The translations under genes and the position numbers were made by a program. A stretch of 64,000 nt of DNA from Alphaproteobacteria bacterium 46_93_T64 (GTDB lineage: Bacteria > Pseudomonadota > Alphaproteobacteria > Sneathiellales > Sneathiellaceae). The stretch is taken from positions 186,001 to 250,000 of the forward strand of contig MAAN01000022.1 of the NCBI GenBank assembly GCA_002163135.1, given 5' to 3'. The notes under the pieces were generated by a model that did not search any database, was not told where the DNA came from, and was given only the letters and a program-made list of their open reading frames with translations. Position 1 is the first letter of the stretch; each line of letters starts with the position of its first letter. Positions 1 through 64,000 of the stretch are shown one piece after another.

Positions 1-981
1 CATGGCTTCTGTGATAAGCTGAGGAATACGCTCTTCTGTTAAGACATGCTTCAAGATCAGTGCATTGGCAATGATGAACATTAGCATGATCGTGAGCTTG
101 CCGGCTTCCAGAAGCGCCTTCTTTGTATCTGGATGCCAGAAAATCGAGACAGTTTTTAGAACGAAGTTACGTGTGCTTCCACCTTCGCTGCTAAAGGGTC
201 CCATGTCACGATACACGAAATTTGCAATGATAAACGCATAGACTGCGGCAACCGCAGCCGCCTCTGTCGGTGTAAAGATACCGCCGTAAATACCGCCCAG
301 AATAATTACAATCAGCAATAATCCCCAGATGGCATCGCGTGCAGATTCGTATATTTCTCTCCAGCCGGCCCAAGGCTGAGAGGGAAGGCCCTTCCATTTT
401 GCGGTGACATAGATGCCGATCATCAGCATCAATCCGGCAATGAGGCCCGGAATGACGCCTGCCAAGAACATTCGTCCGACGGACACGTCAGTAGCAGAGG
501 CGTAAACGACCATAACAATGGACGGAGGAATTAGAATTCCGAGCGTTCCCGCGTTACAGATTACGCCTGCTGCGAATTCCTTGGTGTAACCTGCTTGGCG
601 CATACCAGCGATAACGATGGAGCCAACAGCAACAACTGTTGCAGGGGAGGAACCTGACAAAGCCGCAAACATCATACAAGCGAAGACTGATGCGATAGCG
701 AGGCCGCCCGGCATATGGCCAACTGTTGCGATCGCAAAGCGGATAATACGGCGTGCAACGCCCCCCGTTGACATGAAGGTAGAGGCCAGAATGAAGAATG
801 GGATTGCCAGAAGCGTGTAATGGCCTTGAAAGGCGGAGAACATGGTCTGGGCAACAGATGTGAGCGACCCGTCAGAATATATCAACAAGAAAATGATACT
901 GGACAGACCAAGCGATATAGCGATTGGAACGCCAATGAACAAAAGTGCGATGACGAGGGCAAAGAGAATTAGAACTTCCAT
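1..981 (-). CDS. dctM: TRAP transporter large permease DctM (3' end beyond window)
   Basis: This is the large membrane subunit of a tripartite ATP-independent periplasmic transporter, which carries the substrate across the inner membrane using the sodium gradient. The visible 327 residues start MEVLILFALVIALLF and are almost entirely hydrophobic helices. They contain the family signatures GSSPATVVAVGSIVIAGM and GILIPPSIVMVVYA. About 100 C-terminal residues lie outside the window. The start sits 3 bp after the dctQ stop, so the two genes are translationally coupled and form the last part of dctPQM. Confidence 0.95.
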   Translation of the reverse strand, partial: MEVLILFALVIALLFIGVPIAISLGLSSIIFLLIYSDGSLTSVAQTMFSAFQGHYTLLAIPFFILASTFMSTGGVARRIIRFAIATVGHMPGGLAIASVFACMMFAALSGSSPATVVAVGSIVIAGMRQAGYTKEFAAGVICNAGTLGILIPPSIVMVVYASATDVSVGRMFLAGVIPGLIAGLMLMIGIYVTAKWKGLPSQPWAGWREIYESARDAIWGLLLIVIILGGIYGGIFTPTEAAAVAAVYAFIIANFVYRDMGPFSSEGGSTRNFVLKTVSIFWHPDTKKALLEAGKLTIMLMFIIANALILKHVLTEERIPQLITEAM

Positions 982-984
982 GGA

Positions 985-1611
985 TTAATTTTCCCCGTGT
1001 GGATGTGAACCCATGGTTTCATCCATGTCATCAGCTTCGTGACTGGCAATAATTATGTCGATTTTACCTGTTAGAATTTGCCAAGCTGCTTGTAGAAAGC
1101 GGAAGGTTAAAAGCAGCATTCCAAGTGGGAGTGCCAGGTATGGAATGAATCTTGGGAGCTTTTCATAGCGTTCCCCTTCATTTAGCCATTGTGACAAAAA
1201 TTGAAGGAAGTCGGGCATGGGAACGTCATCTGTTTCCAAGAAAGCAAGTTTCGTCACAAAAGGATACCAATAATCCCAGCTGCCTTTAAGCATAAGGGCG
1301 CAAAAGGCGAGGCATGCTGCAACGGCCAGCAAGGCCATAATACGGCGCGTGGGGCCGGACAGCATATTTATAATAACATCGACACCTAGATGAAGGCTCT
1401 TTTTGGCGCAATACGAAACGCCAATCAGTACGAGCCAAGCAAATAGAAATACCGTTGCTTCCAAGGCCCATAAAAGATTATCGTTGAAGACGTATCGAGC
1501 AATAACGTTGGCAAATGTCACGAGCGTCATTAATCCTAAAAATATAGCGATTAATGTTTCTTCGAGACTATCCACCCATTTTCCAAATGACGAATGTGGT
1601 TGAATTGTCAT
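985..1611 (-). CDS. dctQ: TRAP transporter small permease DctQ
   Basis: The small membrane subunit of the TRAP transporter has four predicted helices and bridges the binding protein and DctM. The protein begins MTIQPHSSFGKWVDSLEE and ends in a hydrophilic, Asp/His-rich tail. I chose the ATG at 1611 because GGGAGG lies 5 bases upstream; an earlier in-frame ATG at 1632 overlaps that site. A long segment between helices 3 and 4 (roughly residues 115-150) is of the kind seen in C4-dicarboxylate DctQ proteins. It sits between dctP and dctM in the operon. Confidence 0.93.
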   Translation of the reverse strand: MTIQPHSSFGKWVDSLEETLIAIFLGLMTLVTFANVIARYVFNDNLLWALEATVFLFAWLVLIGVSYCAKKSLHLGVDVIINMLSGPTRRIMALLAVAACLAFCALMLKGSWDYWYPFVTKLAFLETDDVPMPDFLQFLSQWLNEGERYEKLPRFIPYLALPLGMLLLTFRFLQAAWQILTGKIDIIIASHEADDMDETMGSHPHGEN

Positions 1612-1738
1612 TGGAGCCTCCCTAGGTTCCATAAATATATACTAGTTAAATATCCCGAGGTCCGTATTGCTACGTTTGCAAATTTGTAACCCCGGAATAT
1701 TTCATTATTAGCCTTATCGGGCTATTTAAACATCAGGT
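1612..1738. other. dctP-dctQ intergenic spacer with weak hairpin
   Basis: The 130 bases between dctP and dctQ hold a short inverted repeat (TAGCC, six-base loop, GGCTA, around 1710-1725) without a clear U-run. It could lower expression of the membrane subunits relative to the binding protein, as is common in TRAP operons, but it is a weak structure. No other signal was seen. Confidence 0.25.
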
Positions 1739-2734
1739 TTAGTTTGCAGCCTGTGCAGCAGCAATAGTGTCAACCCCAACGTCTTTTTCGAACTTAGCCC
1801 AAACTGGCTTCAACGCATCTACCCAAGCTTGACGCTGTTCAGCATTAAGTGTGCGAACAGTTCCGCCAGCTTCAATGATTTTAGCTTTGTTTGCTTGGTT
1901 CACTTTGAAGGACTCGCTGTTGCGAGATACTGTGACTTCTTTGATAATTGTGCCGAGCTGCGTGCGAATATCGCTTGGCAGGCCTGCCCACCATTCATCA
2001 GATGTAACCAACAGGTAATCAATGATACCGTGGTTGGTTTCTGTCACGCCGTCCTGAACTTCAAAGAATTTTTTACCGTAGATGTTAGACCAAGTATTTT
2101 CCTGTCCATCAATAACTTTAGTTTGTAGTCCGCCGTATACTTCCTTAAAGGACATTTTCTGCGGATTGGCACCAAGTTGCATGAACTGAGCAACAAGAAC
2201 GTCTGAAGACTGAACGCGGAATTTAAGACCGCTTGCATCACTTGGGTTTATCAAAGGTACGTTTGCAGACATCTGTTTCATACCATTGTGCCAGAAAGCC
2301 AGACCTTGCAGTCCTTTTCTCTTCATCGCATCTTTCAATTGTTGACCCGCGTCAGAGTTTTGGAAAGTGTCAACGGCTTTGATGTCTTTAAACATAAATG
2401 GTAGATCGAAAACACGGAATTTTTTGGTAAATTTTTCGAATTTTGAAAGTGAAGGCGCTGCTAGTTGCACGTCACCATTCAATAGGGCTTCAAGAACTTT
2501 GTTGTCGTCATACAAGCTGGAGTTTGGGAACACTTCCATGCAAGCTTTGCCGTTCATTTCAGCATTAACGCGTTCGGCAAGAACTGTTGCCGCAATACCT
2601 TTTGGATGCTTGTCAGTATTTGTCACATGGCTGAATTTGATTTTTGTTTCACCCGGATCGCAGTTGGCAGATGCCTGACCTGCAGATGTAACAAGAAGCG
2701 CACCAACAGCAGCTGCTGTTATAAATTTATACAT
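1739..2734 (-). CDS. dctP: TRAP C4-dicarboxylate substrate-binding protein DctP
   Basis: This is the periplasmic solute receptor of the TRAP system. From the ATG at 2734 it has a signal peptide (MYKFITAAAVGALLVTSAGQ, cleavage near ASA). The mature domain has the DctP-type segments FRVQSSDVLVAQFMQLGA and GGLQTKVIDGQENTWSN, the first carrying the carboxylate-binding Arg. The length (331 aa) is normal. A longer reading from 2824 is rejected because it would run through the sigma-54 promoter and bury the signal peptide; GGGAG lies 8 bases before 2734. It is the first gene of dctPQM, and a C4-dicarboxylate substrate is inferred from the family and the DctBD neighbours. Confidence 0.95.
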   Translation of the reverse strand: MYKFITAAAVGALLVTSAGQASANCDPGETKIKFSHVTNTDKHPKGIAATVLAERVNAEMNGKACMEVFPNSSLYDDNKVLEALLNGDVQLAAPSLSKFEKFTKKFRVFDLPFMFKDIKAVDTFQNSDAGQQLKDAMKRKGLQGLAFWHNGMKQMSANVPLINPSDASGLKFRVQSSDVLVAQFMQLGANPQKMSFKEVYGGLQTKVIDGQENTWSNIYGKKFFEVQDGVTETNHGIIDYLLVTSDEWWAGLPSDIRTQLGTIIKEVTVSRNSESFKVNQANKAKIIEAGGTVRTLNAEQRQAWVDALKPVWAKFEKDVGVDTIAAAQAAN

Positions 2735-2808
2735 TGAATTTCTCCCTGAAATTTCGTGTTGTATTATTATCTGGAAATATAATGTCCCGTTAATCGTTAA
2801 ATGTAATC

Positions 2809-2823
2809 GCAATTCATGTGCCA
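2809..2823 (-). promoter_or_regulatory. Sigma-54 (RpoN) promoter of dctPQM
   Basis: On the minus strand the sequence reads TGGCAC, five bases (ATGAA), then TTGC. This is an exact match to the -24/-12 consensus with correct spacing. It lies about 75 bases upstream of the dctP start and downstream of dctD, which encodes a sigma-54 activator with a GAFTGA loop. Transcription should start near 2797. Confidence 0.9.
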
Positions 2824-2875
2824 CGTTTACGCTACGGGAAATAATACAAGTTCGATTTTGGCTAAGATACTGATT

Positions 2876-2936
2876 GTACGGAATTTATTAACGTACGTCT
2901 AGCGATCCTTAGAAATGTCCTTGCTTCCCATATGGG
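2876..2936. promoter_or_regulatory. Candidate DctD upstream activator sites
   Basis: Two inverted repeats lie 55-115 bases upstream of the sigma-54 promoter: GTACG-N11-CGTAC (2876-2896) and the palindrome CCCATATGGG (2927-2936). Their position fits enhancer sites for a sigma-54 activator. The assignment to DctD is inference from position only. Confidence 0.4.
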
Positions 2937-2975
2937 TGAACTTCTACCCAAAGATCATAAGACATGTGTAAAGGG

Positions 2976-4313
2976 CTACTCAATGCGTTCAGAGGTTTCA
3001 GACGCAATTCGGTGTTTTTGCATTTTGTCGTAGAGGGTTTTTCGTGAAATTTTTAAAGCCTCGTAGGTTGCTTTGAGGCTGTTGTCGTTTTTTGCGAGTG
3101 CGGTTTGAATCAGATTTTGTTCATGTGTATTCATTTGTTCTGCGAGCCCTTGTGTCTCATCGAAATCGACAGGGGCAACTACATCTGTGTTCACCAATGT
3201 AAAACGAAGTGCCGCGTTCTGTAGTTCACGGACATTCCCGGGCCAGTTATGGGCACGCAGTTCAGATATTTTCGCAGGCGTCAGTGAAATCGGAGGCTTG
3301 TTGTATCTAACGCATGCCAGGTCAACGAAATGCTTGAATAAAAGGGGAATGTCATCACCGCGCTGTCTCAATGGCGGAACGAACAAAGAGAGGACTTCTA
3401 AGCGATAGTACAAGTCTTCTCTAAAATAACCGGCACTCGCCCTTTCGCGAAGATTTTCTTTGGTCGCGGCAACTATCCTGACATCAATTTTTACATCATC
3501 GTTACTGCCAAGGGGAACAACGACCCTATCCTGCAGGACGCGCAGCAATTTAATCTGCAAGTCCATGGGCATACTTTCCAATTCATCAAGAAATAATGTC
3601 CCGCCATTTGCATACTCAATTCGGCCGATCCTCTTTTTGAGTGCGCCGGTAAAAGCGCCGGCTTCATGCCCAAACAGTTCGCTCTCGATCATGTTTTCCG
3701 GTAAGGCTCCGCAATTGATCGCCACAAAACGACCGTTTTTTCGTGGACTATAATCATGTAGGCTTCTTGCTACGAGTTCTTTGCCAACCCCTGTTTCACC
3801 ATGGATCAGAACATCCGCATCAGTAGCGGCGAAATTCTCAACTTCCTGACGGAGTCGATTTATCTCGGAAGAGTGCCCAACAAGTCTGTTTTCAAGGCCT
3901 TTCCCTTTTTCAAGGGCTGTCCGTAGCGCAAGGTTCTCGAGCGCAAGCCTTCTCTTTTCAAGGGCACGCCGCACTGTATCTACAAGAATTTCTGACGCAA
4001 AAGGTTTTTCAATGAAATCATAGGCGCCGTCTCGGATGGCTTTTACGGCCATCTGAATATCTCCGTGACCTGTGATCAGGATTACGGGTAATTCCGGGTC
4101 CAATTCCATGGCCTGGTTCAGAACATCTAGGCCACTTGCACCCGGCATTCTGATGTCGGTGACGATCACACCGGGCCAAACTGGGGTGACACAATCCAAA
4201 GCTCCGTTTGAGTTGTTAAAACATTCTACTTCAATATCTGCAAGCTCCAAGGCTTGAGAACAGGCTGTTCGCAAATGTTCTTCGTCATCAATCAGTATAA
4301 CTTTGTTCATCAT
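2976..4313 (-). CDS. dctD: Sigma-54-dependent response regulator DctD
   Basis: This NtrC-family activator drives sigma-54 transcription of the TRAP operon. Its order is a receiver (residues 1-120, phosphoacceptor near D53 in VTDIRMPG), an AAA+ domain (about 140-375) with Walker A GETGVGKE near residue 168 and the sigma-54-contacting loop GAFTGA near 221, and a Fis-type helix-turn-helix at the C-terminus (ISRKTLYDKMQKHRI). The 445-residue length is normal for DctD. Its start overlaps the end of dctB by 4 bases, so sensor and regulator are co-translated. All key residues seem intact. Confidence 0.95.
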   Translation of the reverse strand: MMNKVILIDDEEHLRTACSQALELADIEVECFNNSNGALDCVTPVWPGVIVTDIRMPGASGLDVLNQAMELDPELPVILITGHGDIQMAVKAIRDGAYDFIEKPFASEILVDTVRRALEKRRLALENLALRTALEKGKGLENRLVGHSSEINRLRQEVENFAATDADVLIHGETGVGKELVARSLHDYSPRKNGRFVAINCGALPENMIESELFGHEAGAFTGALKKRIGRIEYANGGTLFLDELESMPMDLQIKLLRVLQDRVVVPLGSNDDVKIDVRIVAATKENLRERASAGYFREDLYYRLEVLSLFVPPLRQRGDDIPLLFKHFVDLACVRYNKPPISLTPAKISELRAHNWPGNVRELQNAALRFTLVNTDVVAPVDFDETQGLAEQMNTHEQNLIQTALAKNDNSLKATYEALKISRKTLYDKMQKHRIASETSERIE

Positions 4314-6157
4314 CCTAAAGCCTTTTTGGCGAAGTTTGCCTGTTTCAATCGAAGCGTGAAATTGGCCCCGCCGCGTGGATCATTGTGTACGGCAATGCTA
4401 CCACCAAATTGATCAATAAGGGCATGAGTAATCGATAGGCCTAGCCCCATTCCTTGCCCGACTTCTTTTGACGAATAAAAGGGATCAAACACGTTGATAA
4501 TCTGATCTTCTGCAATTCCGGCCCCAGTGTCCCTTATTTTGATGATGACGTCTTCATCTTCAAATCCGGCTGATATGTGTATTTCCTTGACCGGAGCATC
4601 CTCCAAAGCATCAAGTGCATTAGAGATTAAGTTTACAAATACCTGTTGCAGGCGAACATCGCCGCCCATCACAGCAATATCGTCAACGGATATGGTATTT
4701 ATGATTGCTATACCTTCGCCTCGGATACGCTGATCCATTAGAAGAAGGCTTTCATCCATCGCAGATTTTAGCGATGTAGATCTTATTTCAATCACTTCTT
4801 CTCGAGCATAGGTTCTTAGGTTTCTTATAATGCGAGCCATACGTTCCGTGAGTTCGGATATGCCTTTTAGGTTTTGTTTTGCAGTGTCGTGACGTTTCCG
4901 ATCCAGAAATTCCCGCGCGTTGTCGGCGTAGGAGCGAATGGCGGCAAGGGGTTGATTTAATTCATGGCTTAAGCCCGCTGACATTTGGCCAAGAGCTGCT
5001 AGTTTGGCAGTTTGAACCAACGTCACCTGAGTTCTACGAACTTCCTCCTCTGCTCTTTTGCGTTCAGAGACTTCGTTTTTGAGCTCTATGTTCACATTGG
5101 TAAGATCGTTTGTCCGTTCGAGGACTCTCCGTTCAAGCTGGGTGTTAGACTCTTCTTGCAAAGCAATCCGATCAGCCAAACGTTTTCGGCGTTCGTTCAT
5201 TGCCGTTGCTGCAAATATTAAACTGATCAAGAAAATGGCGGCGGTGGCAACAGATGCTCTCACGCGGGCACCGACGTCTTTCGTGCTCGCAAGTAAAAGG
5301 ATCCGCAATTCTGCATCTGCCATATATTCTTCTTCAATAAGAAATTGTTCCTTCAATCGTTGCCCACGATCCTTTTCCGTGGTGATCGTAATGATATTTC
5401 CGCCGCTGAATTCAGCCTCTGCCGAAGATATAGAAAGGGGGTTCAGCGGTTTATTTTGATACTGCTTACTTTCTCTGAATTTGGTTTTCACTTCTTTGGA
5501 AAGGGGGGAGAGGGTTTGAAATTGCCATTTGGGTTCGCTGCTGAGAAAAATCACACCAGCTTTATCAACCACGATAACTTCACCATCTTGATCTTGCCAA
5601 GATTTCTCGTGGCGCCCAACCTGAATTTTGACGACAAAAACGCCCAATATTTTTTTGTTGTCGCGAACTGGATATGCAAAATAATAACCCCGTTCACCAG
5701 AGGTTGTTCCAAGTGCAAAATACCGACCTAAACGACCATCCATCGCAGCTTTAAAATATGGCCGATAGCTAAAATTTTTGCCAATAAAGGTCCGAGTGCT
5801 AGCCGCTACGGTTTTACCAGTGCTGTCCATCAGATACGTATCCAAAGCACCGGATATAGTGCTCAAGCGCGAGAGTTCTACACTGGCATTTTCTATCTCT
5901 GTTTCTGTTGGGGTACCTCGCAATAAACCCTTGAATCTTTCATTTTCACCTAGCATTTGTGGCAAATAACGGTATTTGGACAAGTCTCCTTGCAAGGCCT
6001 GCACGATTAGGCTGAGAGTATGCTGACTACGTTCACCGATTTGATCAAGCGTAATTAAGCGCGACCAGTACGCCGTTTGCCACAACACGAGCGCGCTTAA
6101 AACGGTACCAATGAGTGCCAGTTTAAACCATGTTCTTTGAAATATGTTTTTACGCAT
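4310..6157 (-). CDS. dctB: C4-dicarboxylate sensor histidine kinase DctB
   Basis: This membrane sensor phosphorylates DctD. It has an N-terminal transmembrane helix (residues 12-30), a periplasmic double-Cache/PAS-like sensor of about 260 residues, and a second helix near 300 (VATAAIFLISLIFAATAM). A cytoplasmic coiled coil (QLERRVLERTNDL) is followed by a HisKA domain with the phosphorylated His in SHELNQPLAAIRSY near residue 400 and an HATPase domain with N and G boxes (GMGLGLSITH). The length is 615 aa. The LNQPLAAI H-box is typical of DctB. It is transcribed ahead of dctD. Confidence 0.93.
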   Translation of the reverse strand: MRKNIFQRTWFKLALIGTVLSALVLWQTAYWSRLITLDQIGERSQHTLSLIVQALQGDLSKYRYLPQMLGENERFKGLLRGTPTETEIENASVELSRLSTISGALDTYLMDSTGKTVAASTRTFIGKNFSYRPYFKAAMDGRLGRYFALGTTSGERGYYFAYPVRDNKKILGVFVVKIQVGRHEKSWQDQDGEVIVVDKAGVIFLSSEPKWQFQTLSPLSKEVKTKFRESKQYQNKPLNPLSISSAEAEFSGGNIITITTEKDRGQRLKEQFLIEEEYMADAELRILLLASTKDVGARVRASVATAAIFLISLIFAATAMNERRKRLADRIALQEESNTQLERRVLERTNDLTNVNIELKNEVSERKRAEEEVRRTQVTLVQTAKLAALGQMSAGLSHELNQPLAAIRSYADNAREFLDRKRHDTAKQNLKGISELTERMARIIRNLRTYAREEVIEIRSTSLKSAMDESLLLMDQRIRGEGIAIINTISVDDIAVMGGDVRLQQVFVNLISNALDALEDAPVKEIHISAGFEDEDVIIKIRDTGAGIAEDQIINVFDPFYSSKEVGQGMGLGLSITHALIDQFGGSIAVHNDPRGGANFTLRLKQANFAKKALG

Positions 6158-6346
6158 TCTGGCCGATCAAATACAAATACTGAGATTTCCTGTAAGGTTC
6201 ATAATACTCTAACGGAAAGCCAAAACAAACCCGCCTGAGACGGGATGTTGAATTTATCGTTTTCCTATTCTGCTTTGTCTAAATTCTGCCTCTAATTGCT
6301 GTATAAGTGATGCGGTATCGTTTTCGGTTTTTTCGCTTGGAAAATT

Positions 6347-7036
6347 ATGAACGCCATAATTAAATCGGCAGTGCTTGGATATTTGTTATTCTTTACCTCA
6401 GTTGGGGTGAGAGCAGAGCAAGTCGACGTGCAAATTCTATTGGCCATTGATGTGTCTTCAAGTGTGAACTACGAAGAATTTGATTTGCAAATGCGCGGAT
6501 ATATTGCCGCATTTCGTACCCCTGAAGTCCTCGAGGCCATTCAATCTGGCGCACACGGAAAAATAGCCGTTGCAATGACACAATGGGCCGGATTGCAACA
6601 ACAGCGTCTGGTTTTGGACTGGACAATCGTCTCAAATGCGGATGAAGCAGAACGTGTCGCCGGGCAGATTGAGTATGTGCCAAGAGCCTTTCCCTTCGGC
6701 GGCACAGCCATTACAAATGCCCTCCGTCACTCATACAAACAATTCGATAAGTCCCCATATATTTCGCAGCGTAAGGTAATTGACATATCTGGTGATGGGC
6801 GACCATCAATTGGGAAAGAACCAGCTAAACTCAGAGATGAAATCATCGGGAGCGGGGTCACGATCAACGGTCTTCCGATCCTTAATGAAGAGCCGGATCT
6901 GGATCGTTATTACGTCAAAAATGTACTAGGGGGCGTCGGAGCATTTGCTGAAGTCGCTGCTGATTACTCAGATTTCTCGCGCGCAATTTCCCGTAAATTG
7001 GCGCAAGAGATCAAAGGTGTCTTTTACGGAATGTAG
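6347..7036 (+). CDS. DUF1194 von Willebrand A-like secreted protein
   Basis: This protein of 229 residues has a signal peptide (first 23 residues, cleavage after VRAEQ or nearby). A von Willebrand A-type fold follows with an intact metal-ion-dependent adhesion site, AIDVSSSVNYEEF (DxSxS). The segment IDISGDGRPSIG is the second strand-loop typical of DUF1194. It is exported, and its cellular role is unknown in the family. It is transcribed away from dctB and ends 2 bases before the convergent flavin reductase gene. Confidence 0.88.
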   Translation: MNAIIKSAVLGYLLFFTSVGVRAEQVDVQILLAIDVSSSVNYEEFDLQMRGYIAAFRTPEVLEAIQSGAHGKIAVAMTQWAGLQQQRLVLDWTIVSNADEAERVAGQIEYVPRAFPFGGTAITNALRHSYKQFDKSPYISQRKVIDISGDGRPSIGKEPAKLRDEIIGSGVTINGLPILNEEPDLDRYYVKNVLGGVGAFAEVAADYSDFSRAISRKLAQEIKGVFYGM

Positions 7037-7038
7037 CC

Positions 7039-7674
7039 TTAAGGGCGCGTATCCTGTTTAGCTTGGTCTGGGCGGTTCAGACTGAACACATCCATCACCG
7101 CTGTGTAATCTTTGTAGCCAAGGCGTGCCAGCGGATGATATTTAGTCATATCAACCATACCCTCTGTAATGATGCTGTCACTAATATGAATACCCAAAAC
7201 TTGCCCAAGAACCATTCTGTTGGGGGAATTGGCGTCATTGCTTGGTAAATCAATCACCTGCAAGAGCTTGCATTCCATATTTACCGGACTTTCTTGTACC
7301 CTGGGAACGCCAACAATATTCGACGGTGCTGCCGTGAGGTTAGCAAGATCAAACTCATTTACGCTGCGATTGACCATTTCGGATGTTGCGTTCATGGCGT
7401 CGCGAATTTCGTAGGTCACAATATTGCAGACAAATTCACCAAGTGCCGTAATGTTTGCAAACGTGTCTTTTGGCCCACCTTCTGAATGGTTGCCACTAAA
7501 ACCCAAAACAACAGTTGGCGGATTGTCCGACATGGCATTGAAAAAGCTGAACGGAGCAAGATTTAGCTCACCTTTTTCATTTTTGCTGCTCACCCAGCCA
7601 ATGGGGCGAGGTGCAATAAGAGCCTTGAAAGGGTTGTGCTTTAAGCCGTGATGGTCAGAAGTTTCGTAGAACAT
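7039..7674 (-). CDS. Flavin reductase-like, FMN-binding split-barrel protein
   Basis: The product is a flavoprotein of the flavin reductase family (DIM6/NTAB type) of about 211 residues. The family motif ALIAPRPIGWVSS near the N-terminus and FSFFNAMSDNPPTVVLGFS contact FMN. I chose the ATG at 7674 because homologues start with this short MFYET-like lead, although an in-frame start exists at 7722. The substrate cannot be inferred. No partner monooxygenase lies next to it. Confidence 0.85.
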   Translation of the reverse strand: MFYETSDHHGLKHNPFKALIAPRPIGWVSSKNEKGELNLAPFSFFNAMSDNPPTVVLGFSGNHSEGGPKDTFANITALGEFVCNIVTYEIRDAMNATSEMVNRSVNEFDLANLTAAPSNIVGVPRVQESPVNMECKLLQVIDLPSNDANSPNRMVLGQVLGIHISDSIITEGMVDMTKYHPLARLGYKDYTAVMDVFSLNRPDQAKQDTRP

Positions 7675-7940
7675 GCTTGATCTTTCCAAGTGAATAAACG
7701 ACGGCGCCCCGAAGATATTCAAAATATATATAGGACTGGAGCCTTCCTATCACTGTTTTATTTTCTTTATTTGCAAGAAGTGTTGTGTTAAATCGTGATT
7801 ATGACACAGGAACTACAGATCAAACGACGACGATAAACTGCGCTTACCAGCGTTGACCATTGATTCTGCCTGCTCTTTCCAAATTTGAACAGTCTCTGAG
7901 CTTGCAAATAGTTATACCTAATTCCTAGTCGGATTTTGTC
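7675..7940. other. Divergent intergenic region
   Basis: These 266 bases separate the divergent flavin reductase and acetyltransferase genes and must hold both promoters. They are AT-rich near 7720-7800. I see no convincing operator, RNA or further gene. Confidence 0.5.
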
Positions 7941-8480
7941 ATGTATCAGATTATCCCCGAGCGGTCAGAAGATGCCGTATCAATAGAAACTCTTTTAGGT
8001 CAGTGTTTTGGTAATGAGCGGTTTCGTAAAACTGCGTATAAAATTCGTCAGAACGTTACTTCCATCAAAGCGCTTAATTTTGTGGGAATTTCAAACGACG
8101 CACTTGTTGCGTCCATCAGGTATTGGCCGTTAATTGTCGGTAAAAAGACATCTGCTTTGCTTTTAGGTCCTATTGCGGTTCATCCGGATCGGCAGGGCGA
8201 GGGGATTGGGGTCGCTCTCATTTGGGATACCCTTAAGTTAGCTAAAAATCTCGGACACTCGTTGGTGGTTTTAGTAGGGGATCCTGAATATTACGAACGT
8301 TTTGGTTTCGTTTCAGCGTTTGATAATGGTCTTCAAATGCCAGGCCCAGTCGCGCGTCATCGGTTTCTAGTGTGTGAACTCCAAGAAAATGCTTTGTCCG
8401 GGGTTCAAGGAATGGTGCATGGCGCTACTGATACGTTAGATGAAGCCGTAAAGATCTGCGAGTTTACTCAAGGTGATTAG
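7941..8480 (+). CDS. GNAT family N-acetyltransferase
   Basis: This 179-residue protein has the GNAT acetyl-CoA loop in LLGPIAVHPDRQGEGIGVAL (R/Q-x-x-G-x-G/A pattern) and the late motif LVGDPEYYERFGFVSA. Together these mark the YhbS-like group of predicted acetyltransferases. The acceptor substrate is unknown. Its last 4 bases overlap the convergent minus-strand gene. Confidence 0.88.
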   Translation: MYQIIPERSEDAVSIETLLGQCFGNERFRKTAYKIRQNVTSIKALNFVGISNDALVASIRYWPLIVGKKTSALLLGPIAVHPDRQGEGIGVALIWDTLKLAKNLGHSLVVLVGDPEYYERFGFVSAFDNGLQMPGPVARHRFLVCELQENALSGVQGMVHGATDTLDEAVKICEFTQGD

Positions 8481-10567
8481 CGTCCTTCACGCCACCAGAG
8501 AATACACATGCTGCCAATAAGCAGAAACACAACAAGAAGCGGTGGAATAAGCTGTGTTTTTGTGTAGCCACTAATACTGTATTGTTTGTTCGCTCTAAGG
8601 CCCCACCAATAATTGGTGGATTGCTGAGCCGTTGGAGAAGTTCGTTTGAATGATGGGAGAGCCCCATCCGCGATCCAATGGATCCCGCCGCCACTCTGTA
8701 TTGCAATTGGCTGCATATATTTATCAGTTGCGCGGACGTTTCGTTCTTCAAGCGGATTGGGAGAACCTACGGCGACAAATGCATCTATTCCCGTCGAACT
8801 TAACTTGTAGAGACCATTTACTGAAATGGGAACCGAACCGATTTGAATGCCTGATTTATCTAGCTGCAATTTTAGTTCAATATTTTTCCCGTCAGGATAT
8901 CTGATCATAACTAGATCGTTTAAGTCGCTGAGAGAGCGGCGTGTGATTTCAAGTTTTCCACCAACCCGCTTCGCAGTCAGCTGCTCTTCTTCCAGTTCAG
9001 GTTCTTTCATGAGCCAATGGGCAATACGGCGGAATAATTCTGCTTGTGGGCCCCCGCCATCGAAGCCACGGCCCCAAAGCCATGCATGATCTGACATAAG
9101 CTGAGCAACGCGGCCTTCCCCCTGACGGTTTAGAATAAGTAGCGGCCGATCAGATGAGCCTGTCATTAACACTGTACCAGCTTTGATATTGGTATCGATT
9201 AATCTGAACCAGCGTCCCCATTGATCAGCGCGACCGTTGGCAGATAAGGAGGCTGTTACTGGATGTTTGAGGCCAATTTCGTTCAGGCGAGGAACATAGG
9301 GTTGCTCGAAAACGCTGCCGGTAGGGCGTCCGGGGAGAATGCTTGCCAAGGATGTTCCGTAGAGGCTGAGGGGGCTGGCAAATGACGGACCAGCGGCTTC
9401 CAATAAAGCTCCGCCATTTTCAACATATGAGACAATATTGTTTAAATAGCGCGGAGACAAGACACCCCGTTTTCGGTACCTGTCGAATACAATTAGGTCA
9501 AACTCGTTCAGTTTTTGTTCAAACAACTCGATAATTGGAAAGGGGATCAAAGACAGTTCTTTCAACGGAGTCCCGTCTTGTTTTTCTGGAGGACGCAAGA
9601 TTGTGAAATGTATCAAATCGACCGAGGGGTCAGATTTCAATATATTGCGCCATCCTCTCTCTCCTATATGGGGTTCTCCGGAAATTAATAGGACTTTCAA
9701 TCGATCCCTTATGCCATTTATGGAAACTACCGCAGTATTGTTCTTCTCGCTGATTTCACCGGATAAAGGTTCGACGCTCAAAATGACATGGTTGGCACCA
9801 CCATGGGGTACTATCAATCCCAGATCCTCAGAACGGCCGGTTAAGGTTGCAACGCGTTTAATAACTTCCCCATCCAATCGTGCTGTGAGAACAACGGTTT
9901 TTGGTTTTATTTCTGGTCCAAAATCTTCAACTTTGTATTTGATTTGAACAGATTTCCCGATAATTCCATAAGAAGGTGCAATATCGACGGTGATAACTCT
10001 GTCAACTTCGCCTTTTGTACCGGTTATAACGGTGTGGATGGGACCGCTTCCTTTAACCACTTTCGCGGCCATTTCTACAGCATCATGCACTTGGCCATCT
10101 GTGACTATAACAGTGGCGGCGAGGCGTTCTTTAGGAAGTGTCTCCAATGCGATTTCTCTTGCCTTGAAAAGGTGAGTGCCACCAGCGCTCTCAGACAGGG
10201 CCGTGGAATTGGATGTCACTGATATAACTTGGACCTCCACATCTTTAAGTTTTTGTAATTCTTGCAACAGAGTTTTCTTTGCTTGTTTTGCTTGTTCTGC
10301 TCTGGCCCCAATCGACTGGCTAGTTGTTTCGTCGATAACCAACAACACGATGTCTTTTAAGAAAGTTCGATTTTCAGAAATTATAGCGGGGTTCAGAAGG
10401 AGTAAAAACAAAGTTGCCAACAAGAGGAACCGAAAGATCACCGCTTTAGTGTTTTGCCAGTATGCGTAGCCTAATAAAATCAAGGCTACACATGCCATAA
10501 CGCCAAGCCAAAATATTGGTAACGTTGGCTCTATCGAGAGTGTGGATACGAAGTCCAAGTCACTCAT
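8477..10567 (-). CDS. Membrane protein with degenerate VWA and glutamine-amidotransferase-like domain
   Basis: This 696-residue protein is the last gene of the MoxR-DUF58-DUF4159 cluster. It has two N-terminal membrane helices (about 18-38 and 43-63) and a von Willebrand-like region beginning VLLVIDETTSQS. The region has lost a clean DxSxS metal site. A class I glutamine-amidotransferase-like fold (around residues 290-480, VENGGALLEAAGPSF) and a C-terminal helix before WWREGR follow. It overlaps the upstream gene by 4 bases. A role in envelope or periplasmic complex maturation is inferred from the MoxR context; no catalytic triad is obvious. Confidence 0.8.
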   Translation of the reverse strand: MSDLDFVSTLSIEPTLPIFWLGVMACVALILLGYAYWQNTKAVIFRFLLLATLFLLLLNPAIISENRTFLKDIVLLVIDETTSQSIGARAEQAKQAKKTLLQELQKLKDVEVQVISVTSNSTALSESAGGTHLFKAREIALETLPKERLAATVIVTDGQVHDAVEMAAKVVKGSGPIHTVITGTKGEVDRVITVDIAPSYGIIGKSVQIKYKVEDFGPEIKPKTVVLTARLDGEVIKRVATLTGRSEDLGLIVPHGGANHVILSVEPLSGEISEKNNTAVVSINGIRDRLKVLLISGEPHIGERGWRNILKSDPSVDLIHFTILRPPEKQDGTPLKELSLIPFPIIELFEQKLNEFDLIVFDRYRKRGVLSPRYLNNIVSYVENGGALLEAAGPSFASPLSLYGTSLASILPGRPTGSVFEQPYVPRLNEIGLKHPVTASLSANGRADQWGRWFRLIDTNIKAGTVLMTGSSDRPLLILNRQGEGRVAQLMSDHAWLWGRGFDGGGPQAELFRRIAHWLMKEPELEEEQLTAKRVGGKLEITRRSLSDLNDLVMIRYPDGKNIELKLQLDKSGIQIGSVPISVNGLYKLSSTGIDAFVAVGSPNPLEERNVRATDKYMQPIAIQSGGGIHWIADGALPSFKRTSPTAQQSTNYWWGLRANKQYSISGYTKTQLIPPLLVVFLLIGSMCILWWREGR

Positions 10568-13335
10568 TGGCTTAACCTGTTGAGGATTGCAGGTATGTGA
10601 ACTTGATCCGCCTTATAACTACCAGTTAAAGAATACATAACAAGATTTATGCCAAATCTTCTGGCAAGTTCTCGCTGGCGTTCGCTTCCTGGAATAACAG
10701 AGGCCATAGGCCTGCCATTTTTGTTCGTGGCCCATGCTGCGGCCCAGTCGTTGCTGCCGATCAAGACGGATGAAACACCATCGTTGCCACTTATGTCCGA
10801 GGCATCGGAAATCCAGAGATCTCCGGTTTCGTAGCGGCCCGGAAAGGCTTGCATTAAATAAAATGATCGGGTTAGGACATGATCTACCGGTACCGGCATT
10901 AATCTTGGAATGTGAATTCGAGCAAGGAGTTGTTGTAGTCGTTTGTTCTCGGGGCTATTGGCAATGATCCCACCATATCTGCCGCTTGCATGCTGATTTC
11001 TGGTGTCGAACAAGATAATTCCGCCAACAGAAAGATACTTGTTAATGTTGTTTACTGCCATATCGCTGACCACTGGAAAGTCGGGGGTAATAGGCCAATA
11101 GACAAATGGGAAAAATACAAGCTCGTTCGTTTCAATGTTTACAGGAAGGGGCGACGCGGTTTCTACCGAAGTTCTTCGGGTTATGACCGTACTTAATCCC
11201 TGTAGGCCAGATCGCGAAATTTTGTCGATACTGCTGTTGCCCGTTAGGACATATGCCAGCCGGGTATCTAGTGTTGCATCTAATAGACGTTGAAGATCTT
11301 CCTCGGCGGTTGCGAGATTGGAATTTAGTGAAATTCCAAGAAAAAGGCTGAGCGGAACAAGAACTGTAAATGTAAATATACCGCTTGTTCTCCCCAACGA
11401 ACGCAAATCCCCTTGAATTGACAGAACCATCAGTAGGTCGAGTAGGATGAGACAAAATACAAGCGCCAAAATGTATGGCTGCATTTCTTTTTCGGAAATC
11501 ATATCCATCGGAAATACTGACGCATTCATTTTCTGTAAATCTAGAACGTCATAGGAGATTTCCCCATCACCAACATTTAGAGCAATTTTGAACATTGGCG
11601 TACCGTAGTGCCCGGCTGGATTTTCAGGACCAATTCTCGGTGTTTGAGTTCCTGAAAGATTGAGATCTGCTACAGTGGAGGTGTCGTCAGAAAGCCCTCC
11701 GTAGCCATCCATAATCGCCAAAGGGGGAAAAGCCGATTTCGTTGAGAATAGAGCGATGTTATTGTTGGCGAGTTGTCCAATTTCGCGCAACATCTCCACA
11801 AATAAACCAGATAAGGGCAAATTCGACCACTTCGTCGTTGCCGTTGTATGGAACAGAATAATTGTGCCTTCTCCCCACTGATCTGCAGTTACAAGAGGAG
11901 TGCCATCAGCTAATTGTGCCCATGTTTTGCGGCCAAGTTCAATGGAGGGAACTGCCAGTACTTGTTTTTTTATGGTTATATCCGCCGGGACACTAAGCGT
12001 ACTAAACGGGCTGTTTTTAGGCATTTTCCCGATAGGGGCAGGTTTACTCCATGAAATACTTCCGTCCAGATTACGGCTACCAGATCTTAGGCGAACCGGA
12101 GTGAGGGTTGTTTGAGAATTTGCAAGTTTTGGACCGGCAAATCGGACAAGGACGCCTCCCTTGTTGATCCATTGTTTAATTTCTTTCGTTTGTTTTTTCG
12201 AATAGGAACCAACATCACCCATAACAATCAGAGAGTTATCACTTTTCAACAGATCTGCGAGTGGGGCTTTTTGTAAATCGAAGAAGGGTAGAAGCGCTTT
12301 TTCAAGGTAATGGTTTTCACGTAAGAAGGCCTGAACCGGGGTTGATTGTTGGTCAGATATTAGCCCCAGTTTTCTGCGTTGATGACGGTGATCCATTAAG
12401 TATCGTGAAGCAGCACTATTGCTGTCAACTATCTCCAAGCTGGTTACATCGTTTCGAACTTGCGTTGGCAGAGTGATCGTGACAGTTGCTTGTAATTGTT
12501 TGTTTTCAAATTCGAAATTATTCTGCGCAAGAATTTTGCCGCCGCGCCCTCTTGCGATCAGTGTCCCTGTTCCATTTGTGGATCCTTCAACCCTAACAAC
12601 AGGAATGACTGTATTTTTCCCGTCGAAATCTGGACTGCCGATAGTGAACGGAAAATCTCTGTTTGTGTCGGAATAGATTGTTAAGGGGCCAATTTCTCCT
12701 AGGCTATAAAAAACGTTTTGGGTTTTGTGTGCAAGGTCAGAGCTAACTAAGGCATCACTGAGCCAATAGAATGAAACCTTTTCCATTTGGCGAAACTGAT
12801 CCAACAAGTCTTGAATTTGGAGACGTTGCATGGGGACAGAGGTTGGCTTGAACGCTAGCATTTGATCCATCGCCAACTCTGGGCGAACAGCTTGCAATTT
12901 CAATTGTTTGTTATTTGGATTAGCTGACAACGGCAACAAATAAACCATGCGCTGCTGTTCTTTCATATCCATCAGAAGATTTTTAAGTCGCGTTTCGAAT
13001 TCGTTCCAGCTGGGGGCCGCTGCCCAGCTATTGTCTATGAAAATAACGGCGGGGCCGTCACCTTTTACTGTTGTCGACGGGTTCAGGCGAGGTTCCGCAA
13101 GTGCAATGATAATAAGGGCCGCAATACACATTCTTAACACCAATAGCCACCATGGTATGGATGTTGTTGTTTCTTCTTTTTGTTTTAAACGAAGCAAAAA
13201 ATACACTGCAGAAAATGCGACTGTTTTGGGGGTGGGCGGGCTAATTTTGATGAGCCAATAGAGAAGTGGTAGACCAAAAAGTGCTGCCAATATCCAAGGG
13301 TTCACAAATGAAAGTGAAAGAAGGGAAGAGATCAT
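10564..13335 (-). CDS. BatA/DUF4159 fusion membrane protein
   Basis: The 923-residue protein starts with a BatA-type N-terminus: two helices flanking a basic patch, with WILAALFGLPLLYWLI and PWWLLVLRMCIAALIIIAL. A von Willebrand-like part follows in which the metal site reads IFIDNSWAA, so the DxSxS triad is broken. Two more helices lie near 630-690. The C-terminal DUF4159 domain is amidotransferase-like (VYWPITPDFPVVSDMAV, GGIILFDTRNQ). It abuts DUF58 with no gap and overlaps the next gene. It is probably the membrane scaffold acting with the MoxR ATPase. Confidence 0.85.
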   Translation of the reverse strand: MISSLLSLSFVNPWILAALFGLPLLYWLIKISPPTPKTVAFSAVYFLLRLKQKEETTTSIPWWLLVLRMCIAALIIIALAEPRLNPSTTVKGDGPAVIFIDNSWAAAPSWNEFETRLKNLLMDMKEQQRMVYLLPLSANPNNKQLKLQAVRPELAMDQMLAFKPTSVPMQRLQIQDLLDQFRQMEKVSFYWLSDALVSSDLAHKTQNVFYSLGEIGPLTIYSDTNRDFPFTIGSPDFDGKNTVIPVVRVEGSTNGTGTLIARGRGGKILAQNNFEFENKQLQATVTITLPTQVRNDVTSLEIVDSNSAASRYLMDHRHQRRKLGLISDQQSTPVQAFLRENHYLEKALLPFFDLQKAPLADLLKSDNSLIVMGDVGSYSKKQTKEIKQWINKGGVLVRFAGPKLANSQTTLTPVRLRSGSRNLDGSISWSKPAPIGKMPKNSPFSTLSVPADITIKKQVLAVPSIELGRKTWAQLADGTPLVTADQWGEGTIILFHTTATTKWSNLPLSGLFVEMLREIGQLANNNIALFSTKSAFPPLAIMDGYGGLSDDTSTVADLNLSGTQTPRIGPENPAGHYGTPMFKIALNVGDGEISYDVLDLQKMNASVFPMDMISEKEMQPYILALVFCLILLDLLMVLSIQGDLRSLGRTSGIFTFTVLVPLSLFLGISLNSNLATAEEDLQRLLDATLDTRLAYVLTGNSSIDKISRSGLQGLSTVITRRTSVETASPLPVNIETNELVFFPFVYWPITPDFPVVSDMAVNNINKYLSVGGIILFDTRNQHASGRYGGIIANSPENKRLQQLLARIHIPRLMPVPVDHVLTRSFYLMQAFPGRYETGDLWISDASDISGNDGVSSVLIGSNDWAAAWATNKNGRPMASVIPGSERQRELARRFGINLVMYSLTGSYKADQVHIPAILNRLSQ

Positions 13336-14232
13336 TTAGTTCTTCCCACTTAAACGTCTGAACAAACTTACGAGAGTTTCCGCTGGATTGTCTGCGGTTT
13401 GGTGAAATATGTAGGTCCAATTGAATTCAGACGCTAATTGTTCAACGGATGACTTATGTTGTCTAAATAGTTGTTGATATTCATCCCGAATATTCTCAAC
13501 GTGACCAATTGTAAGGTCGTTTGCACCATCTAGATCCGTAAAGCGTACACGCCCCTTAAAGGGAAGCGTGACTTCCGCCGGATCTGCAATATGAAGCAAG
13601 ATACCTCTTGAACCAGATGCCGCTGCAGCTTCTAAATTTATTTTCAGTTTTTCCAGTGGCATCAAAAAATCGCTGGCAATCACAATACGAGATTGTCTCG
13701 GAACATTGCCTTCCAATAATCGGGAGCCAAATTCGGTAGGGTGTGTTTGCAGCAGGAGTTCTGCGAAGTGATCAATATGTGCTGGGCCGTGAGAACTTCT
13801 TTCGCCGCTGACGAGGAGAGCATAGTCTTCATAACTTCGGTGTAACAGGAGCGCTAATGCGAGATAAAAGACACGGGCACTCTCCAGTTTAGTGAACTCG
13901 GAACGCGGAGAGCCATAAGTCATGGACAGACTTTTATCCAACCATAGCCAGACACTTTCGTTGGTCTCTAACTCATGTTGTCGGACAAACGGGTTTTCGC
14001 GTTTTGCACTTTGGCGCCAATCGATCTCACCGGCACTATCTCCATGTGCATAAGGGCGAAATTGCCAGAAATCTTCGCCGGTTCCGCTCTTATGTCTTCC
14101 ATGAATTCCTGTAGAGACAGTGCTTGCCAGCTGTTCGGCTTGCAAAAAAAGTGCAGGAAGGGTTGCAGCCAAATGTTCTGCAAGATGGCGTTCTTGTTTC
14201 TTTGTTTGTGATTTTCTGCGGCCAAATGCCAT
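13336..14232 (-). CDS. DUF58 domain protein
   Basis: This soluble 298-residue protein carries the DUF58 signature DFWQFRPYAHGDSAGEIDWR (residues near 52-71) and a von Willebrand A fold. Unlike its two membrane partners it retains the metal site, in WLWLDKSLSMTYG. DUF58 proteins are routinely encoded with MoxR ATPases and are thought to present clients to them. It lies 3 bases after the MoxR gene and directly precedes the DUF4159 gene, so the four genes form one operon. Confidence 0.92.
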   Translation of the reverse strand: MAFGRRKSQTKKQERHLAEHLAATLPALFLQAEQLASTVSTGIHGRHKSGTGEDFWQFRPYAHGDSAGEIDWRQSAKRENPFVRQHELETNESVWLWLDKSLSMTYGSPRSEFTKLESARVFYLALALLLHRSYEDYALLVSGERSSHGPAHIDHFAELLLQTHPTEFGSRLLEGNVPRQSRIVIASDFLMPLEKLKINLEAAAASGSRGILLHIADPAEVTLPFKGRVRFTDLDGANDLTIGHVENIRDEYQQLFRQHKSSVEQLASEFNWTYIFHQTADNPAETLVSLFRRLSGKN

Positions 14233-14235
14233 GTG

Positions 14236-15234
14236 CTATCTCAGCGGTTGTAGAAGAGCCGAGATGATCTTCTCAACACTTAGGTTTTCGGCTCTGGCTG
14301 CATAAGAAAGGGCCATTCTGTGTTGTAATATGGCTGGAGCTAGAGATATAACATCGTCAATCGAGGGACTGTATCTACCGTCCAAAAGCGCTTTTGCTCT
14401 GACAGCAAGAATTAATGCCTGACTTGCACGAGGGCCGGGCCCCCAATTTAAATACTGGGACACAAGCTGGTTTTCGCTACTTTCTGGTCGTGCACTTCTT
14501 ACCAATTTCAAGATCGCTTCAATGACGTGATCGCTAACGGGTATATCGCGCACTAATTCTTGTGCTTGTATAAGTTCAGCGCTGGTGAGGATAGGTTTGA
14601 TAGAAGTTTCTTTGTTACCTGTGGTTTCCAGTAAAATTCGCCGTTCTGTTTCCGGATCAGGATATTCCACATCAATCTGCATCAAAAATCGGTCCAACTG
14701 TGCTTCCGGCAATGGGTAGGTGCCTTCTTGGTCAATGGGGTTTTGTGTTGCTAGAACATGGAATGGGCTTGGTAAGTCGTACGCGACACCCGCAATAGTG
14801 ACTTGTTTTTCTTGCATCGCCTGTAATAACGCGGATTGAGTTCTAGGGCTCGCTCTATTGATTTCGTCTGCCATTAGCAATTGGCTGAAAACAGGTCCTT
14901 TAACAAAATGAAAATGCTGCCGTCCGTCTTCATCTTTTTCAAGAATTTCAGATCCAAGAATGTCAGCAGGCATAAGATCGGGCGTAAACTGAATACGTTT
15001 CTCCGAAAGCCCCAATACTGTACCTAATGTTTCGGCAAGTTTTGTTTTTGCAAGACCGGGGACACCAATTAATAATGCATGGCCACCAGCGAGTATTGTG
15101 ATGAGTGCCTGTTCAATGACAGTTTCTTGGCCAAAAATTTTCAAACCAATTTCAGTTTTTAATTCGGTGAATTTCTCACAGAATACTTGTACTTGTTCGA
15201 GAGTTTTTTCGTCTGAACTTTGTAAATTTTCCAT
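14236..15234 (-). CDS. MoxR-family AAA+ ATPase
   Basis: This 332-residue chaperone-like ATPase has Walker A GVPGLAKTKLAE and Walker B LMADEINRASPRTQSALLQA. It also has sensor 1 (LATQNPIDQEGTYPLPEAQL) and a C-terminal lid. The MoxR family remodels or inserts cofactors into protein complexes with VWA partners, here the DUF58 and DUF4159 proteins downstream. It is the first gene of a four-gene minus-strand operon whose promoter must lie in the 79-base divergent gap before DUF1285. Confidence 0.94.
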   Translation of the reverse strand: MENLQSSDEKTLEQVQVFCEKFTELKTEIGLKIFGQETVIEQALITILAGGHALLIGVPGLAKTKLAETLGTVLGLSEKRIQFTPDLMPADILGSEILEKDEDGRQHFHFVKGPVFSQLLMADEINRASPRTQSALLQAMQEKQVTIAGVAYDLPSPFHVLATQNPIDQEGTYPLPEAQLDRFLMQIDVEYPDPETERRILLETTGNKETSIKPILTSAELIQAQELVRDIPVSDHVIEAILKLVRSARPESSENQLVSQYLNWGPGPRASQALILAVRAKALLDGRYSPSIDDVISLAPAILQHRMALSYAARAENLSVEKIISALLQPLR

Positions 15235-15313
15235 GATTTCAGCAAGTTCCTTTTGAAAAACTGGTAAGCTCTAGTACATATAACTATAGAATAAGCTAGG
15301 ATAAGGCTAAATT

Positions 15314-15898
15314 ATGACAAGTTCTGAGTCCACCGATGGTCTGAATGCTATAATAAAACAGATCAAGGACAAAAAACATCCACCAGTGCATTTGTGGAAC
15401 CCGGATTTTTGTGGCGATCTTGATATGAAGATTGCACGGGATGGGACTTGGTATTATATGGGGTCTCCCATAGGCCGGATGCCATTGGTCAAATTATTTT
15501 CAAGCGTTCTGCGTCTGGATGATGATAAAAAATATTATCTGGTCACACCAGTTGAGAAAATCGGAATTATTGTCGAAGACGCACCGTTTGTTGCTGTTGA
15601 GATGTTTCGCGAGGGCGAAGGTCGCTCCCAAATTCTGAGTTTTCGCACTCATGTGGATGAATATGTTGTCGTGGATGAGGCGCACCCTTTACGCATTTCA
15701 TTCGATGAAGGCACAGGGGAGCCATCCCCTTATGTCATGGTACGTTCAAATCTGGAGGCTTTGATTGCGCGTTCAGTTTTCTATGATTTGATTGAGCTGT
15801 CCGGCGAAGAAGAAATAGATGGGAACATCAAATTTGGTGTTTGGAGCAGGGGTGTATTTTTTGAATTTGGTTCTGTAGATGAAATTTTTGGCGAATAA
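15314..15898 (+). CDS. DUF1285 domain protein
   Basis: This 194-residue cytosolic protein matches DUF1285 by its opening PPVHLWNPDFCGDLDMKI and by GTWYYMGSPIGRMPLVKLFS. It also has FRTHVDEYVVVDEAHPLR. The family is conserved in alphaproteobacteria and has no proven function. Its end overlaps the NUDIX gene by 20 bases, making it the first member of an operon that ends with the CCA-adding enzyme. Confidence 0.9.
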   Translation: MTSSESTDGLNAIIKQIKDKKHPPVHLWNPDFCGDLDMKIARDGTWYYMGSPIGRMPLVKLFSSVLRLDDDKKYYLVTPVEKIGIIVEDAPFVAVEMFREGEGRSQILSFRTHVDEYVVVDEAHPLRISFDEGTGEPSPYVMVRSNLEALIARSVFYDLIELSGEEEIDGNIKFGVWSRGVFFEFGSVDEIFGE

Positions 15899-16529
15899 TA
15901 AACAAGTCTTAAGAGACGTATTCCAGTCGTTTCTGGAACCTTCACCGAGTGGCTTCTATGAGCATTTGGGGAAAGAAGGGGGCTTTAAAGGTGATCATGA
16001 TCTGAATCCAGCGAGCCACCCGTGTGAAGTTAAAACACTTAAACCTGCCGCTGTATTAGTACCAATCGTTGTACGTGATGATGAGCCCTCTGTCATTTTG
16101 ACAAAGCGAGCAGCACATATGAATAAACATGCCGGCCAAGTTAGCTTTCCAGGTGGCCGTGCGGAAAAAGAAGACGGGACCGCGGTACAAACTGCGCTTC
16201 GGGAAAGTCAGGAGGAGATCGGTTTGGATCCAACGCTGGTTGAAGTGGTCGGTACTCTTAGCACCTATGTAACGGTCACAGAATATTCAGTGACGCCAGT
16301 GGTCGGGTTGGTTGATCCCAATTTTGAATTAAAAGCGGAAGAAAGTGAAGTTGCCGAGATATTTGAAGTCCCGTTGCGGTTTTTACTGGATCAACGCAAC
16401 CATCAGAAGCATAGTGGGTTTCACAATGGGATAGAACGCTTTTGGTATGCAATGCCCTATAATGACTATTATATTTGGGGCGCAACCGCAGGAATGATCA
16501 AAGACCTTTCAGAAAGGGCAAATCGATAA
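15879..16529 (+). CDS. NUDIX hydrolase, CoA pyrophosphatase type
   Basis: This 216-residue NUDIX enzyme has an intact box GX5EX7REUXEEXGU in GGRAEKEDGT...RESQEEIGLD (about residues 91-113). The preceding LTKRAAHMNKHAGQVSFPGG is the UPF0035/CoA-pyrophosphatase signature. It should cleave CoA or a CoA derivative to 4'-phosphopantetheine and 3',5'-ADP. It overlaps DUF1285 by 20 bases and DUF6111 by one base (TAATG), so translation is coupled. Confidence 0.9.
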   Translation: MKFLANNKQVLRDVFQSFLEPSPSGFYEHLGKEGGFKGDHDLNPASHPCEVKTLKPAAVLVPIVVRDDEPSVILTKRAAHMNKHAGQVSFPGGRAEKEDGTAVQTALRESQEEIGLDPTLVEVVGTLSTYVTVTEYSVTPVVGLVDPNFELKAEESEVAEIFEVPLRFLLDQRNHQKHSGFHNGIERFWYAMPYNDYYIWGATAGMIKDLSERANR

Positions 16530-16804
16530 TGGTTCGAGGAATACTCTTTCATATAATACCATTGCTTGTTCCCTTCATCGTTTACGCGATCTATTTGTAT
16601 TATCTGAAAAAGGCGGGCGGCGAGAAAACGTGGCAGGGGAAATCTGTTGCAGTCTTGACCCTTATCGGACTGTTTTTTATGGCAATAAGTTTTATCGTCT
16701 TGTGGGTTTTCCAAGAACGCTCCGCCGATGGCGTTTATATTCCGCAGCACATGGAAAACGGTAAACTTATAGATTCGCAAGTCATCCCCAGAAAGCAGAA
16801 CTAA
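16529..16804 (+). CDS. DUF6111 small membrane protein
   Basis: A 91-residue protein with two membrane helices (ILFHIIPLLVPFIVYAIYLY and VAVLTLIGLFFMAISFIVLW) and a short basic/acidic tail ending VIPRKQN. The start at 16529 is chosen because its ATG shares an A with the TAA stop of the NUDIX gene; a longer reading from 16475 would lie wholly inside that gene. It matches the DUF6111 family by position and pattern. The function is unknown. Confidence 0.85.
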   Translation: MVRGILFHIIPLLVPFIVYAIYLYYLKKAGGEKTWQGKSVAVLTLIGLFFMAISFIVLWVFQERSADGVYIPQHMENGKLIDSQVIPRKQN

Positions 16805-16811
16805 ATTATTC

Positions 16812-18035
16812 ATGAGCCAGATGGTCAAGCTCCATGATCTGAAGAAAACTCCGCCACCTTGGATAACGTATCCCGAAACGAAGAAGGTTCTAGAAACTCT
16901 TAGGATGAGTGGCGGCGAAGGCCGGTTTGTTGGGGGATGTGTGCGGGATGCGCTTTTGGGGCACATCAGCGATGACATAGATATTTGTACAGATCTGAAG
17001 CCAGATGCAGTTATGACGGCCTTTGGAAACGCGGGTGTTCGAGTTATCCCAACCGGTTTGAAGCATGGCACAGTTACGGCGATCCTTGGGACACACAAAT
17101 ACGAAATTACGACCTTACGCGTAGACGTGTCTACTGACGGCCGACATGCCGAAGTTGAATTCACTGCGAACTGGCAAGAAGACGCAGCGCGGCGCGATTT
17201 TACCATCAATGCCCTCTATCTAACTGAGGAGGGGGAGCTTCTAGATTACTTCGATGGCATAAATGATTTGCAAGCCGGTCAGTTGCGTTTCATTGGAGAT
17301 GCAGATGCGCGCATCGAAGAAGATCGCTTGCGGGTTCTACGATATTTCCGTTTTTTTTCGAGGTTCCATCGGGGGACACCAGATCCGGATGCCATTGCGG
17401 CTTGCGAAAATGCTGTTGGGAAATTAGGGCAATTATCGTCGGAGCGTGTGACGCGTGAGTTTATGCTCCTTTTGGAACAGAGAAATTCTACCGATGCCTT
17501 GCGTCTAATGGAGCGTTCTGGCGTTCTTCAAGCTGTTCTTCCAGGCAATGCTTCGTTGAAGCTCTACGGAAAACTGCTCGAACTACCAACTTCCAGTGAT
17601 GCATTGCAACGCTTGTGCGTTCTGTATAACGGGAATTTAGAATGGGCTAAGAATATCGCCACTTACCTTCGTCTATCTACAAGGTTTGAAGCACGCCTAG
17701 TTTTAATGTGTGCTGAAGATTTATCCTTATTGCTTTCTACGACCGAACAAAAGGCTGAGCTGTATAAGTTGGGGTGTGAAGTTTTTAAGGACAGAGTATT
17801 ACTCGCGTGGGGGCGGGGCGGGCATACTGCGATTTGTCAGAGCTATCTGGAACTTGCGGAAAATTGGCAAATCCCAAAATTACCCGTTAGCGGCAAGGAT
17901 TTGTTGGCTACTGGAATGAAGCCGGGACCGGTGGTTGGGGAAAATCTTAAGCGACTGGAAAAAGACTGGATCGCGAGTGACTTTCTGCTTTCCAAAGATC
18001 AACTGCTAGTTCGCATTGGATCCAGTAACTCCTAA
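16812..18035 (+). CDS. cca: CCA tRNA nucleotidyltransferase (class II)
   Basis: This enzyme adds or repairs the 3' CCA end of tRNAs. The 407-residue protein has the class II nucleotidyltransferase core: the GG motif GGCVRDALLG, the catalytic DIDICTD, and motif B/C RRDFTINALYL then FIGDADARIEEDRLRVLRYF, which binds and chooses the incoming nucleotide. The C-terminal helical part is of normal length. It is the last gene of the DUF1285 operon and overlaps a convergent gene by 30 bases. Confidence 0.95.
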   Translation: MSQMVKLHDLKKTPPPWITYPETKKVLETLRMSGGEGRFVGGCVRDALLGHISDDIDICTDLKPDAVMTAFGNAGVRVIPTGLKHGTVTAILGTHKYEITTLRVDVSTDGRHAEVEFTANWQEDAARRDFTINALYLTEEGELLDYFDGINDLQAGQLRFIGDADARIEEDRLRVLRYFRFFSRFHRGTPDPDAIAACENAVGKLGQLSSERVTREFMLLLEQRNSTDALRLMERSGVLQAVLPGNASLKLYGKLLELPTSSDALQRLCVLYNGNLEWAKNIATYLRLSTRFEARLVLMCAEDLSLLLSTTEQKAELYKLGCEVFKDRVLLAWGRGGHTAICQSYLELAENWQIPKLPVSGKDLLATGMKPGPVVGENLKRLEKDWIASDFLLSKDQLLVRIGSSNS

Positions 18036-18893
18036 TATCCAACCTTCTTGCATCCGAACATCTTGTTCTACTGCCGTATCAAGATACGCCGGTGCTGCAA
18101 ACAGTGATTTGATGGTACCAGAAGTATTATGGTCCCACAGCGAGTTCAGGCAGGCGCTGACTTGCCGAGCGTCTTTAATGGGATGATCAATGTCATCATA
18201 CTTACTCAAGCTTGGCCATACCTCCGCAAGCACAATATCTGAAAGCTCTTCGTCCCAATGGGTTTCAAATGGCCAAAAGCGAACCGGTTTTTTGCGAGAG
18301 GACGAGGTCGCGAAATTGTATAACTCTGCAAGTCCGGTAAGTGTCTGACTGCCAACAGATCCTTGTCCAAGAAGTTGCCAGACATTCATGATCCTGTGGG
18401 CCTGTCCGCGAAGAAGGTGCTCTACCCTCCGCCATTCATTAAATCCGGTGTAGTTGAAAGGCGGTTTCGTGGGCGTCAAGTTCGGTAATAGCTTGGCAGA
18501 TGGGCACCCCCAGAATGGGCCGCCTGTTTTGCTAAAGCGGGTATTCAAAAGGTCTGCGACTTCAAAGCGGTTGTTGCTGTCCTGTTCATCAGATTGTAAG
18601 AGCTTTGCTAAAATAGCGCCGGCGTCTCTTCCCCCTCCAAGGTTAGAGCCTGCCGGATAACCAAATGGAAAATCAAAGGCAAGTAAAGTCGGACCATTTG
18701 TCCGGTCAGTCAATTCTTCTAGTCGGTTCATGCAATCGCGCCGTGTTCGAAAGTATTCTGGGGCTGAAGGCGACTGTCCATCTGTCCATGCAATCCAGCA
18801 TCTATCTGGACTTGGTCTCTTTGGTCCGGGGCGGTTTGCCGCCGACCAGTCCACCACAGCGATTAAATCAAAAATTGCTCTGCTCCCGACCAA
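18006..18893 (-). CDS. RNase H-like DUF429-type hypothetical protein
   Basis: I do not recognise a proven function. The 295-residue protein has an acidic strand IAVVDWSAANRPGPKRPSPD at the start and a second one, LLAFDFPFGYPAGSNLGGG. These resemble the first two Asp-bearing strands of an RNase H-like fold in the DUF429 group. Related alphaproteobacterial proteins have been given misleading molybdopterin labels. It converges on and overlaps the CCA gene by 30 bases. The start at 18893 has no strong ribosome site. Confidence 0.6.
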   Translation of the reverse strand: MVGSRAIFDLIAVVDWSAANRPGPKRPSPDRCWIAWTDGQSPSAPEYFRTRRDCMNRLEELTDRTNGPTLLAFDFPFGYPAGSNLGGGRDAGAILAKLLQSDEQDSNNRFEVADLLNTRFSKTGGPFWGCPSAKLLPNLTPTKPPFNYTGFNEWRRVEHLLRGQAHRIMNVWQLLGQGSVGSQTLTGLAELYNFATSSSRKKPVRFWPFETHWDEELSDIVLAEVWPSLSKYDDIDHPIKDARQVSACLNSLWDHNTSGTIKSLFAAPAYLDTAVEQDVRMQEGWILGVTGSNAN

Positions 18894-19024
18894 ACAAATG
18901 CTAAAATACTATTTCAAAATTGATCTGTCATTTTGTTCGACATTACGCGTTGTCTTAATCATGAAAAAGACAAAAAGTCAAAATAGGGTGGAAGTATATT
19001 GCCGCTAACAAATAGGAGCGATTT

Positions 19025-19300
19025 ATGAGGCATATTCTTTTAGGAACTGCATTTGCTGTATTTTTAACAGCATCGTCTGTCAGTGCTGTGAGCGCGGAGG
19101 AAAAGAGTGCTGATGAACTTGCCGTTGAGGGTTTAAGTAGGCTCATGGACGCTCTCAGTCTTTTTGTGGATGCGATCCCTCAATATTCAGCACCGGAAAT
19201 TCTGGATAACGGGGATATAATTATCCGCCGCAAGAATAGAAAAAATGACGATGTGGATGATGACGAAGAGAAGCCGGAGATAGAGGAAACCACAACCTGA
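19025..19300 (+). CDS. Small secreted acidic-tail protein, unknown function
   Basis: A 91-residue protein with a clear signal peptide (MRHILLGTAFAVFLTASSVS, cleavage near VSA). A short central helix (LSRLMDALSLFVDAIPQY), the segment PEILDNGDIIIRRKNRK and a charged Asp/Glu-rich tail follow. GGAG lies 6 bases before the ATG. Similar small exported proteins occur in other alphaproteobacteria, but I know of no function. It stands alone between the DUF429-like gene and ada. Confidence 0.75.
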   Translation: MRHILLGTAFAVFLTASSVSAVSAEEKSADELAVEGLSRLMDALSLFVDAIPQYSAPEILDNGDIIIRRKNRKNDDVDDDEEKPEIEETTT

Positions 19301-19393
19301 TTTCTTTTAACCAATTACATACCGGAAATCGGATAGTTACGGGATTACAATACCCATATAAATACCAGCATGTTGATTGTTGGGAGCACCGTT

Positions 19394-20452
19394 ATGGAAA
19401 ATAAAGAAAAGTTGGCAGCGATTGCTGAGCGAGACGCAGAATATGATGGTGTATTCGTATATGCGGTAAAAACGACCGGTATTTATTGCCGTCCTTCTTG
19501 TCCATCCCGACACGCAAAGCCAGAAAATATGATTTTTCTGGAGAGTACGAATGAAGCCAAAGGGGCAGGGTATCGCGCTTGCCTGAAATGTAAGCCGGAT
19601 GAAATTTCTCTAAAAAACCCTGTTAATGAGTTAGTTCGCCAAATTTGCCGATTTTTGGATATAGCCGTCAGCAACTACGATGGTCACAAGCCTACGTTAA
19701 AGCAGTTGGCCGATAAAACGGGATATAGCGAAGATTATCTCTCTCGCAGTTTTCGGAAAAATATGGGGCTAGGACCCATGGAATATTTCGATGCTCTGCG
19801 TAATCAAGCGCTTAAGAAAAACCTGCAGATGGGAGAGTCTGTTGCAGAAGCAGCCTTCGGTGCCGGATTTGGCTCTTCCAGCAGGCTATATGAAGGAGCT
19901 GCAAAACGGTTAGGTATGTCACCGGCGTCTTATGCAAAAGGCGGTAAGGGTGCGGAAATCGCCTACGTTATCGTGGATTGTTTTTTGGGCCGGATGCTGG
20001 CAGCAGGGACCGCACAAGGTGTTTGTGCAGTCTATTTTGCGGATGACGATCAAACATTAATCGATGATCTGCATGAAGAATTTCCCAAAGCCGAAATCGG
20101 CCGTGAAGTTGGAGAGCTTGCGTATTGGACACAAAAAATCACTGATTTTTTAGAAACTGGCGGAACCGTTACGCCCGATATTCCGTTGGATATGTACGGA
20201 ACAGCCTTTCAGCGACTTGTATGGCAGGAGCTTCTTAAAATAGCGCCCGGTGAGACGAAAACCTATAAACAGGTGGCGACACAAATCGGACGGGATAAAT
20301 CTTCGCGGGCCGTTGGGCGTGCCTGTGCCACAAACCCCGTTTCTTTGATCGTTCCTTGTCATCGAGTGCTTGGAAGTGACGGCAAGCTTCACGGCTATCG
20401 CTGGGGGTTAAACCGTAAAGCTGCCCTGATGGCATGGGAAAATAGTGCTTAG
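19394..20452 (+). CDS. ada: Ada: O6-methylguanine-DNA methyltransferase and transcriptional activator
   Basis: This bifunctional alkylation-damage protein has three parts. An N-terminal Ada zinc domain carries Cys ligands in GIYCRPSCPSRHA and YRACLKCKPDE. An AraC-type helix-turn-helix (TLKQLADKTGYSEDYLSRSF) spans about 100-180. The methyltransferase domain has active-site PCHRVLGSDG near residue 320. I chose the ATG at 19394 because GGGAG lies 7 bases before it; an in-frame ATG at 19370 adds eight residues. It ends overlapping the convergent transglycosylase gene by 4 bases. Confidence 0.95.
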   Translation: MENKEKLAAIAERDAEYDGVFVYAVKTTGIYCRPSCPSRHAKPENMIFLESTNEAKGAGYRACLKCKPDEISLKNPVNELVRQICRFLDIAVSNYDGHKPTLKQLADKTGYSEDYLSRSFRKNMGLGPMEYFDALRNQALKKNLQMGESVAEAAFGAGFGSSSRLYEGAAKRLGMSPASYAKGGKGAEIAYVIVDCFLGRMLAAGTAQGVCAVYFADDDQTLIDDLHEEFPKAEIGREVGELAYWTQKITDFLETGGTVTPDIPLDMYGTAFQRLVWQELLKIAPGETKTYKQVATQIGRDKSSRAVGRACATNPVSLIVPCHRVLGSDGKLHGYRWGLNRKAALMAWENSA

Positions 20453-21135
20453 CCCTTTGCCGCAGATTTGGTGAGTGCTACAGTTTTGGCCTGCCTTGCT
20501 TTCATTTTTTCCATAAGGGCGGCTCTTCTTACGCGGTATTTTTCACGGGCTTTTGCCATACGGATTTTGGTGTCTTTATTGCGCTCATCCTGCCAAATTT
20601 TCATGACTTTTTTGCGATAAGGCACATTGTATTTCTTTGTTTGAGAATGGTAGTGGGCGACCGCGATATTCCACGAGCGCGAAGTCCGTTGTAGCTTTTT
20701 AAGGAGTTTGCCCGCGTAATCAGCATTCACAATTGGATCAAAAGCCTCTTCTAAAGATCCAAAAGCTTCTGGGTGCCAATAGAGGTTTACCTGCATACAA
20801 CCGACATCAATGTTTTTAACACCCTTTGCTTGAAGTTTGCGGACTTCGGCGATGGCGGCACGTTTGCTAGGTAAATAACGGCCCCTGCCTTCAGAATATA
20901 CTGTCCATGGCCAGGCAATAATTTCCCGTTTCTTGTTATGCCAACGACCTGTTTCGGTGAGCGAAATCGCATTTAGTAGCCTCTTTGGAAGTCTGTAATT
21001 CTTCTCTGTAACGGAGGTTGCTTGGCGGCAAGTGTTGAGGAATTCTGCGCCACTCGCCGGAAATTTGGCAGCGTGGGATAGGCTTGAAAAGCTAACTAAC
21101 ATAATAGAGACAATAAAAAACAATACTTTTGGCAT
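20449..21135 (-). CDS. Lytic transglycosylase (SLT-like)
   Basis: An exported peptidoglycan-cleaving enzyme of 228 residues with a signal peptide (first 22 residues, ending SHAAKF). The catalytic Glu is in LLNAISLTETGRW. The segments VGCMQVNLYWHPEAFGS and WNIAVAHYHSQT correspond to the conserved GxMQxN and AYNxG motifs of the SLT domain. The C-terminus is unusually rich in Arg, Lys and Ala (residues 175-228), which may bind the cell wall or DNA. The gene is monocistronic. Confidence 0.88.
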   Translation of the reverse strand: MPKVLFFIVSIMLVSFSSLSHAAKFPASGAEFLNTCRQATSVTEKNYRLPKRLLNAISLTETGRWHNKKREIIAWPWTVYSEGRGRYLPSKRAAIAEVRKLQAKGVKNIDVGCMQVNLYWHPEAFGSLEEAFDPIVNADYAGKLLKKLQRTSRSWNIAVAHYHSQTKKYNVPYRKKVMKIWQDERNKDTKIRMAKAREKYRVRRAALMEKMKARQAKTVALTKSAAKG

Positions 21136-21195
21136 CTGGGTTCTCCTGACACGGTTTATGCCAAAAGTGATGCAAGGTGCATGCCGTTTTATAAG

Positions 21196-22056
21196 TTAGT
21201 TCTCAAATACCGGAAAATTCTCATGAAGTTGCTGAATGAGACTAGTGATGTTTGTCTCTAACTCTTGCATGCCTAAATTTGAAGTGAGCGAGGATTGATC
21301 CATATAGAGGTTACGATTTATCTCTATTTGCAACGCATGAATGTTTTGACTTTGATTAGCGTAGCGCTGGGTAATATATCCTCCGGCATAAGGTGAATTG
21401 TAAGTTACTGAATAGCCGGCACTTGAGAGATGATCATAGAAGAAATCGCTCAGCTCCTCATGGCAGGAACGGCCAAAACGTGTGCCTAAAACAATGTCTG
21501 ATAGACCTTCGTCGCGGTCGCCCTGAAGCGTATTGCCCGGCATTGAATGGCAATCAACCAAGAGTGCAATTCCGAACCGATCAAGGCATTCCTTCAAAAG
21601 AGATTGAAGGGTTTCGTGATAGGGGAAATAGCATATTTCTAACCGGGATGCGGCTTCCTTGAAAGTGATTTGTGATTTATGGATCATGGCGCCAGCAGTC
21701 ACGATTTTCGGGATTGTTCCTATGCCTGCGCTTACACGAGGCGTATTCGTTTTAGCGTAGGTAGGCAGACGATCTTCAAACATGGAAGGGTCGAGCTCAT
21801 AGGCATCTCTGTTTACATCGCAAAAGGCGCGCGGATAACTGGCCCTTAGCAACGGTGCGCCAAGTGCGGGGGCGGCAGAGAAAATCTCATTCACTTTAAA
21901 ATCTTCTGATTGACGGAGCGAAATTAAATTCAACGCCGATTGCTCGACGAAATCCGACGGGTAGTAACTCCCGCTATGAGGCGAGGAGAAGACAGCCGGT
22001 ATTGTCCAGTCATCAGGGTAGAGAACTTCAATTGGCTCTATCTTCAAACGCGTCAC
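21196..22056 (-). CDS. N-formylglutamate amidohydrolase-like hydrolase
   Basis: This 286-residue zinc hydrolase belongs to the N-formylglutamate amidohydrolase family, which releases glutamate and formate in histidine breakdown. Visible motifs are FSSPHSGSYYP, FCDVNRDAYELDP and LLVDCHSMPG, all in the family's metal-site positions. Translation starts at GTG 22056, which has GGAG 6 bases upstream; the overlapping ATG is out of frame. No histidine-utilisation genes are nearby, so the physiological substrate is not certain. Confidence 0.85.
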   Translation of the reverse strand: MTRLKIEPIEVLYPDDWTIPAVFSSPHSGSYYPSDFVEQSALNLISLRQSEDFKVNEIFSAAPALGAPLLRASYPRAFCDVNRDAYELDPSMFEDRLPTYAKTNTPRVSAGIGTIPKIVTAGAMIHKSQITFKEAASRLEICYFPYHETLQSLLKECLDRFGIALLVDCHSMPGNTLQGDRDEGLSDIVLGTRFGRSCHEELSDFFYDHLSSAGYSVTYNSPYAGGYITQRYANQSQNIHALQIEINRNLYMDQSSLTSNLGMQELETNITSLIQQLHENFPVFEN

Positions 22057-22202
22057 ATGTTACTCCAGAATTGTCGGAACATCAAAGAAATGCTAATTGA
22101 GAAAAATATAAATATCTTAACACTGTTTTTGCCATTTATAAGCCAATAGTATAGGTTGGTACGAAGAATTCAATGATAGACACACAACGGCGCTAAATCT
22201 TA

Positions 22203-22574
22203 ATGGCTCGCATCCTTTTGGCGGAAGACGATAATTCAGTCCGATATTTCCTTGCTCGTAGTCTTGAACTTGCCGGGCATGAAGTTCTGGCTTTTGCCGA
22301 CGGCGAGGACGCCCTACCAGCCTTGAACGCAGGGCCCTTTGATATCCTAATTTCAGATATCGTTATGCCTCGCATCGGTGGAATTGAACTTGCCATGAAA
22401 GCAAAGGAAATTACGCCATCTTTACCTGTTATTTATATCACCGGTTTTGCTGCGGTCGCCATGGAGGACCCATCGGGCCTGAACGGTATAAGCCAGATGA
22501 TATCCAAGCCTTTCCATTTGAATTCCCTTGTGGAAGCCGTGGATCATGCGTTGGCAAAACGGGAAGCTTCATAA
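22203..22574 (+). CDS. cpdR: CpdR-like single-domain response regulator
   Basis: A stand-alone receiver of 123 residues without an output domain. The acidic pocket is AEDD, the phosphoacceptor is D52 in ISDIVMPRIGG, and the switch residues are in VIYITGF and SKPF. Its length and sequence are of the CpdR type, which in Caulobacter delivers substrates to the ClpXP protease and is phosphorylated through CckA-ChpT. No strong ribosome site is seen. It lies just left of the tRNA-Val gene. Confidence 0.85.
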   Translation: MARILLAEDDNSVRYFLARSLELAGHEVLAFADGEDALPALNAGPFDILISDIVMPRIGGIELAMKAKEITPSLPVIYITGFAAVAMEDPSGLNGISQMISKPFHLNSLVEAVDHALAKREAS

Positions 22575-22667
22575 GCAAAAGAATTTGACGTCCCGCGCCA
22601 AAAGATACTTGCCAAGCCACATTTGCCGGACTATAAGTCGCCCACTTCATATGTGTCACAGCATAGA

Positions 22668-22744
22668 GGGTGTATAGCTCAGTTGGTTAGAGCGTTGCCT
22701 TGACATGGCAGAGGTCACAAGTTCGAATCTTGTTACACCCACCA
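22668..22744 (+). tRNA. tRNA-Val (GAC)
   Basis: An intact 77-base tRNA with the 3' CCA encoded. The acceptor arm GGGTGTA pairs with TACACCC, the D arm is GCTC/GAGC, and the anticodon arm TTGCC/GGCAG encloses TTGACAT, giving anticodon GAC. The T arm is ACAAG TTCGAAT CTTGT. It is the integration site of the element to its right; its bases 22675-22744 are duplicated at the far end. Confidence 0.95.
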
Positions 22745-22750
22745 TTTATT
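22675..22750 (+). repeat. attL: left 76-bp direct repeat
   Basis: This repeat starts at TAGCTCAG in the tRNA D arm and ends six bases beyond the CCA. It is identical over all 76 bases to 31320-31395. The flanking bases differ at both ends, so it marks the recombination core of the tRNA-Val element. Confidence 0.92.
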
Positions 22751-22811
22751 CTTTTAGTTACAGTCGTTTAGTAACTTCAGGAAAACCTCCGAAAAGCCTA
22801 AAGTATCGATC

Positions 22812-22834
22812 TGTCACACTAGTGTCACAGTGAC
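22812..22834 (+). promoter_or_regulatory. Arm-type recombinase site, left
   Basis: TGTCACACTAGTGTCACAG followed by TGAC lies just upstream of the recombinase start. It matches the 23 bases at 31183-31205 at 21 positions and includes the palindrome GTCACAGTGAC. It is 62 bases from the left core repeat. It may be a recombinase arm site, an operator of the recombinase gene, or both. Confidence 0.55.
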
Positions 22835-22845
22835 GGAGATACATA

Positions 22846-23847
22846 ATGGCAGCGTATAGAAGACGTGGGAACAATTGGCAGGTACAAATTCGCCGTGAAG
22901 ACCATCCTCCTCTCTCGAAATCCTTTAAGCTAAAATCAGACGGCGAACGTTGGGCTAGAACTATTGAGTCAGCTATTGACCGTGGAGAGCTTATTCAAGC
23001 ATCAGGTACCATCTCGACCCTAACAACTCTTGCCGATCTGATGGTACGCTACAGGGACAATGTGACACCCAAGAAGCGCGGTGCTGAGGTTGAGACACTC
23101 AGAATCAACAAGTTCCTACAACACCCACTGTGTAGCACTAAGCTCAAACACATCACTCCTCCATTAATCGCTCAATACCGAGATGACAGACTGAAGACCG
23201 TCTCAGGTGAAACTGTTAGGCGAGACCTGACAATCATTAGTCATGCCTTCAATGTCGCTATCCGTGAGTGGGGCGTCTCCATCCTCATCAATCCTGTGAC
23301 TCGCATAGAAAAACCTAAGCCAGCTAAAGGTCGCGACAGAAGAATCACTGAAGACGAACTTCAAGCATTACTAGAGGGATGTACCAAGAGCAGGATCACC
23401 TACCTTGCGCCCGTTATCAGACTTGCGGTCCACACTGGTATGCGTAGAGGTGAGCTTCTGGCAATGCGCTGGGAACATCTTGATCTAGAAGACAACGTCC
23501 TACTGATACCGCAGACCAAGAACGGTCATCCACGAGAGATACCCTTGAGTGAGGACGCTGTGCGGGTTCTTAGGGAACTAGACCCTCAAGAAGGCGGGGA
23601 AGTATTTGGTGTTGCAGCTAATGCCTTGAGGCTGTCTTGGGAACGACTCAGGAACCGTGTTGGTCTATCAGACCTCAGGTTTCATGATCTCAGGCATGAA
23701 GCCATCAGTCGCTTCTTTGAGTTGGGCTTAAGTCTGCCTGAAGTCGCCCTTATCAGTGGTCATCGTGAGCCAAGAATGTTGATGAGATACACCCATCTGA
23801 AGGCCAGAACTGTTGCACAGAAATTGAATGCCATTTGCTCAGTCTGA
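22846..23847 (+). CDS. Tyrosine recombinase / phage-type integrase
   Basis: This 333-residue integrase catalyses site-specific recombination at the tRNA-Val core. The N-terminus (MAAYRRRGNNWQVQIRRED) is an arm-binding-type domain, and a SAM-like core-binding domain spans about 60-150. The catalytic domain has Arg in HTGMRRGELLAMRW, His-x-x-Arg in RFHDLRHEA, His in ALISGHREP and the nucleophile Tyr in MRYTHLK. All catalytic residues are present. GGAG lies 8 bases before the ATG. It is the first gene of the element, reading inward. Confidence 0.94.
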   Translation: MAAYRRRGNNWQVQIRREDHPPLSKSFKLKSDGERWARTIESAIDRGELIQASGTISTLTTLADLMVRYRDNVTPKKRGAEVETLRINKFLQHPLCSTKLKHITPPLIAQYRDDRLKTVSGETVRRDLTIISHAFNVAIREWGVSILINPVTRIEKPKPAKGRDRRITEDELQALLEGCTKSRITYLAPVIRLAVHTGMRRGELLAMRWEHLDLEDNVLLIPQTKNGHPREIPLSEDAVRVLRELDPQEGGEVFGVAANALRLSWERLRNRVGLSDLRFHDLRHEAISRFFELGLSLPEVALISGHREPRMLMRYTHLKARTVAQKLNAICSV

Positions 23848-24216
23848 AATCCCTAAAGTGAGACTAGGGTCAGAAATGAACGCTGGAAATGGGAGAGATC
23901 TGTAACGGGTTGAAATTACTAAGATATTCAGCTTATCTGAAGTTTTGACCCGTTATTGGACACTAAGGTGACCCTATAGAAGAATAGACCATTTTTTTTG
24001 GATCACTCCAAATTCAGTTCTTCAGCACCACTGGACACTAAAGTGACGACATAGACTACCCAGTCGCCTTTTGGAACATTCCAAAGTTTGTTCTTTAGTC
24101 ACTCATCAGAGGGCCTCTAACAGCCACTCATTTCACAACATCAACACAAGACACCCTGCTTTCATCTGTTGACCTTCATCAGACGGAGCGGGGTTTTCTA
24201 TTTTGGAGAGCAATTA
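23848..24216. other. Integrase-helicase intergenic region with repeats
   Basis: These 369 bases have no gene. They contain a hairpin of TAACGGGT (23902-23909) with ACCCGTTA (23948-23955), which encloses a smaller one (AGATA/TATCT), and an inverted repeat CCCTA/TAGGG (23851-23869). Two copies of GACACTARRGTGAC (R = A or G) lie at 23959-23972 and 24034-24047. The helicase ribosome site GGAGAG is at 24205-24210. The region probably holds the helicase promoter and operators. Confidence 0.6.
23959..24047 (+). repeat. Two copies of GACACTA-GTGAC motif
   Basis: GACACTAAGGTGAC (23959-23972) and GACACTAAAGTGAC (24034-24047) are 75 bases apart. They share the frame GACACTANNGTGAC with the complements of the sites at 22813 and 31184. 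They may be bound by the same protein as the end sites. Confidence 0.5.
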
Positions 24217-26064
24217 ATGCCAGTCCTACCAGATCTTTTTGTCCAGCGCATGGAAGAAAGTTGGATCAAATTCGGAATTACCCCATCAGAGCAGTTGAGA
24301 AAACTCTGGACACAAACGGTCAACATCTACAATCAGAAAATTAATAGACTATCCCCAACAACAGACACAAATATTCAGGTAATCGCAGCTGAGACAGGCA
24401 CAGGTAAAACTGTAGGTCTCACTATGTATTGTTCTTTGCTACCTGAGACACACGGCTTACTGATAGCGTCGAGAACCAAAAAACAAGCAGACGAAATTGC
24501 ACAAGATATAAATGATACTATTGGTAAGGACGTAGCTAAAGCCAGACATGAAGACGCTGTTGTTACACCAGAAGAGGCGAAAGAGGTTCGGTTCTTATGC
24601 ATTACACACCGTGCCTACGAGATTGCCCTTGAGAACTATTCCTACGGTAACGAAAGTAGCCTGAATGTTCTTAATACATTTGGAGACAAAACAAGGTGCC
24701 TCACGGTCATTGATGAAGCTCCAGACTTCACGAAAGGCCTCAAGGTTACTCTGGATGAGATAACCAATGCTCTTGGTAATATTCCACATCACATTGAAGT
24801 CAAACATCCTGTTGCACATAAAGCCATTCACGCGCTTCAACGGGATCTCAAATCCAAAGCAATGAACAGGCAGGTGGACGGATCTATTACTCACGTAGCG
24901 CATCGCGAACCCTTCGCAAACAAAGAGGACTACAACATGAGAGAACTGATAGCGTCTATGAGAAGGCACAATGGCTTTGAGACACAAAAGATTAAGGATA
25001 AGACCATCAATACACTCAAAGAGATCCAGAGCATTGCCAATACTTGGAGTATTTACTTTAAGGAAGGGATCGTTGTTTCACTAAGATCAGTGTCTCTGCA
25101 TCTTCCTCCATCAGATCAGCATATTGTCATTCTTGATGCTACAGCTTCTCTCAACCCGACCTATGACTTCATGAACGGAACCGCAGTTCCAACTTTAGCA
25201 AAAGCGAGAAGCTACTCCAATGTCACCCTACACGTGAGGCGAAAGAGTGGCTTGGGAAAACACAAGATGATCAATAAGCGAAAGGAGCGGTCTGACGTAC
25301 TTATGTCCCACTTGAGTAAGAACTTAGGAAAAGAGAATATGGTTTTCGTGTGTGCTCATAAAGATGTGGAAACGTCACTTCATGGGTATGAACTTGAGTT
25401 CGAGAATTATGATACTGCTCATTGGGGTAATATTGATGGACACAATGATTGACACGACTTCGACACAGCAGTAATCTTTGGTCTCCCTTACGTTCCCAAA
25501 AGCCAATTCATGATGACCTATTGTGCTCACAAAGGATTACGATCTGATGATTGGGTCTCGAGTTCAGACATTCGTAACAGCGCTGGTGAAGACATCCTCA
25601 AGACCATGGAAGTTAAGTCAATGCAGACTAAAGTTATACAATGCATCAACAGAGTGAGGTGTAGAAAGGTTACGGATGCTTTGGGTAACTGTGATCCTAC
25701 AGACATATATATCCTGCTGCCTAAGGGGAAACTCGGAGACAAACTTTTAGAGGGTATCAAAAAGGAGATGCCTGACATCAGGACCATGGATTGGAACATT
25801 AAGTTCACTGAGGCAGGTCGAAAGAAACGAAGTTCAAAGTTTGAAGACAGCTTAATTCACTACTTTGCCAACATGAATGCAGGTCAATATCTAGCAAAAG
25901 ACATCAAAACACATATAGGAGTCTCAACTAGACAATGGAAAAGACTAATAGAGAAGCTTAAGGATGAAACTAGTGAACTCTTTAAGTCTATGAAAAGTTC
26001 AGGTGTGGTGTTGGTGCAGTCGCTCAAAGGACGAGGTTCAACTACCATATTCGTCAAAGCCTAA
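24217..26064 (+). pseudogene. SF2 helicase-like gene interrupted by one in-frame TGA
   Basis: A single frame runs 615 codons from the ATG at 24217 (GGAGAG 6 bases upstream) to 26064, broken only by TGA at 25450-25452 (codon 412). The first part has Walker A AAETGTGKTVGL (residues 57-68) and a DEAx box, TVIDEAPDF. After the TGA come HDFDTAVIFGLPYVPKSQF and QCINRVRCR (near residue 475), which fits helicase motif VI, then a winged-helix-like tail. Without the second part the ATPase should be inactive. The sequence context suggests a TGG-to-TGA change, giving a young pseudogene; readthrough is the alternative. Role: probably replication or maintenance of the element. Confidence 0.8.
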
Positions 26065-26973
26065 GAATGGTGCCATTTAACCTCTAAAAGAACTAATAGG
26101 AAACTAATGGCACTATTACTTTTATAAGACAAATGGTGGTCTTAGGTCGACTTGCCCCAACATCATTATTTGTGGTCAGTAACGAGGTAGTCTTTAAGTC
26201 CACTAAGATGATGTTTGTGTCTTCAATGTTAATGTTCAAAACCATAGTTAAGCTGGGATCTAAGGTTTGACTATGGTTAGAACTCAACTGAGACATAAGC
26301 TATTAGCCCATTGATGATTATATCCTCTATGAGGTATCAGTCTTGTGTGACTTTAGTTCTATCATTAACTTGATTGTCTGCATCACAGAGGTCAGAATCT
26401 TGGTCCCTCAATGGCACTAATGTTTGACCAAGGTTTCATCTCCTACATTTATTGTCTTCATCTCTTTGATGTTTGGGTGAGACCTAAAGCTCGCTCTGGG
26501 GCCACTTGAAGGATACCAAGTCCAGCTTGATTGATGCGACATCAGTTAAGCGGGGATTCTATTCTAAGTATCTATAGGGTTCGACCCCCGTTATGTCCCT
26601 AAAGAGGAGGAGATGTTAATCTTCAGAACATAGTCAAATCCTTGGTCAACTTAAAGAACTTTGTGTCTTACCAAGGGTCCCCTCACCAGTTGCCCTTCTC
26701 TTACTCGTCGAACTGTAAGTCTGAACTAAAGTCCACTAGAGCACCTTTGGTCTGACAAAAGTATCACTCCAGCTTTGGATGTCGTAATTACATGTTGTCG
26801 ATCACAAGGCTCTGACTATCGTTTGACCAAAGTAGGCCACAAATGAAACCTCTTAAGCTGAGTGAAACCGTAGACTCATAGGACAATTGATTGAATGGGC
26901 TGAGCGTCATCCGAAGGAGTAACAGTTATGCACGATGACAATAGAGGAGCACCGGTTCAACTCGGGAGGCAAC

Positions 26974-27019
26974 TGCCAGTCACGCAATGACTCCAGCGCT
27001 CGATATAAGAGTCACTGGC
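26974..27019 (+). other. Compound hairpin in non-coding stretch
   Basis: GCCAG pairs with CTGGC and, after a bulge, TGACTC pairs with GAGTCA. The loop is about 15 bases. There is no following U-run, so it is not a plain terminator. It could be part of a structured RNA. Confidence 0.3.
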
Positions 27020-27148
27020 GGTCAAAACATTGGGCCGAAGGCGGGAAAGACGGCCAAACCAGCCCAATAAGTCCTCAGCGACTCTCTACGGGACTCTTAA
27101 GGTCAGGCACAACACCGCTGCTAGAGGCAGATCCCTAACATCCATGTT

Positions 27149-27252
27149 CAGACCAACAACAAGAACAACTGAAGGGTTTAGCGGGGTTTTTGAAATGGAG
27201 GTACAGGGGACAGGTATGGAGGGCTTGATCTAAAGCTTGGGACTCCTTGAAT
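27149..27252 (+). repeat. Dispersed repeat copy A (diverged)
   Basis: This copy shares GGGTTTAGCGG-GTTTTTGAAATG and the exact stretch AGCTTGGGACTCCTTGAATT with copy B at 29418-29621. It also keeps an AAC-rich tract at the same place. It lacks the 36-codon reading frame of copies B and C. Confidence 0.6.
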
Positions 27253-27913
27253 TACCTAGGGCAACATCTCAACTGAAGGTACATGCGGAATACTTGGGAC
27301 TAACACCCGATGACCCTCCTAATTGATTACCAATGCCAAGAGGGTAAGAAACGTAGAAGAGATAGGTTGGTTCAATCTCGCAAAAGATGTTCCTAACTCA
27401 CCATAACGAGTTGGTTAAAATCACCCCACTAAATAGGATTTATATGGTCAAACACAGGACACCTCTAAGAGTCCAAATAAGAGTTGCTGACGGCCTGTAG
27501 GCGTGTTGACCCTGCGCGATACCTGTATATCGTCAAGAGTTCTCAGCGATTCTCTGAGCGGTTCCTGCAGCTAAGTGCTGGTTGTTGCCAATTACACCAC
27601 CTTCAATGACATTATGTTTATCCAAACTAACCGTAATAGTGTGCCGTTGAAGTCACACCTCAATCTCAAATGAGTAATGTCTATTCATGAGTATGATTAA
27701 CAATAGATTAATGTTTGACAGCTAAATCATATTTCGTTCATATAAAACGAGTGAAGTTGTTCGACATTTCTGTATTTTTCTAGTTTCGGTTACTTTTCAT
27801 CCGCCAAGCGGAGATTGAATCGTAGTTTATAAGTATGCTTTTAATAGTAGTTATAATTATATTTGTTTGAATAAATCTGCGGGCGAATAGACTAATTTGA
27901 ATTAGAGGGCGAA

Positions 27914-28504
27914 ATGAAGAAATTATTGTATGCGGCCGTTACATTATTTGTGTTGGCGACAGGCATTAATGCGAATGCGGCTACTTTAAACGCGGCTGGC
28001 GGAATATTATATGGGGCCTCAGGCGTCGATGTCGGCGGAACATTGTATGACGTAGAATTTCTTGATGGTACTTGTATCGCTCTTTTCGATGGTTGTGATG
28101 ATGTTACTGACTTTACATTTCAGACAGGCGCGGCTGCTAATTTGGCTTCTCAAGCCCTACTGGATCAAGTTTTTATAAATAGTTCTTTAGGTGATTTTGA
28201 TGCATCCCCAGAAAAAACTAACGGTATATCGAACACCCATCTGGGAACTATATTTACTGTCTATTCATACACGGCACCAAATATTATAGATATGATTATA
28301 ACATCTAATTATAAAGGTACTAATTCTGATAGTTATCGAACATTTCTTTCATATCTAAACCATTATGATCAAACAAATCTCGCTATCCAAACATTCGCGC
28401 GATGGACGGTAACTGCCGTCCCCCTCCCTGCCGCATTTCCCCTATATGGCGCGGGTCTCGCGGTCATGGGCTTCATCGGATGGCGTCGCAAGCGTAAAGC
28501 CTGA
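27914..28504 (+). CDS. VPLPA-CTERM sorted surface protein
   Basis: A 196-residue exported protein with a signal peptide (MKKLLYAAVTLFVLATGINA) and a C-terminal sorting signal: VPLPAAFPLYGAGLAVMG, then IGWRRKRKA. This is the VPLPA variant of the PEP-CTERM tripartite signal, recognised by exosortase-type enzymes at the membrane. The middle is a low-complexity, Asn/Asp/Thr-rich beta-type domain with no match I recognise. GAGGGCGAA precedes the ATG. No exosortase gene is in the window. Confidence 0.85.
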   Translation: MKKLLYAAVTLFVLATGINANAATLNAAGGILYGASGVDVGGTLYDVEFLDGTCIALFDGCDDVTDFTFQTGAAANLASQALLDQVFINSSLGDFDASPEKTNGISNTHLGTIFTVYSYTAPNIIDMIITSNYKGTNSDSYRTFLSYLNHYDQTNLAIQTFARWTVTAVPLPAAFPLYGAGLAVMGFIGWRRKRKA

Positions 28505-28673
28505 AGGATACGAACAGGATAGGCCGTCAAGCCCTCATGTGAGCCAAGCATTCCAACGTCTGACATGCTGCTCAAGCGAGGAGAGGAATTACTTTCTTCT
28601 GCGGCTCTTGCTCATAAAGCCGAACAGCATGACGGACAAACCCGATTAGACCTCTTTTCGCCAACAAGAGACA

Positions 28674-29177
28674 TCAGTTAGTGTTTGTTTGTTGATTATC
28701 GCTCTCAAGTAACCTTTTTAGTGCCAGATTCATTTTGTGATACCCCTCAGTTAATACATTGGGTGGCAGATCGGCAAAACCAATAAACAGGCCCTTGAAG
28801 TCTTCATTGTGTACAAGCTTTGTCATACCACCGTCAGAGTTCTCAAGCAGAAATACGTGCTCCCCATAGAATATTCCTTTAATTCCGCCTCCCCACGTTA
28901 GTTCCTGATTGTCCTTCATACGCAATATGTGAACAGCGGGAACATCTATTGTTTTACCATCTGGTCGGTGCACCCTTACTTCAAGTTTTCTGCCTATCGT
29001 TGGCTCTCCCTGTACTCGAATGTGATAGGGGTTCCAACTACCGTAACTCGCAAAATCAACCAGCTTGGCAAATACGATCTCCTTCGGGGCATCGATTATT
29101 ATTTCTGTGCGAACGGGTATGTGAGTTGTACAGCCGACGAACAAAAAGGCAGTCAAAATCACAAGTATCATTTTCAT
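28674..29177 (-). CDS. SRPBCC-type lipoprotein
   Basis: A 167-residue predicted lipoprotein. The signal MKMILVILTAFLFVGC ends in a lipobox Cys and precedes a START/SRPBCC-like fold: IIIDAPKEIVFAKLVDFASY, LTWGGGIKGIFYGEHVF and TKLVHNEDFKGL. Such proteins bind hydrophobic ligands, here anchored to a membrane; the ligand is unknown. An in-frame ATG at 29186 is also possible and adds three residues. It is cargo of the tRNA-Val element. Confidence 0.75.
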   Translation of the reverse strand: MKMILVILTAFLFVGCTTHIPVRTEIIIDAPKEIVFAKLVDFASYGSWNPYHIRVQGEPTIGRKLEVRVHRPDGKTIDVPAVHILRMKDNQELTWGGGIKGIFYGEHVFLLENSDGGMTKLVHNEDFKGLFIGFADLPPNVLTEGYHKMNLALKRLLESDNQQTNTN

Positions 29178-29414
29178 ATCGATCATCCAATTAAGTTGTA
29201 TTAAGAGAGCGTATCGATCGTTCCAAATCGCGACTTCACTCTGGTGTGTATTCCCAAAATTACTGCGTTGGATTATCGCGTCATCGACATCTGTAGTATT
29301 GTATAATCACGCCAAAAATTGGAAATAGGCATTTCAGCTCTGGATCGATAGCAAGTCTGCACCTCATAAGTGGTCCTGCTGTGCGGCTGAAGTGAGGGAT
29401 TCACATTGCATTGT

Positions 29415-29525
29415 ATGGCTAAGCGCTGGTGTCTATTGGAGAGACCATGGCTTACCCTCAATGAACTGAAGCTTCTACAGATCTCTATTGCTCCAGAAGC
29501 CACCCTCAATGGTCCGATCCAATAA
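29415..29525 (+). pseudogene. 36-codon reading frame in repeat B, possible gene remnant
   Basis: The frame reads MAKRWCLLERPWLTLNELKL and ends IAPEATLNGPIQ. The matching frame in copy C (30949-31050) reads KRWSKLGRPWLIVSGLTF and ends IASEAPPKGPI. The two match without insertions over 33 codons, and several codon differences are synonymous. That suggests both descend from the 3' end of one gene, which I cannot identify. Confidence 0.35.
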
Positions 29526-29621
29526 TAACAATAACAATAAGAGGGTTTAACGGTATTTTTGAAATGAGGTATGGCGGACAGGTATGGGAAGCTTGAATTA
29601 GAGCTTGGGACTCCTTGAATT
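29418..29621 (+). repeat. Dispersed repeat copy B
   Basis: This 204-base unit shares an ordered set of blocks with 30945-31144: AAGCGCTGG, GGCTTA, TCTC/TCCATTGCT, GGTCCGATC, an AATAAC-type tract, and GAGGGTTTAACGGTATTTTT. Its end (AAGCTT...AGCTTGGGACTCC) can form a small hairpin also present in copy A. Confidence 0.7.
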
Positions 29622-29975
29622 CTTTTGACGACATAACGCCCCTCAAGAAAATTGACACAGACTTAACTATCCAGATGCCCGCCATGACAGAATGAGGCGC
29701 TGGAGGGAGTGACATAAGCTATCTAGCTGTAATTCTTGGAGCCAACTACTGTTCAGAATGGACGTCTAAAGGGAACTGAACAGCTGTCCTTCTGATTTGA
29801 TCGTCCGTCATTCCCAATGCAATATGATGCTTTTGCTAGTTCGGTTCTACCTTCAACAAGGGACAAAATTCGGGCCATTATGGTGAAGGTTAATAGGTCT
29901 GTAATGTGCCAGAAGCTGATATATAACTGGTTGATGAATAGGAGCCTTATGGTGCCTGAAGGTGTTTTTCCTGCT

Positions 29976-29998
29976 TGGTGAACTTAGATTCTGTTCAC
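29976..29998 (-). terminator. Hairpin after binding-protein gene
   Basis: GGTGAAC pairs perfectly with GTTCACC across a 9-base loop, only 3 bases beyond the stop codon of the minus-strand gene. The U-run is poor, so termination strength is uncertain. Confidence 0.45.
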
Positions 29999-30001
29999 CT
30001 T

Positions 30002-30754
30002 TCAGTTCTCTGATACCTGCTTTTGGAAAATCTCAAACAGTCCTTCCTTTTTAATATCTCTAATTGTAGCAGTAAGGATATCAGCTATAGGCTCATGCTT
30101 CTTCTGTAAATACGGATACAAATCAATTCGGTCAACATGACCTGCGAAGGTAATAGTCGATTTTTTTAATTCTTCGTCAGCCATATCATTCTTTGCGCGA
30201 CTTCCATCGGCGTATATATAGACGTCAGTTCTTCCATTAACGAGTTGCTTTAGACCATTCAAGTTTGAATTTGGCTGAGATATCAGCTTGTCCTTATCGA
30301 TGAAACCGATCAAATGTTGTTCGCTAAATTTAACTCCCTCAAGATAACCCACCCTGTAGTTCCCATTTTTCAAATCTTCCCAACTGGTAATTTTAATCTT
30401 CGGATCAGTGACAAAAGCGTCGAAAAATATCGCTGCATGGCTCTCATTCACACGGACGTAATAAGGGTGTTTCCCCTCCTTGTTAAAACCGTAGACCCTT
30501 GTTGCATCTCCATCCACCCTGCCTGTCCGCATCAGGTAGATACCTCGCTTTTGCGGGTAAGATTCAACTTCATAACTATATCCCAACCTCTTAAACGCTT
30601 CGGTCAATACCAGAGTAGTCAATTTTTCTAAATCTGATCCAAGGGGAGCTGCAGTTGAAAACTTCATTACCCCCATTTCGTCGGATTTGACAGCAGACGG
30701 GACAGTCAAGACAAGAATAAATACGAAACATAAACTTGCTGTGATGGTTTTCAT
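30002..30754 (-). CDS. Periplasmic amino-acid-type substrate-binding protein
   Basis: A 250-residue SBP_bac_3-like protein without a transporter beside it. From the ATG at 30754 (GGAGC 7 bases upstream) it has a signal peptide (MKTITASLCFVFILVLTVPS). A two-lobed binding domain then follows, with YSYEVESYPQKRGIYLMRTG and ITSWEDLKNGNYRVGYLEG. A frame open back to 30919 lacks a signal and is rejected. Stand-alone binding proteins of this kind may feed a sensor or be moonlighting enzymes; here it is element cargo. Confidence 0.82.
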   Translation of the reverse strand: MKTITASLCFVFILVLTVPSAVKSDEMGVMKFSTAAPLGSDLEKLTTLVLTEAFKRLGYSYEVESYPQKRGIYLMRTGRVDGDATRVYGFNKEGKHPYYVRVNESHAAIFFDAFVTDPKIKITSWEDLKNGNYRVGYLEGVKFSEQHLIGFIDKDKLISQPNSNLNGLKQLVNGRTDVYIYADGSRAKNDMADEELKKSTITFAGHVDRIDLYPYLQKKHEPIADILTATIRDIKKEGLFEIFQKQVSEN

Positions 30755-30944
30755 CTTATTGCTCCATGTGGCCATGAGCGGAATTTTTTCACTCAAAGCA
30801 AGTGTGACGTTCTGGTTTACCAAACATATTGGCAATGGAGCCTTACATGTCAAGAACAAGGTTAGAACCAAACATCCGGTCGGCTTTGGGTCAAGCTCGG
30901 CCCTGTGTGGCGGGTTCATTGGCGGGTCCGCTTTACATCGATTA

Positions 30945-31144
30945 GCTGAAGCGCTGGAGTAAACTGGGAAGACCTTGGCTTATCGTCAGTGGACTAACAT
31001 TCGTACACATCTCCATTGCTTCAGAAGCTCCCCCCAAAGGTCCGATCTAATAATAACAACAATAACAAAACGAGGGTTTAACGGTATTTTTGAAGTCGGG
31101 TAGGGCCTGAGGGGGACGGGGGTCAAATCTCAGTACGGGACTCC
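30945..31144 (+). repeat. Dispersed repeat copy C
   Basis: This is about 200 bases matching copy B block by block up to GAGGGTTTAACGGTATTTTTG. It then diverges but keeps GGGACTCC at the end. B and C flank the binding-protein gene as direct repeats. Confidence 0.7.
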
Positions 31145-31182
31145 AGTCACTCATTTGTCTAACAGATGTCTTTACAAGAAGT

Positions 31183-31205
31183 TGTCACAGTAGTGTCACA
31201 GTAAC
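31183..31205 (+). promoter_or_regulatory. Arm-type recombinase site, right
   Basis: TGTCACAGTAGTGTCACAG followed by TAAC matches the left site at 22812-22834 at 21 of 23 positions. A further TGTCAC follows at 31206. It lies about 115 bases before the right core repeat. Confidence 0.55.
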
Positions 31206-31319
31206 TGTCACAATAGATCACCTTTTCTGTTGCCTATGTCAAAACGGCAGGTTATCCTCGCTGTTCATAACAGATTGATATGCATAGGTTTTATATTGGT
31301 TGGTAGCGGGTGTTCTTAG

Positions 31320-31395
31320 TAGCTCAGTTGGTTAGAGCGTTGCCTTGACATGGCAGAGGTCACAAGTTCGAATCTTGTTACACCCACCATTTATT
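31320..31395 (+). repeat. attR: right 76-bp direct repeat (displaced tRNA-Val 3' part)
   Basis: This is identical to 22675-22750. The upstream bases read GGGTGTTCTTAG instead of GGGTGTA, so the 5' acceptor strand is broken by extra bases. The copy should not yield a functional tRNA. Confidence 0.92.
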
Positions 31396-31531
31396 TCAAT
31401 GACTTAGCGGAATTTATAAAGCTCATGATGCGCTCTTGGGCGACCTTTGGGCACATCGGGACTTCTGATCTAATTTTACTTCCAAATATTGTCGGTGCTT
31501 GGTTGCGGGCTCAACACCAAATAGGGTGACT

Positions 31532-33334
31532 TCATGCGTTCATTGGCAGTATCACTGTAACAGTTGTACCTTGATCTACAATGCTGTCGATTTTTAAGTG
31601 GCCGTCGTGAAGTTCTACAAGCGCTTTGACTATCGACAGACCAAGACCAGTTCCTTGATGGCTGCGATAAGGATTTCCCTCAGATCTCACAAAAGGTTCT
31701 GTTATAGTTGGTAGCTTGTGTGAAGGTATGCCTTTTCCCGTATCTTTGATACTGATCACATGTTTTTCATTGGCTACCGAGGCGCAAACAGTAATTTTTC
31801 CGTTATCTGGTGTGAATTTGGCGGAATTACTGAGAAGATTTAAGACGATTTGCTTCATCGCCCGCCGATCTGCAAACATTTTTGGAAGATTCTCGGGTAT
31901 AACGGTTGATAGAACTACACCTTCTTGTAACTTTGACTCGATTGTGGCTTTTGAGCATTCTGAAACAACATCTTCTAAAGCCACATACTCTTTACGCAGA
32001 GTGATTTTTCCTTGCTCAACAACTGAAATATCCAGAATGTCGTTAATCAGATTTAGAAGATGTTGACCGCTGCAATGCACATCCTTCGCATATTCAACAT
32101 ATTTTTTATTGTTTACTGGGCCAAGAATTTCGTTCTCAATTATTGAGGAGAAACCGATAATTGCATTGAGAGGAGTTCTTAATTCATGGCTCATATTAGC
32201 CAGAAACTCTGACTTAACACGATTGGCTGACTGCGCTTGTTCAGAGGCTTCAATTAATTCCAGATTAATCAGATGAATTTGTTCCAACATATGGTTGAAA
32301 GCGTTAGTCATGTCATTGTGTTCTTTGAAGGGGATCCCCTTCATGGCCTCTACACGAAGAGACATGTCTCCTAGTGCAACTTGCTTTGCTGTAGCCGATA
32401 TTTTGCATAAGGGTCGAGACAATACTCCCGACAGACGCCAACTGATAATCGTGGCTATAAGAATGCCGATTGCAGCTACCGCAAGAACTACCATTTGGAG
32501 CCGATTGGATTCATCAACAAGCTCCTGAAACGGCTGGGGAACCATGACACCCCAACCTGTAGCTTTTACAATGTTAAATCCAGCAATCATGTCAGCTTTT
32601 GCTGCAGGCGAGAAAAATTGGATGACCCCCGATTTCCTCTGCATCATTTGCTGGATGATGGGCAGTTTGGAAATGTCCTTCATTTCGTCCACCCACTTGG
32701 GAAGAGGGTGGGCAATAAGTTTGCCGGTACTGTCGACAATGGCGGCGTGCCCGCCACGACCAAATGAAATTGTCTGCTGGATTTCTTTTATGTATTCGGT
32801 GTCGAGTTCTCCAATATATAAATATTCTCCATCATTTGTGAGCAGAAGATAAAAGGTGGGCTGTCCCTTTTCGTTTTTCACAAGATTACTCATGAAAACT
32901 TCGCCGGGATTTTCCATTGCTTGTTGTCGAAGATCTGACAGATTGCTGAAAATCGGTTGTGAAAATTGTTCGGAGGATATGCAATCCTTGACGCAATGCT
33001 GGCGTTTGATATAGCCTTCGGCATTCACCGCGCAGACATGCCTAAATCCCATAGAAGACAGCATGTCGCCAAAGTTGGAGTATTTGTTTTCTGTGCGGTT
33101 GTGGTGGACAGATGTAGCAAAAGCAATTTTCGCATCCTTTACATATCGATCCAACGCCATGACAAGATTGTTTGCAACCAGAAGGTGGTTGTCATTCACT
33201 GAGTCAATTTCTTGTTTTAGTGTGTGTTGTTGTTGCCAAAAGGCTAGAATAACAACAGGGACGGTGGAAACAAATAGCATTGCAAAAAATAAAATAGAAC
33301 GTAATCGGACGGAAAATTTTTTTTCATTCATCAA
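31532..33334 (-). CDS. Membrane sensor histidine kinase (Cache-HAMP-HisKA-HATPase)
   Basis: A 600-residue sensor kinase with an N-terminal helix (SILFFAMLFVSTVPVVILAF) and a periplasmic double-Cache-like sensor of about 230 residues. A second helix (VVLAVAAIGILIATIISW) and a HAMP linker follow. The HisKA His is in SEFLANMSHELRTPLNAIIG near residue 381. The HATPase N, G1 and G2 boxes are in NLLSNSAKFTPDNG, IKDTGKGIP and GTGLGLSIVKA. No response regulator is adjacent, so the partner is elsewhere. GGAGC lies 7 bases before the start. It is the first chromosomal gene right of the element. Confidence 0.9.
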   Translation of the reverse strand: MMNEKKFSVRLRSILFFAMLFVSTVPVVILAFWQQQHTLKQEIDSVNDNHLLVANNLVMALDRYVKDAKIAFATSVHHNRTENKYSNFGDMLSSMGFRHVCAVNAEGYIKRQHCVKDCISSEQFSQPIFSNLSDLRQQAMENPGEVFMSNLVKNEKGQPTFYLLLTNDGEYLYIGELDTEYIKEIQQTISFGRGGHAAIVDSTGKLIAHPLPKWVDEMKDISKLPIIQQMMQRKSGVIQFFSPAAKADMIAGFNIVKATGWGVMVPQPFQELVDESNRLQMVVLAVAAIGILIATIISWRLSGVLSRPLCKISATAKQVALGDMSLRVEAMKGIPFKEHNDMTNAFNHMLEQIHLINLELIEASEQAQSANRVKSEFLANMSHELRTPLNAIIGFSSIIENEILGPVNNKKYVEYAKDVHCSGQHLLNLINDILDISVVEQGKITLRKEYVALEDVVSECSKATIESKLQEGVVLSTVIPENLPKMFADRRAMKQIVLNLLSNSAKFTPDNGKITVCASVANEKHVISIKDTGKGIPSHKLPTITEPFVRSEGNPYRSHQGTGLGLSIVKALVELHDGHLKIDSIVDQGTTVTVILPMNA

Positions 33335-33762
33335 CGAAGCTCCGCTTCAAATATCTACATTTTCAATTACTCGCTCTCTTTTACTATTTGCGCAAAGTAC
33401 ATCAGTACTTGATAAATATTAACAAATACTAATTTATTAAAACTAACTTATACCTGTAAGAAATACAACTTAGTGCAAGTAGATTTTGCAGCGATTGTCA
33501 TGAGAGATCAACTTTCCTATTGTCTGTACCAATAATTATACGAGTTCATATTCTCCCTAGCATGGCCTATAGGAATTGGTGAGGCTTGACCCTTAAATGA
33601 GTGGAATAGCCCTACAGTTATATGTTCAAAATTGCACAATTAACGATCGGCATACCCTATATGGGGGATGCGACCTCTTTAGAATTACTGTAAATCTGTT
33701 CTTAATAATCAGTTAATTTGCTTTTGCGTAACGTAGTAGCGTAGTTGGTGTAGGGTTTTGTA
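33335..33762. other. Divergent intergenic region
   Basis: These 428 AT-rich bases separate the kinase from the RTX-like gene and must hold both promoters. A short inverted repeat CCC-TATAT-GGG (near 33656) and the direct repeat CGTAG...GCGTAG just before the RTX start are the only structures seen. Confidence 0.5.
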
Positions 33763-36531
33763 ATGAATAATATTGATGTTGTATCTGGGCAGAAAATCTC
33801 TCTTAATGTTAAGACTATTGACGATGTTGAGTTTGCTGAAAAAGGCAATGATCTCCTAGTCAAAATGCCCGACGAGGAAACCTCCCTCTATTTGAAAAAC
33901 TTCTTCCTTGCTGCGGCGACTGAAGTTCCCCCCATGCTCACGTATTCTGATGGCTCAGTTATTTCTGCCGCTGAGATCACAGGGAAGATTGATGACTTTG
34001 ACCCGTCGATTATAGCACCAGCAGCGGGCGGTGGCTCTGCTTCATCTAGCGGTGGCGCTGGTTTTGACGCTTATGCAGACGATGGTATCGGTAATGGCAT
34101 CAGCACTGAGAACCTACTAGAAGCAACTGAACTTGAATTCGAATTGGAAACGGTTGAGCGCAGTGAAGTTGTTGAACAGACAATAAATGTTGACGATCTT
34201 GATCCTTGCAGCGAACTGTTCGATGTACGTGTCGCTGCCTATAGAGCTGCATTTCCGGATCAAAAGAGTGATGATGGAGATAAGTATGGCTTCTCCGAAG
34301 GCTCGATTTTGGCTGGGGATCATATTCCTAGTAGCGGAGATGCCCAATATTCAGTAGGCCAAGCAGATCGCAATAACGACATCATAGACGCAAATGATTT
34401 TGAGAATGGTCAAAATTGGCTGGTGGGTGATATCTATAAGGAGATAACCGACCGAGATAATTTCGATTTGGAAGTATCCTATTCGGGAAGTGAAGCCACC
34501 GACAATCCAAATGCAACACCGATTTTTAGTGATAAATTGATTGCCGATGATGCGACGACATTAATTGTGGGCGATATGTTGGTCGTAAATAACAGCGACA
34601 TTAACGCCAAAGCATCAATTGACCTTACAGTAGAGCCTATGGTTGATGCGTCATTGCCAGTGTCGTTTGTTCCGGAAGACAAAATTTATTCCAACATTGA
34701 ATTCAATTCTTTTAATGATTCAATTGTCGGTGGCGTAAACACAACGACCATGATTGGCGATATTGCTTACATCTCGAATAATAGTGAACTTGGCGATGAA
34801 GACGGTGAAGATCTCAACAACAATAAAGCGTCCCTTACGGCGTCGTTAAGTTTTAGCGCGAATACGCAAGCTTTGACGAACAACGAATTTAACACATATA
34901 ACGATATTATCGACGGAACAGCAGGGTTACACGATCAGCTCATCGTCGGTGACGGTGCAGCAGGGAATGAACGTCTTGAGGGTAATGGCGAGGTCGTTCA
35001 GTGGACTGATATGACCATTTCAAACTCCATTTCATTATCCGCGAGTATGGGAAATGACATTTCTGGGAATGAATTCTACCAAAATAATGATCTGCTAACA
35101 GGTGGCGATGGCAATGATATTATCGTTGGTGACGCGTATCTGGAAGCCGGGCAACTTCCCGATGATCTCCTAAGTCCGTCGCATACGGAACCTTCTCGCT
35201 TAGATCTGGATACATCTATCAGTTTGTCATCGCGCGGCAGCTTCGAAATTGGAAATGAGCCGGGCGTTTATATTCCTCTTGAAGGCGGTGTTATTGAAGA
35301 CAACTTCTTTAGCACATTCAATGATATCATAGATGGCGGAGCTGGAAGTGACACCCTTGTTGGTGACAGCTTTATGGAAAACAATCTGACTAACGGTGAA
35401 ATTTATCGCAATCCTCCTGAAGTGGTGCTGCAAGCGGAATTGAATGTGGGGATCGTAAATGAGGTTCCAAGTGATATTTTCAATGACATTAGCACAGGTG
35501 AGTTTGACGAATTTTATACTATACCCGGCATTGTCAGGAACAATACTGCCAGCGAATTCAATGACATTATCCGTGGTGATGACGGGACGGGAATTGACGA
35601 TGGAAATCAAAATGATTTGATCGTGGGCGATATGCTGGTGACAGGATATTCAGTCAACGTCGAATTGAAGGTTGAACGAGAAGAAAAAAACTATAATGAA
35701 CCAATTGAAGTAAATTTTGGTATTTCCGAAAATAACCAGTTGACCGCATTTAGCGATACTTTGATTGGCGGACTTGGTGACGATACAATAGTTGGCGATG
35801 TTGCTTTCATTGCACATGATGACGATCAGACAATGTTCATTCAAATGCTGGGCAATAAATATCTTGATGACTATGAAACTCAGCGGGAAGATGCCGTCGC
35901 CTTTAGTGACTATTTATGTGGTGGTGCAGGTGACGACCTTCTAGTTGGTGATTTCCTGGGCAATTATGAATATCGGCCAATTGGCATATGGAATAATGGA
36001 AGCCCATACGAAATACATGGTTTCAAGGCTCTCACTAACGACGAAACACAGTTTTCAATGCAGATGTTCAATGACACCCTGCATGGCAATGAAGGCAACG
36101 ACACGCTTCTCGGTCAAATGGGTGATGATGTGTTGATGGGCGGCAGTGGAAGCGATGAGTTCCGCTATGAAGGCAGCCATCTGTGGGATGTGATTGGGGC
36201 AGATACAGTCTCCGGTGATGATTACATCAACTTGACGCCCGACAATCCGGTTTATCTTGCCGAAGGTCATGATGTGATCATGGATTTCAATCATGAGACT
36301 GAAGGCGATACCATAAATCTGGACACCTTGTTCGACAATCTTGGTATTGGCGAAAATGAGGACTTGAGGGCTTATCAAGTCAATATTGCTGACAACGTGT
36401 TGACGGTCGAAGGAATTGATAATTTCTCCATCACTGTGAAGGGTGATAATTTATCGGATATCAGCATGGACGATAATTTCACATCAAATCAGTTGAGTGA
36501 AATGGGCATTGTGGTCAGCGACGTCTCCTGA
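33763..36531 (+). CDS. Modular RTX-like type I secreted protein
   Basis: A 922-residue acidic protein without a signal peptide, probably exported by type I secretion. The N-terminus (1-115, with LVKMPDEETSLYLKNFFLAA and a Gly/Ala/Ser linker) resembles the BapA-prefix/retention module of surface adhesins. About 200-770 consist of repeated units: an N-F-N-D-I-type segment, one calcium-binding nonapeptide ending VGD, then a beta-rich stretch. Clear RTX motifs are GGDGNDIIVGD, GGAGSDTLVGD, GGLGDDTIVGD and GGAGDDLLVGD. The C-terminus (GMGGSGSDEF-like, then DVIMDFNHETEGDTINL) is the type I secretion target. Adhesin or matrix role inferred. Confidence 0.85.
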   Translation: MNNIDVVSGQKISLNVKTIDDVEFAEKGNDLLVKMPDEETSLYLKNFFLAAATEVPPMLTYSDGSVISAAEITGKIDDFDPSIIAPAAGGGSASSSGGAGFDAYADDGIGNGISTENLLEATELEFELETVERSEVVEQTINVDDLDPCSELFDVRVAAYRAAFPDQKSDDGDKYGFSEGSILAGDHIPSSGDAQYSVGQADRNNDIIDANDFENGQNWLVGDIYKEITDRDNFDLEVSYSGSEATDNPNATPIFSDKLIADDATTLIVGDMLVVNNSDINAKASIDLTVEPMVDASLPVSFVPEDKIYSNIEFNSFNDSIVGGVNTTTMIGDIAYISNNSELGDEDGEDLNNNKASLTASLSFSANTQALTNNEFNTYNDIIDGTAGLHDQLIVGDGAAGNERLEGNGEVVQWTDMTISNSISLSASMGNDISGNEFYQNNDLLTGGDGNDIIVGDAYLEAGQLPDDLLSPSHTEPSRLDLDTSISLSSRGSFEIGNEPGVYIPLEGGVIEDNFFSTFNDIIDGGAGSDTLVGDSFMENNLTNGEIYRNPPEVVLQAELNVGIVNEVPSDIFNDISTGEFDEFYTIPGIVRNNTASEFNDIIRGDDGTGIDDGNQNDLIVGDMLVTGYSVNVELKVEREEKNYNEPIEVNFGISENNQLTAFSDTLIGGLGDDTIVGDVAFIAHDDDQTMFIQMLGNKYLDDYETQREDAVAFSDYLCGGAGDDLLVGDFLGNYEYRPIGIWNNGSPYEIHGFKALTNDETQFSMQMFNDTLHGNEGNDTLLGQMGDDVLMGGSGSDEFRYEGSHLWDVIGADTVSGDDYINLTPDNPVYLAEGHDVIMDFNHETEGDTINLDTLFDNLGIGENEDLRAYQVNIADNVLTVEGIDNFSITVKGDNLSDISMDDNFTSNQLSEMGIVVSDVS

Positions 36532-36560
36532 CCCTATCCCGTCTATAACAAATTTCCTTT

Positions 36561-36607
36561 AAAACCCGCCCGAGATATTGTGATATATCTTCGGCGGGTT
36601 TTTTTTG
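36561..36607 (+). terminator. Rho-independent terminator after RTX-like gene
   Basis: AACCCGCCCGA pairs with TCGGCGGGTT around an AT-rich loop and is followed by a long T run. It lies 30 bases after the stop. It should separate the RTX gene from the TPR-sulfotransferase transcript. Confidence 0.9.
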
Positions 36608-36625
36608 TTTTAAAGTGGCGAACTT

Positions 36626-38536
36626 ATGACTGTTGAAGCGGTACAGGAACATTTACAGCGTGGGGCCATGGATAAGGCTGTCGCTGCCTGCGAAGAAGCC
36701 GTTAAGTCCGACCCCAAAGATATGAATGCACTGTCGATGCTGGGCCAGCTATATTCGAAGGTCGGCAAGCCCGATAAGGCCGTCCCTATTTTTCAAAAAC
36801 TATTGAAATTCCAGTCCAACAATCACAATTTCATGAACCATTTGGCGATGGCGTTGTCAGCTGAAGGAGATTATGACGGAGCGCTTGAACTATATGATCA
36901 AGCCGCTGCTCTTAAACCTGATTTTGCAATTGGACTGAATAATCAGGGCAATCTTCTGCGCCATTTAAAGCGATTTGAGGAAGCTCGCTCAGTTTATGAA
37001 AACGTCGTCAAATATATGCCAAATGCTGCCATGGGGCATCTTAATCTTGGGCGCACGTGTCTTTACCTTGGCGAAGATGCAAGGGCAGTGAAATTGTTCC
37101 AAGTCGCGTTGGATATGGCCGACGTAAAACATACAATCCTTGCCGGGATTGGCGGTGGATATAAAGACGTTGAAGACTTTCCAAATGCCGCCGTCTTTTT
37201 GAGTAAGGCGATAGAAACCGCTCCGGATGAGGGGAAATACTATCAGGATCTTGCGAAGGTGCATCGTCAGCAGGAAAATTATGAAGATGCCAGCAATGTT
37301 ATGAAATTGGCTTTGGAAAAGCTTCCGGCAAGTGCCGAGATTTTCAACGAGTATGCATTGATCAAAAAGGACATGTTGCAGCTAGAGGAGGCTGAAAAAT
37401 TCTTTAAAAAAGCAATCGACCTGAACCCGGAACATGCCGAAAGCTGGGGCAATATTGGGAATGTTCATAAAAACAAGGGAGACTGGGGGGAGGCGTTACG
37501 TTGCTACAATAAAGCGCTGGAATTTAACCCTGACCTGATGAATGTTCATTTTGCCCGTGCGCGAATTCATACCTTCGAGAGTGGCGGTCCTGAATATGAT
37601 GACCTTATTGCCTTCAAGGAAAAAGAGGATCTGTCAGATGGGGACAAATGTCATCTTGCCTATGCTGTGGGTAAGGCGCTGGACGACATGGGCGATTATC
37701 GTAATGCCTTTAAAGAATACGCCCTCGCGAACAATATAAAACGTTCTGAAACCAAGTTTAATATTGATGCACATAAATCCAGAATGAAGCAATGTGCCCT
37801 TCATTTTAATGAAGCAAACCTTGCCGGCGGGACGGACGACGATTTACCAACACTGGTTTTGATTATTGGCATGACAAGGTCAGGCAAAACGCTGACTGAA
37901 TCTATTCTGTCTCAGGATGATCTTATTCATGACTTGGGGGAGGATAAACGATTTCCAGATGACCTCATAAATCTTGTCGATCATTCTAAAGGGGACAAAA
38001 TTTTCCCCAAGGGGTTTGATGACGTCCCAAATGAAGACGTGCGGGAACTGGGGCTTAAATATTTGCGAATGCTGAAGGCGGAGAATGCTAACGCGAAAGT
38101 GTTTGTCAATACACTGCCATCCATCTTTCCGTTTATCGGGGCAATGTTTCAGGCGATCCCCGGAATGAAAGTGATCAACTGTCATCGTCATCCCATGGAC
38201 CAGAGTTTGGAGACCTATTTTAAAAACTATCAGGATGGGAACGGCTATTCCTATCATATTCCTTGGCTTGGGGAATACTGGCTGCATTATCGTAGTATGA
38301 CCAACCATTGGCGGAAGCTGTATCCCGATCGGGTCCTCACAATCGAATACGAAAATCTGGTGACAAAGCCTGAAGAAGTTCTGCCAAAATTGTTCGCTCA
38401 TTGTGGCCGGAAGTTTTCCAAGAACAAACAAAAGGTGAGTTTCAATACAAAAGGCGTGGGGCGTTGGAAAAACTACGCACCGGAACTCGACGATTTACGC
38501 AAAGCTTTTGGAGTTCCTGCACTACCTTCTGGTTAA
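36626..38536 (+). CDS. TPR-repeat sulfotransferase
   Basis: A 636-residue protein with about ten tetratricopeptide repeats (residues 1-370; for example AESWGNIGNVHKNKGDWGEA). A sulfotransferase domain (about 405-630) moves sulfate from PAPS to an acceptor. The 5'-phosphosulfate loop reads IIGMTRSGKTLTESILS near residue 412, where family members usually have RSGTTL. The 3'-phosphate segment is INCHRHPMDQSLETYFKNYQ. TPR-sulfotransferases often modify peptides or glycans; the neighbouring RTX protein is a tempting but unproven target. Confidence 0.88.
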   Translation: MTVEAVQEHLQRGAMDKAVAACEEAVKSDPKDMNALSMLGQLYSKVGKPDKAVPIFQKLLKFQSNNHNFMNHLAMALSAEGDYDGALELYDQAAALKPDFAIGLNNQGNLLRHLKRFEEARSVYENVVKYMPNAAMGHLNLGRTCLYLGEDARAVKLFQVALDMADVKHTILAGIGGGYKDVEDFPNAAVFLSKAIETAPDEGKYYQDLAKVHRQQENYEDASNVMKLALEKLPASAEIFNEYALIKKDMLQLEEAEKFFKKAIDLNPEHAESWGNIGNVHKNKGDWGEALRCYNKALEFNPDLMNVHFARARIHTFESGGPEYDDLIAFKEKEDLSDGDKCHLAYAVGKALDDMGDYRNAFKEYALANNIKRSETKFNIDAHKSRMKQCALHFNEANLAGGTDDDLPTLVLIIGMTRSGKTLTESILSQDDLIHDLGEDKRFPDDLINLVDHSKGDKIFPKGFDDVPNEDVRELGLKYLRMLKAENANAKVFVNTLPSIFPFIGAMFQAIPGMKVINCHRHPMDQSLETYFKNYQDGNGYSYHIPWLGEYWLHYRSMTNHWRKLYPDRVLTIEYENLVTKPEEVLPKLFAHCGRKFSKNKQKVSFNTKGVGRWKNYAPELDDLRKAFGVPALPSG

Positions 38537-38683
38537 TCTTTGTATCTATAGTGGATTTATAGAAGTTCCCATTCGAATTTCACAGATCGCCACTACTGCG
38601 AAATCGTTGAAAAATATGACGCTTGTTCCTGATGAATTAGACTGTGAAACCGATGGCTTAACGAGAAATATTTAGCCATACCC

Positions 38684-39007
38684 TCATCCGCCGGTCGAAA
38701 AAAAGAGTTCGCGTGTGAATTGGACGTAATTGCTCTCTATCAGCATAAAGATAACGAAAAACAGAATGAGAGATGGTGGCATTATGACAGCATAAAAAAG
38801 AGCCAATCGCTCCCATGCCATGTGCATAAAAACAGCTATGATCAGTCCTGCTTTAGCAATCATAAACACAAGAATCAGAGTCCAGCGGAGGAGGCCTTCG
38901 AAATTCAGGTAGTCCACCATGTAAGAGAAGAAACTGAGGACAAAGAGTAATCCCCAAATCCAGAGATAAATGCTTATTGGATGTTGTTGTCCTTTTGCGC
39001 TCGACAT
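38684..39007 (-). CDS. Cytochrome c oxidase subunit IV-type protein
   Basis: A 107-residue protein with three helices, starting MSSAKGQQHPISIYLWIWG. A loop reads MVDYLNFEGLLRWTLILVFM and the motif KAGLIIAVFMHMAWE identifies the bacterial COX4/CtaF-like family. It supports assembly or stability of the oxidase. The start at 39007 is preferred; an in-frame ATG at 39022 would overlap more of the upstream gene. It is last in the five-gene oxidase operon. Confidence 0.88.
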   Translation of the reverse strand: MSSAKGQQHPISIYLWIWGLLFVLSFFSYMVDYLNFEGLLRWTLILVFMIAKAGLIIAVFMHMAWERLALFYAVIMPPSLILFFVIFMLIESNYVQFTRELFFSTGG

Positions 39008-39015
39008 AACAAACC

Positions 39016-39744
39016 TCACCACAAATAGAAAAACGCGAAAATGAAAACCCAGACCAGATCAACAAAGTGCCAGTAGAGACCCATAATCTCGACACTTTCG
39101 TAGTTGCCTTTCCGGCTGGTAAAAAAGCCTCTACGCTCATTGTCATAATCACCGCGCCAGACTTTACGGGCGACAATCAGCAAAAAGGCAACCCCCACCG
39201 ATACGTGAAATCCGTGGAAACCAGTGATCATGAAAAATGTTGATCCAAACTGCGGCGCCCCAAAGGGATTGCCCCATGGGCGAACGCCTTCGTGGATTAG
39301 TTTCGTCCATTCGAACACCTGCATGCCAACGAATGATGCGCCGAATAAAGCCGTTAATAATATAAGGAAAGTTGTTTTGCGCCGATCCCTTGCATAACCG
39401 CATTTAACAGCAATCGCCATAGTGCCGCTACTACTGATCAGGATGAATGTCATAATGGCAATCAGCAAAAGAGGGAATATTTCGCCCCCGATTTCCAATG
39501 AAAATACCTGACTGGTATTTGGCCATGCGACCTCGGTTGAATTGCGGACCGTCATGTAAGAGACAAGAAATATTCCGAAGATAAAAGTATCGCTCAGTAG
39601 GAAAACCCACATCATGGCTTTACCCCAAGGAACCTGCTTAAAACTCTGCTGATCCGCTGACCAATCACGGACGAAACTCGTCCACCCTTCCTTTTCTTTG
39701 TGAATAGGGGCGTCAGTTACAGGAGGCTGCACCATGCTTTCCAC
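39016..39744 (-). CDS. Cytochrome c oxidase subunit III (CoxP-like)
   Basis: This 242-residue membrane subunit has the family motifs FLLSDTFIFGIFLVSYM, GMQVFEWTKLIHEGV and ITGFHGFHVSVGVAFLLIV. It resembles the larger of the two subunit III proteins of the coxMNOP oxidase. It overlaps the preceding subunit III gene by 28 bases. It stabilises the core and helps proton uptake in the D pathway. Confidence 0.92.
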   Translation of the reverse strand: MESMVQPPVTDAPIHKEKEGWTSFVRDWSADQQSFKQVPWGKAMMWVFLLSDTFIFGIFLVSYMTVRNSTEVAWPNTSQVFSLEIGGEIFPLLLIAIMTFILISSSGTMAIAVKCGYARDRRKTTFLILLTALFGASFVGMQVFEWTKLIHEGVRPWGNPFGAPQFGSTFFMITGFHGFHVSVGVAFLLIVARKVWRGDYDNERRGFFTSRKGNYESVEIMGLYWHFVDLVWVFIFAFFYLW

Positions 39745-40385
39745 CTTTCTTCAGGGAGCAATGTTAAAAATTGCGGTACGGTCAGAAAAATTATGAACCA
39801 AATTGCTAATAAAAAATGCCAATAATGGGCCAGAAGCCGTGTCGTTTGGGTAAGTGCTTTTGCCGGAGTGCCATCAAATGTTTTTATGGCGCAGTGGAGC
39901 CAAACAATGAGACCGCCCAGTAGGTGCAGTCCGTGTACGCCGGTTAATAAATAGAAAAAACCGTTGATGGGGTTTACATTCGCGTAATACCCAAGCGCGA
40001 TCAATCGCTCCCATACAAATAACTGGCCACCGATAAAAGCGACACTAAATACGCCCGCCAATAGAACATATGCCTTAAGAGGGGCCGCGTCCCCTTTGGA
40101 GGCTGCCAATTGTGCTTGCCATAGCAAAAGACTGCAACCGATTAGAAGTAGACTGTTGACCCAGAGCAGTGAAAACCTTGGAAGTCCTTGCCAGTCGGGA
40201 AAGACGATACGCCCTGAATAGGCCACATAAAGCAGAAGAAAGAGCACTGTTACAACGACAAGGAATAACCGAAATCCCAGAGTTGCTGAGGGGATTCCAG
40301 AAGCCTCGCCTCCTTGGTACATGTTGTCATATACCGCCTGATCATTTGTCCATGGTTTACTGGATACTGTTTTGAACAGGCTCAT
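39717..40385 (-). CDS. Cytochrome c oxidase subunit III-like (CoxO-like)
   Basis: A second subunit III homologue of 222 residues with the helices and signature GQLFVWERLIALGYYANVNP, FYLLTGVHGLHLLGGLIVWL and LAHYWHFLLAIWFIIFL. Two subunit III genes in a row are the hallmark of the coxMNOP arrangement. It overlaps the subunit I gene by 4 bases and the next gene by 28 bases. Confidence 0.9.
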   Translation of the reverse strand: MSLFKTVSSKPWTNDQAVYDNMYQGGEASGIPSATLGFRLFLVVVTVLFLLLYVAYSGRIVFPDWQGLPRFSLLWVNSLLLIGCSLLLWQAQLAASKGDAAPLKAYVLLAGVFSVAFIGGQLFVWERLIALGYYANVNPINGFFYLLTGVHGLHLLGGLIVWLHCAIKTFDGTPAKALTQTTRLLAHYWHFLLAIWFIIFLTVPQFLTLLPEERWKAWCSLL

Positions 40386-42181
40386 GTTTCCTCTGCCTTC
40401 ACGCCATCGGGGCTATCTGGTGCGACTTTTATGTCAGCAGTGGCAACATTTTGAGGGACATAATCATCGGCAGCGCCGGGAACACTGTAATCGTATGCCC
40501 ACCGATAAACGACAGGGAGCTCTTTTCCAAAATTACCGTGCCTTGGCGGCATATGGGTCGTTTGCCATTCCAGTGTATTTGCCTGCCAAGGATTGGGTTC
40601 GGCTTTCTTGCCTCGGAACGTGCTCCAAACCAGATTGAAGATAAAGACGACTTGTGCGAAACCGACTGTCAGGGCCATCACAGTAATGAAGGCATTCAAC
40701 GTGCCAACTGAGTCGGGAATAAACGATGTTTCCCCCAGTTCGAAATATCTTCGGGGAACACCAACGAAGCCCAAATAATGCATGGGGAAGAAAATGGCAT
40801 AGGTCCCAAGGAACGTAACCCAGAAATGAAAACGCCCAAGTCCTTCATGTAACATTCGGCCAGATATCAGCGGGAACCAATGATAGATGGCGCCAAACAC
40901 TACCAAGACCGGTGCGACCCCCATCACCATATGGAAATGGGCAACGACAAACATGGTGTCAGAAAGCGGGACATCCACAACTACGTTCCCAAGGAAAAGC
41001 CCTGTAATTCCGCCATTTACGAACGTGAGGATAAAAGCCAGCGCAAACAGCATGGGAAGATTAAGCCGGATATTTCCCTGCCATAAAGTCAATATCCAGT
41101 TATAGACTTTAATCGCCGTTGGGATGGCGATAATTAAGGTAGATGTGGCGAAGAAGAAGCCAAAAAACGGATGCATTCCGCTCACATACATATGATGTGC
41201 CCAGACAACGAAGCTTAAAACCCCGATGATTAGTATAGCCCAAACCATCATGCGGTAGCCGAATATGTTTTTCCGGGCGTGGGTGGAAATGAGATCAGAC
41301 ACAATACCAAATGCAGGAACAGCTACGATGTACACTTCTGGATGGCCAAAGAACCAGAAAAGGTGCTGGAACAGTATTGGGCTGCCGCCGTCATGTCCCA
41401 GTTTTTCTCCGAACTCGATGATAAATGGCATGAAGAAGCTGGTGTTTAACAATCGGTCGAACAGCATCATAATAGCACTTACAAACAACGCTGGAAATGC
41501 CAGTAAGGCCAGAATAGTGGCGACAAAAATACCCCATATTGTGAGAGGCAGACGCATGAGTGTCATGCCCCGCGTGCGCGCTTGAAGAACTGTTATGACG
41601 TAGTTCAGCCCGCCCATTGTGAACCCGACAATGAAAAGGGAGAGAGAGATGAGAAGTAAGACAATTCCCCATTCTTGTCCTGGGGTTCCGGAGAGGATGG
41701 CTTGGGGCGGGTAAAGTGTCCAACCCGCACCAGTTGGGCCGCCGGGCACAAAGAAGGTCGCTACCAACACTAAAACAGCCAAAAGGTATATCCAGAAGCT
41801 GAGCATATTCAGATATGGAAAAACCATATCCCTTGCGCCGACCATTAGCGGAATAAGGTAATTACCAAACCCGCCGAGGAAGAGGGCGGTGAGTAGGTAA
41901 ATCACCATAATCATGCCGTGCATGGTGATAAACTGGTAGTAGCCTTCTGGATCGATGAAGTCGAAAGTTTCTGGGAAACCCAGTTGTAGACGGATCAGCC
42001 ATGATAACACGAGTGCAACCAGTCCAATGAGTGCTGCTGTCACAGAATATTGCAAGGCAATCACTTTGGCATCCTGACTAAACACCCACTTGGTCATAAA
42101 ACTCTTGGGGTGGTACAGGTCCATTTCAGGCATCTCTGTTGGCGGTACGTCATCAACGCCTGTGCGACTTGCCTCTGACAT
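40382..42181 (-). CDS. coxA: Cytochrome c oxidase subunit I
   Basis: This is the catalytic subunit of an aa3-type oxidase, with 599 residues and about 12 helices. Heme and copper ligands are visible: the low-spin heme His in ITMHGMIMVIYL, the Tyr-His pair and D-channel Glu in FFGHPEVYIVAVPAFG, copper ligands in WAHHMYVSG and the heme a3 His in AHFHMVMGV. All are intact, so it should be active. It lies between subunit II and the subunit III genes; in coxMNOP nomenclature it corresponds to coxN. Confidence 0.95.
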   Translation of the reverse strand: MSEASRTGVDDVPPTEMPEMDLYHPKSFMTKWVFSQDAKVIALQYSVTAALIGLVALVLSWLIRLQLGFPETFDFIDPEGYYQFITMHGMIMVIYLLTALFLGGFGNYLIPLMVGARDMVFPYLNMLSFWIYLLAVLVLVATFFVPGGPTGAGWTLYPPQAILSGTPGQEWGIVLLLISLSLFIVGFTMGGLNYVITVLQARTRGMTLMRLPLTIWGIFVATILALLAFPALFVSAIMMLFDRLLNTSFFMPFIIEFGEKLGHDGGSPILFQHLFWFFGHPEVYIVAVPAFGIVSDLISTHARKNIFGYRMMVWAILIIGVLSFVVWAHHMYVSGMHPFFGFFFATSTLIIAIPTAIKVYNWILTLWQGNIRLNLPMLFALAFILTFVNGGITGLFLGNVVVDVPLSDTMFVVAHFHMVMGVAPVLVVFGAIYHWFPLISGRMLHEGLGRFHFWVTFLGTYAIFFPMHYLGFVGVPRRYFELGETSFIPDSVGTLNAFITVMALTVGFAQVVFIFNLVWSTFRGKKAEPNPWQANTLEWQTTHMPPRHGNFGKELPVVYRWAYDYSVPGAADDYVPQNVATADIKVAPDSPDGVKAEET

Positions 42182-42220
42182 GAATTAGTCCTTTCTTGTT
42201 TTCTCCTTCGGGGACTTCTA

Positions 42221-43084
42221 CTACTTCTCTTCTAGGGTTGCCGGCTTGTTGTCACTTGCCACTTTGATTTGATTTTCTTGTTTCAAACGCGCTTCTTCCA
42301 TGACCTGTTTAAAAGTACTTTGCTCTGCAATCCATTCATTGAAATCTGCCTGACTTTCAACGATCACGTCGCCGCGCATCTCGTGATGTCCTGTGCCGCA
42401 AAGTTCGGCGCAGAGGATCTCAAATTCTCCTGTACGGATAGGTTCGACCCAAAAATAGGTAATCATGCCGGGAACGAGATCCATTTTTGCTCGAAACTGG
42501 GGAATGAAAAAATTGTGTAAAACGTCATGAGACCGCAACAAAAACTTGACCGGTTGGCCCATTGGTAAATGCAGGGTGTCAGCATCCACCAGAATATCAT
42601 CCTGACCATTGGGGTCGTCTGGATTGAGACCAAACAGGTTGTCATCATCTACATATTTGGGGCTGGTCGTTCCTAGCTTGCCATCCTCGCCTGCATAGCG
42701 AAAACTCCATTGCCATTGTTGTCCAAGGACTTCGATCTCACTCGCATTATCGGGGACAGTGACATATTGTTGCCAAACGAATAAGCCGGGTGCCAACATT
42801 CCAAACACGCCAATTGCGGTGAGAACAGTGAGCCATATTTCCAATTTTTTATTTTCAGGCTGATAATGTGCACGTCTATTTTCGCGATATCTGAACTTAT
42901 ATACGCAATAGGCCATGAAGAAAACAATGGCTACAAAGACTGTACCAGTGATCCAGAACGTGATGGTCACAGTTGTGTCGATGTAACCCCAGTTTGAGGC
43001 AATTTCAGTCCACCACCAAGGACTAAAGATATGAAAAACGACCGATCCGACAGCTACTAGTATCAGGATGAGTGCAACATACAT
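42221..43084 (-). CDS. coxB: Cytochrome c oxidase subunit II
   Basis: This 287-residue subunit has two N-terminal helices and a periplasmic cupredoxin domain. The CuA ligands are in SHDVLHNFFIPQFRAKMDLV and CAELCGTGHHEM, all present. There is no fused cytochrome c. It accepts electrons from cytochrome c and passes them to subunit I. It is first in the operon, so the promoter lies in the upstream 43085-43320 region; the operon order II-I-III-III-IV matches coxMNOP. Confidence 0.94.
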   Translation of the reverse strand: MYVALILILVAVGSVVFHIFSPWWWTEIASNWGYIDTTVTITFWITGTVFVAIVFFMAYCVYKFRYRENRRAHYQPENKKLEIWLTVLTAIGVFGMLAPGLFVWQQYVTVPDNASEIEVLGQQWQWSFRYAGEDGKLGTTSPKYVDDDNLFGLNPDDPNGQDDILVDADTLHLPMGQPVKFLLRSHDVLHNFFIPQFRAKMDLVPGMITYFWVEPIRTGEFEILCAELCGTGHHEMRGDVIVESQADFNEWIAEQSTFKQVMEEARLKQENQIKVASDNKPATLEEK

Positions 43085-43320
43085 GTCCCGTCTTCCCTCA
43101 GGCTTAATTGCTGGTATACAGATTTATTCAGCACGGGAAACTCGGGTTCTCAGAACTTCACTTTAACCTTCGCATGTGTATTACAACATCGATTTTAGGC
43201 GCATAAAACGCGATTTCACGCCCTCATGGTGTCATGAACCGTACATTTCCATTCCAAGATATAGCTAGCCTTATTAAATAATATATCAAGTGCATACGTT
43301 GTTTAAGGAGATTAGTTTTT

Positions 43321-43428
43321 GTGCACGGTATTGGCGATGGCGGTTTTTCGCCTATAACCCTTCGTGGTGATACTGGTGTGATGCAGTGCACAAATTTTCT
43401 TCTTTACAGAACTTTATTTGCTGGCTAA
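43321..43428 (+). CDS. Possible 35-residue small protein
   Basis: The frame starts at GTG 43321 with AAGGAG 9 bases upstream. It encodes a 35-residue peptide beginning MHGIGDGGFSPITLRGDTG and ending FLLYRTLFAG. No relative is recognised, and the good ribosome site is the only support. It may be a leader for the downstream hairpin and kinase gene. Confidence 0.3.
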   Translation: MHGIGDGGFSPITLRGDTGVMQCTNFLLYRTLFAG

Positions 43429-43494
43429 CATCTCGGCCATGGAACAGAAATTCATACATAACGCGATTGTCGCCGTCATTATTCTTAAGAATAT

Positions 43495-43530
43495 GGCGGA
43501 GGTTTCGTAACAGCAAAACTTCCGCCCTTC
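43495..43530 (+). other. Hairpin upstream of kinase gene
   Basis: GGCGGAGGTTT pairs with AAAACTTCCGCC with one G-T wobble. It has no U-run on either strand. It could act in attenuation or RNA stability; the role is unknown. Confidence 0.35.
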
Positions 43531-43584
43531 TGGGGTGGTTAGTTATGCAATTTTCTTCCCCTCGGCGTAAACAGGAGAAGAAAA

Positions 43585-44079
43585 ATGAAATCACAAGAAA
43601 CACCCCCATCTCTTCATTTCTTTTGTGGCAAAGTTGCTGCAGGTAAATCGACCTTGGCGCTAGAACTGGCCGAAAGTGAAAGTGCTGTTCTGATCAGTGA
43701 AGATTTATGGCTTACACGGCTTTTTCCTGAAGAGATAAATACATTTGAGCAGTATTTGACACTTTCTGCACGCCTAAAACGGATATTGAAGTCCCATGTA
43801 ACTGAACTTCTAAAAACAGGCACATCGGTTGTTATGGATTTTCCCGGGAACACTCGATCACAACGTGCATGGTTTAAATCACTCGCTCGGGATGCTGAGG
43901 TTGATCATTGTCTGCATTATGTTGAGAAAACAAACGCGGAATGCTTAGTTCAGCTCAAAAAGCGTAACAAAGAGCGACCAGAAGGCTCAAAATTTACAAG
44001 CCCGGAAGAGTTTATGATGGTTACTGGATATTTCGAGCCACCTAAAGGGGAAGAAGGTTTTACTCTTCGCCACCACTAG
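43585..44079 (+). CDS. Small P-loop kinase (AAA_33 / zeta-toxin-like)
   Basis: A 164-residue P-loop protein with Walker A HFFCGKVAAGKSTLA and the segment VVMDFPGNTRSQRAWFKSLA, typical of AAA_33 small-molecule kinases related to the zeta-toxin fold. The substrate is unknown. GGAG lies before the ATG. No antitoxin gene is beside it, so a toxin role is not supported. It converges with mscS and overlaps it by 4 bases. Confidence 0.8.
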   Translation: MKSQETPPSLHFFCGKVAAGKSTLALELAESESAVLISEDLWLTRLFPEEINTFEQYLTLSARLKRILKSHVTELLKTGTSVVMDFPGNTRSQRAWFKSLARDAEVDHCLHYVEKTNAECLVQLKKRNKERPEGSKFTSPEEFMMVTGYFEPPKGEEGFTLRHH

Positions 44080-44954
44080 GTAGATTGAGGTCTGGCAATG
44101 TCAGCTGAAGACGTAGATGTATTGTGTGTCGGTAATGCGAGAGCTGAGACAGAGGGTGTAAGCAGCTTAATGTCCATCTTTTGCATGGCGGCAAGGATCT
44201 GCTTGTTTACGTCATAGCGGATTTGAAAATAGGAGCTGCCAGGCACCCATGCCCGAAATCCAATAACTAATCCGCCATAAGTGAAATCATGAATGCCAAC
44301 CTGCGGTGTTGGCTCTTTTGTAATGCCATCAGTGGTGTTCAGAATGCTCTCGATTGCAGAAATAAGCTTTTCCGTGTCGACATCGGCTGGAACACAAAAC
44401 CCGCTTTCTAGTATTCGGGTCTCGTGGGAGTTGACGATGACTTGCCCAACAATTTCCTTGTTAGGAATGGCAATTTGTTCGCCGTCTTCACCTGTCAGGA
44501 ATGTGATTCCCAAAGTGATTTTCTCAACGACACCATTTACACCGAGAACCGTGATTACATTTCCGACAACGAAAGGCCGGGTCAGTATGATTGAGATGCC
44601 TGCTCCAAAGTTGGAAATTGGGCCCTGTAAAGCTAATGTGATGCCTAACGAAACGGCACCGGCCAGCGCAATAAGAGGTGCAATGCTGATCCCGAAATTA
44701 CCAAGAGTTATGATGACCAGCAGTATCATCAAAATAAGCTTGGTCGTACTTCCAATGAATTGTGAGAGCGTTAGGTCTATGTTCTTGGCAAGTGCAATTT
44801 TGCTAATGCGGTTGCCAATCCAGTTGGCAACCATAAAGCCAAAGGCAAAAAAGGCGAGCGCACCCAGAATTTGAAATCCGTACTTAACGGAAAACTCCAA
44901 AATCAGGTCAACCCAACGGTTGACGGACTCCAGATTTTTGTCCAAATCATTCAT
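44076..44954 (-). CDS. Small-conductance mechanosensitive channel (MscS family)
   Basis: A 292-residue channel with three N-terminal helices. The pore-lining third helix is LIALAGAVSLGITLALQGPI, followed by SNFGAGISIILTRPFVVGNV. The cytoplasmic beta domain has VEKITLGITFLTGEDGEQIA. It relieves osmotic downshock by opening under membrane tension. Its length and order match MscS/YnaI-like small members. It is followed, in the same direction, by nothing of known linkage. Confidence 0.92.
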   Translation of the reverse strand: MNDLDKNLESVNRWVDLILEFSVKYGFQILGALAFFAFGFMVANWIGNRISKIALAKNIDLTLSQFIGSTTKLILMILLVIITLGNFGISIAPLIALAGAVSLGITLALQGPISNFGAGISIILTRPFVVGNVITVLGVNGVVEKITLGITFLTGEDGEQIAIPNKEIVGQVIVNSHETRILESGFCVPADVDTEKLISAIESILNTTDGITKEPTPQVGIHDFTYGGLVIGFRAWVPGSSYFQIRYDVNKQILAAMQKMDIKLLTPSVSALALPTHNTSTSSADIARPQST

Positions 44955-44975
44955 GATCTCGCCCTTTAAGTTATA

Positions 44976-45800
44976 TTATTTGAACAGGCTTTTAACAGCA
45001 CCAGCAGCGTCTTCTACTGCTTTGCCAGCATCTTTTGCCGCATCGCCATCTGTAAGGCCTTTGGTGAGGGTATCTGCAGCTCCTTTGACGCCGTCAGTCA
45101 GTCCTTCCAAGGTCTTGCCAACGCCGAGACCGGTTACAACTGCCATTGCCCCGTTAGAGACTGAATTTACGATTTGAGCAGCGACCTCTTCTGGAGTTGC
45201 GCCGCCATCTTTCTTCCCAATATCTGTCATTTGGATAGTAGGTAAATTACCTTCAATTTTTTTGTTCATGGTAATCGGGGCTTTGACGGTTACTTTGCCA
45301 TTGGAAATAGTCAGTTTGTCGATGATAATTTTTGGTCCATCTTCTTCACCGTCAGAAGATGTTTCAGCGGATGATTTATCATCTGAACCTGCATTAGCCT
45401 TCATAAAGTCATCGATGTTTTTCTTCAACGCATCCAAATTGTTTGTTGTGGCGTTAAGCTCATATGTGATCTGCGGCGCGTTGATCATAATTTCCGTGAT
45501 GTGAATTAGTTTGTCATTGGTTTCAGCGGTATTCAGGGTCAACGAAATCTCGCCCAGCTCGAAGGCTGAAGGTTCTTCGAAACCAGCTGGATTACCGACT
45601 TTAAGGCCACGCAATGCGCCCTTGCCGGATGTTACATCAATATCAACCTCTGAAAGAGTAACTTCAGATTGTGTAACATCAGAGCCGTAACCTTCAACGG
45701 CAGCAATAATGATTTTATCAAGGTTGAAGTAGAAAACACCTAAAAGAATGGCCATTACTACAACTAATACGGCAAGAACACCGCCAATTATTTTACCCAT
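44976..45800 (-). CDS. AsmA-like membrane-anchored protein
   Basis: A 274-residue protein with one N-terminal helix (GGVLAVLVVVMAILLGVFYF) and a periplasmic AsmA-like part: LSEVDIDVTSGKGALRGLKV and KIIIDKLTISNGKVTVKA. A Gly/Asp/Ala-rich tail of 18-residue-like repeats (DGVKGAADTLTKGLTDGDAA) follows. The ATG at 45800 is chosen since a reading from 45869 has no start signal before the helix. It may take part in outer membrane lipid balance. Confidence 0.78.
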   Translation of the reverse strand: MGKIIGGVLAVLVVVMAILLGVFYFNLDKIIIAAVEGYGSDVTQSEVTLSEVDIDVTSGKGALRGLKVGNPAGFEEPSAFELGEISLTLNTAETNDKLIHITEIMINAPQITYELNATTNNLDALKKNIDDFMKANAGSDDKSSAETSSDGEEDGPKIIIDKLTISNGKVTVKAPITMNKKIEGNLPTIQMTDIGKKDGGATPEEVAAQIVNSVSNGAMAVVTGLGVGKTLEGLTDGVKGAADTLTKGLTDGDAAKDAGKAVEDAAGAVKSLFK

Positions 45801-45998
45801 TATTGCGTCCTCAATATTTGCAAATAAAATTATATATTGGGTATAGTCCACTCTACGGCTATAAGGCAAATTTTTATGCTTGACCCCTGTTGCGACAAAT
45901 TTGAGGGTGGGGTGTGTTCAATTTGATGACAGAGCGGAACAAACTATACTAGAATGCCCCACAATTGTTTTGGGCCTTATAAAAAGAAGGAAATAAAA

Positions 45999-47141
45999 AT
46001 GGGACCACTTGCTGGAGTGAAAATCGTTGAAATGGGGGGTATTGGCCCCGGACCAATGTGTGCATTGTTGCTTGCAGATATGGGCGCGGAAATTATCCGC
46101 ATCGATCGTATGCAGGAAACCGGATTGGGAGTGCATACGGATCCAAAGTTTAATCTGCTAATGCGCGGGCGGAAATCTGTCGCTATTGATAGTAAATCCA
46201 AAGAAGGTCAGGAACTCATTCTGTCCTTGATCGAACAGGCTGATGGTTTGATCGAAGGCTTTCGCCCCGGTGTGATGGAACGTTTGGGCCTTGGACCGGA
46301 GATTGTTTTTGCGCGGAACCCAAAAGTTGTTTTTGGTCGTATGACAGGTTGGGGACAAGATGGTCCAATGGCTCATGCTGCCGGTCATGATCTGAATTAC
46401 ATCGCACTCTCTGGTGCGTTACACGCAATCGGCCGGGAAGGTGAACCACCAACTATCCCACTAAACCTTGTGGGTGACTTCGGTGGCGGTGCCTTGTATC
46501 TCGCAATGGGAATGCTGGCCGCAATTATTGAAGCGCGGACTTCTGGTAAAGGCCAGATTGTTGACGTTTCTATGGTTGATGGCGCGGCGAGCCTGATGGC
46601 AACATTCTTTGGCTTGAAAGCAGCGGGCCGTTGGAAGGACGAGCGTGGTACCAACATTCTTGATTCAGGCGCGCATTTTTACGACGTCTATGAAACATCA
46701 GATGGGAAATACGTTTCAATCGGATCTATTGAGACCAAATTCTACAAAGAACTTTTGAGACTCACAGGTCTTGAAGGTGAAGATCTTCCACATCAAATGG
46801 ATGACGCTGGGTGGCCTGTAATTCGGGCACGCCTGACAGAGATTTTTAAAGGCAAAACACGTGACGAGTGGTGTGAGATTATGGAAGGGACAGATGTATG
46901 CTTTGCACCAGTTCTTTCGTTATCCGAAGTTGCTAATCACCCGCATAATATCGCGCGGGAAACTTTTGTCGAAGTGGACGGCGTTTTGCAGCCAGCACCG
47001 GCTCCGAAATTCTCTCGGACTAAATCTGAAATCCAGCATCCACCTTGCGCTCCTGGACAGCATACGGACGAAGTATTGGGTGAATGGGGCGTTGATGAAA
47101 GTACAATTAGTACCCTGAAATCTAAATCAGTTATTAAATAA
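45999..47141 (+). CDS. CaiB/BaiF family CoA-transferase (alpha-methylacyl-CoA racemase-like)
   Basis: This 380-residue enzyme of the class III CoA-transferase fold is closest to alpha-methylacyl-CoA racemase. The start MGPLAGVKIVEMGGIGPGP, the LLADMGAEIIRIDR strand and GRMTGWGQDGPMAHAAGHDL are conserved. The His and Asp of the active site are in GHDLNY and nearby. The ATG at 45999 has AAGGAA 5 bases upstream; an earlier frame from 45954 is rejected. It is monocistronic with a terminator. Confidence 0.9.
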   Translation: MGPLAGVKIVEMGGIGPGPMCALLLADMGAEIIRIDRMQETGLGVHTDPKFNLLMRGRKSVAIDSKSKEGQELILSLIEQADGLIEGFRPGVMERLGLGPEIVFARNPKVVFGRMTGWGQDGPMAHAAGHDLNYIALSGALHAIGREGEPPTIPLNLVGDFGGGALYLAMGMLAAIIEARTSGKGQIVDVSMVDGAASLMATFFGLKAAGRWKDERGTNILDSGAHFYDVYETSDGKYVSIGSIETKFYKELLRLTGLEGEDLPHQMDDAGWPVIRARLTEIFKGKTRDEWCEIMEGTDVCFAPVLSLSEVANHPHNIARETFVEVDGVLQPAPAPKFSRTKSEIQHPPCAPGQHTDEVLGEWGVDESTISTLKSKSVIK

Positions 47142-47158
47142 CAGTATTTCTGTTGCAT

Positions 47159-47188
47159 AAAAGAGCCGGATTTTTCCGGCTCTTTTTT
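47159..47188 (+). terminator. Rho-independent terminator
   Basis: AAGAGCCGGA pairs with TCCGGCTCTT, with a T-rich loop and an eight-base T run. It lies right after the CoA-transferase stop. Confidence 0.92.
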
Positions 47189-47272
47189 TATGTTTATTCG
47201 ATATCTGCTTCAAAAACTTGACGTAGAGCTCATTTTCCAAGAACCTCTTCTAGATGGGCAAGGGAGGTGTAT

Positions 47273-50200
47273 ATGCTATTAAAACATCCAAACGCAGATA
47301 ATACCGAGAGCTCGGACGAGGCTCCGCTGGTTCTGGGTGGGCATGAGCAACAAGAGGCTTCCCGAAAATCTGGCGCTGCCTCCATGTGGTTTACGCTGCT
47401 GTTAAGTTGCGTCTCGATAGGTTGGCTTGCTGCTATTGTCTTATATGCAGAAAGAAATATTGGCTGGTCCAATATCCTTCAAATGCTCCCCCATGAAATA
47501 GGTGCTTTTTTGGCGGGTGCCTTCGCACCTCTTGCATTTTTATGGCTACTTGGGGCATTTGCAAAACGGGGGCTGGATAATAAACTTCATGCAAATGCAT
47601 TGGACGCCCTGATCCGGGAGCTGGGTTACCCAAGCCCTGAAGCTGAAGCGCGTGTTGCCAGTTTAACAATGACACTGCGCAGGCACGCGCGTGAAGTACA
47701 GAGTGAAACTGAAAATGCGGCGGAAAAGCTCGGCAGCGTAAATACGGTTCTCGGGAAACAACGCGATATTGCGGGTGAGATGACAGGTAAGTTGATCGAA
47801 CATGCAGATCATCTGCAGGGCGAGTTGGATCGACGTGTTAAAATAATCAATGAGTTGCTGGCTAAAGCTGATGTTCAGAAAGAAACATTAGATACGATTG
47901 CATTTACTCAAGAAGAGGGAATGCAAAAGGCTTTGACCGCTGCTGAAGAAAGCAGTGAAGCAATGCGCGCAGCCTTGCAATCACAAATCGAGGCGCTTGA
48001 TAAAGCTGTAGAAGATGCGGAACAGAAAGCCACGCGTCTAACTCATAAATTAGAACAAACCAGCCAGGGGATTGAAGCTGTGGCTCACCGCGCGCTAGAG
48101 CGAGCGGAAAGTAGCAGCGATGGCCTCGCGAGCCAAATACGAGGGCTGGACGAAGCTTCGGAAAATGCTCGTCAGAATATTGATCGTGGAAGTAACCATC
48201 TCAAAGAAAACGCAATCAGCGTGGAAAATGCTGCCAAAACGGCTGTCGTTGAGCTTGAAAAAGTGGGAGAGGAGCTGCGTAGAAATACAAACGATCTTAT
48301 TTTGTCAGGGGATAACTCGCTCGAGCGACTGTCGTCCCTGCGGGATGGGTTAAAATCAAGTACAGGGGACGTGGAAGTTGCCATTGATGCTTTGCAGAAC
48401 AAGCAGTCGGCTTTTAAGTTGGAAGCGCAAGAAGTTGGCAAAGAGGTACAGCATGCAACAGAGCAGCTAACTGAGGAAGGTAAGCGCCTAACTGCGTCTG
48501 CGGAAGATATGGCTGCAAATTTGGGATCTGCTAGCGAGAATTTGCGGAGCGAAGCGACAAGCTTGCAGCAAACATTCAACCGTGCAGAAGACAGTCTTGC
48601 CGATGTGAGTGATGTTCTGCAAAAAGGGCATGACTTGTTAAACGCAGCAGGCGACAAATCTCTGTCTGATGCGGATCAGCTTAAAAAACGGATGAAGGAA
48701 CATGCTGAGGAACTTCATAGCAATAGTGATATAGTTGCTAACCGCACGCTTGAAATTCAAGAACAACTTCGCAAACAAATCAATGCATTGCAGATCGCGT
48801 CGCAGCAAGTCAATGATATGACATTGGAAATTTCTGCGCGTCTTGAAGAAAATGTCGATAATTTATCGAAAACAAGCCTTGAAACCAGTAATCAAATCAC
48901 TCAAATCGGTAGCGGTTTCCAACGGCAAGCCGATGCCTTGACGTCTGTGACAGCACGCGTTTCGAATGAGATTAAAGAAGCGGGTGAGGGGCTGAAGCGC
49001 GAAACCCAAGACATCGAACAGCATGGTGAGCGGACATCGAAAAGCATACGAGCAGCGTCAGAGGAACTTGAGAAAAAACAGAAGGAACTTATTTCCACGA
49101 CCGACCTTTCGAAAGCCAAGTTGGCGTCTGCGGTTGAAGAAGCCGTCCGCCACCATCAGGATCTTATGGCCAGTGCAGAGCGTGCAACAATGCAAGCCAA
49201 GCAATCTGGCGAGGCAGCTTATTCGCAAAGTGCAGAACTTGCCCGTACAGCAGAAAAGGCCTCCGCAGAACTTCGGGCGATGGGAGATCAGGCGAGAAAC
49301 CATATTGATGATCTGACAACGGCCGCAGAAAAAGCCAACCGTGAGGGAAGTTCTTTATCCACAAATACTAAGCAAAGCATCGAGGATATTTCAGCGGCGA
49401 GTTCTTCTGCAAAAGAGCAACTGGATGAACTCGCAGGTCTTTCAGAAGCGGCAAGAAGCAGTGCTGAAAGTATGGAGAAAATTCTTAAAAGTGAAACTCT
49501 TGCACTTACTGAAGTTGCGAGAAAATTGGCTGATAAATCTGAATATATTGAAAGCACGATGGCCGAACGTGCGCAGTTGCTTCAAAAAACATCTGGGCTA
49601 GCTAATATTGCAGGAGATGGTTTCAGACGTAAAACCCTTGAACTTGCCAAGGCGAGTGAATTGATGTTAAGCGGCTTGCAAACTGCTGATGAAGCGCTGG
49701 CAAAACACAAGCGAGCAATAGAGAACACACGCGCGAGATTTCATGTTGATCTAGACCATATTAGCAACCAGATGACTGAGGCTGGACAGCATGCCAAAGA
49801 GCTTGGTACAGAAGCTGCTCAATCCTTTAAATCAAGAGCCAGTGAATTGATTCAGTTCTCAGATCGTGCACATCAAGGTTCCAAAGAGCTCGCGGCACAG
49901 TTCGAACAACAGAAAAGGCGGTTGGAAATTACAGCGCAGCAGGTAGAGAACTCTCTCAGTGAAACATCTGGTATTCTGAATGCTGAGAGTATCAATCTGC
50001 GGGAAGCTTCAAGTAAGGCCGCAGAAGAGGCTCTTATCTCTAGCCTGAAGTTTCAAAAACAGGCGGAGCGTCTTAAAACTGCGTCTCAAATGGCAACGCA
50101 ACAATCCGAAGAGATTGCAGCAAAACAGCAAAGCACGTCAGGTGAAGCGTTTAGAAAAGCATCTACGTTAATCGTTGATAGTCTTCACTCTATGTCTATT

Positions 50201-50503
50201 GATTTGGCACGTTCCATGGATAATACGTTGCCCGAGGATCTATGGAACCGTTATCGCCGCGGTGAAAAAAGCATATTCACACGCCGATTATTGAAGGGTA
50301 AAGACACTGAACGGATAAAATCTCTTTATAGAGATAACGGGGACTTTAGGCGGTATGTGCAGCAATACCGCGCTGCGTTTAACCAGCTTTTGGATGAAAC
50401 CGAGCAATCGGAATATTCTCAGCTTTTATTTGAGACATACGCAAGTTCCGATGTTGGTAAAGTCTATCTACTGCTAACAGACGCATTGGGTGGCGATCAA
50501 TAA
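47273..50503 (+). CDS. TipN-like giant coiled-coil membrane protein
   Basis: A 1076-residue protein with two N-terminal helices (about 39-58 and 77-97). A coiled coil of roughly 870 residues, rich in Glu, Ala, Ser and Gln, follows, then a small C-terminal globular domain (about 985-1076, NTLPEDLWNRYRRGEKSIF). The order matches Caulobacter TipN, a polarity factor for flagellar placement and chromosome segregation, but the sequence similarity cannot be judged here. The ATG at 47273 is used since AGGGAGG ends 5 bases before it; the upstream GTG overlaps that site. It precedes a small membrane protein gene. Confidence 0.75.
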   Translation: MLLKHPNADNTESSDEAPLVLGGHEQQEASRKSGAASMWFTLLLSCVSIGWLAAIVLYAERNIGWSNILQMLPHEIGAFLAGAFAPLAFLWLLGAFAKRGLDNKLHANALDALIRELGYPSPEAEARVASLTMTLRRHAREVQSETENAAEKLGSVNTVLGKQRDIAGEMTGKLIEHADHLQGELDRRVKIINELLAKADVQKETLDTIAFTQEEGMQKALTAAEESSEAMRAALQSQIEALDKAVEDAEQKATRLTHKLEQTSQGIEAVAHRALERAESSSDGLASQIRGLDEASENARQNIDRGSNHLKENAISVENAAKTAVVELEKVGEELRRNTNDLILSGDNSLERLSSLRDGLKSSTGDVEVAIDALQNKQSAFKLEAQEVGKEVQHATEQLTEEGKRLTASAEDMAANLGSASENLRSEATSLQQTFNRAEDSLADVSDVLQKGHDLLNAAGDKSLSDADQLKKRMKEHAEELHSNSDIVANRTLEIQEQLRKQINALQIASQQVNDMTLEISARLEENVDNLSKTSLETSNQITQIGSGFQRQADALTSVTARVSNEIKEAGEGLKRETQDIEQHGERTSKSIRAASEELEKKQKELISTTDLSKAKLASAVEEAVRHHQDLMASAERATMQAKQSGEAAYSQSAELARTAEKASAELRAMGDQARNHIDDLTTAAEKANREGSSLSTNTKQSIEDISAASSSAKEQLDELAGLSEAARSSAESMEKILKSETLALTEVARKLADKSEYIESTMAERAQLLQKTSGLANIAGDGFRRKTLELAKASELMLSGLQTADEALAKHKRAIENTRARFHVDLDHISNQMTEAGQHAKELGTEAAQSFKSRASELIQFSDRAHQGSKELAAQFEQQKRRLEITAQQVENSLSETSGILNAESINLREASSKAAEEALISSLKFQKQAERLKTASQMATQQSEEIAAKQQSTSGEAFRKASTLIVDSLHSMSIDLARSMDNTLPEDLWNRYRRGEKSIFTRRLLKGKDTERIKSLYRDNGDFRRYVQQYRAAFNQLLDETEQSEYSQLLFETYASSDVGKVYLLLTDALGGDQ

Positions 50504-50547
50504 ATGGATGGCTGCGTGGGTTTTCCACGTAGAAAAGGGGGGAGAAA

Positions 50548-50922
50548 ATGTCAGAAGACATAGAAGGTGGTGATGTTGTCGTGCAAGCAAAAGCTAAAGG
50601 TGCGGCCAAAATGGCTCAGATCGTCTATATCCTGTATCTCGCCAGTATCATATTTGGCGTAACAGGTATTATCGGCTTGATCATGGCTTATGTGAACAAA
50701 GGGGATAGCCCTGATTGGTTGCAGACCCATTATCAGTTTCAGATAAGAACATTCTGGATCGGCATTCTTATTGCTATAATTGGCGGTATCACCTCTGCGT
50801 TTGGCGTAGGGCTGATTATTCTGCTTGGATTACTCGTCTGGTACATTATGCGCTGCGTGAAGGGTATGAAATACCTTGGACAAAGTGAAGTGGTGCCGGA
50901 TCCTAAAACCTGGATCTGGTAG
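50548..50922 (+). CDS. DUF4870-like membrane protein
   Basis: A 124-residue protein with three helices (VYILYLASIIFGVTGIIGLI; WIGILIAIIGGITSAFGVGL; IILLGLLVWYIMR). The start MSEDIEGGDVVVQAKAK is hydrophilic, and GGGGAG lies 5 bases before the ATG. The H-Y-Q-F-Q-I-R segment before the second helix is typical of the family. The function is unknown. The gap to the upstream coiled-coil gene is 44 bases, so the two may be co-transcribed. Confidence 0.8.
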   Translation: MSEDIEGGDVVVQAKAKGAAKMAQIVYILYLASIIFGVTGIIGLIMAYVNKGDSPDWLQTHYQFQIRTFWIGILIAIIGGITSAFGVGLIILLGLLVWYIMRCVKGMKYLGQSEVVPDPKTWIW

Positions 50923-50929
50923 GAAACAC

Positions 50930-50957
50930 AAAAGCCCGCGAGAAAGCGGGCTTTTTC
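50930..50957. terminator. Bidirectional terminator
   Basis: AAAAGCCCGC pairs with GCGGGCTTTT across a six-base loop, flanked by an A-rich side and a T run. It serves the convergent DUF4870-like and biotin-carrier genes. Confidence 0.92.
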
Positions 50958-50978
50958 TTTGGAAGTCTGAGATGGTTA

Positions 50979-51200
50979 TCAGCTTTCGATTTTTGCGATG
51001 ATCTGGCCCTCTGAAACCGGGTCGCCTTCTTTTACGAGAATCTCCAAGACCTTGCCATCTTCAGGCGCCTCTACGGGGATTTCCATCTTCATGCTTTCAA
51101 GAATAATGATCGGGTCATCTTCATCAAGAGTTTGGCCTACTTCAGCTTCGATTTTCCAAACTTTGCCGGCGATTTCACTTTCGACTTCTAAGACTGCCAT
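50979..51200 (-). CDS. Small biotin/lipoyl carrier protein
   Basis: A stand-alone 73-residue biotin attachment domain. The biotinylated Lys is in ILESMKMEIPVEAP, in the classical MKM motif, and the hammerhead fold ends with VSEGQIIAKIES. It should carry CO2 for a carboxylase, but no carboxylase subunit lies close by, so the partner is elsewhere. It ends before the terminator at 50930. Confidence 0.88.
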   Translation of the reverse strand: MAVLEVESEIAGKVWKIEAEVGQTLDEDDPIIILESMKMEIPVEAPEDGKVLEILVKEGDPVSEGQIIAKIES

Positions 51201-51291
51201 ATTCCCTCACTTTTTTCTGTTGGTTTCTCGGGGTGTCTTATGCTTCCACAAGACGAGGTAGAAACCAACAGAAAATTAGATTAAGTGAGAA

Positions 51292-53112
51292 TTAGCTAGC
51301 GAGACTTTTCGACATTTTTTTACGCTCGTTCGGGTCGAGGTAGCGCTTGCGAAGACGAATGAAGTTTGGCGTCACTTCTACTAGTTCATCGTCATCGATG
51401 TAGGCAATCGCTTGCTCAAGGCTCATTTTACGGGGTGTAGTTAAACGAACCGCTTCGTCTGTACCGGATGCGCGAACGTTAGTCAGTGCTTTCGCTTTGA
51501 GCGCATTAACTTCCAAATCATTCGGGCGGTTATGTTCACCAAGGATCATTCCTGCATACACATCAATACCAGCACCGATGAAGAAGAAGCCACGAGCTTC
51601 AAGGTTCCAAATCGCAAATGGTACGGATTTACCTGAAGAATTTGCGATGAGGACACCATTGCGGCGACCTGGAATGTCACCTTTATGCGGGACATAAGAA
51701 TGGAAAATACGGTTCATGATACCGGTACCGCGCGTGTCTGTCAGGAATTCGCCGTGATACCCGATAAGTCCGCGTGTTGGGCAGATAAAGGTAATACGGG
51801 TTTTTCCGCCGCCAGAAGGCCGCATATCTGTCATCGTTCCCTTGCGAATAGCAATTTTTTCAACAACGACACCGGAGTATTCTTCATCAACGTCTACAAC
51901 CACTTCTTCAAGAGGTTCCAAGGTGTCGCCAGTTGCTTCATCTTTGCGGAACAAAACGCGTGGCCGGCTAATTGACAGCTCGAATCCCTCGCGGCGCATT
52001 GTTTCGATCAAAACACCCAATTGCAATTCGCCACGGCCTGAGACGATATAGCTATCGTCTGTTTCGCTATTTTCGACACGGATCGAAACGTTGCCTTCGA
52101 TTTCTTTCATCAAACGGTCTCGGATGATCCGGCTTTGAACTTTGTCACCGTCACGTCCTGCAAGTGGAGACGAGTTGATGGCAAATGTCATCGAGATTGT
52201 TGGTGGGTCGATTGGAAGGGCATCCAGCGCAACGGTTTCTTCAGGTGTCCCCAAAGTATCTGCCACGGTTGTTTTTGAAAGACCAGCGACAGAAACAATG
52301 TCACCAGCACGGGCTTCTGAAATCGGTTCACGCTCTAGTCCGCGGAACGCCATAATCTTAGTGGCACGTGCGTCTTCTATTTTTTTCCCGACGGGAGAAA
52401 GACCCTTAATAGGGTCATTTGTCTTTAATACACCGGATTCTACACGACCAGTAAGCAAACGTCCAAGATATGGGTTGCTTTCAATTGTTGTTACCAACAT
52501 CCGGAATGGCGCTTCTTCATCTACAGTTGGTGCGGGAACATGTTTTGCGATCAAGTCGAACAAAGGATCAAGGTCCTTTCGTTCTGCATCCATATCAGCT
52601 GCGGCCCAGCCTTCTTTGGCTGATGCGTAAAGAACAGGGAAGTCGAGTTGCTCTTCGTTTGCATCAAGGGCAATCAACAAATCAAAACATTCGTCCAAAA
52701 CTTCATCAGGGCGACCATCAGGGCGATCTGCTTTATTGATGACCACAATTGGCTTCAATCCAAGCTTAAGTGCCTTTTGTGTCACAAATTTTGTCTGTGG
52801 CATTGGGCCTTCAGCCGCATCGACAAGAACAACAACACCGTCAACCATGCTTAGGATACGTTCCACCTCGCCGCCGAAATCGGCATGGCCCGGTGTATCC
52901 ACAATGTTCATGCGGATGCCGTTCCATTCAACGGATGTACATTTTGCAAGAATGGTAATCCCACGCTCGCGCTCCAAATCATTGGAGTCCATGGCACGCT
53001 CTGCCACCTGTTGGTTTTCGCGGAATGTACCGCTTTGTTTAAGCAGTCCATCCACAAGAGTAGTCTTCCCATGGTCAACATGGGCTATGATGGCAACGTT
53101 ACGAATTTCCAT
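51292..53112 (-). CDS. typA: Ribosome-associated GTPase BipA/TypA
   Basis: This 606-residue translational GTPase is related to EF-G and helps ribosome assembly and stress translation. The G1-G4 motifs are [38 protein letters not shown] and NKADRP. The C-terminus carries the family's LLTDTRGTG-like and [20 protein letters not shown] segments. Its length is normal. It is monocistronic. Confidence 0.96.
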
Positions 53113-53219
53113 GATATCTTATACAATCGCTAAAGTAAGGGCGCGCGCAGTATAGCGGCGACGGCGCATATAGCAAGCCTCTCTCAAAACTTTCATAAAA
53201 AGGCTCTAATGCAATGAAA

Positions 53220-53966
53220 TTATAAGGTCTGTTTCGCTTCTCTTGCGAACCATGATGTATAGGTAAAACCCGGAGGATGAAAAGCAATAGCAGACCAGAT
53301 GAGTTTTCGGTGAGCGCCGTAATATCGGCGGACCACTCGGAGGCCTGCTGTGCCTTCGGGTACTTTCAGTTTATTTGCTTCTTCAGCCGTTAATTGGTGC
53401 GGGCAAATTTCCTGCGCAACTTCGGAAACTTGTTCACCATAACCCTCCTGAAGAAGGGCGTGCGTTAAAGAGGATGGGGCTTTGGCAATTAGTTCAATAA
53501 GATCGACGTGGCTTTCCTGAAAATAAAGGTAGAGGAGCGCATCAGGTGCAGATTGGATATTAGGGCTACGAAGCAAGCAGACACGCCACCAATTCTCTTT
53601 GTAGGCACTATGAATGAGGTTGGCTTCGCATGCGCTTAAGTCGATTTGTTTGCAATCCAGTTGAGTAAGGCAAGCGTCGGGGCCATGCTGAACGAGTTCT
53701 GCCATGGACTCGATTTTCTGGACAAACTGCTTGGTGCCGCCTTTTGATCTGACAATAGTACCGGATCCACGCCGGCTAAAAGCAAGCCCCCAATCCTGTA
53801 AAAGGCGGACTGCATTTCGAACTGTCTGCTTGCTGGCAGAAAATTCGATCGCGTAGGCAGCCTCAGTAGGAAGCAAGCTTCCAACTTCGTAATAGCCATC
53901 GGAAATTCGCTCCCGCAGAACATTCGCGATGGTAAGGTATTTGGGCTCTTTAGCTGTTTTTAGCAT
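53220..53966 (-). CDS. GntR/HutC-family transcriptional regulator (UTRA)
   Basis: A 248-residue regulator with an N-terminal winged helix-turn-helix (PTEAAYAIEFSASKQTVRNA) and a UTRA ligand-binding domain (about 85-240) ending GLRVVRRYYGAHRKLIWSAI. It is 23 bases after the acyl-CoA dehydrogenase gene in the same direction, so it probably controls that gene. The effector may be an acyl-CoA or related acid (inference). Confidence 0.9.
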   Translation of the reverse strand: MLKTAKEPKYLTIANVLRERISDGYYEVGSLLPTEAAYAIEFSASKQTVRNAVRLLQDWGLAFSRRGSGTIVRSKGGTKQFVQKIESMAELVQHGPDACLTQLDCKQIDLSACEANLIHSAYKENWWRVCLLRSPNIQSAPDALLYLYFQESHVDLIELIAKAPSSLTHALLQEGYGEQVSEVAQEICPHQLTAEEANKLKVPEGTAGLRVVRRYYGAHRKLIWSAIAFHPPGFTYTSWFAREAKQTL

Positions 53967-53989
53967 AACGTATTTTACTTTAGGGACGC

Positions 53990-55795
53990 CTAAAATTCAT
54001 CTTCTGACATATTTATTGTTGTGACGTCTACCGATTTCAACAAATGGGCCCAGGGACCAACTCTGCAGAGTTCATATCTGAAGAAATACTGACACGCGTT
54101 GAGTTTGCCCTGATAAAAACTCTTGTCTTCATCACTGGTGGGGGAACTTAGGGCTGTGTTCGCGACAATTGCTTGTTCCAACCATTTCCACGCGATGACG
54201 ACATGACCAAACATATCAAGATAAAGCGTGGCATTTGCGAGAGCAGTGTTAACGTTTCCTTTTTGCAATTCTGTTCCGATTAGTTGGGTGACTTCAATGA
54301 CTTTTCCGAGTGCGCCTTGGAGTAGATTCGAAAATTCAACCAAATTTTTACTAGAACGCGCCTGATCAGCGGTTTGGTTGATTTTGGACGCAACAAGTTT
54401 AAGTCCTGCGCCGTCATTCATCATGACTTTACGACCTAATAAATCCAGCCCTTGAATGCCGTGAGTACCTTCGTGGATCGGGTTTAATCGATTGTCGCGA
54501 TAATATTGCTCAACCGGGTAATCTCGCGTGTAACCGTATCCGCCAAGGATCTGAATGGCATGTTTGTTGGCTTCCAGGCAAAATTCACTGGGCCAGGATT
54601 TGACTATTGGCGTCAGTGTATCGAGTAAAAGTTTTGCTTCTTTTCGTGTAGACCCATCCGGAGCAGTATTTTCGTCATCTACAAGTCTTGCCGCATAAAG
54701 GCAAAGTGCCAACCCACCTTCAACCGCTGCTTTTTGTGCTAAAAGTAGTCGTTTGATGTCAGCGTGTTCGATTAACATCAATTGCTTGGAAGTTGGGTCT
54801 TTACCATCTGGATGGCGTCCTTGTGGCCGATTTTTGGCGTAATCGAGGCTATAGAGGTAACCTGCATAGCCAAGGCTTACGGCACCAAGTCCAACACCTA
54901 TTCGGGCTTCATTCATCATGTGAAACATGTAGAAAAGACCTTTATGTTCCTCGCCAATCAGATACCCAACCGCTCCGTCCTGTTCTCCAAAGTTAAGCAA
55001 AGTATTGGTCGTGCCGCGGTATCCCATTTTATGATTAAGACCAGCAAGGCTAACGTCATTTCTTTCGCCCAAAGTCCCGTCGTCGTTCACTAGATACTTC
55101 GGAACAACAAACAGCGAAATTCCTTTAACCCCGTCCGGGCCGCCAGGTACTTTCGCTAAGACAAGATGAATAATGTTTTCAGACAGTTCGTGCTCGCCTG
55201 CAGAAATCCACATTTTATTTCCGCTTAAACGATATGTACCATCGTCTTGCGGTATTGCGCGCGTCTTGATATCTGAAAGAGACGATCCTGCTTGCGGTTC
55301 CGACAGGCACATTGTGCCAAAGAAACGTCCCTCAATCATCGGCTCCATAAAGGTTTTTTTTTGTTTGTCATTTCCGTAGGCACGCAAAACGTTTGAGGCA
55401 CCAACGGTCAAAAACGGATAGCCAGCTGTGCCCACATTTGCGCTTGTGAAAATCGCATTGCATGACATGGCGATAGTGGCCGGTAACTGCATGCCGCCGA
55501 CATTATAGTCATGCTGGGCGCCCATAAACCCGGCCTCAACAAAGGCATCGAGTGCATCCCGAACTTCAGGGATGATGGTAACTTTCTCCCCATCAAATGT
55601 CGGCTCGTTTTGATCGCCTTTTTGATTGTGAGGCGCAAACAAATCGCCGGCAATCTGTGTTGCAGTTTCAATGACAGCCTGAAAGACATCATTGTCGTGG
55701 TCACTAAAACGGTCTCGATCGCATAAATCGCCAACCTTCAGCATTTCATCCAATTGAAAAAATAGGTCGCGATTACTGATGGTAGGGAGGGACAT
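53990..55795 (-). CDS. Acyl-CoA dehydrogenase, DmdC-like
   Basis: A 601-residue flavoprotein dehydrogenase of the longer class that has an extra C-terminal domain, like 3-methylmercaptopropionyl-CoA dehydrogenase (DmdC). Visible parts are FGTMCLSEPQAGSSLSDIK, MWISAGEHELSENIIHLVLA, the catalytic-base region and HAIQILGGYGYTRDYPVEQY. The substrate is not fixed by sequence, so DmdC is a family label only. It is first in a two-gene operon with the GntR regulator. Confidence 0.88.
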   Translation of the reverse strand: MSLPTISNRDLFFQLDEMLKVGDLCDRDRFSDHDNDVFQAVIETATQIAGDLFAPHNQKGDQNEPTFDGEKVTIIPEVRDALDAFVEAGFMGAQHDYNVGGMQLPATIAMSCNAIFTSANVGTAGYPFLTVGASNVLRAYGNDKQKKTFMEPMIEGRFFGTMCLSEPQAGSSLSDIKTRAIPQDDGTYRLSGNKMWISAGEHELSENIIHLVLAKVPGGPDGVKGISLFVVPKYLVNDDGTLGERNDVSLAGLNHKMGYRGTTNTLLNFGEQDGAVGYLIGEEHKGLFYMFHMMNEARIGVGLGAVSLGYAGYLYSLDYAKNRPQGRHPDGKDPTSKQLMLIEHADIKRLLLAQKAAVEGGLALCLYAARLVDDENTAPDGSTRKEAKLLLDTLTPIVKSWPSEFCLEANKHAIQILGGYGYTRDYPVEQYYRDNRLNPIHEGTHGIQGLDLLGRKVMMNDGAGLKLVASKINQTADQARSSKNLVEFSNLLQGALGKVIEVTQLIGTELQKGNVNTALANATLYLDMFGHVVIAWKWLEQAIVANTALSSPTSDEDKSFYQGKLNACQYFFRYELCRVGPWAHLLKSVDVTTINMSEDEF

Positions 55796-56039
55796 TTTTC
55801 ACTCTCATTATTGATGTATGAGTTTCCAAAAATTCTAAGCTGTCTTTTAACACATTCACCGTGAGAGGACATTTGTTTTTCTGAAATTGAGCATTAGAGT
55901 TTCTCCAATTCTCTGGAATGATTGGTTGGCAAAAGGATTTAAAGATGAAATAGTATCGACAGAATGTGATTGGGGTCACATTTATTTGGTATGATTATGT
56001 GTCGGTGATCACAATTATTATCACCTTTGGGAGTCGAGT
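55796..56039. other. Divergent regulatory region with three palindromes
   Basis: The region holds CTCAT-N9-ATGAG over the acyl-CoA dehydrogenase leader (55804-55822). A perfect CRP-type palindrome TGTGA-N6-TCACA lies at 55965-55980, and GGTGAT-N10-ATCACC is at 56004-56025 beside the 2OG oxygenase start. The first is a candidate GntR operator by position. Confidence 0.45.
55965..55980. promoter_or_regulatory. CRP-like site
   Basis: TGTGATTGGGGTCACA matches the TGTGA-N6-TCACA consensus of the Crp/Fnr superfamily exactly. It lies about 75 bases upstream of the 2OG oxygenase start. A role in controlling either divergent gene is an inference. Confidence 0.5.
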
Positions 56040-56642
56040 ATGATAGTGGTTCCGTCTGCGCCAATGCGGAATAATAAAACAGCTTCGGTTTACGCGAACA
56101 CTGTTTTTTCAGAAGACGAATGTGATCGGATTCTGGCGACGCTGGAAGAAAATGAGTGGGAAGAGGCTATGGTGGGAGGCGCTGTTGAAAAGGGCGTTTT
56201 CACAGTCGAAAAAGAACACCGGAGCAATTATCAGCAATCGATAACTGTGGACGAAGTTGGGTATCCGTTAAATCGGATTGCTCAGGAAATTAGTATCGCA
56301 AATTCCGCATTATGGAGATTTGATCTGGGCGGATTTGCTGATGACGATATGCCGTGGGTAATGAATTATTGCCGTCAAGGAGATCACAATAACTGGCATG
56401 TAGATCTGGGGCAGGCTGCAAATGCATCTCGGAAGTTAGGTTTTTCTCTGCAGCTTACTGAAGGTGATGAGTATGCTGGCGGTGATCTTGGGTTTCATAG
56501 AGTTGAAAAGGATCGCAAGGAGCTAACAGGGAAAGGCACGCTGATCGTTTTTCCATCTTTCTGGTTACATCGGGTCGCACCAATGACAAAAGGTGCAAGA
56601 AAAGTTGTTGTTGGCTGGATACATGGCCCAAGTTTCAGGTAA
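56040..56642 (+). CDS. 2OG-Fe(II) oxygenase, PKHD-type hydroxylase
   Basis: A 200-residue dioxygenase with a full iron site: H120 and D122 in NNWHVDLGQ, H177 in FWLHRVAPMT, and R187 for 2-oxoglutarate. It uses 2OG and oxygen to hydroxylate an unknown substrate, possibly a protein or small molecule. GGGAG lies 6 bases before the ATG. It is followed by a close homologue 12 bases away; the pair arose by tandem duplication. Confidence 0.9.
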   Translation: MIVVPSAPMRNNKTASVYANTVFSEDECDRILATLEENEWEEAMVGGAVEKGVFTVEKEHRSNYQQSITVDEVGYPLNRIAQEISIANSALWRFDLGGFADDDMPWVMNYCRQGDHNNWHVDLGQAANASRKLGFSLQLTEGDEYAGGDLGFHRVEKDRKELTGKGTLIVFPSFWLHRVAPMTKGARKVVVGWIHGPSFR

Positions 56643-56654
56643 TAGGACGCAAAA

Positions 56655-57260
56655 ATGAACAAGATATCCTTGCTACCGCTTAGAAATGCAAATGTGTCTC
56701 TTTCCATGCATTGGCCTGTTTTCTCTCCCCAGGAATGTGCGCAAATTTCGGCGCAAGCGGACGGTTCTCGGTGGCAAAGTAAGCTACCGGTTGGGCCAGG
56801 AAATGTTTCGGTGTTTCCAGATGCCACTGAAGCAAAACACATCGAGTTTCAAAAGTTGCCATTAGGTAAAAACGCTTATCCTTTGGACCAAATCAACTTT
56901 GGTACAAGCCAAGTGAACTCTGACGGATGGCGGTTTGAGTTAACGGGTATTCCCGCAGATGATATGCCGTGGCTTGCTAGGCATAAAAAAGGAGAGAGCA
57001 AAGGTATTGAGTGGCAAGTTGATCTTGCTGAATCCTTCACATCGTCACGGAAGCTTTGCTTCATTGTACAACTGTCTGATTCCAATAGTTATGAGGGTGG
57101 AGATGTCATCCTGCACAACACGCCAGCACAAATAGAGGGGTACCGTGCACAAGGCTCGATTATTGTTTTCCCATCTTATTGGTTACATAAAGTCACACCA
57201 GTAACTAAAGGGACACGTCAATCGATTGTTGGCTGGATGCATGGGCATAGTTTCCGCTAA
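56655..57260 (+). CDS. 2OG-Fe(II) oxygenase homologue lacking an iron ligand
   Basis: A 201-residue paralogue of the upstream oxygenase, colinear along its length (ADDMPW, FIVQL, FPSYWLHKVTPVTKGTR shared in order). The first iron ligand is replaced: WQVDL with Q121 in place of His, from a single CAT/CAA change. D123, H178 and R188 remain. It is likely inactive or uses another metal mode, and may be a partner or regulator of the first protein. Confidence 0.85.
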   Translation: MNKISLLPLRNANVSLSMHWPVFSPQECAQISAQADGSRWQSKLPVGPGNVSVFPDATEAKHIEFQKLPLGKNAYPLDQINFGTSQVNSDGWRFELTGIPADDMPWLARHKKGESKGIEWQVDLAESFTSSRKLCFIVQLSDSNSYEGGDVILHNTPAQIEGYRAQGSIIVFPSYWLHKVTPVTKGTRQSIVGWMHGHSFR

Positions 57261-57265
57261 AGGGA

Positions 57266-58252
57266 TTAACCCCACAGCTTTGGGCTAACCGGATGCATAA
57301 CGCTATCATCAAATTGAATGCCGTTTGGGCGGTCTTTTTCAAGCAATAGAGGTCCGTCCAGATCGACAAAACGTGCAAACCCGCCCAATTGCATAGCCGG
57401 TGCCATACCAAGGCTTGTTCCAAGCATGCAGCCAACCATAATGCCAAGTCCGAATTCTTTTGCGGCTTCGGCCAATTGCAGCGCTTCTGTTAATCCGCCG
57501 GTTTTGTCCAACTTGATGTTGATATAATCATAATTAGCCGCAATCTGATCCAAGGTTGATGTGTCGTGGCAGCTTTCGTCAGCACAAATGGGAACCGGAC
57601 GTGCCATTTCGCCAAGGCTCATGTCACTTCCTGCCGGAAGGGGTTGTTCAATTAATTCAACACCAAGGTCCGCCATGGCAGGGAAATAATCTTCCATCAT
57701 GCGCGCGTCCCAAGCCTCATTTGCATCAACGATCAATCGTGTTTTTGGAGCAGAGTTTCGAACAGCTGCAACGCGTTCAATGTCGCCATCACCGGCTAAC
57801 TTTAGTTTGATCAACGGGCGGTGAGCATTGTGTCCTGCTGCAATGCCCATTTTTTCAGGTGTATCCAATGAAAGTGTATAGGCCGTGATAAGGGGGCCGG
57901 GCGCTGGAATGCCAGCCAGTTCATGAACGCTTTTACCTGTGAGTTTTGCTTCTAGATCCCACAAGGCACAGTCAACAGCGTTTCTTGCAGCACCTGATGG
58001 TAACAGTGTTAAAAGGTCTATTCTGCCAGCACCATGAACAATAGCCTCGCGGATCGTGGAGATTTCATCAAGAACAGTGGAGGGACTTTCTCCGTAACGA
58101 GGATAGGGAACACATTCGCCCCGTCCTGTAACGCCGTCTTCATTAATTTCCACAACAACGACATCCGCAGCGGTTTTTACGCCGCGGCTGATCCGAAAGC
58201 TGCCACGAATAGGCCAGCTTTCCTGAAAGGCTACAAGCGTGCGTTTAGCCAT
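57266..58252 (-). CDS. dgcA: N-acetyl-D-glutamate racemase DgcA (enolase superfamily)
   Basis: A 328-residue member of the dipeptide-epimerase/muconate-lactonizing group. The catalytic Lys pair is in LIKLKLAGDG and INIKLDKTGG, and metal ligands are in LIVDANEAW, VELIEQPLP and ICADESCHD. Next to the DUF1611 gene it is best read as DgcA, which racemises N-acetyl-D-glutamate in D-glutamate breakdown. Dipeptide epimerase is the alternative. Its start overlaps the dgcN stop (TAATG). Confidence 0.85.
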   Translation of the reverse strand: MAKRTLVAFQESWPIRGSFRISRGVKTAADVVVVEINEDGVTGRGECVPYPRYGESPSTVLDEISTIREAIVHGAGRIDLLTLLPSGAARNAVDCALWDLEAKLTGKSVHELAGIPAPGPLITAYTLSLDTPEKMGIAAGHNAHRPLIKLKLAGDGDIERVAAVRNSAPKTRLIVDANEAWDARMMEDYFPAMADLGVELIEQPLPAGSDMSLGEMARPVPICADESCHDTSTLDQIAANYDYINIKLDKTGGLTEALQLAEAAKEFGLGIMVGCMLGTSLGMAPAMQLGGFARFVDLDGPLLLEKDRPNGIQFDDSVMHPVSPKLWG

Positions 58253-59241
58253 TATAATGCATCTACTATGGAGGCGACACCCGTGCGGTAGGCGTCAACA
58301 CATGGTAATTCGAATTCTGCTTCCAGATCTTTTAGAAGTTTATCGCCTTCTTCAACTGACAAGCCAGATGTGTTGACACTGATCCCAACAAAGCGTGCAT
58401 TCTTATTTGTCAGGCGCGCAGTCACGAGATTAAGTTCCATGCATTCTTTCAAGTCTGGTAAAGGCTGATGGGGAATGCCCCGCATATGTTTCCTTGTGGG
58501 TTCGTGGCAAAGAATAAGAGCATCTGCTTGCGCGCCATGGAGGAGACCAAGGCTAACACCAGCGAAAGAGGGATGGAACAAAGATCCCTGGCCTTCAATA
58601 ATATCCCAGTGATCGTCATCATTTTCTGGGGACAAGACTTCTACGGCACCAGATATAAAATCAGCGACAACAGCATCAATTGAAATGCCAGTACCTGCAA
58701 TGAAAATGCCGGTTTGTCCTGTCGCACGAAAATCAGATTTTATACCGCGTGCTTTCATTTCTTTTTCGATGGCCAAGGTCGTGTACATTTTGCCCACAGA
58801 ACAGTCAGTCCCGACAGCAAGCAGGCGCTTTCCAGTACGGGGTGTCCCTTTTCCTGTAGGGACATCTTCGCTCGGATGTCTTACGTCATAAAGATTTCGG
58901 CCAAGTTGATCGGCAGCTTGTTCAAGTTCCGGAATGGAAGACAGACGAATGTGAAGGCCGCTCGCAATATCCATGCCCGCTTCCATGGCTTCAATTACGC
59001 TTTTAATCCAGTGTTCTGGTAGGAAGCCACCAGAATTCACTATCCCAATAACCATTGTTTTGGCCCCATTCTTTGCGGCTTCCTCAATGGAAATATCTTT
59101 AATTCCCAGATCGGCCTGACAATTGGGCAGGCGCATTTGGCCAAGGCACCAGTCTGGGCGCCAATCAACAATACCTTGAGCCGTTTTTGCGCCAAGCTGG
59201 TCTGGAACGTCTCCAAGAAACATTAAATATGGATGTTGCAT
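58252..59241 (-). CDS. dgcN: D-glutamate N-acetyltransferase DgcN (DUF1611)
   Basis: A 329-residue DUF1611 protein with a P-loop-like segment VGTDCSVGKMYTTLAIEKEM and IEGQGSLFHPSFAGVSLGLL. In marine proteobacteria DgcN acetylates D-glutamate so that DgcA can racemise it. I chose the start at 59241 (MQHPYLMFLGDVPDQLGAKT). A frame open to 59325 would overlap the previous gene. The start is 4 bases past the preceding stop, and the cluster is translationally coupled. Confidence 0.83.
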   Translation of the reverse strand: MQHPYLMFLGDVPDQLGAKTAQGIVDWRPDWCLGQMRLPNCQADLGIKDISIEEAAKNGAKTMVIGIVNSGGFLPEHWIKSVIEAMEAGMDIASGLHIRLSSIPELEQAADQLGRNLYDVRHPSEDVPTGKGTPRTGKRLLAVGTDCSVGKMYTTLAIEKEMKARGIKSDFRATGQTGIFIAGTGISIDAVVADFISGAVEVLSPENDDDHWDIIEGQGSLFHPSFAGVSLGLLHGAQADALILCHEPTRKHMRGIPHQPLPDLKECMELNLVTARLTNKNARFVGISVNTSGLSVEEGDKLLKDLEAEFELPCVDAYRTGVASIVDAL

Positions 59242-59245
59242 GATT

Positions 59246-59860
59246 TTATGAAATTGCCACAGAGGCAATATTCCCTTCCGCTTCGAGTTGCTGTTGTTCC
59301 GCGCGTAGTTTTTCGATTTCATCATTCATGGCAGTCATGCAAGTCTCGCTTGCCCATTCCCGGTGTTGGTCCTTCGTAAAGGCAACAGCGTTCCGGTAAT
59401 ACATAAATGCGTTTAATTTACACCGCGCATAGTTATTTTGTGTTCGAACGACCTTGCCAGGCGTCCCCATAACAATGGAATTATCTGGAATTACAGTGCC
59501 TTCACGTAGGAACGTATGCCCCGCGATAATACAATTATCTCCGATGACGCACCCATCCATAATCGTACTGTTAATGCCGATTAGGCAGTTGTCACCAATT
59601 GTGCAGCCATGGATGGTGCAATGGTGAGTGATAGAGCAATGCGCGCCGATATGGGTTCCAGTGGTATCCCCGACATGAATCATCGCGAAATCCTGAATAT
59701 TTGTGTAGTCGCCAATGGTCACTTCTCGAGCTTCAGCTCGGATAACCGAGTAAGGCCACATAGAGGCACCTTCACCAATAGAAACTTTTCCATAAATCAA
59801 AGTAGAAGGGTGGATAAAGGCGGCTTTATTAACGCTTACGTCCTCACCAAATCTGCTCAT
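59246..59860 (-). CDS. Gamma carbonic anhydrase-like hexapeptide protein
   Basis: A 204-residue left-handed beta-helix protein: repeated hexapeptides such as TIHGCTIGDNCLIGINST and IIAGHTFLREGTVI. Zinc-ligand His residues lie in HIGAHCSITHHCTIHG. It is of the gamma carbonic anhydrase/PaaY/CaiE group. A C-terminal extension (about 50 residues) is helical. It precedes dgcN by 4 bases, but its link to D-glutamate use is unproven. Confidence 0.82.
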   Translation of the reverse strand: MSRFGEDVSVNKAAFIHPSTLIYGKVSIGEGASMWPYSVIRAEAREVTIGDYTNIQDFAMIHVGDTTGTHIGAHCSITHHCTIHGCTIGDNCLIGINSTIMDGCVIGDNCIIAGHTFLREGTVIPDNSIVMGTPGKVVRTQNNYARCKLNAFMYYRNAVAFTKDQHREWASETCMTAMNDEIEKLRAEQQQLEAEGNIASVAIS

Positions 59861-60022
59861 GGGTATCCCTTATACCTTTTAAATTCAGGCTGTTTTTTAA
59901 ACACATAAATTCTCCCAATCTTTGATGGGATTACTTTACGGTATTTTATCAGGATGTGAAGGGAGGTCAAATAGATGTTATCAGGAAGTGTTTGTCGTTG
60001 TTACTTAATTTCGTTGTGTTGT

Positions 60023-61804
60023 TCAGGTTGCTACTGCCCAAGGTGAGCTTATGAGCCAGTTTTCCAAAGTTTCTTTTTCCACTGGACGGCTCATGTAATA
60101 TCCTTGCGCGACATGGCATCCCAACCCTGCAAGCATATACCAAGTTTCCCGGTCTTCAACGCCTTCAGCAACAACAGAAAGATCCAGATTGCGCGCCAAT
60201 TCAAGAAGTGTTCTGACAATAACGGCATCATCCGATACTGTATTCATGTTCAGGACAAAGCTTTTATCAATCTTAATCTCATCTACTGGCAATTTGCGAA
60301 TATAAGCGAGAGATGTGTAGCCAGTTCCAAAATCGTCAATGGAAACTTTTACGCCTAGATCGTGGAGCCGATTAACGACGTCAGTCGCACGAACCACGTC
60401 TGAGATAATAGCGCTCTCTGTAATTTCGAGTTTTAGAAGTTCGGCTGGAAAACCGGCTTGTTCAAGCAATCTGTTGACGATATCTGGGAAGATCGGGTTG
60501 TGCAATAATAGGGCTGAAATGTTTACAGAAACAGTTAAGCGGTTTCCATTGCTCAACCATTCAGCACCTTGTTTGATAGCGACATCGAGGACCCATCGAG
60601 TAAGTGGTTCAATACTGCCAGATCCCTCTGCAAGGGGGATAAAATTATCTGGAAATAGGAGGCCTTTTTTCGGGTGCTGCCAACGGACGAGAGCTTCAAC
60701 ACCAATAATTGTGCTGTCGTGCATTCGGATCATTGGTTGATAATGAAGACGCAATTGATTTGCTTCGATTGCATCTGGTAATTCTTGTGAAAGCTTAAGC
60801 TGCTGGCGTCTTTCAGCATCTTCTTGCTTTGTATACACCATGAAGCGGTTTTTATCGCGCTTTGCAGCGTATAGTGCCGACATCGCTTTATGAAGGAGCG
60901 TATCAGGATCGTCGTCGTCTTCCAGCTTTGCAATGCCCATCGTTGCACTCAAGGATGTTGCTTGACCGTCTAAATAATAGGGTTGGCGTAATTCATGAGA
61001 TAACCTTGCGGCAATTGTTGTGTCAGATATTTTTGACAAACCCCGCCCAAACAGGAGTAACGCAAATTCGTCATCTCCCAGGCGACCGACAATCGACCCT
61101 TCAGGTGCGAATTGTATAAGGCGTTCGGCAACGGTGGATAGAACAAGATCACCAAAGGCATGACCCTTGCTTTCGTTCAATCCTTTAAAGCTATCAATGT
61201 CCAGAATGATGAGAGATACTGCGGTGTTTTTTGCCTGAGCTTGACCAGTGATTTCTTCAAGTTTGATTTTGAAATTTGTGCGGCTTATCAGTGATGTCAG
61301 TTGATCGTATGCATGCGCAGATTTCTGACTGTTTTGTTTCTCTGTCGATTGGGCGTACAGACTTCGAAGGCGACCTGCGTGAATGACGCTGGCGCTCAAA
61401 CGATCCATTGTTAAATCTTCAAATGCAATGCAATCTGCAGCGCCGTGCAGCATTAACTCAGCCGGGCCATCAACAACAATAATAGATAGATGTGGTGTTG
61501 CTTGAGAGTAAGTCTCCAGCAAATCAAGTGTCGTATTGTGGCCAATCTCATAATTTACGAAGATGTATTGTGTGTGGTTCTCTTCAATTTTTTTTATGAA
61601 GTCATTATCAGGTTGAGAAAAGGTACCGCATACAGAGGTAGCAAGCAAAGTGAGCTTGCTTGTCACCCTGCTACCTGTTTCCAGTACAAGAGGGAACATG
61701 TTGTGAACATCAAGCCGCGATGAGGTTTCACCGCTGATGTTACGCCTAGTAGCCCAGCGTTTAGCTAGGGGGAATGCCAGTGATGTTGTTCCAACTGAAA
61801 TCAA
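60023..61804 (-). CDS. GGDEF/EAL cyclic-di-GMP protein with degenerate GGDEF
   Basis: A 593-residue protein. An N-terminal receiver-like part (about 35-145) has no clear phosphoacceptor. The GGDEF domain (about 165-325) has the active motif changed to RLGDDEFALLL. The EAL domain (about 335-585) retains VEALVRWQHPKKG and DDFGTGYTSLAYIRKLP. It is most likely a phosphodiesterase with a regulatory GGDEF. The start at 61804 is TTG; ATG at 61699 is the alternative. Confidence 0.85.
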   Translation of the reverse strand: MISVGTTSLAFPLAKRWATRRNISGETSSRLDVHNMFPLVLETGSRVTSKLTLLATSVCGTFSQPDNDFIKKIEENHTQYIFVNYEIGHNTTLDLLETYSQATPHLSIIVVDGPAELMLHGAADCIAFEDLTMDRLSASVIHAGRLRSLYAQSTEKQNSQKSAHAYDQLTSLISRTNFKIKLEEITGQAQAKNTAVSLIILDIDSFKGLNESKGHAFGDLVLSTVAERLIQFAPEGSIVGRLGDDEFALLLFGRGLSKISDTTIAARLSHELRQPYYLDGQATSLSATMGIAKLEDDDDPDTLLHKAMSALYAAKRDKNRFMVYTKQEDAERRQQLKLSQELPDAIEANQLRLHYQPMIRMHDSTIIGVEALVRWQHPKKGLLFPDNFIPLAEGSGSIEPLTRWVLDVAIKQGAEWLSNGNRLTVSVNISALLLHNPIFPDIVNRLLEQAGFPAELLKLEITESAIISDVVRATDVVNRLHDLGVKVSIDDFGTGYTSLAYIRKLPVDEIKIDKSFVLNMNTVSDDAVIVRTLLELARNLDLSVVAEGVEDRETWYMLAGLGCHVAQGYYMSRPVEKETLENWLISSPWAVAT

Positions 61805-62124
61805 AATTTTGCTCTACTGTAAGGACTGACTGAACAGGACGTAGATCTATCCCGATATCGCGCCACAATAAAAGATAGTGAGTAAAGAAGGTCTTAATCT
61901 TTTCGCTAAAGTTGAAGAAAAATTTTTGAGAATAATAAAAGGAGAAAGTCGAACAATGTAGCTGGCACCAAAATTAGCCAATATTCGTTTGTGCCTGGAA
62001 GCCGTTTCTATGCAACAAATGTTTCTATTTTGTCTTTATGATTCATTTGTTGCGTAAAAATTATTTGGGGAGTAGGGTCTATGAGAGAATGAAATAAACC
62101 AACTTCGTAAGAAATTGACTGCAG
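61805..62124. other. Intergenic region with long inverted repeat
   Basis: This AT-rich 320-base gap lies between the EAL gene and the RpiR gene. Its main feature is the perfect inverted repeat at 62012-62053. No gene seen. Confidence 0.5.
62012..62053. promoter_or_regulatory. Candidate RpiR operator
   Basis: GCAACAAATG (62012-62021) is a perfect inverted partner of CATTTGTTGC (62044-62053), with half-site centres 32 bases apart, near three helical turns. It lies 72 bases upstream of the RpiR gene, where autoregulation would be expected. A hairpin is also possible. Confidence 0.5.
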
Positions 62125-63003
62125 ATGGCTTCAAACGATAAAACAAATTTGTTGGTGGAAATCGAAGCCAATTTTGATGGATTGAGCCCGCAGTTAAAAG
62201 TAGCGGCAAGATATATATTGAGCTCCCCTGACGATGTGGCAGTTTATTCCATGAGGGAAATTGCAAGCAGGGCATCGGTGCAACCCTCTACAATGCTTCG
62301 CTTGGCAAATAAATTGAATTACGGTACGTACAACGATTTTAGGGACGCATTTCGAAAAAGACTTTCAGCCCCCTCAACCGGCTATGCCGCACGTGCAAGA
62401 AGCCTGCAAATGAGGCAGACTGAAGCCGATGGCAACAGCCTGATATCGGAGATGGTTGAGGCTGAACAGTATAATATACAAACAACGTTTGACCGGATAG
62501 CTGACGAAGATTTTTCTGCTGTAGCAACTCGGGTCGTTAACGCTGAAACCCTTTATATCGTTGGTTTAAGGAAATGTTTTTCGCTGGCGACATTCTTCCA
62601 CTACGCAACTCGAGTTTTTGTTAAAAGAGCGCATCTTGTAACGGGTGCCGCTGGAATGTTTCGTGAAGAAATCTCGCAAATAAATAAGGGCGATGTTGTT
62701 CTTGCTATTGCCTTTGATCCCTACACTTTTGAAACAGTGGAAGCGGTTAAGGTTGCGAGAGCGGTTGGAGCAACGATTGTCGTTGTAACAGATAGTAATG
62801 TATCCCCGTTGGCCAGAGACGCAGATCATGCTTTTATTGCAGCCAATCGCAGTCCTTCCTTTTATCGCTCGTTGTCCGGTGCGCTAATGATTTTGCAAAC
62901 GTTAATCGCAGCGATTGTGACGGAGCTGGGAGAGCCCGCAGTTAAGGCGCTTGACGGGTCTGATCAACGGCTTCGCGATCATCAAACTTATTGGAAAAAC
63001 TAG
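62125..63003 (+). CDS. MurR/RpiR-family transcriptional regulator (SIS domain)
   Basis: A 292-residue regulator with an RpiR helix-turn-helix (YSMREIASRASVQPSTMLRL) and a SIS sugar-phosphate-type domain (about 125-255; KGDVVLAIAFDPYTFETVEA, VVVTDSNVSPLA). Such regulators sense a phosphosugar or amino acid. It precedes the aminotransferase gene by 8 bases and probably controls it. Confidence 0.9.
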   Translation: MASNDKTNLLVEIEANFDGLSPQLKVAARYILSSPDDVAVYSMREIASRASVQPSTMLRLANKLNYGTYNDFRDAFRKRLSAPSTGYAARARSLQMRQTEADGNSLISEMVEAEQYNIQTTFDRIADEDFSAVATRVVNAETLYIVGLRKCFSLATFFHYATRVFVKRAHLVTGAAGMFREEISQINKGDVVLAIAFDPYTFETVEAVKVARAVGATIVVVTDSNVSPLARDADHAFIAANRSPSFYRSLSGALMILQTLIAAIVTELGEPAVKALDGSDQRLRDHQTYWKN

Positions 63004-63011
63004 GCTTTAAT

Positions 63012-64000
63012 ATGACAAAAGTATTTCACAGAGCCCCAAATGCCACGTATCCAGTCGCAACCCATGGCGAGGGTGCCTATATTTTTGATACCTCTGGTAA
63101 AAAATATCTGGACGCCTGTGGTGGGGCCGCTGTTTCTTGTCTTGGACATAGCAATCAATCGGTAAACGACGCCATCAAAACGCAACTTGAAAAGATCTCG
63201 TTTGCACATACTGGGTTTTTTACTAATCCGGCAGTAGAAGAATTGGCCGAATTTTTGGTTGCGAGGGCGCCTGGAGACCTAGATAGCGTCTATTTTGTAT
63301 CTGGTGGATCGGAAGCCGTAGAAGCTGGGTTGAAGCTTGCGCGACAATACTTTTTGGAGCGTGGTGAGACCAAACGAACACGTTTCATTTCTCGGCGGCA
63401 AAGTTATCACGGAAACACTTTGGGGGCCCTTTCTGCAGGCGGAAATGAATGGCGAAAAGAGCCCTACGCACCCTTGTTAATGCCTGTAGCGCTGATCTCC
63501 CCTTGCTATGCCTACAGAGAGCAGCGCGCGGAGGAAAGTGAATTCGAATTTGGTCAACGGGTTGCCAATGAATTGGAGGCAGCGATACTTGAGGCTGGAC
63601 CTGAAACAGTTTGCGCATTCATTTGCGAGCCAGTTGTAGGGGCAACTCTTGGTGCTGTCTCTCCTGTTCCCGGGTACTTTAAGCGTATTCGTGAAATTTG
63701 CGATAAGTATGGGGTCTTGCTTATTCTGGACGAGGTTATGTGTGGCATGGGCCGTACCGGCTCGCTATTTGCAATTGAGCAAGAAGATATTTCACCAGAC
63801 ATTCTTGTAACGGCAAAAGGACTGGGGGCAGGTTATCAACCGATAGGCGCGATGATGGCCTCTAAGGAAATTTTTGAAACGATCCGTCAGGGAACGGGAT
63901 TTTTTCAACACGGCCATACGTATATGGGGCATCCGCTGGCGTGTGCTGCCTCACTTGCTGTACAAAAATATATTGTGGAAAACGACCTCATTGAAAATGT
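63012..64000 (+). CDS. Class III aminotransferase (3' end beyond window)
   Basis: The first 329 residues of a PLP-dependent class III aminotransferase, starting MTKVFHRAPNATYPVATHGE. Visible are the PLP phosphate loop YFVSGGSEAVEAGLKLARQY, the Asp in LLILDEVMCGMGRTG and the catalytic Lys in LVTAKGLGAGYQPIGAMM. The substrate (amino acid or omega-amine) is not decided. It is linked to the RpiR regulator. Confidence 0.9.
   Translation, partial: MTKVFHRAPNATYPVATHGEGAYIFDTSGKKYLDACGGAAVSCLGHSNQSVNDAIKTQLEKISFAHTGFFTNPAVEELAEFLVARAPGDLDSVYFVSGGSEAVEAGLKLARQYFLERGETKRTRFISRRQSYHGNTLGALSAGGNEWRKEPYAPLLMPVALISPCYAYREQRAEESEFEFGQRVANELEAAILEAGPETVCAFICEPVVGATLGAVSPVPGYFKRIREICDKYGVLLILDEVMCGMGRTGSLFAIEQEDISPDILVTAKGLGAGYQPIGAMMASKEIFETIRQGTGFFQHGHTYMGHPLACAASLAVQKYIVENDLIEN

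Follow-up and report, generated by a model that had tools for sequence, protein, structure and literature searches.

Bacterial pairs made up of an active 2-oxoglutarate (2OG) oxygenase and an inactive homolog have rarely been documented. As described in a paper that cites the original work, CorB-CorD of RiPP biosynthesis is a Fe/alpha-ketoglutarate system in which an active enzyme and an inactive homolog form a heterodimer (PMC13060819, citing Xia et al. 2025, doi 10.1021/jacs.5c07332). In OGFOD1, Tpa1p and Ofd1 a catalytic 2OG double-stranded beta-helix domain is packed on a second domain that lacks the metal site (PMC4396695). In another enzyme family, trypanosome AdoMetDC heterodimerizes with a dead paralog, prozyme, by which it is activated allosterically (PMC5201418). 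The PKHD-type hydroxylases PiuC, YbiX and CciO (PDB 9qn0-9qn4, 9ghl and 3dkq; PMC12004947) are single-copy, active enzymes, often encoded beside a TonB receptor.

The locus described here probably adds a further active/inactive pair, from among the PKHD-like 2OG oxygenases. It lies within the window, which is the whole stretch of 64,000 nucleotides that was analyzed, in a genome of 4.0 Mb (41 contigs, completeness 99.9%). The same locus is present in named relatives, in Sneathiella and Sneathiellales records. Sneathiella is a genus of marine bacteria in the Alphaproteobacteria. We found no paper naming the Sneathiella pair, and none joining pseudoenzyme, 2-oxoglutarate, heterodimer and dioxygenase, in a search that covered few subscription papers. 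The genes, here called A and B, and their key positions are as follows.

55965 to 55980, + strand: CRP-type palindrome TGTGATTGGGGTCACA, 75 bases 5' of the start of A
56040 to 56642, + strand: gene A, a 200 aa 2OG-Fe(II) oxygenase (PF13640) with intact HxD...H...R
56367 to 56369, + strand: codon of A Tyr110, 10 residues N-terminal of the first His; His, Gln or Arg in 11/11 B
56397 to 56399, + strand: codon CAT of A His120, the first iron ligand
56643 to 56654, + strand: gap of 12 bases from the stop of A to the start of B, which is in the same frame, with TAA TAG and three codons between
56655 to 57260, + strand: gene B, a 201 aa paralog of A with a degraded metal site (probable pseudo-oxygenase)
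57015 to 57017, + strand: codon CAA of B Gln121, at the first-ligand position; Q6/E3/L1/H1 across the genus
57021 to 57023, + strand: codon of B Asp123, the second ligand; Ala in G021
57186 to 57188, + strand: codon of B His178, the distal ligand; Tyr in G004 and Gln in G006
57216 to 57218, + strand: codon of B Arg188, the 2OG-binding position; Cys in G018

To the left of the pair is a divergent acyl-CoA dehydrogenase gene; to the right is a convergent gene for an enolase-superfamily epimerase, followed by a DUF1611 gene. A and B are 37% identical across 195 residues (E 6e-48), and both pass the 27 bit gathering cut-off of Pfam PF13640 (2OG-FeII_Oxy_3), with 45.4 bits for A and 40.4 bits for B. 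Together with the two open reading frames, this bears out the sequence-only reading of the locus as tandem 2OG oxygenases 12 bases apart. Among solved structures, PKHD-type hydroxylases (PiuC and Shewanella 3dkq) are nearest in sequence; in a profile alignment with PiuC, H120/D122, H177 and R187 of A fall on its HxD, its distal His and its Arg. An AlphaFold2 model of B (pLDDT 80.7, pTM 0.83) is a double-stranded beta-helix. Its best Foldseek matches are 3dkq and PiuC; VIA-align 2 gives 3dkq (Z 14.7), lysyl hydroxylase LH3, Pseudomonas P4H and PHD2, almost tied. The PiuC/YbiX/CciO group is thus nearest to A in sequence and among the nearest folds to B. Assignment to the PiuC/YbiX equivalog was rejected, the best scores against the NCBIfam PRK05467 models being 63.1 bits for A and 54.7 bits for B, far under the cut-off of 143.

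The two proteins differ at the metal site. The four motif residues of A (H120, D122, H177 and R187) are invariant in all 10 readable A copies of the genus and in the nine single-copy homologs described below. At the sequence level A therefore has the HxD...H triad and 2OG Arg of an active 2OG-Fe(II) oxygenase; B does not. Alignment and codons confirm, for the B copy of the window, the earlier observation that H120 of A is replaced by Q121 and that the other three motif residues are unchanged, D123, H178 and R188 being aligned with D122, H177 and R187 of A. The same reading derived the Gln from the His by one base change. That holds for the present codons, CAT and CAA, but carries no information on their history: the paralogs split before the genus diversified, and the B stem is long.

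Across the 11 B sequences the first ligand is replaced by Gln in six, Glu in three and Leu in one, and is His in G008 alone. The Asp, distal His or Arg has also gone from B in four species. Forty-three sites are invariant in A and the single-copy homologs taken together, and 13 of these vary in B. All four motif residues fall within the 13, for which P = 0.006 were the 13 placed at random. A further position was overlooked in the sequence-only reading. Tyr110, also among the 13, is kept in all readable A copies and single-copy homologs and is absent from every B; the B of the window has His there. Its spacing of ten from the first His is that of Tyr303 and His313 in human PHD2, where we take Tyr303 to be a residue of the 2OG pocket. 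G008, the closest relative of the window (78%), has His, Asp, His and Arg in B, without the invariant Tyr.

Each protein was used as a query against 61 genomes, and a B profile was run over the whole order. Of the 25 Sneathiella genomes, 11 have both A and B and the rest have neither; B always comes directly after A. One further genus was sampled in the family and order, and it has neither gene. In nine pair-less genomes the epimerase gene is present and is followed by different genes, which by eye encode a crotonase and an M20-type peptidase, so that absence of the pair from these nine is real; the other five pair-less genomes lie beyond this neighbor-gene judgment. Sampling 385 genomes from the class, with follow-up in two families, yielded nine single-copy close homologs. 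They occur one per genome, all outside Sneathiella and all with HxD/H/R and Tyr intact. No further close relative was seen in a phylum-wide sample of 398 genomes; as both scans are samples, pairs elsewhere are possible. The sequence-only reading had raised the question of whether relatives keep the pair and the Gln. The pair is kept in 11/25 genomes; what is conserved in B is the loss of the metal site, not the Gln itself.

A and B each form a single clade with 100/100 support, and the split between them predates diversification of the genus. The sister pairs G000+G008, G016+G024 and G004+G013 are common to the A and B trees, two of the three having a bootstrap of only 83-85% in A. The A and B distances are correlated (Mantel r = 0.55, p = 0.001). 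The correlation fits a unit that is inherited together, and congruent trees and distances would be expected of any two linked genes. The distribution of His and non-His at the first ligand of B needs a minimum of two changes on the tree, the best reading being that His was lost once at the root of the B clade and came back in G008 by a single base (CAA to CAC). Alternatively, G008 may have retained the His while several other lineages lost it, as a loss may come more easily than a gain.

The reading frame of B is open in 11/11 genomes with a mean column identity of 77%, and a global codon model gives omega = 0.070 for B and 0.040 for A. B is not decaying, and is under strong purifying selection. 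These values, with the loss of the first ligand from 10/11 copies, contradict the idea that B is a decaying duplicate, or that its Gln is a strain-specific mutation or a sequencing error, and make it highly improbable. The idea draws on the His in one close relative, the finding by which the sequence-only reading would have recognized a strain-specific mutation. That His does exist in G008; it is set against the ten losses, the missing Tyr of the G008 protein and the count of two changes. The same His, together with the Asp, distal His and Arg kept by most B copies and the Glu in three of 11 that could ligate a metal, might indicate that B is still an enzyme, with Gln or Glu in a rebuilt metal site, or with some other chemistry. 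Yet Leu also occurs at the first position, G021, G004 and G006 have each lost another ligand, G018 has lost the 2OG Arg and all 11 copies have lost the Tyr, and no single alternative set of ligands is conserved. We regard retained catalysis as distinctly unlikely.

B might instead be non-catalytic and act apart from A, its pocket or surface binding a ligand or protein of the pathway as a sensor, chaperone or carrier, with the two genes merely co-regulated. Two proteins can be co-inherited and co-regulated without touching, and B has fixed residues of its own that differ from those of A (H19, W20, D78, Q79, G83, N155, R164 and H198). However, N155 and R164 are also present in the single-copy homologs and so are not innovations of B, and B is never kept without A, though the pathway could be the conserved unit. 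On balance independent action seems rather unlikely. We consider it probable that B is a non-catalytic paralog which has been retained to serve its active neighbor A as subunit or regulator. The Sneathiella B has the marks of a pseudoenzyme: it is homologous in fold and sequence, the conserved catalytic residues have gone and selection retains it. Pfam will nonetheless label every B '2OG-Fe(II) oxygenase', very probably wrongly. The proposal of a pseudoenzyme partner thus stands insofar as B is found clade-wide, under selection, lacking the standard metal site and always after A, and falls in its Gln-specific version.

The pair probably arose by tandem duplication of a PKHD/PiuC-like 2OG-Fe(II) oxygenase gene, after which the downstream copy would have lost catalysis and persisted as a helper of the upstream copy. 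A would bind Fe(II) and 2-oxoglutarate and oxidize a substrate. B would retain the double-stranded beta-helix while having given up iron and 2OG binding, and we infer that it is inactive. The spacing of the genes suggests that A and B come from the same transcript, probably under a dedicated CRP/FNR-type operator. B would most likely be found in a heteromer with A, and the presumed direction of its effect is upon A, which it might stabilize or switch, or help by presenting the substrate. The physical partnership is likewise our inference; the AlphaFold2 model of an A-B fusion, made by reading through the in-frame TAA TAG, has pLDDT 43.3 and pTM 0.35 and no bearing on the interface either way. 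A stricter form of the proposal, that the heteromer is obligate, with metal-free B needed for the activity or substrate choice of A, the ligand positions of B drifting (Q, E, L, H) and the rest selected, is offered tentatively, at somewhat less than even chances. Iron acquisition is a possible role for A by analogy with PiuC and CciO, but as a TonB receptor is absent among the immediate neighbors it is only a lead.

On the published description, the pair is like CorB-CorD in consisting of a bacterial Fe/2OG active enzyme and an inactive homolog, with a heteromer probable for A-B. CorB-CorD modifies RiPPs, whereas A and B neighbor the acyl-CoA dehydrogenase and enolase-superfamily epimerase genes, and we noticed no precursor peptide in this neighborhood. 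OGFOD1, Tpa1p and Ofd1 are each one fused eukaryotic polypeptide acting on ribosomal uS12, where A and B are two separate genes. AdoMetDC/prozyme belongs to a different enzyme family, and its heterodimer would have a counterpart in the one that we propose for Sneathiella. PiuC, YbiX and CciO share the HxD...H...R of A and are not paired. The 11 species provide a natural series, with different residues lost from the dead copy, and the intact single-copy homologs are a reference for the undoubled state. Together they allow a direct test of how a homomeric enzyme turns into an enzyme with a dead partner.

The palindrome upstream of A has the form TGTGA-N6-TCAC, which we take to be the consensus of CRP-class regulators. 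Every one of the 11 pair-bearing genomes has it 61-87 bases 5' of A, and in G006 and G010 it is doubled. The exact form TGTGAY-N4-RTCACA is present in 10/11, the G008 copy ending in T. By comparison, none of the nine single-copy homologs has it upstream. In the window it occurs once against 0.05 expected, and a pattern search of the source genome finds it at only two places. This sequence pattern suggests that the pair is regulated, as a dedicated target, by a CRP/FNR-family protein. The other genomic copy (G000:C31:26179-26194) is just 3' of a gene that reads as hemF, an oxygen-dependent coproporphyrinogen oxidase. A second inverted repeat, GGTGAT-N10-ATCACC, is located at 56004-56025, just 5' of the ribosome-binding site of A; it is not conserved in the upstream regions of the relatives.

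In G010 and in the record of Sneathiella glossodoripedis JCM 23214, gene A has a frameshift close to the 3' end, next to a run of A, and B is intact. Either the active partner is truly damaged there or the assembly is in error. The single-copy homolog of G144 is followed by a gene for a TPR plus sulfotransferase-like protein (by eye), a possible hint of a substrate pathway.

Mobile origins were considered and rejected. There are 307 phage records for A and 189 for B, all less than 60% identical; those listed are about 30% identical, and the cellular single-copy homologs score higher. The best plasmid relative is 35% identical. Distant homologs of both A and B also occur in cyanophages and pelagiphages, and Stenotrophomonas phage vB_SmaS-DLP_6 has two 2OG-oxygenase genes about 7 kb apart (8911-9555 and 16352-16858). 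We likewise rejected the notion that any tandem array of these enzymes degenerates. G239 and G403, of one alphaproteobacterial genus, each have three tandem related 2OG oxygenases, and by eye HxD/H/R is kept in all copies.
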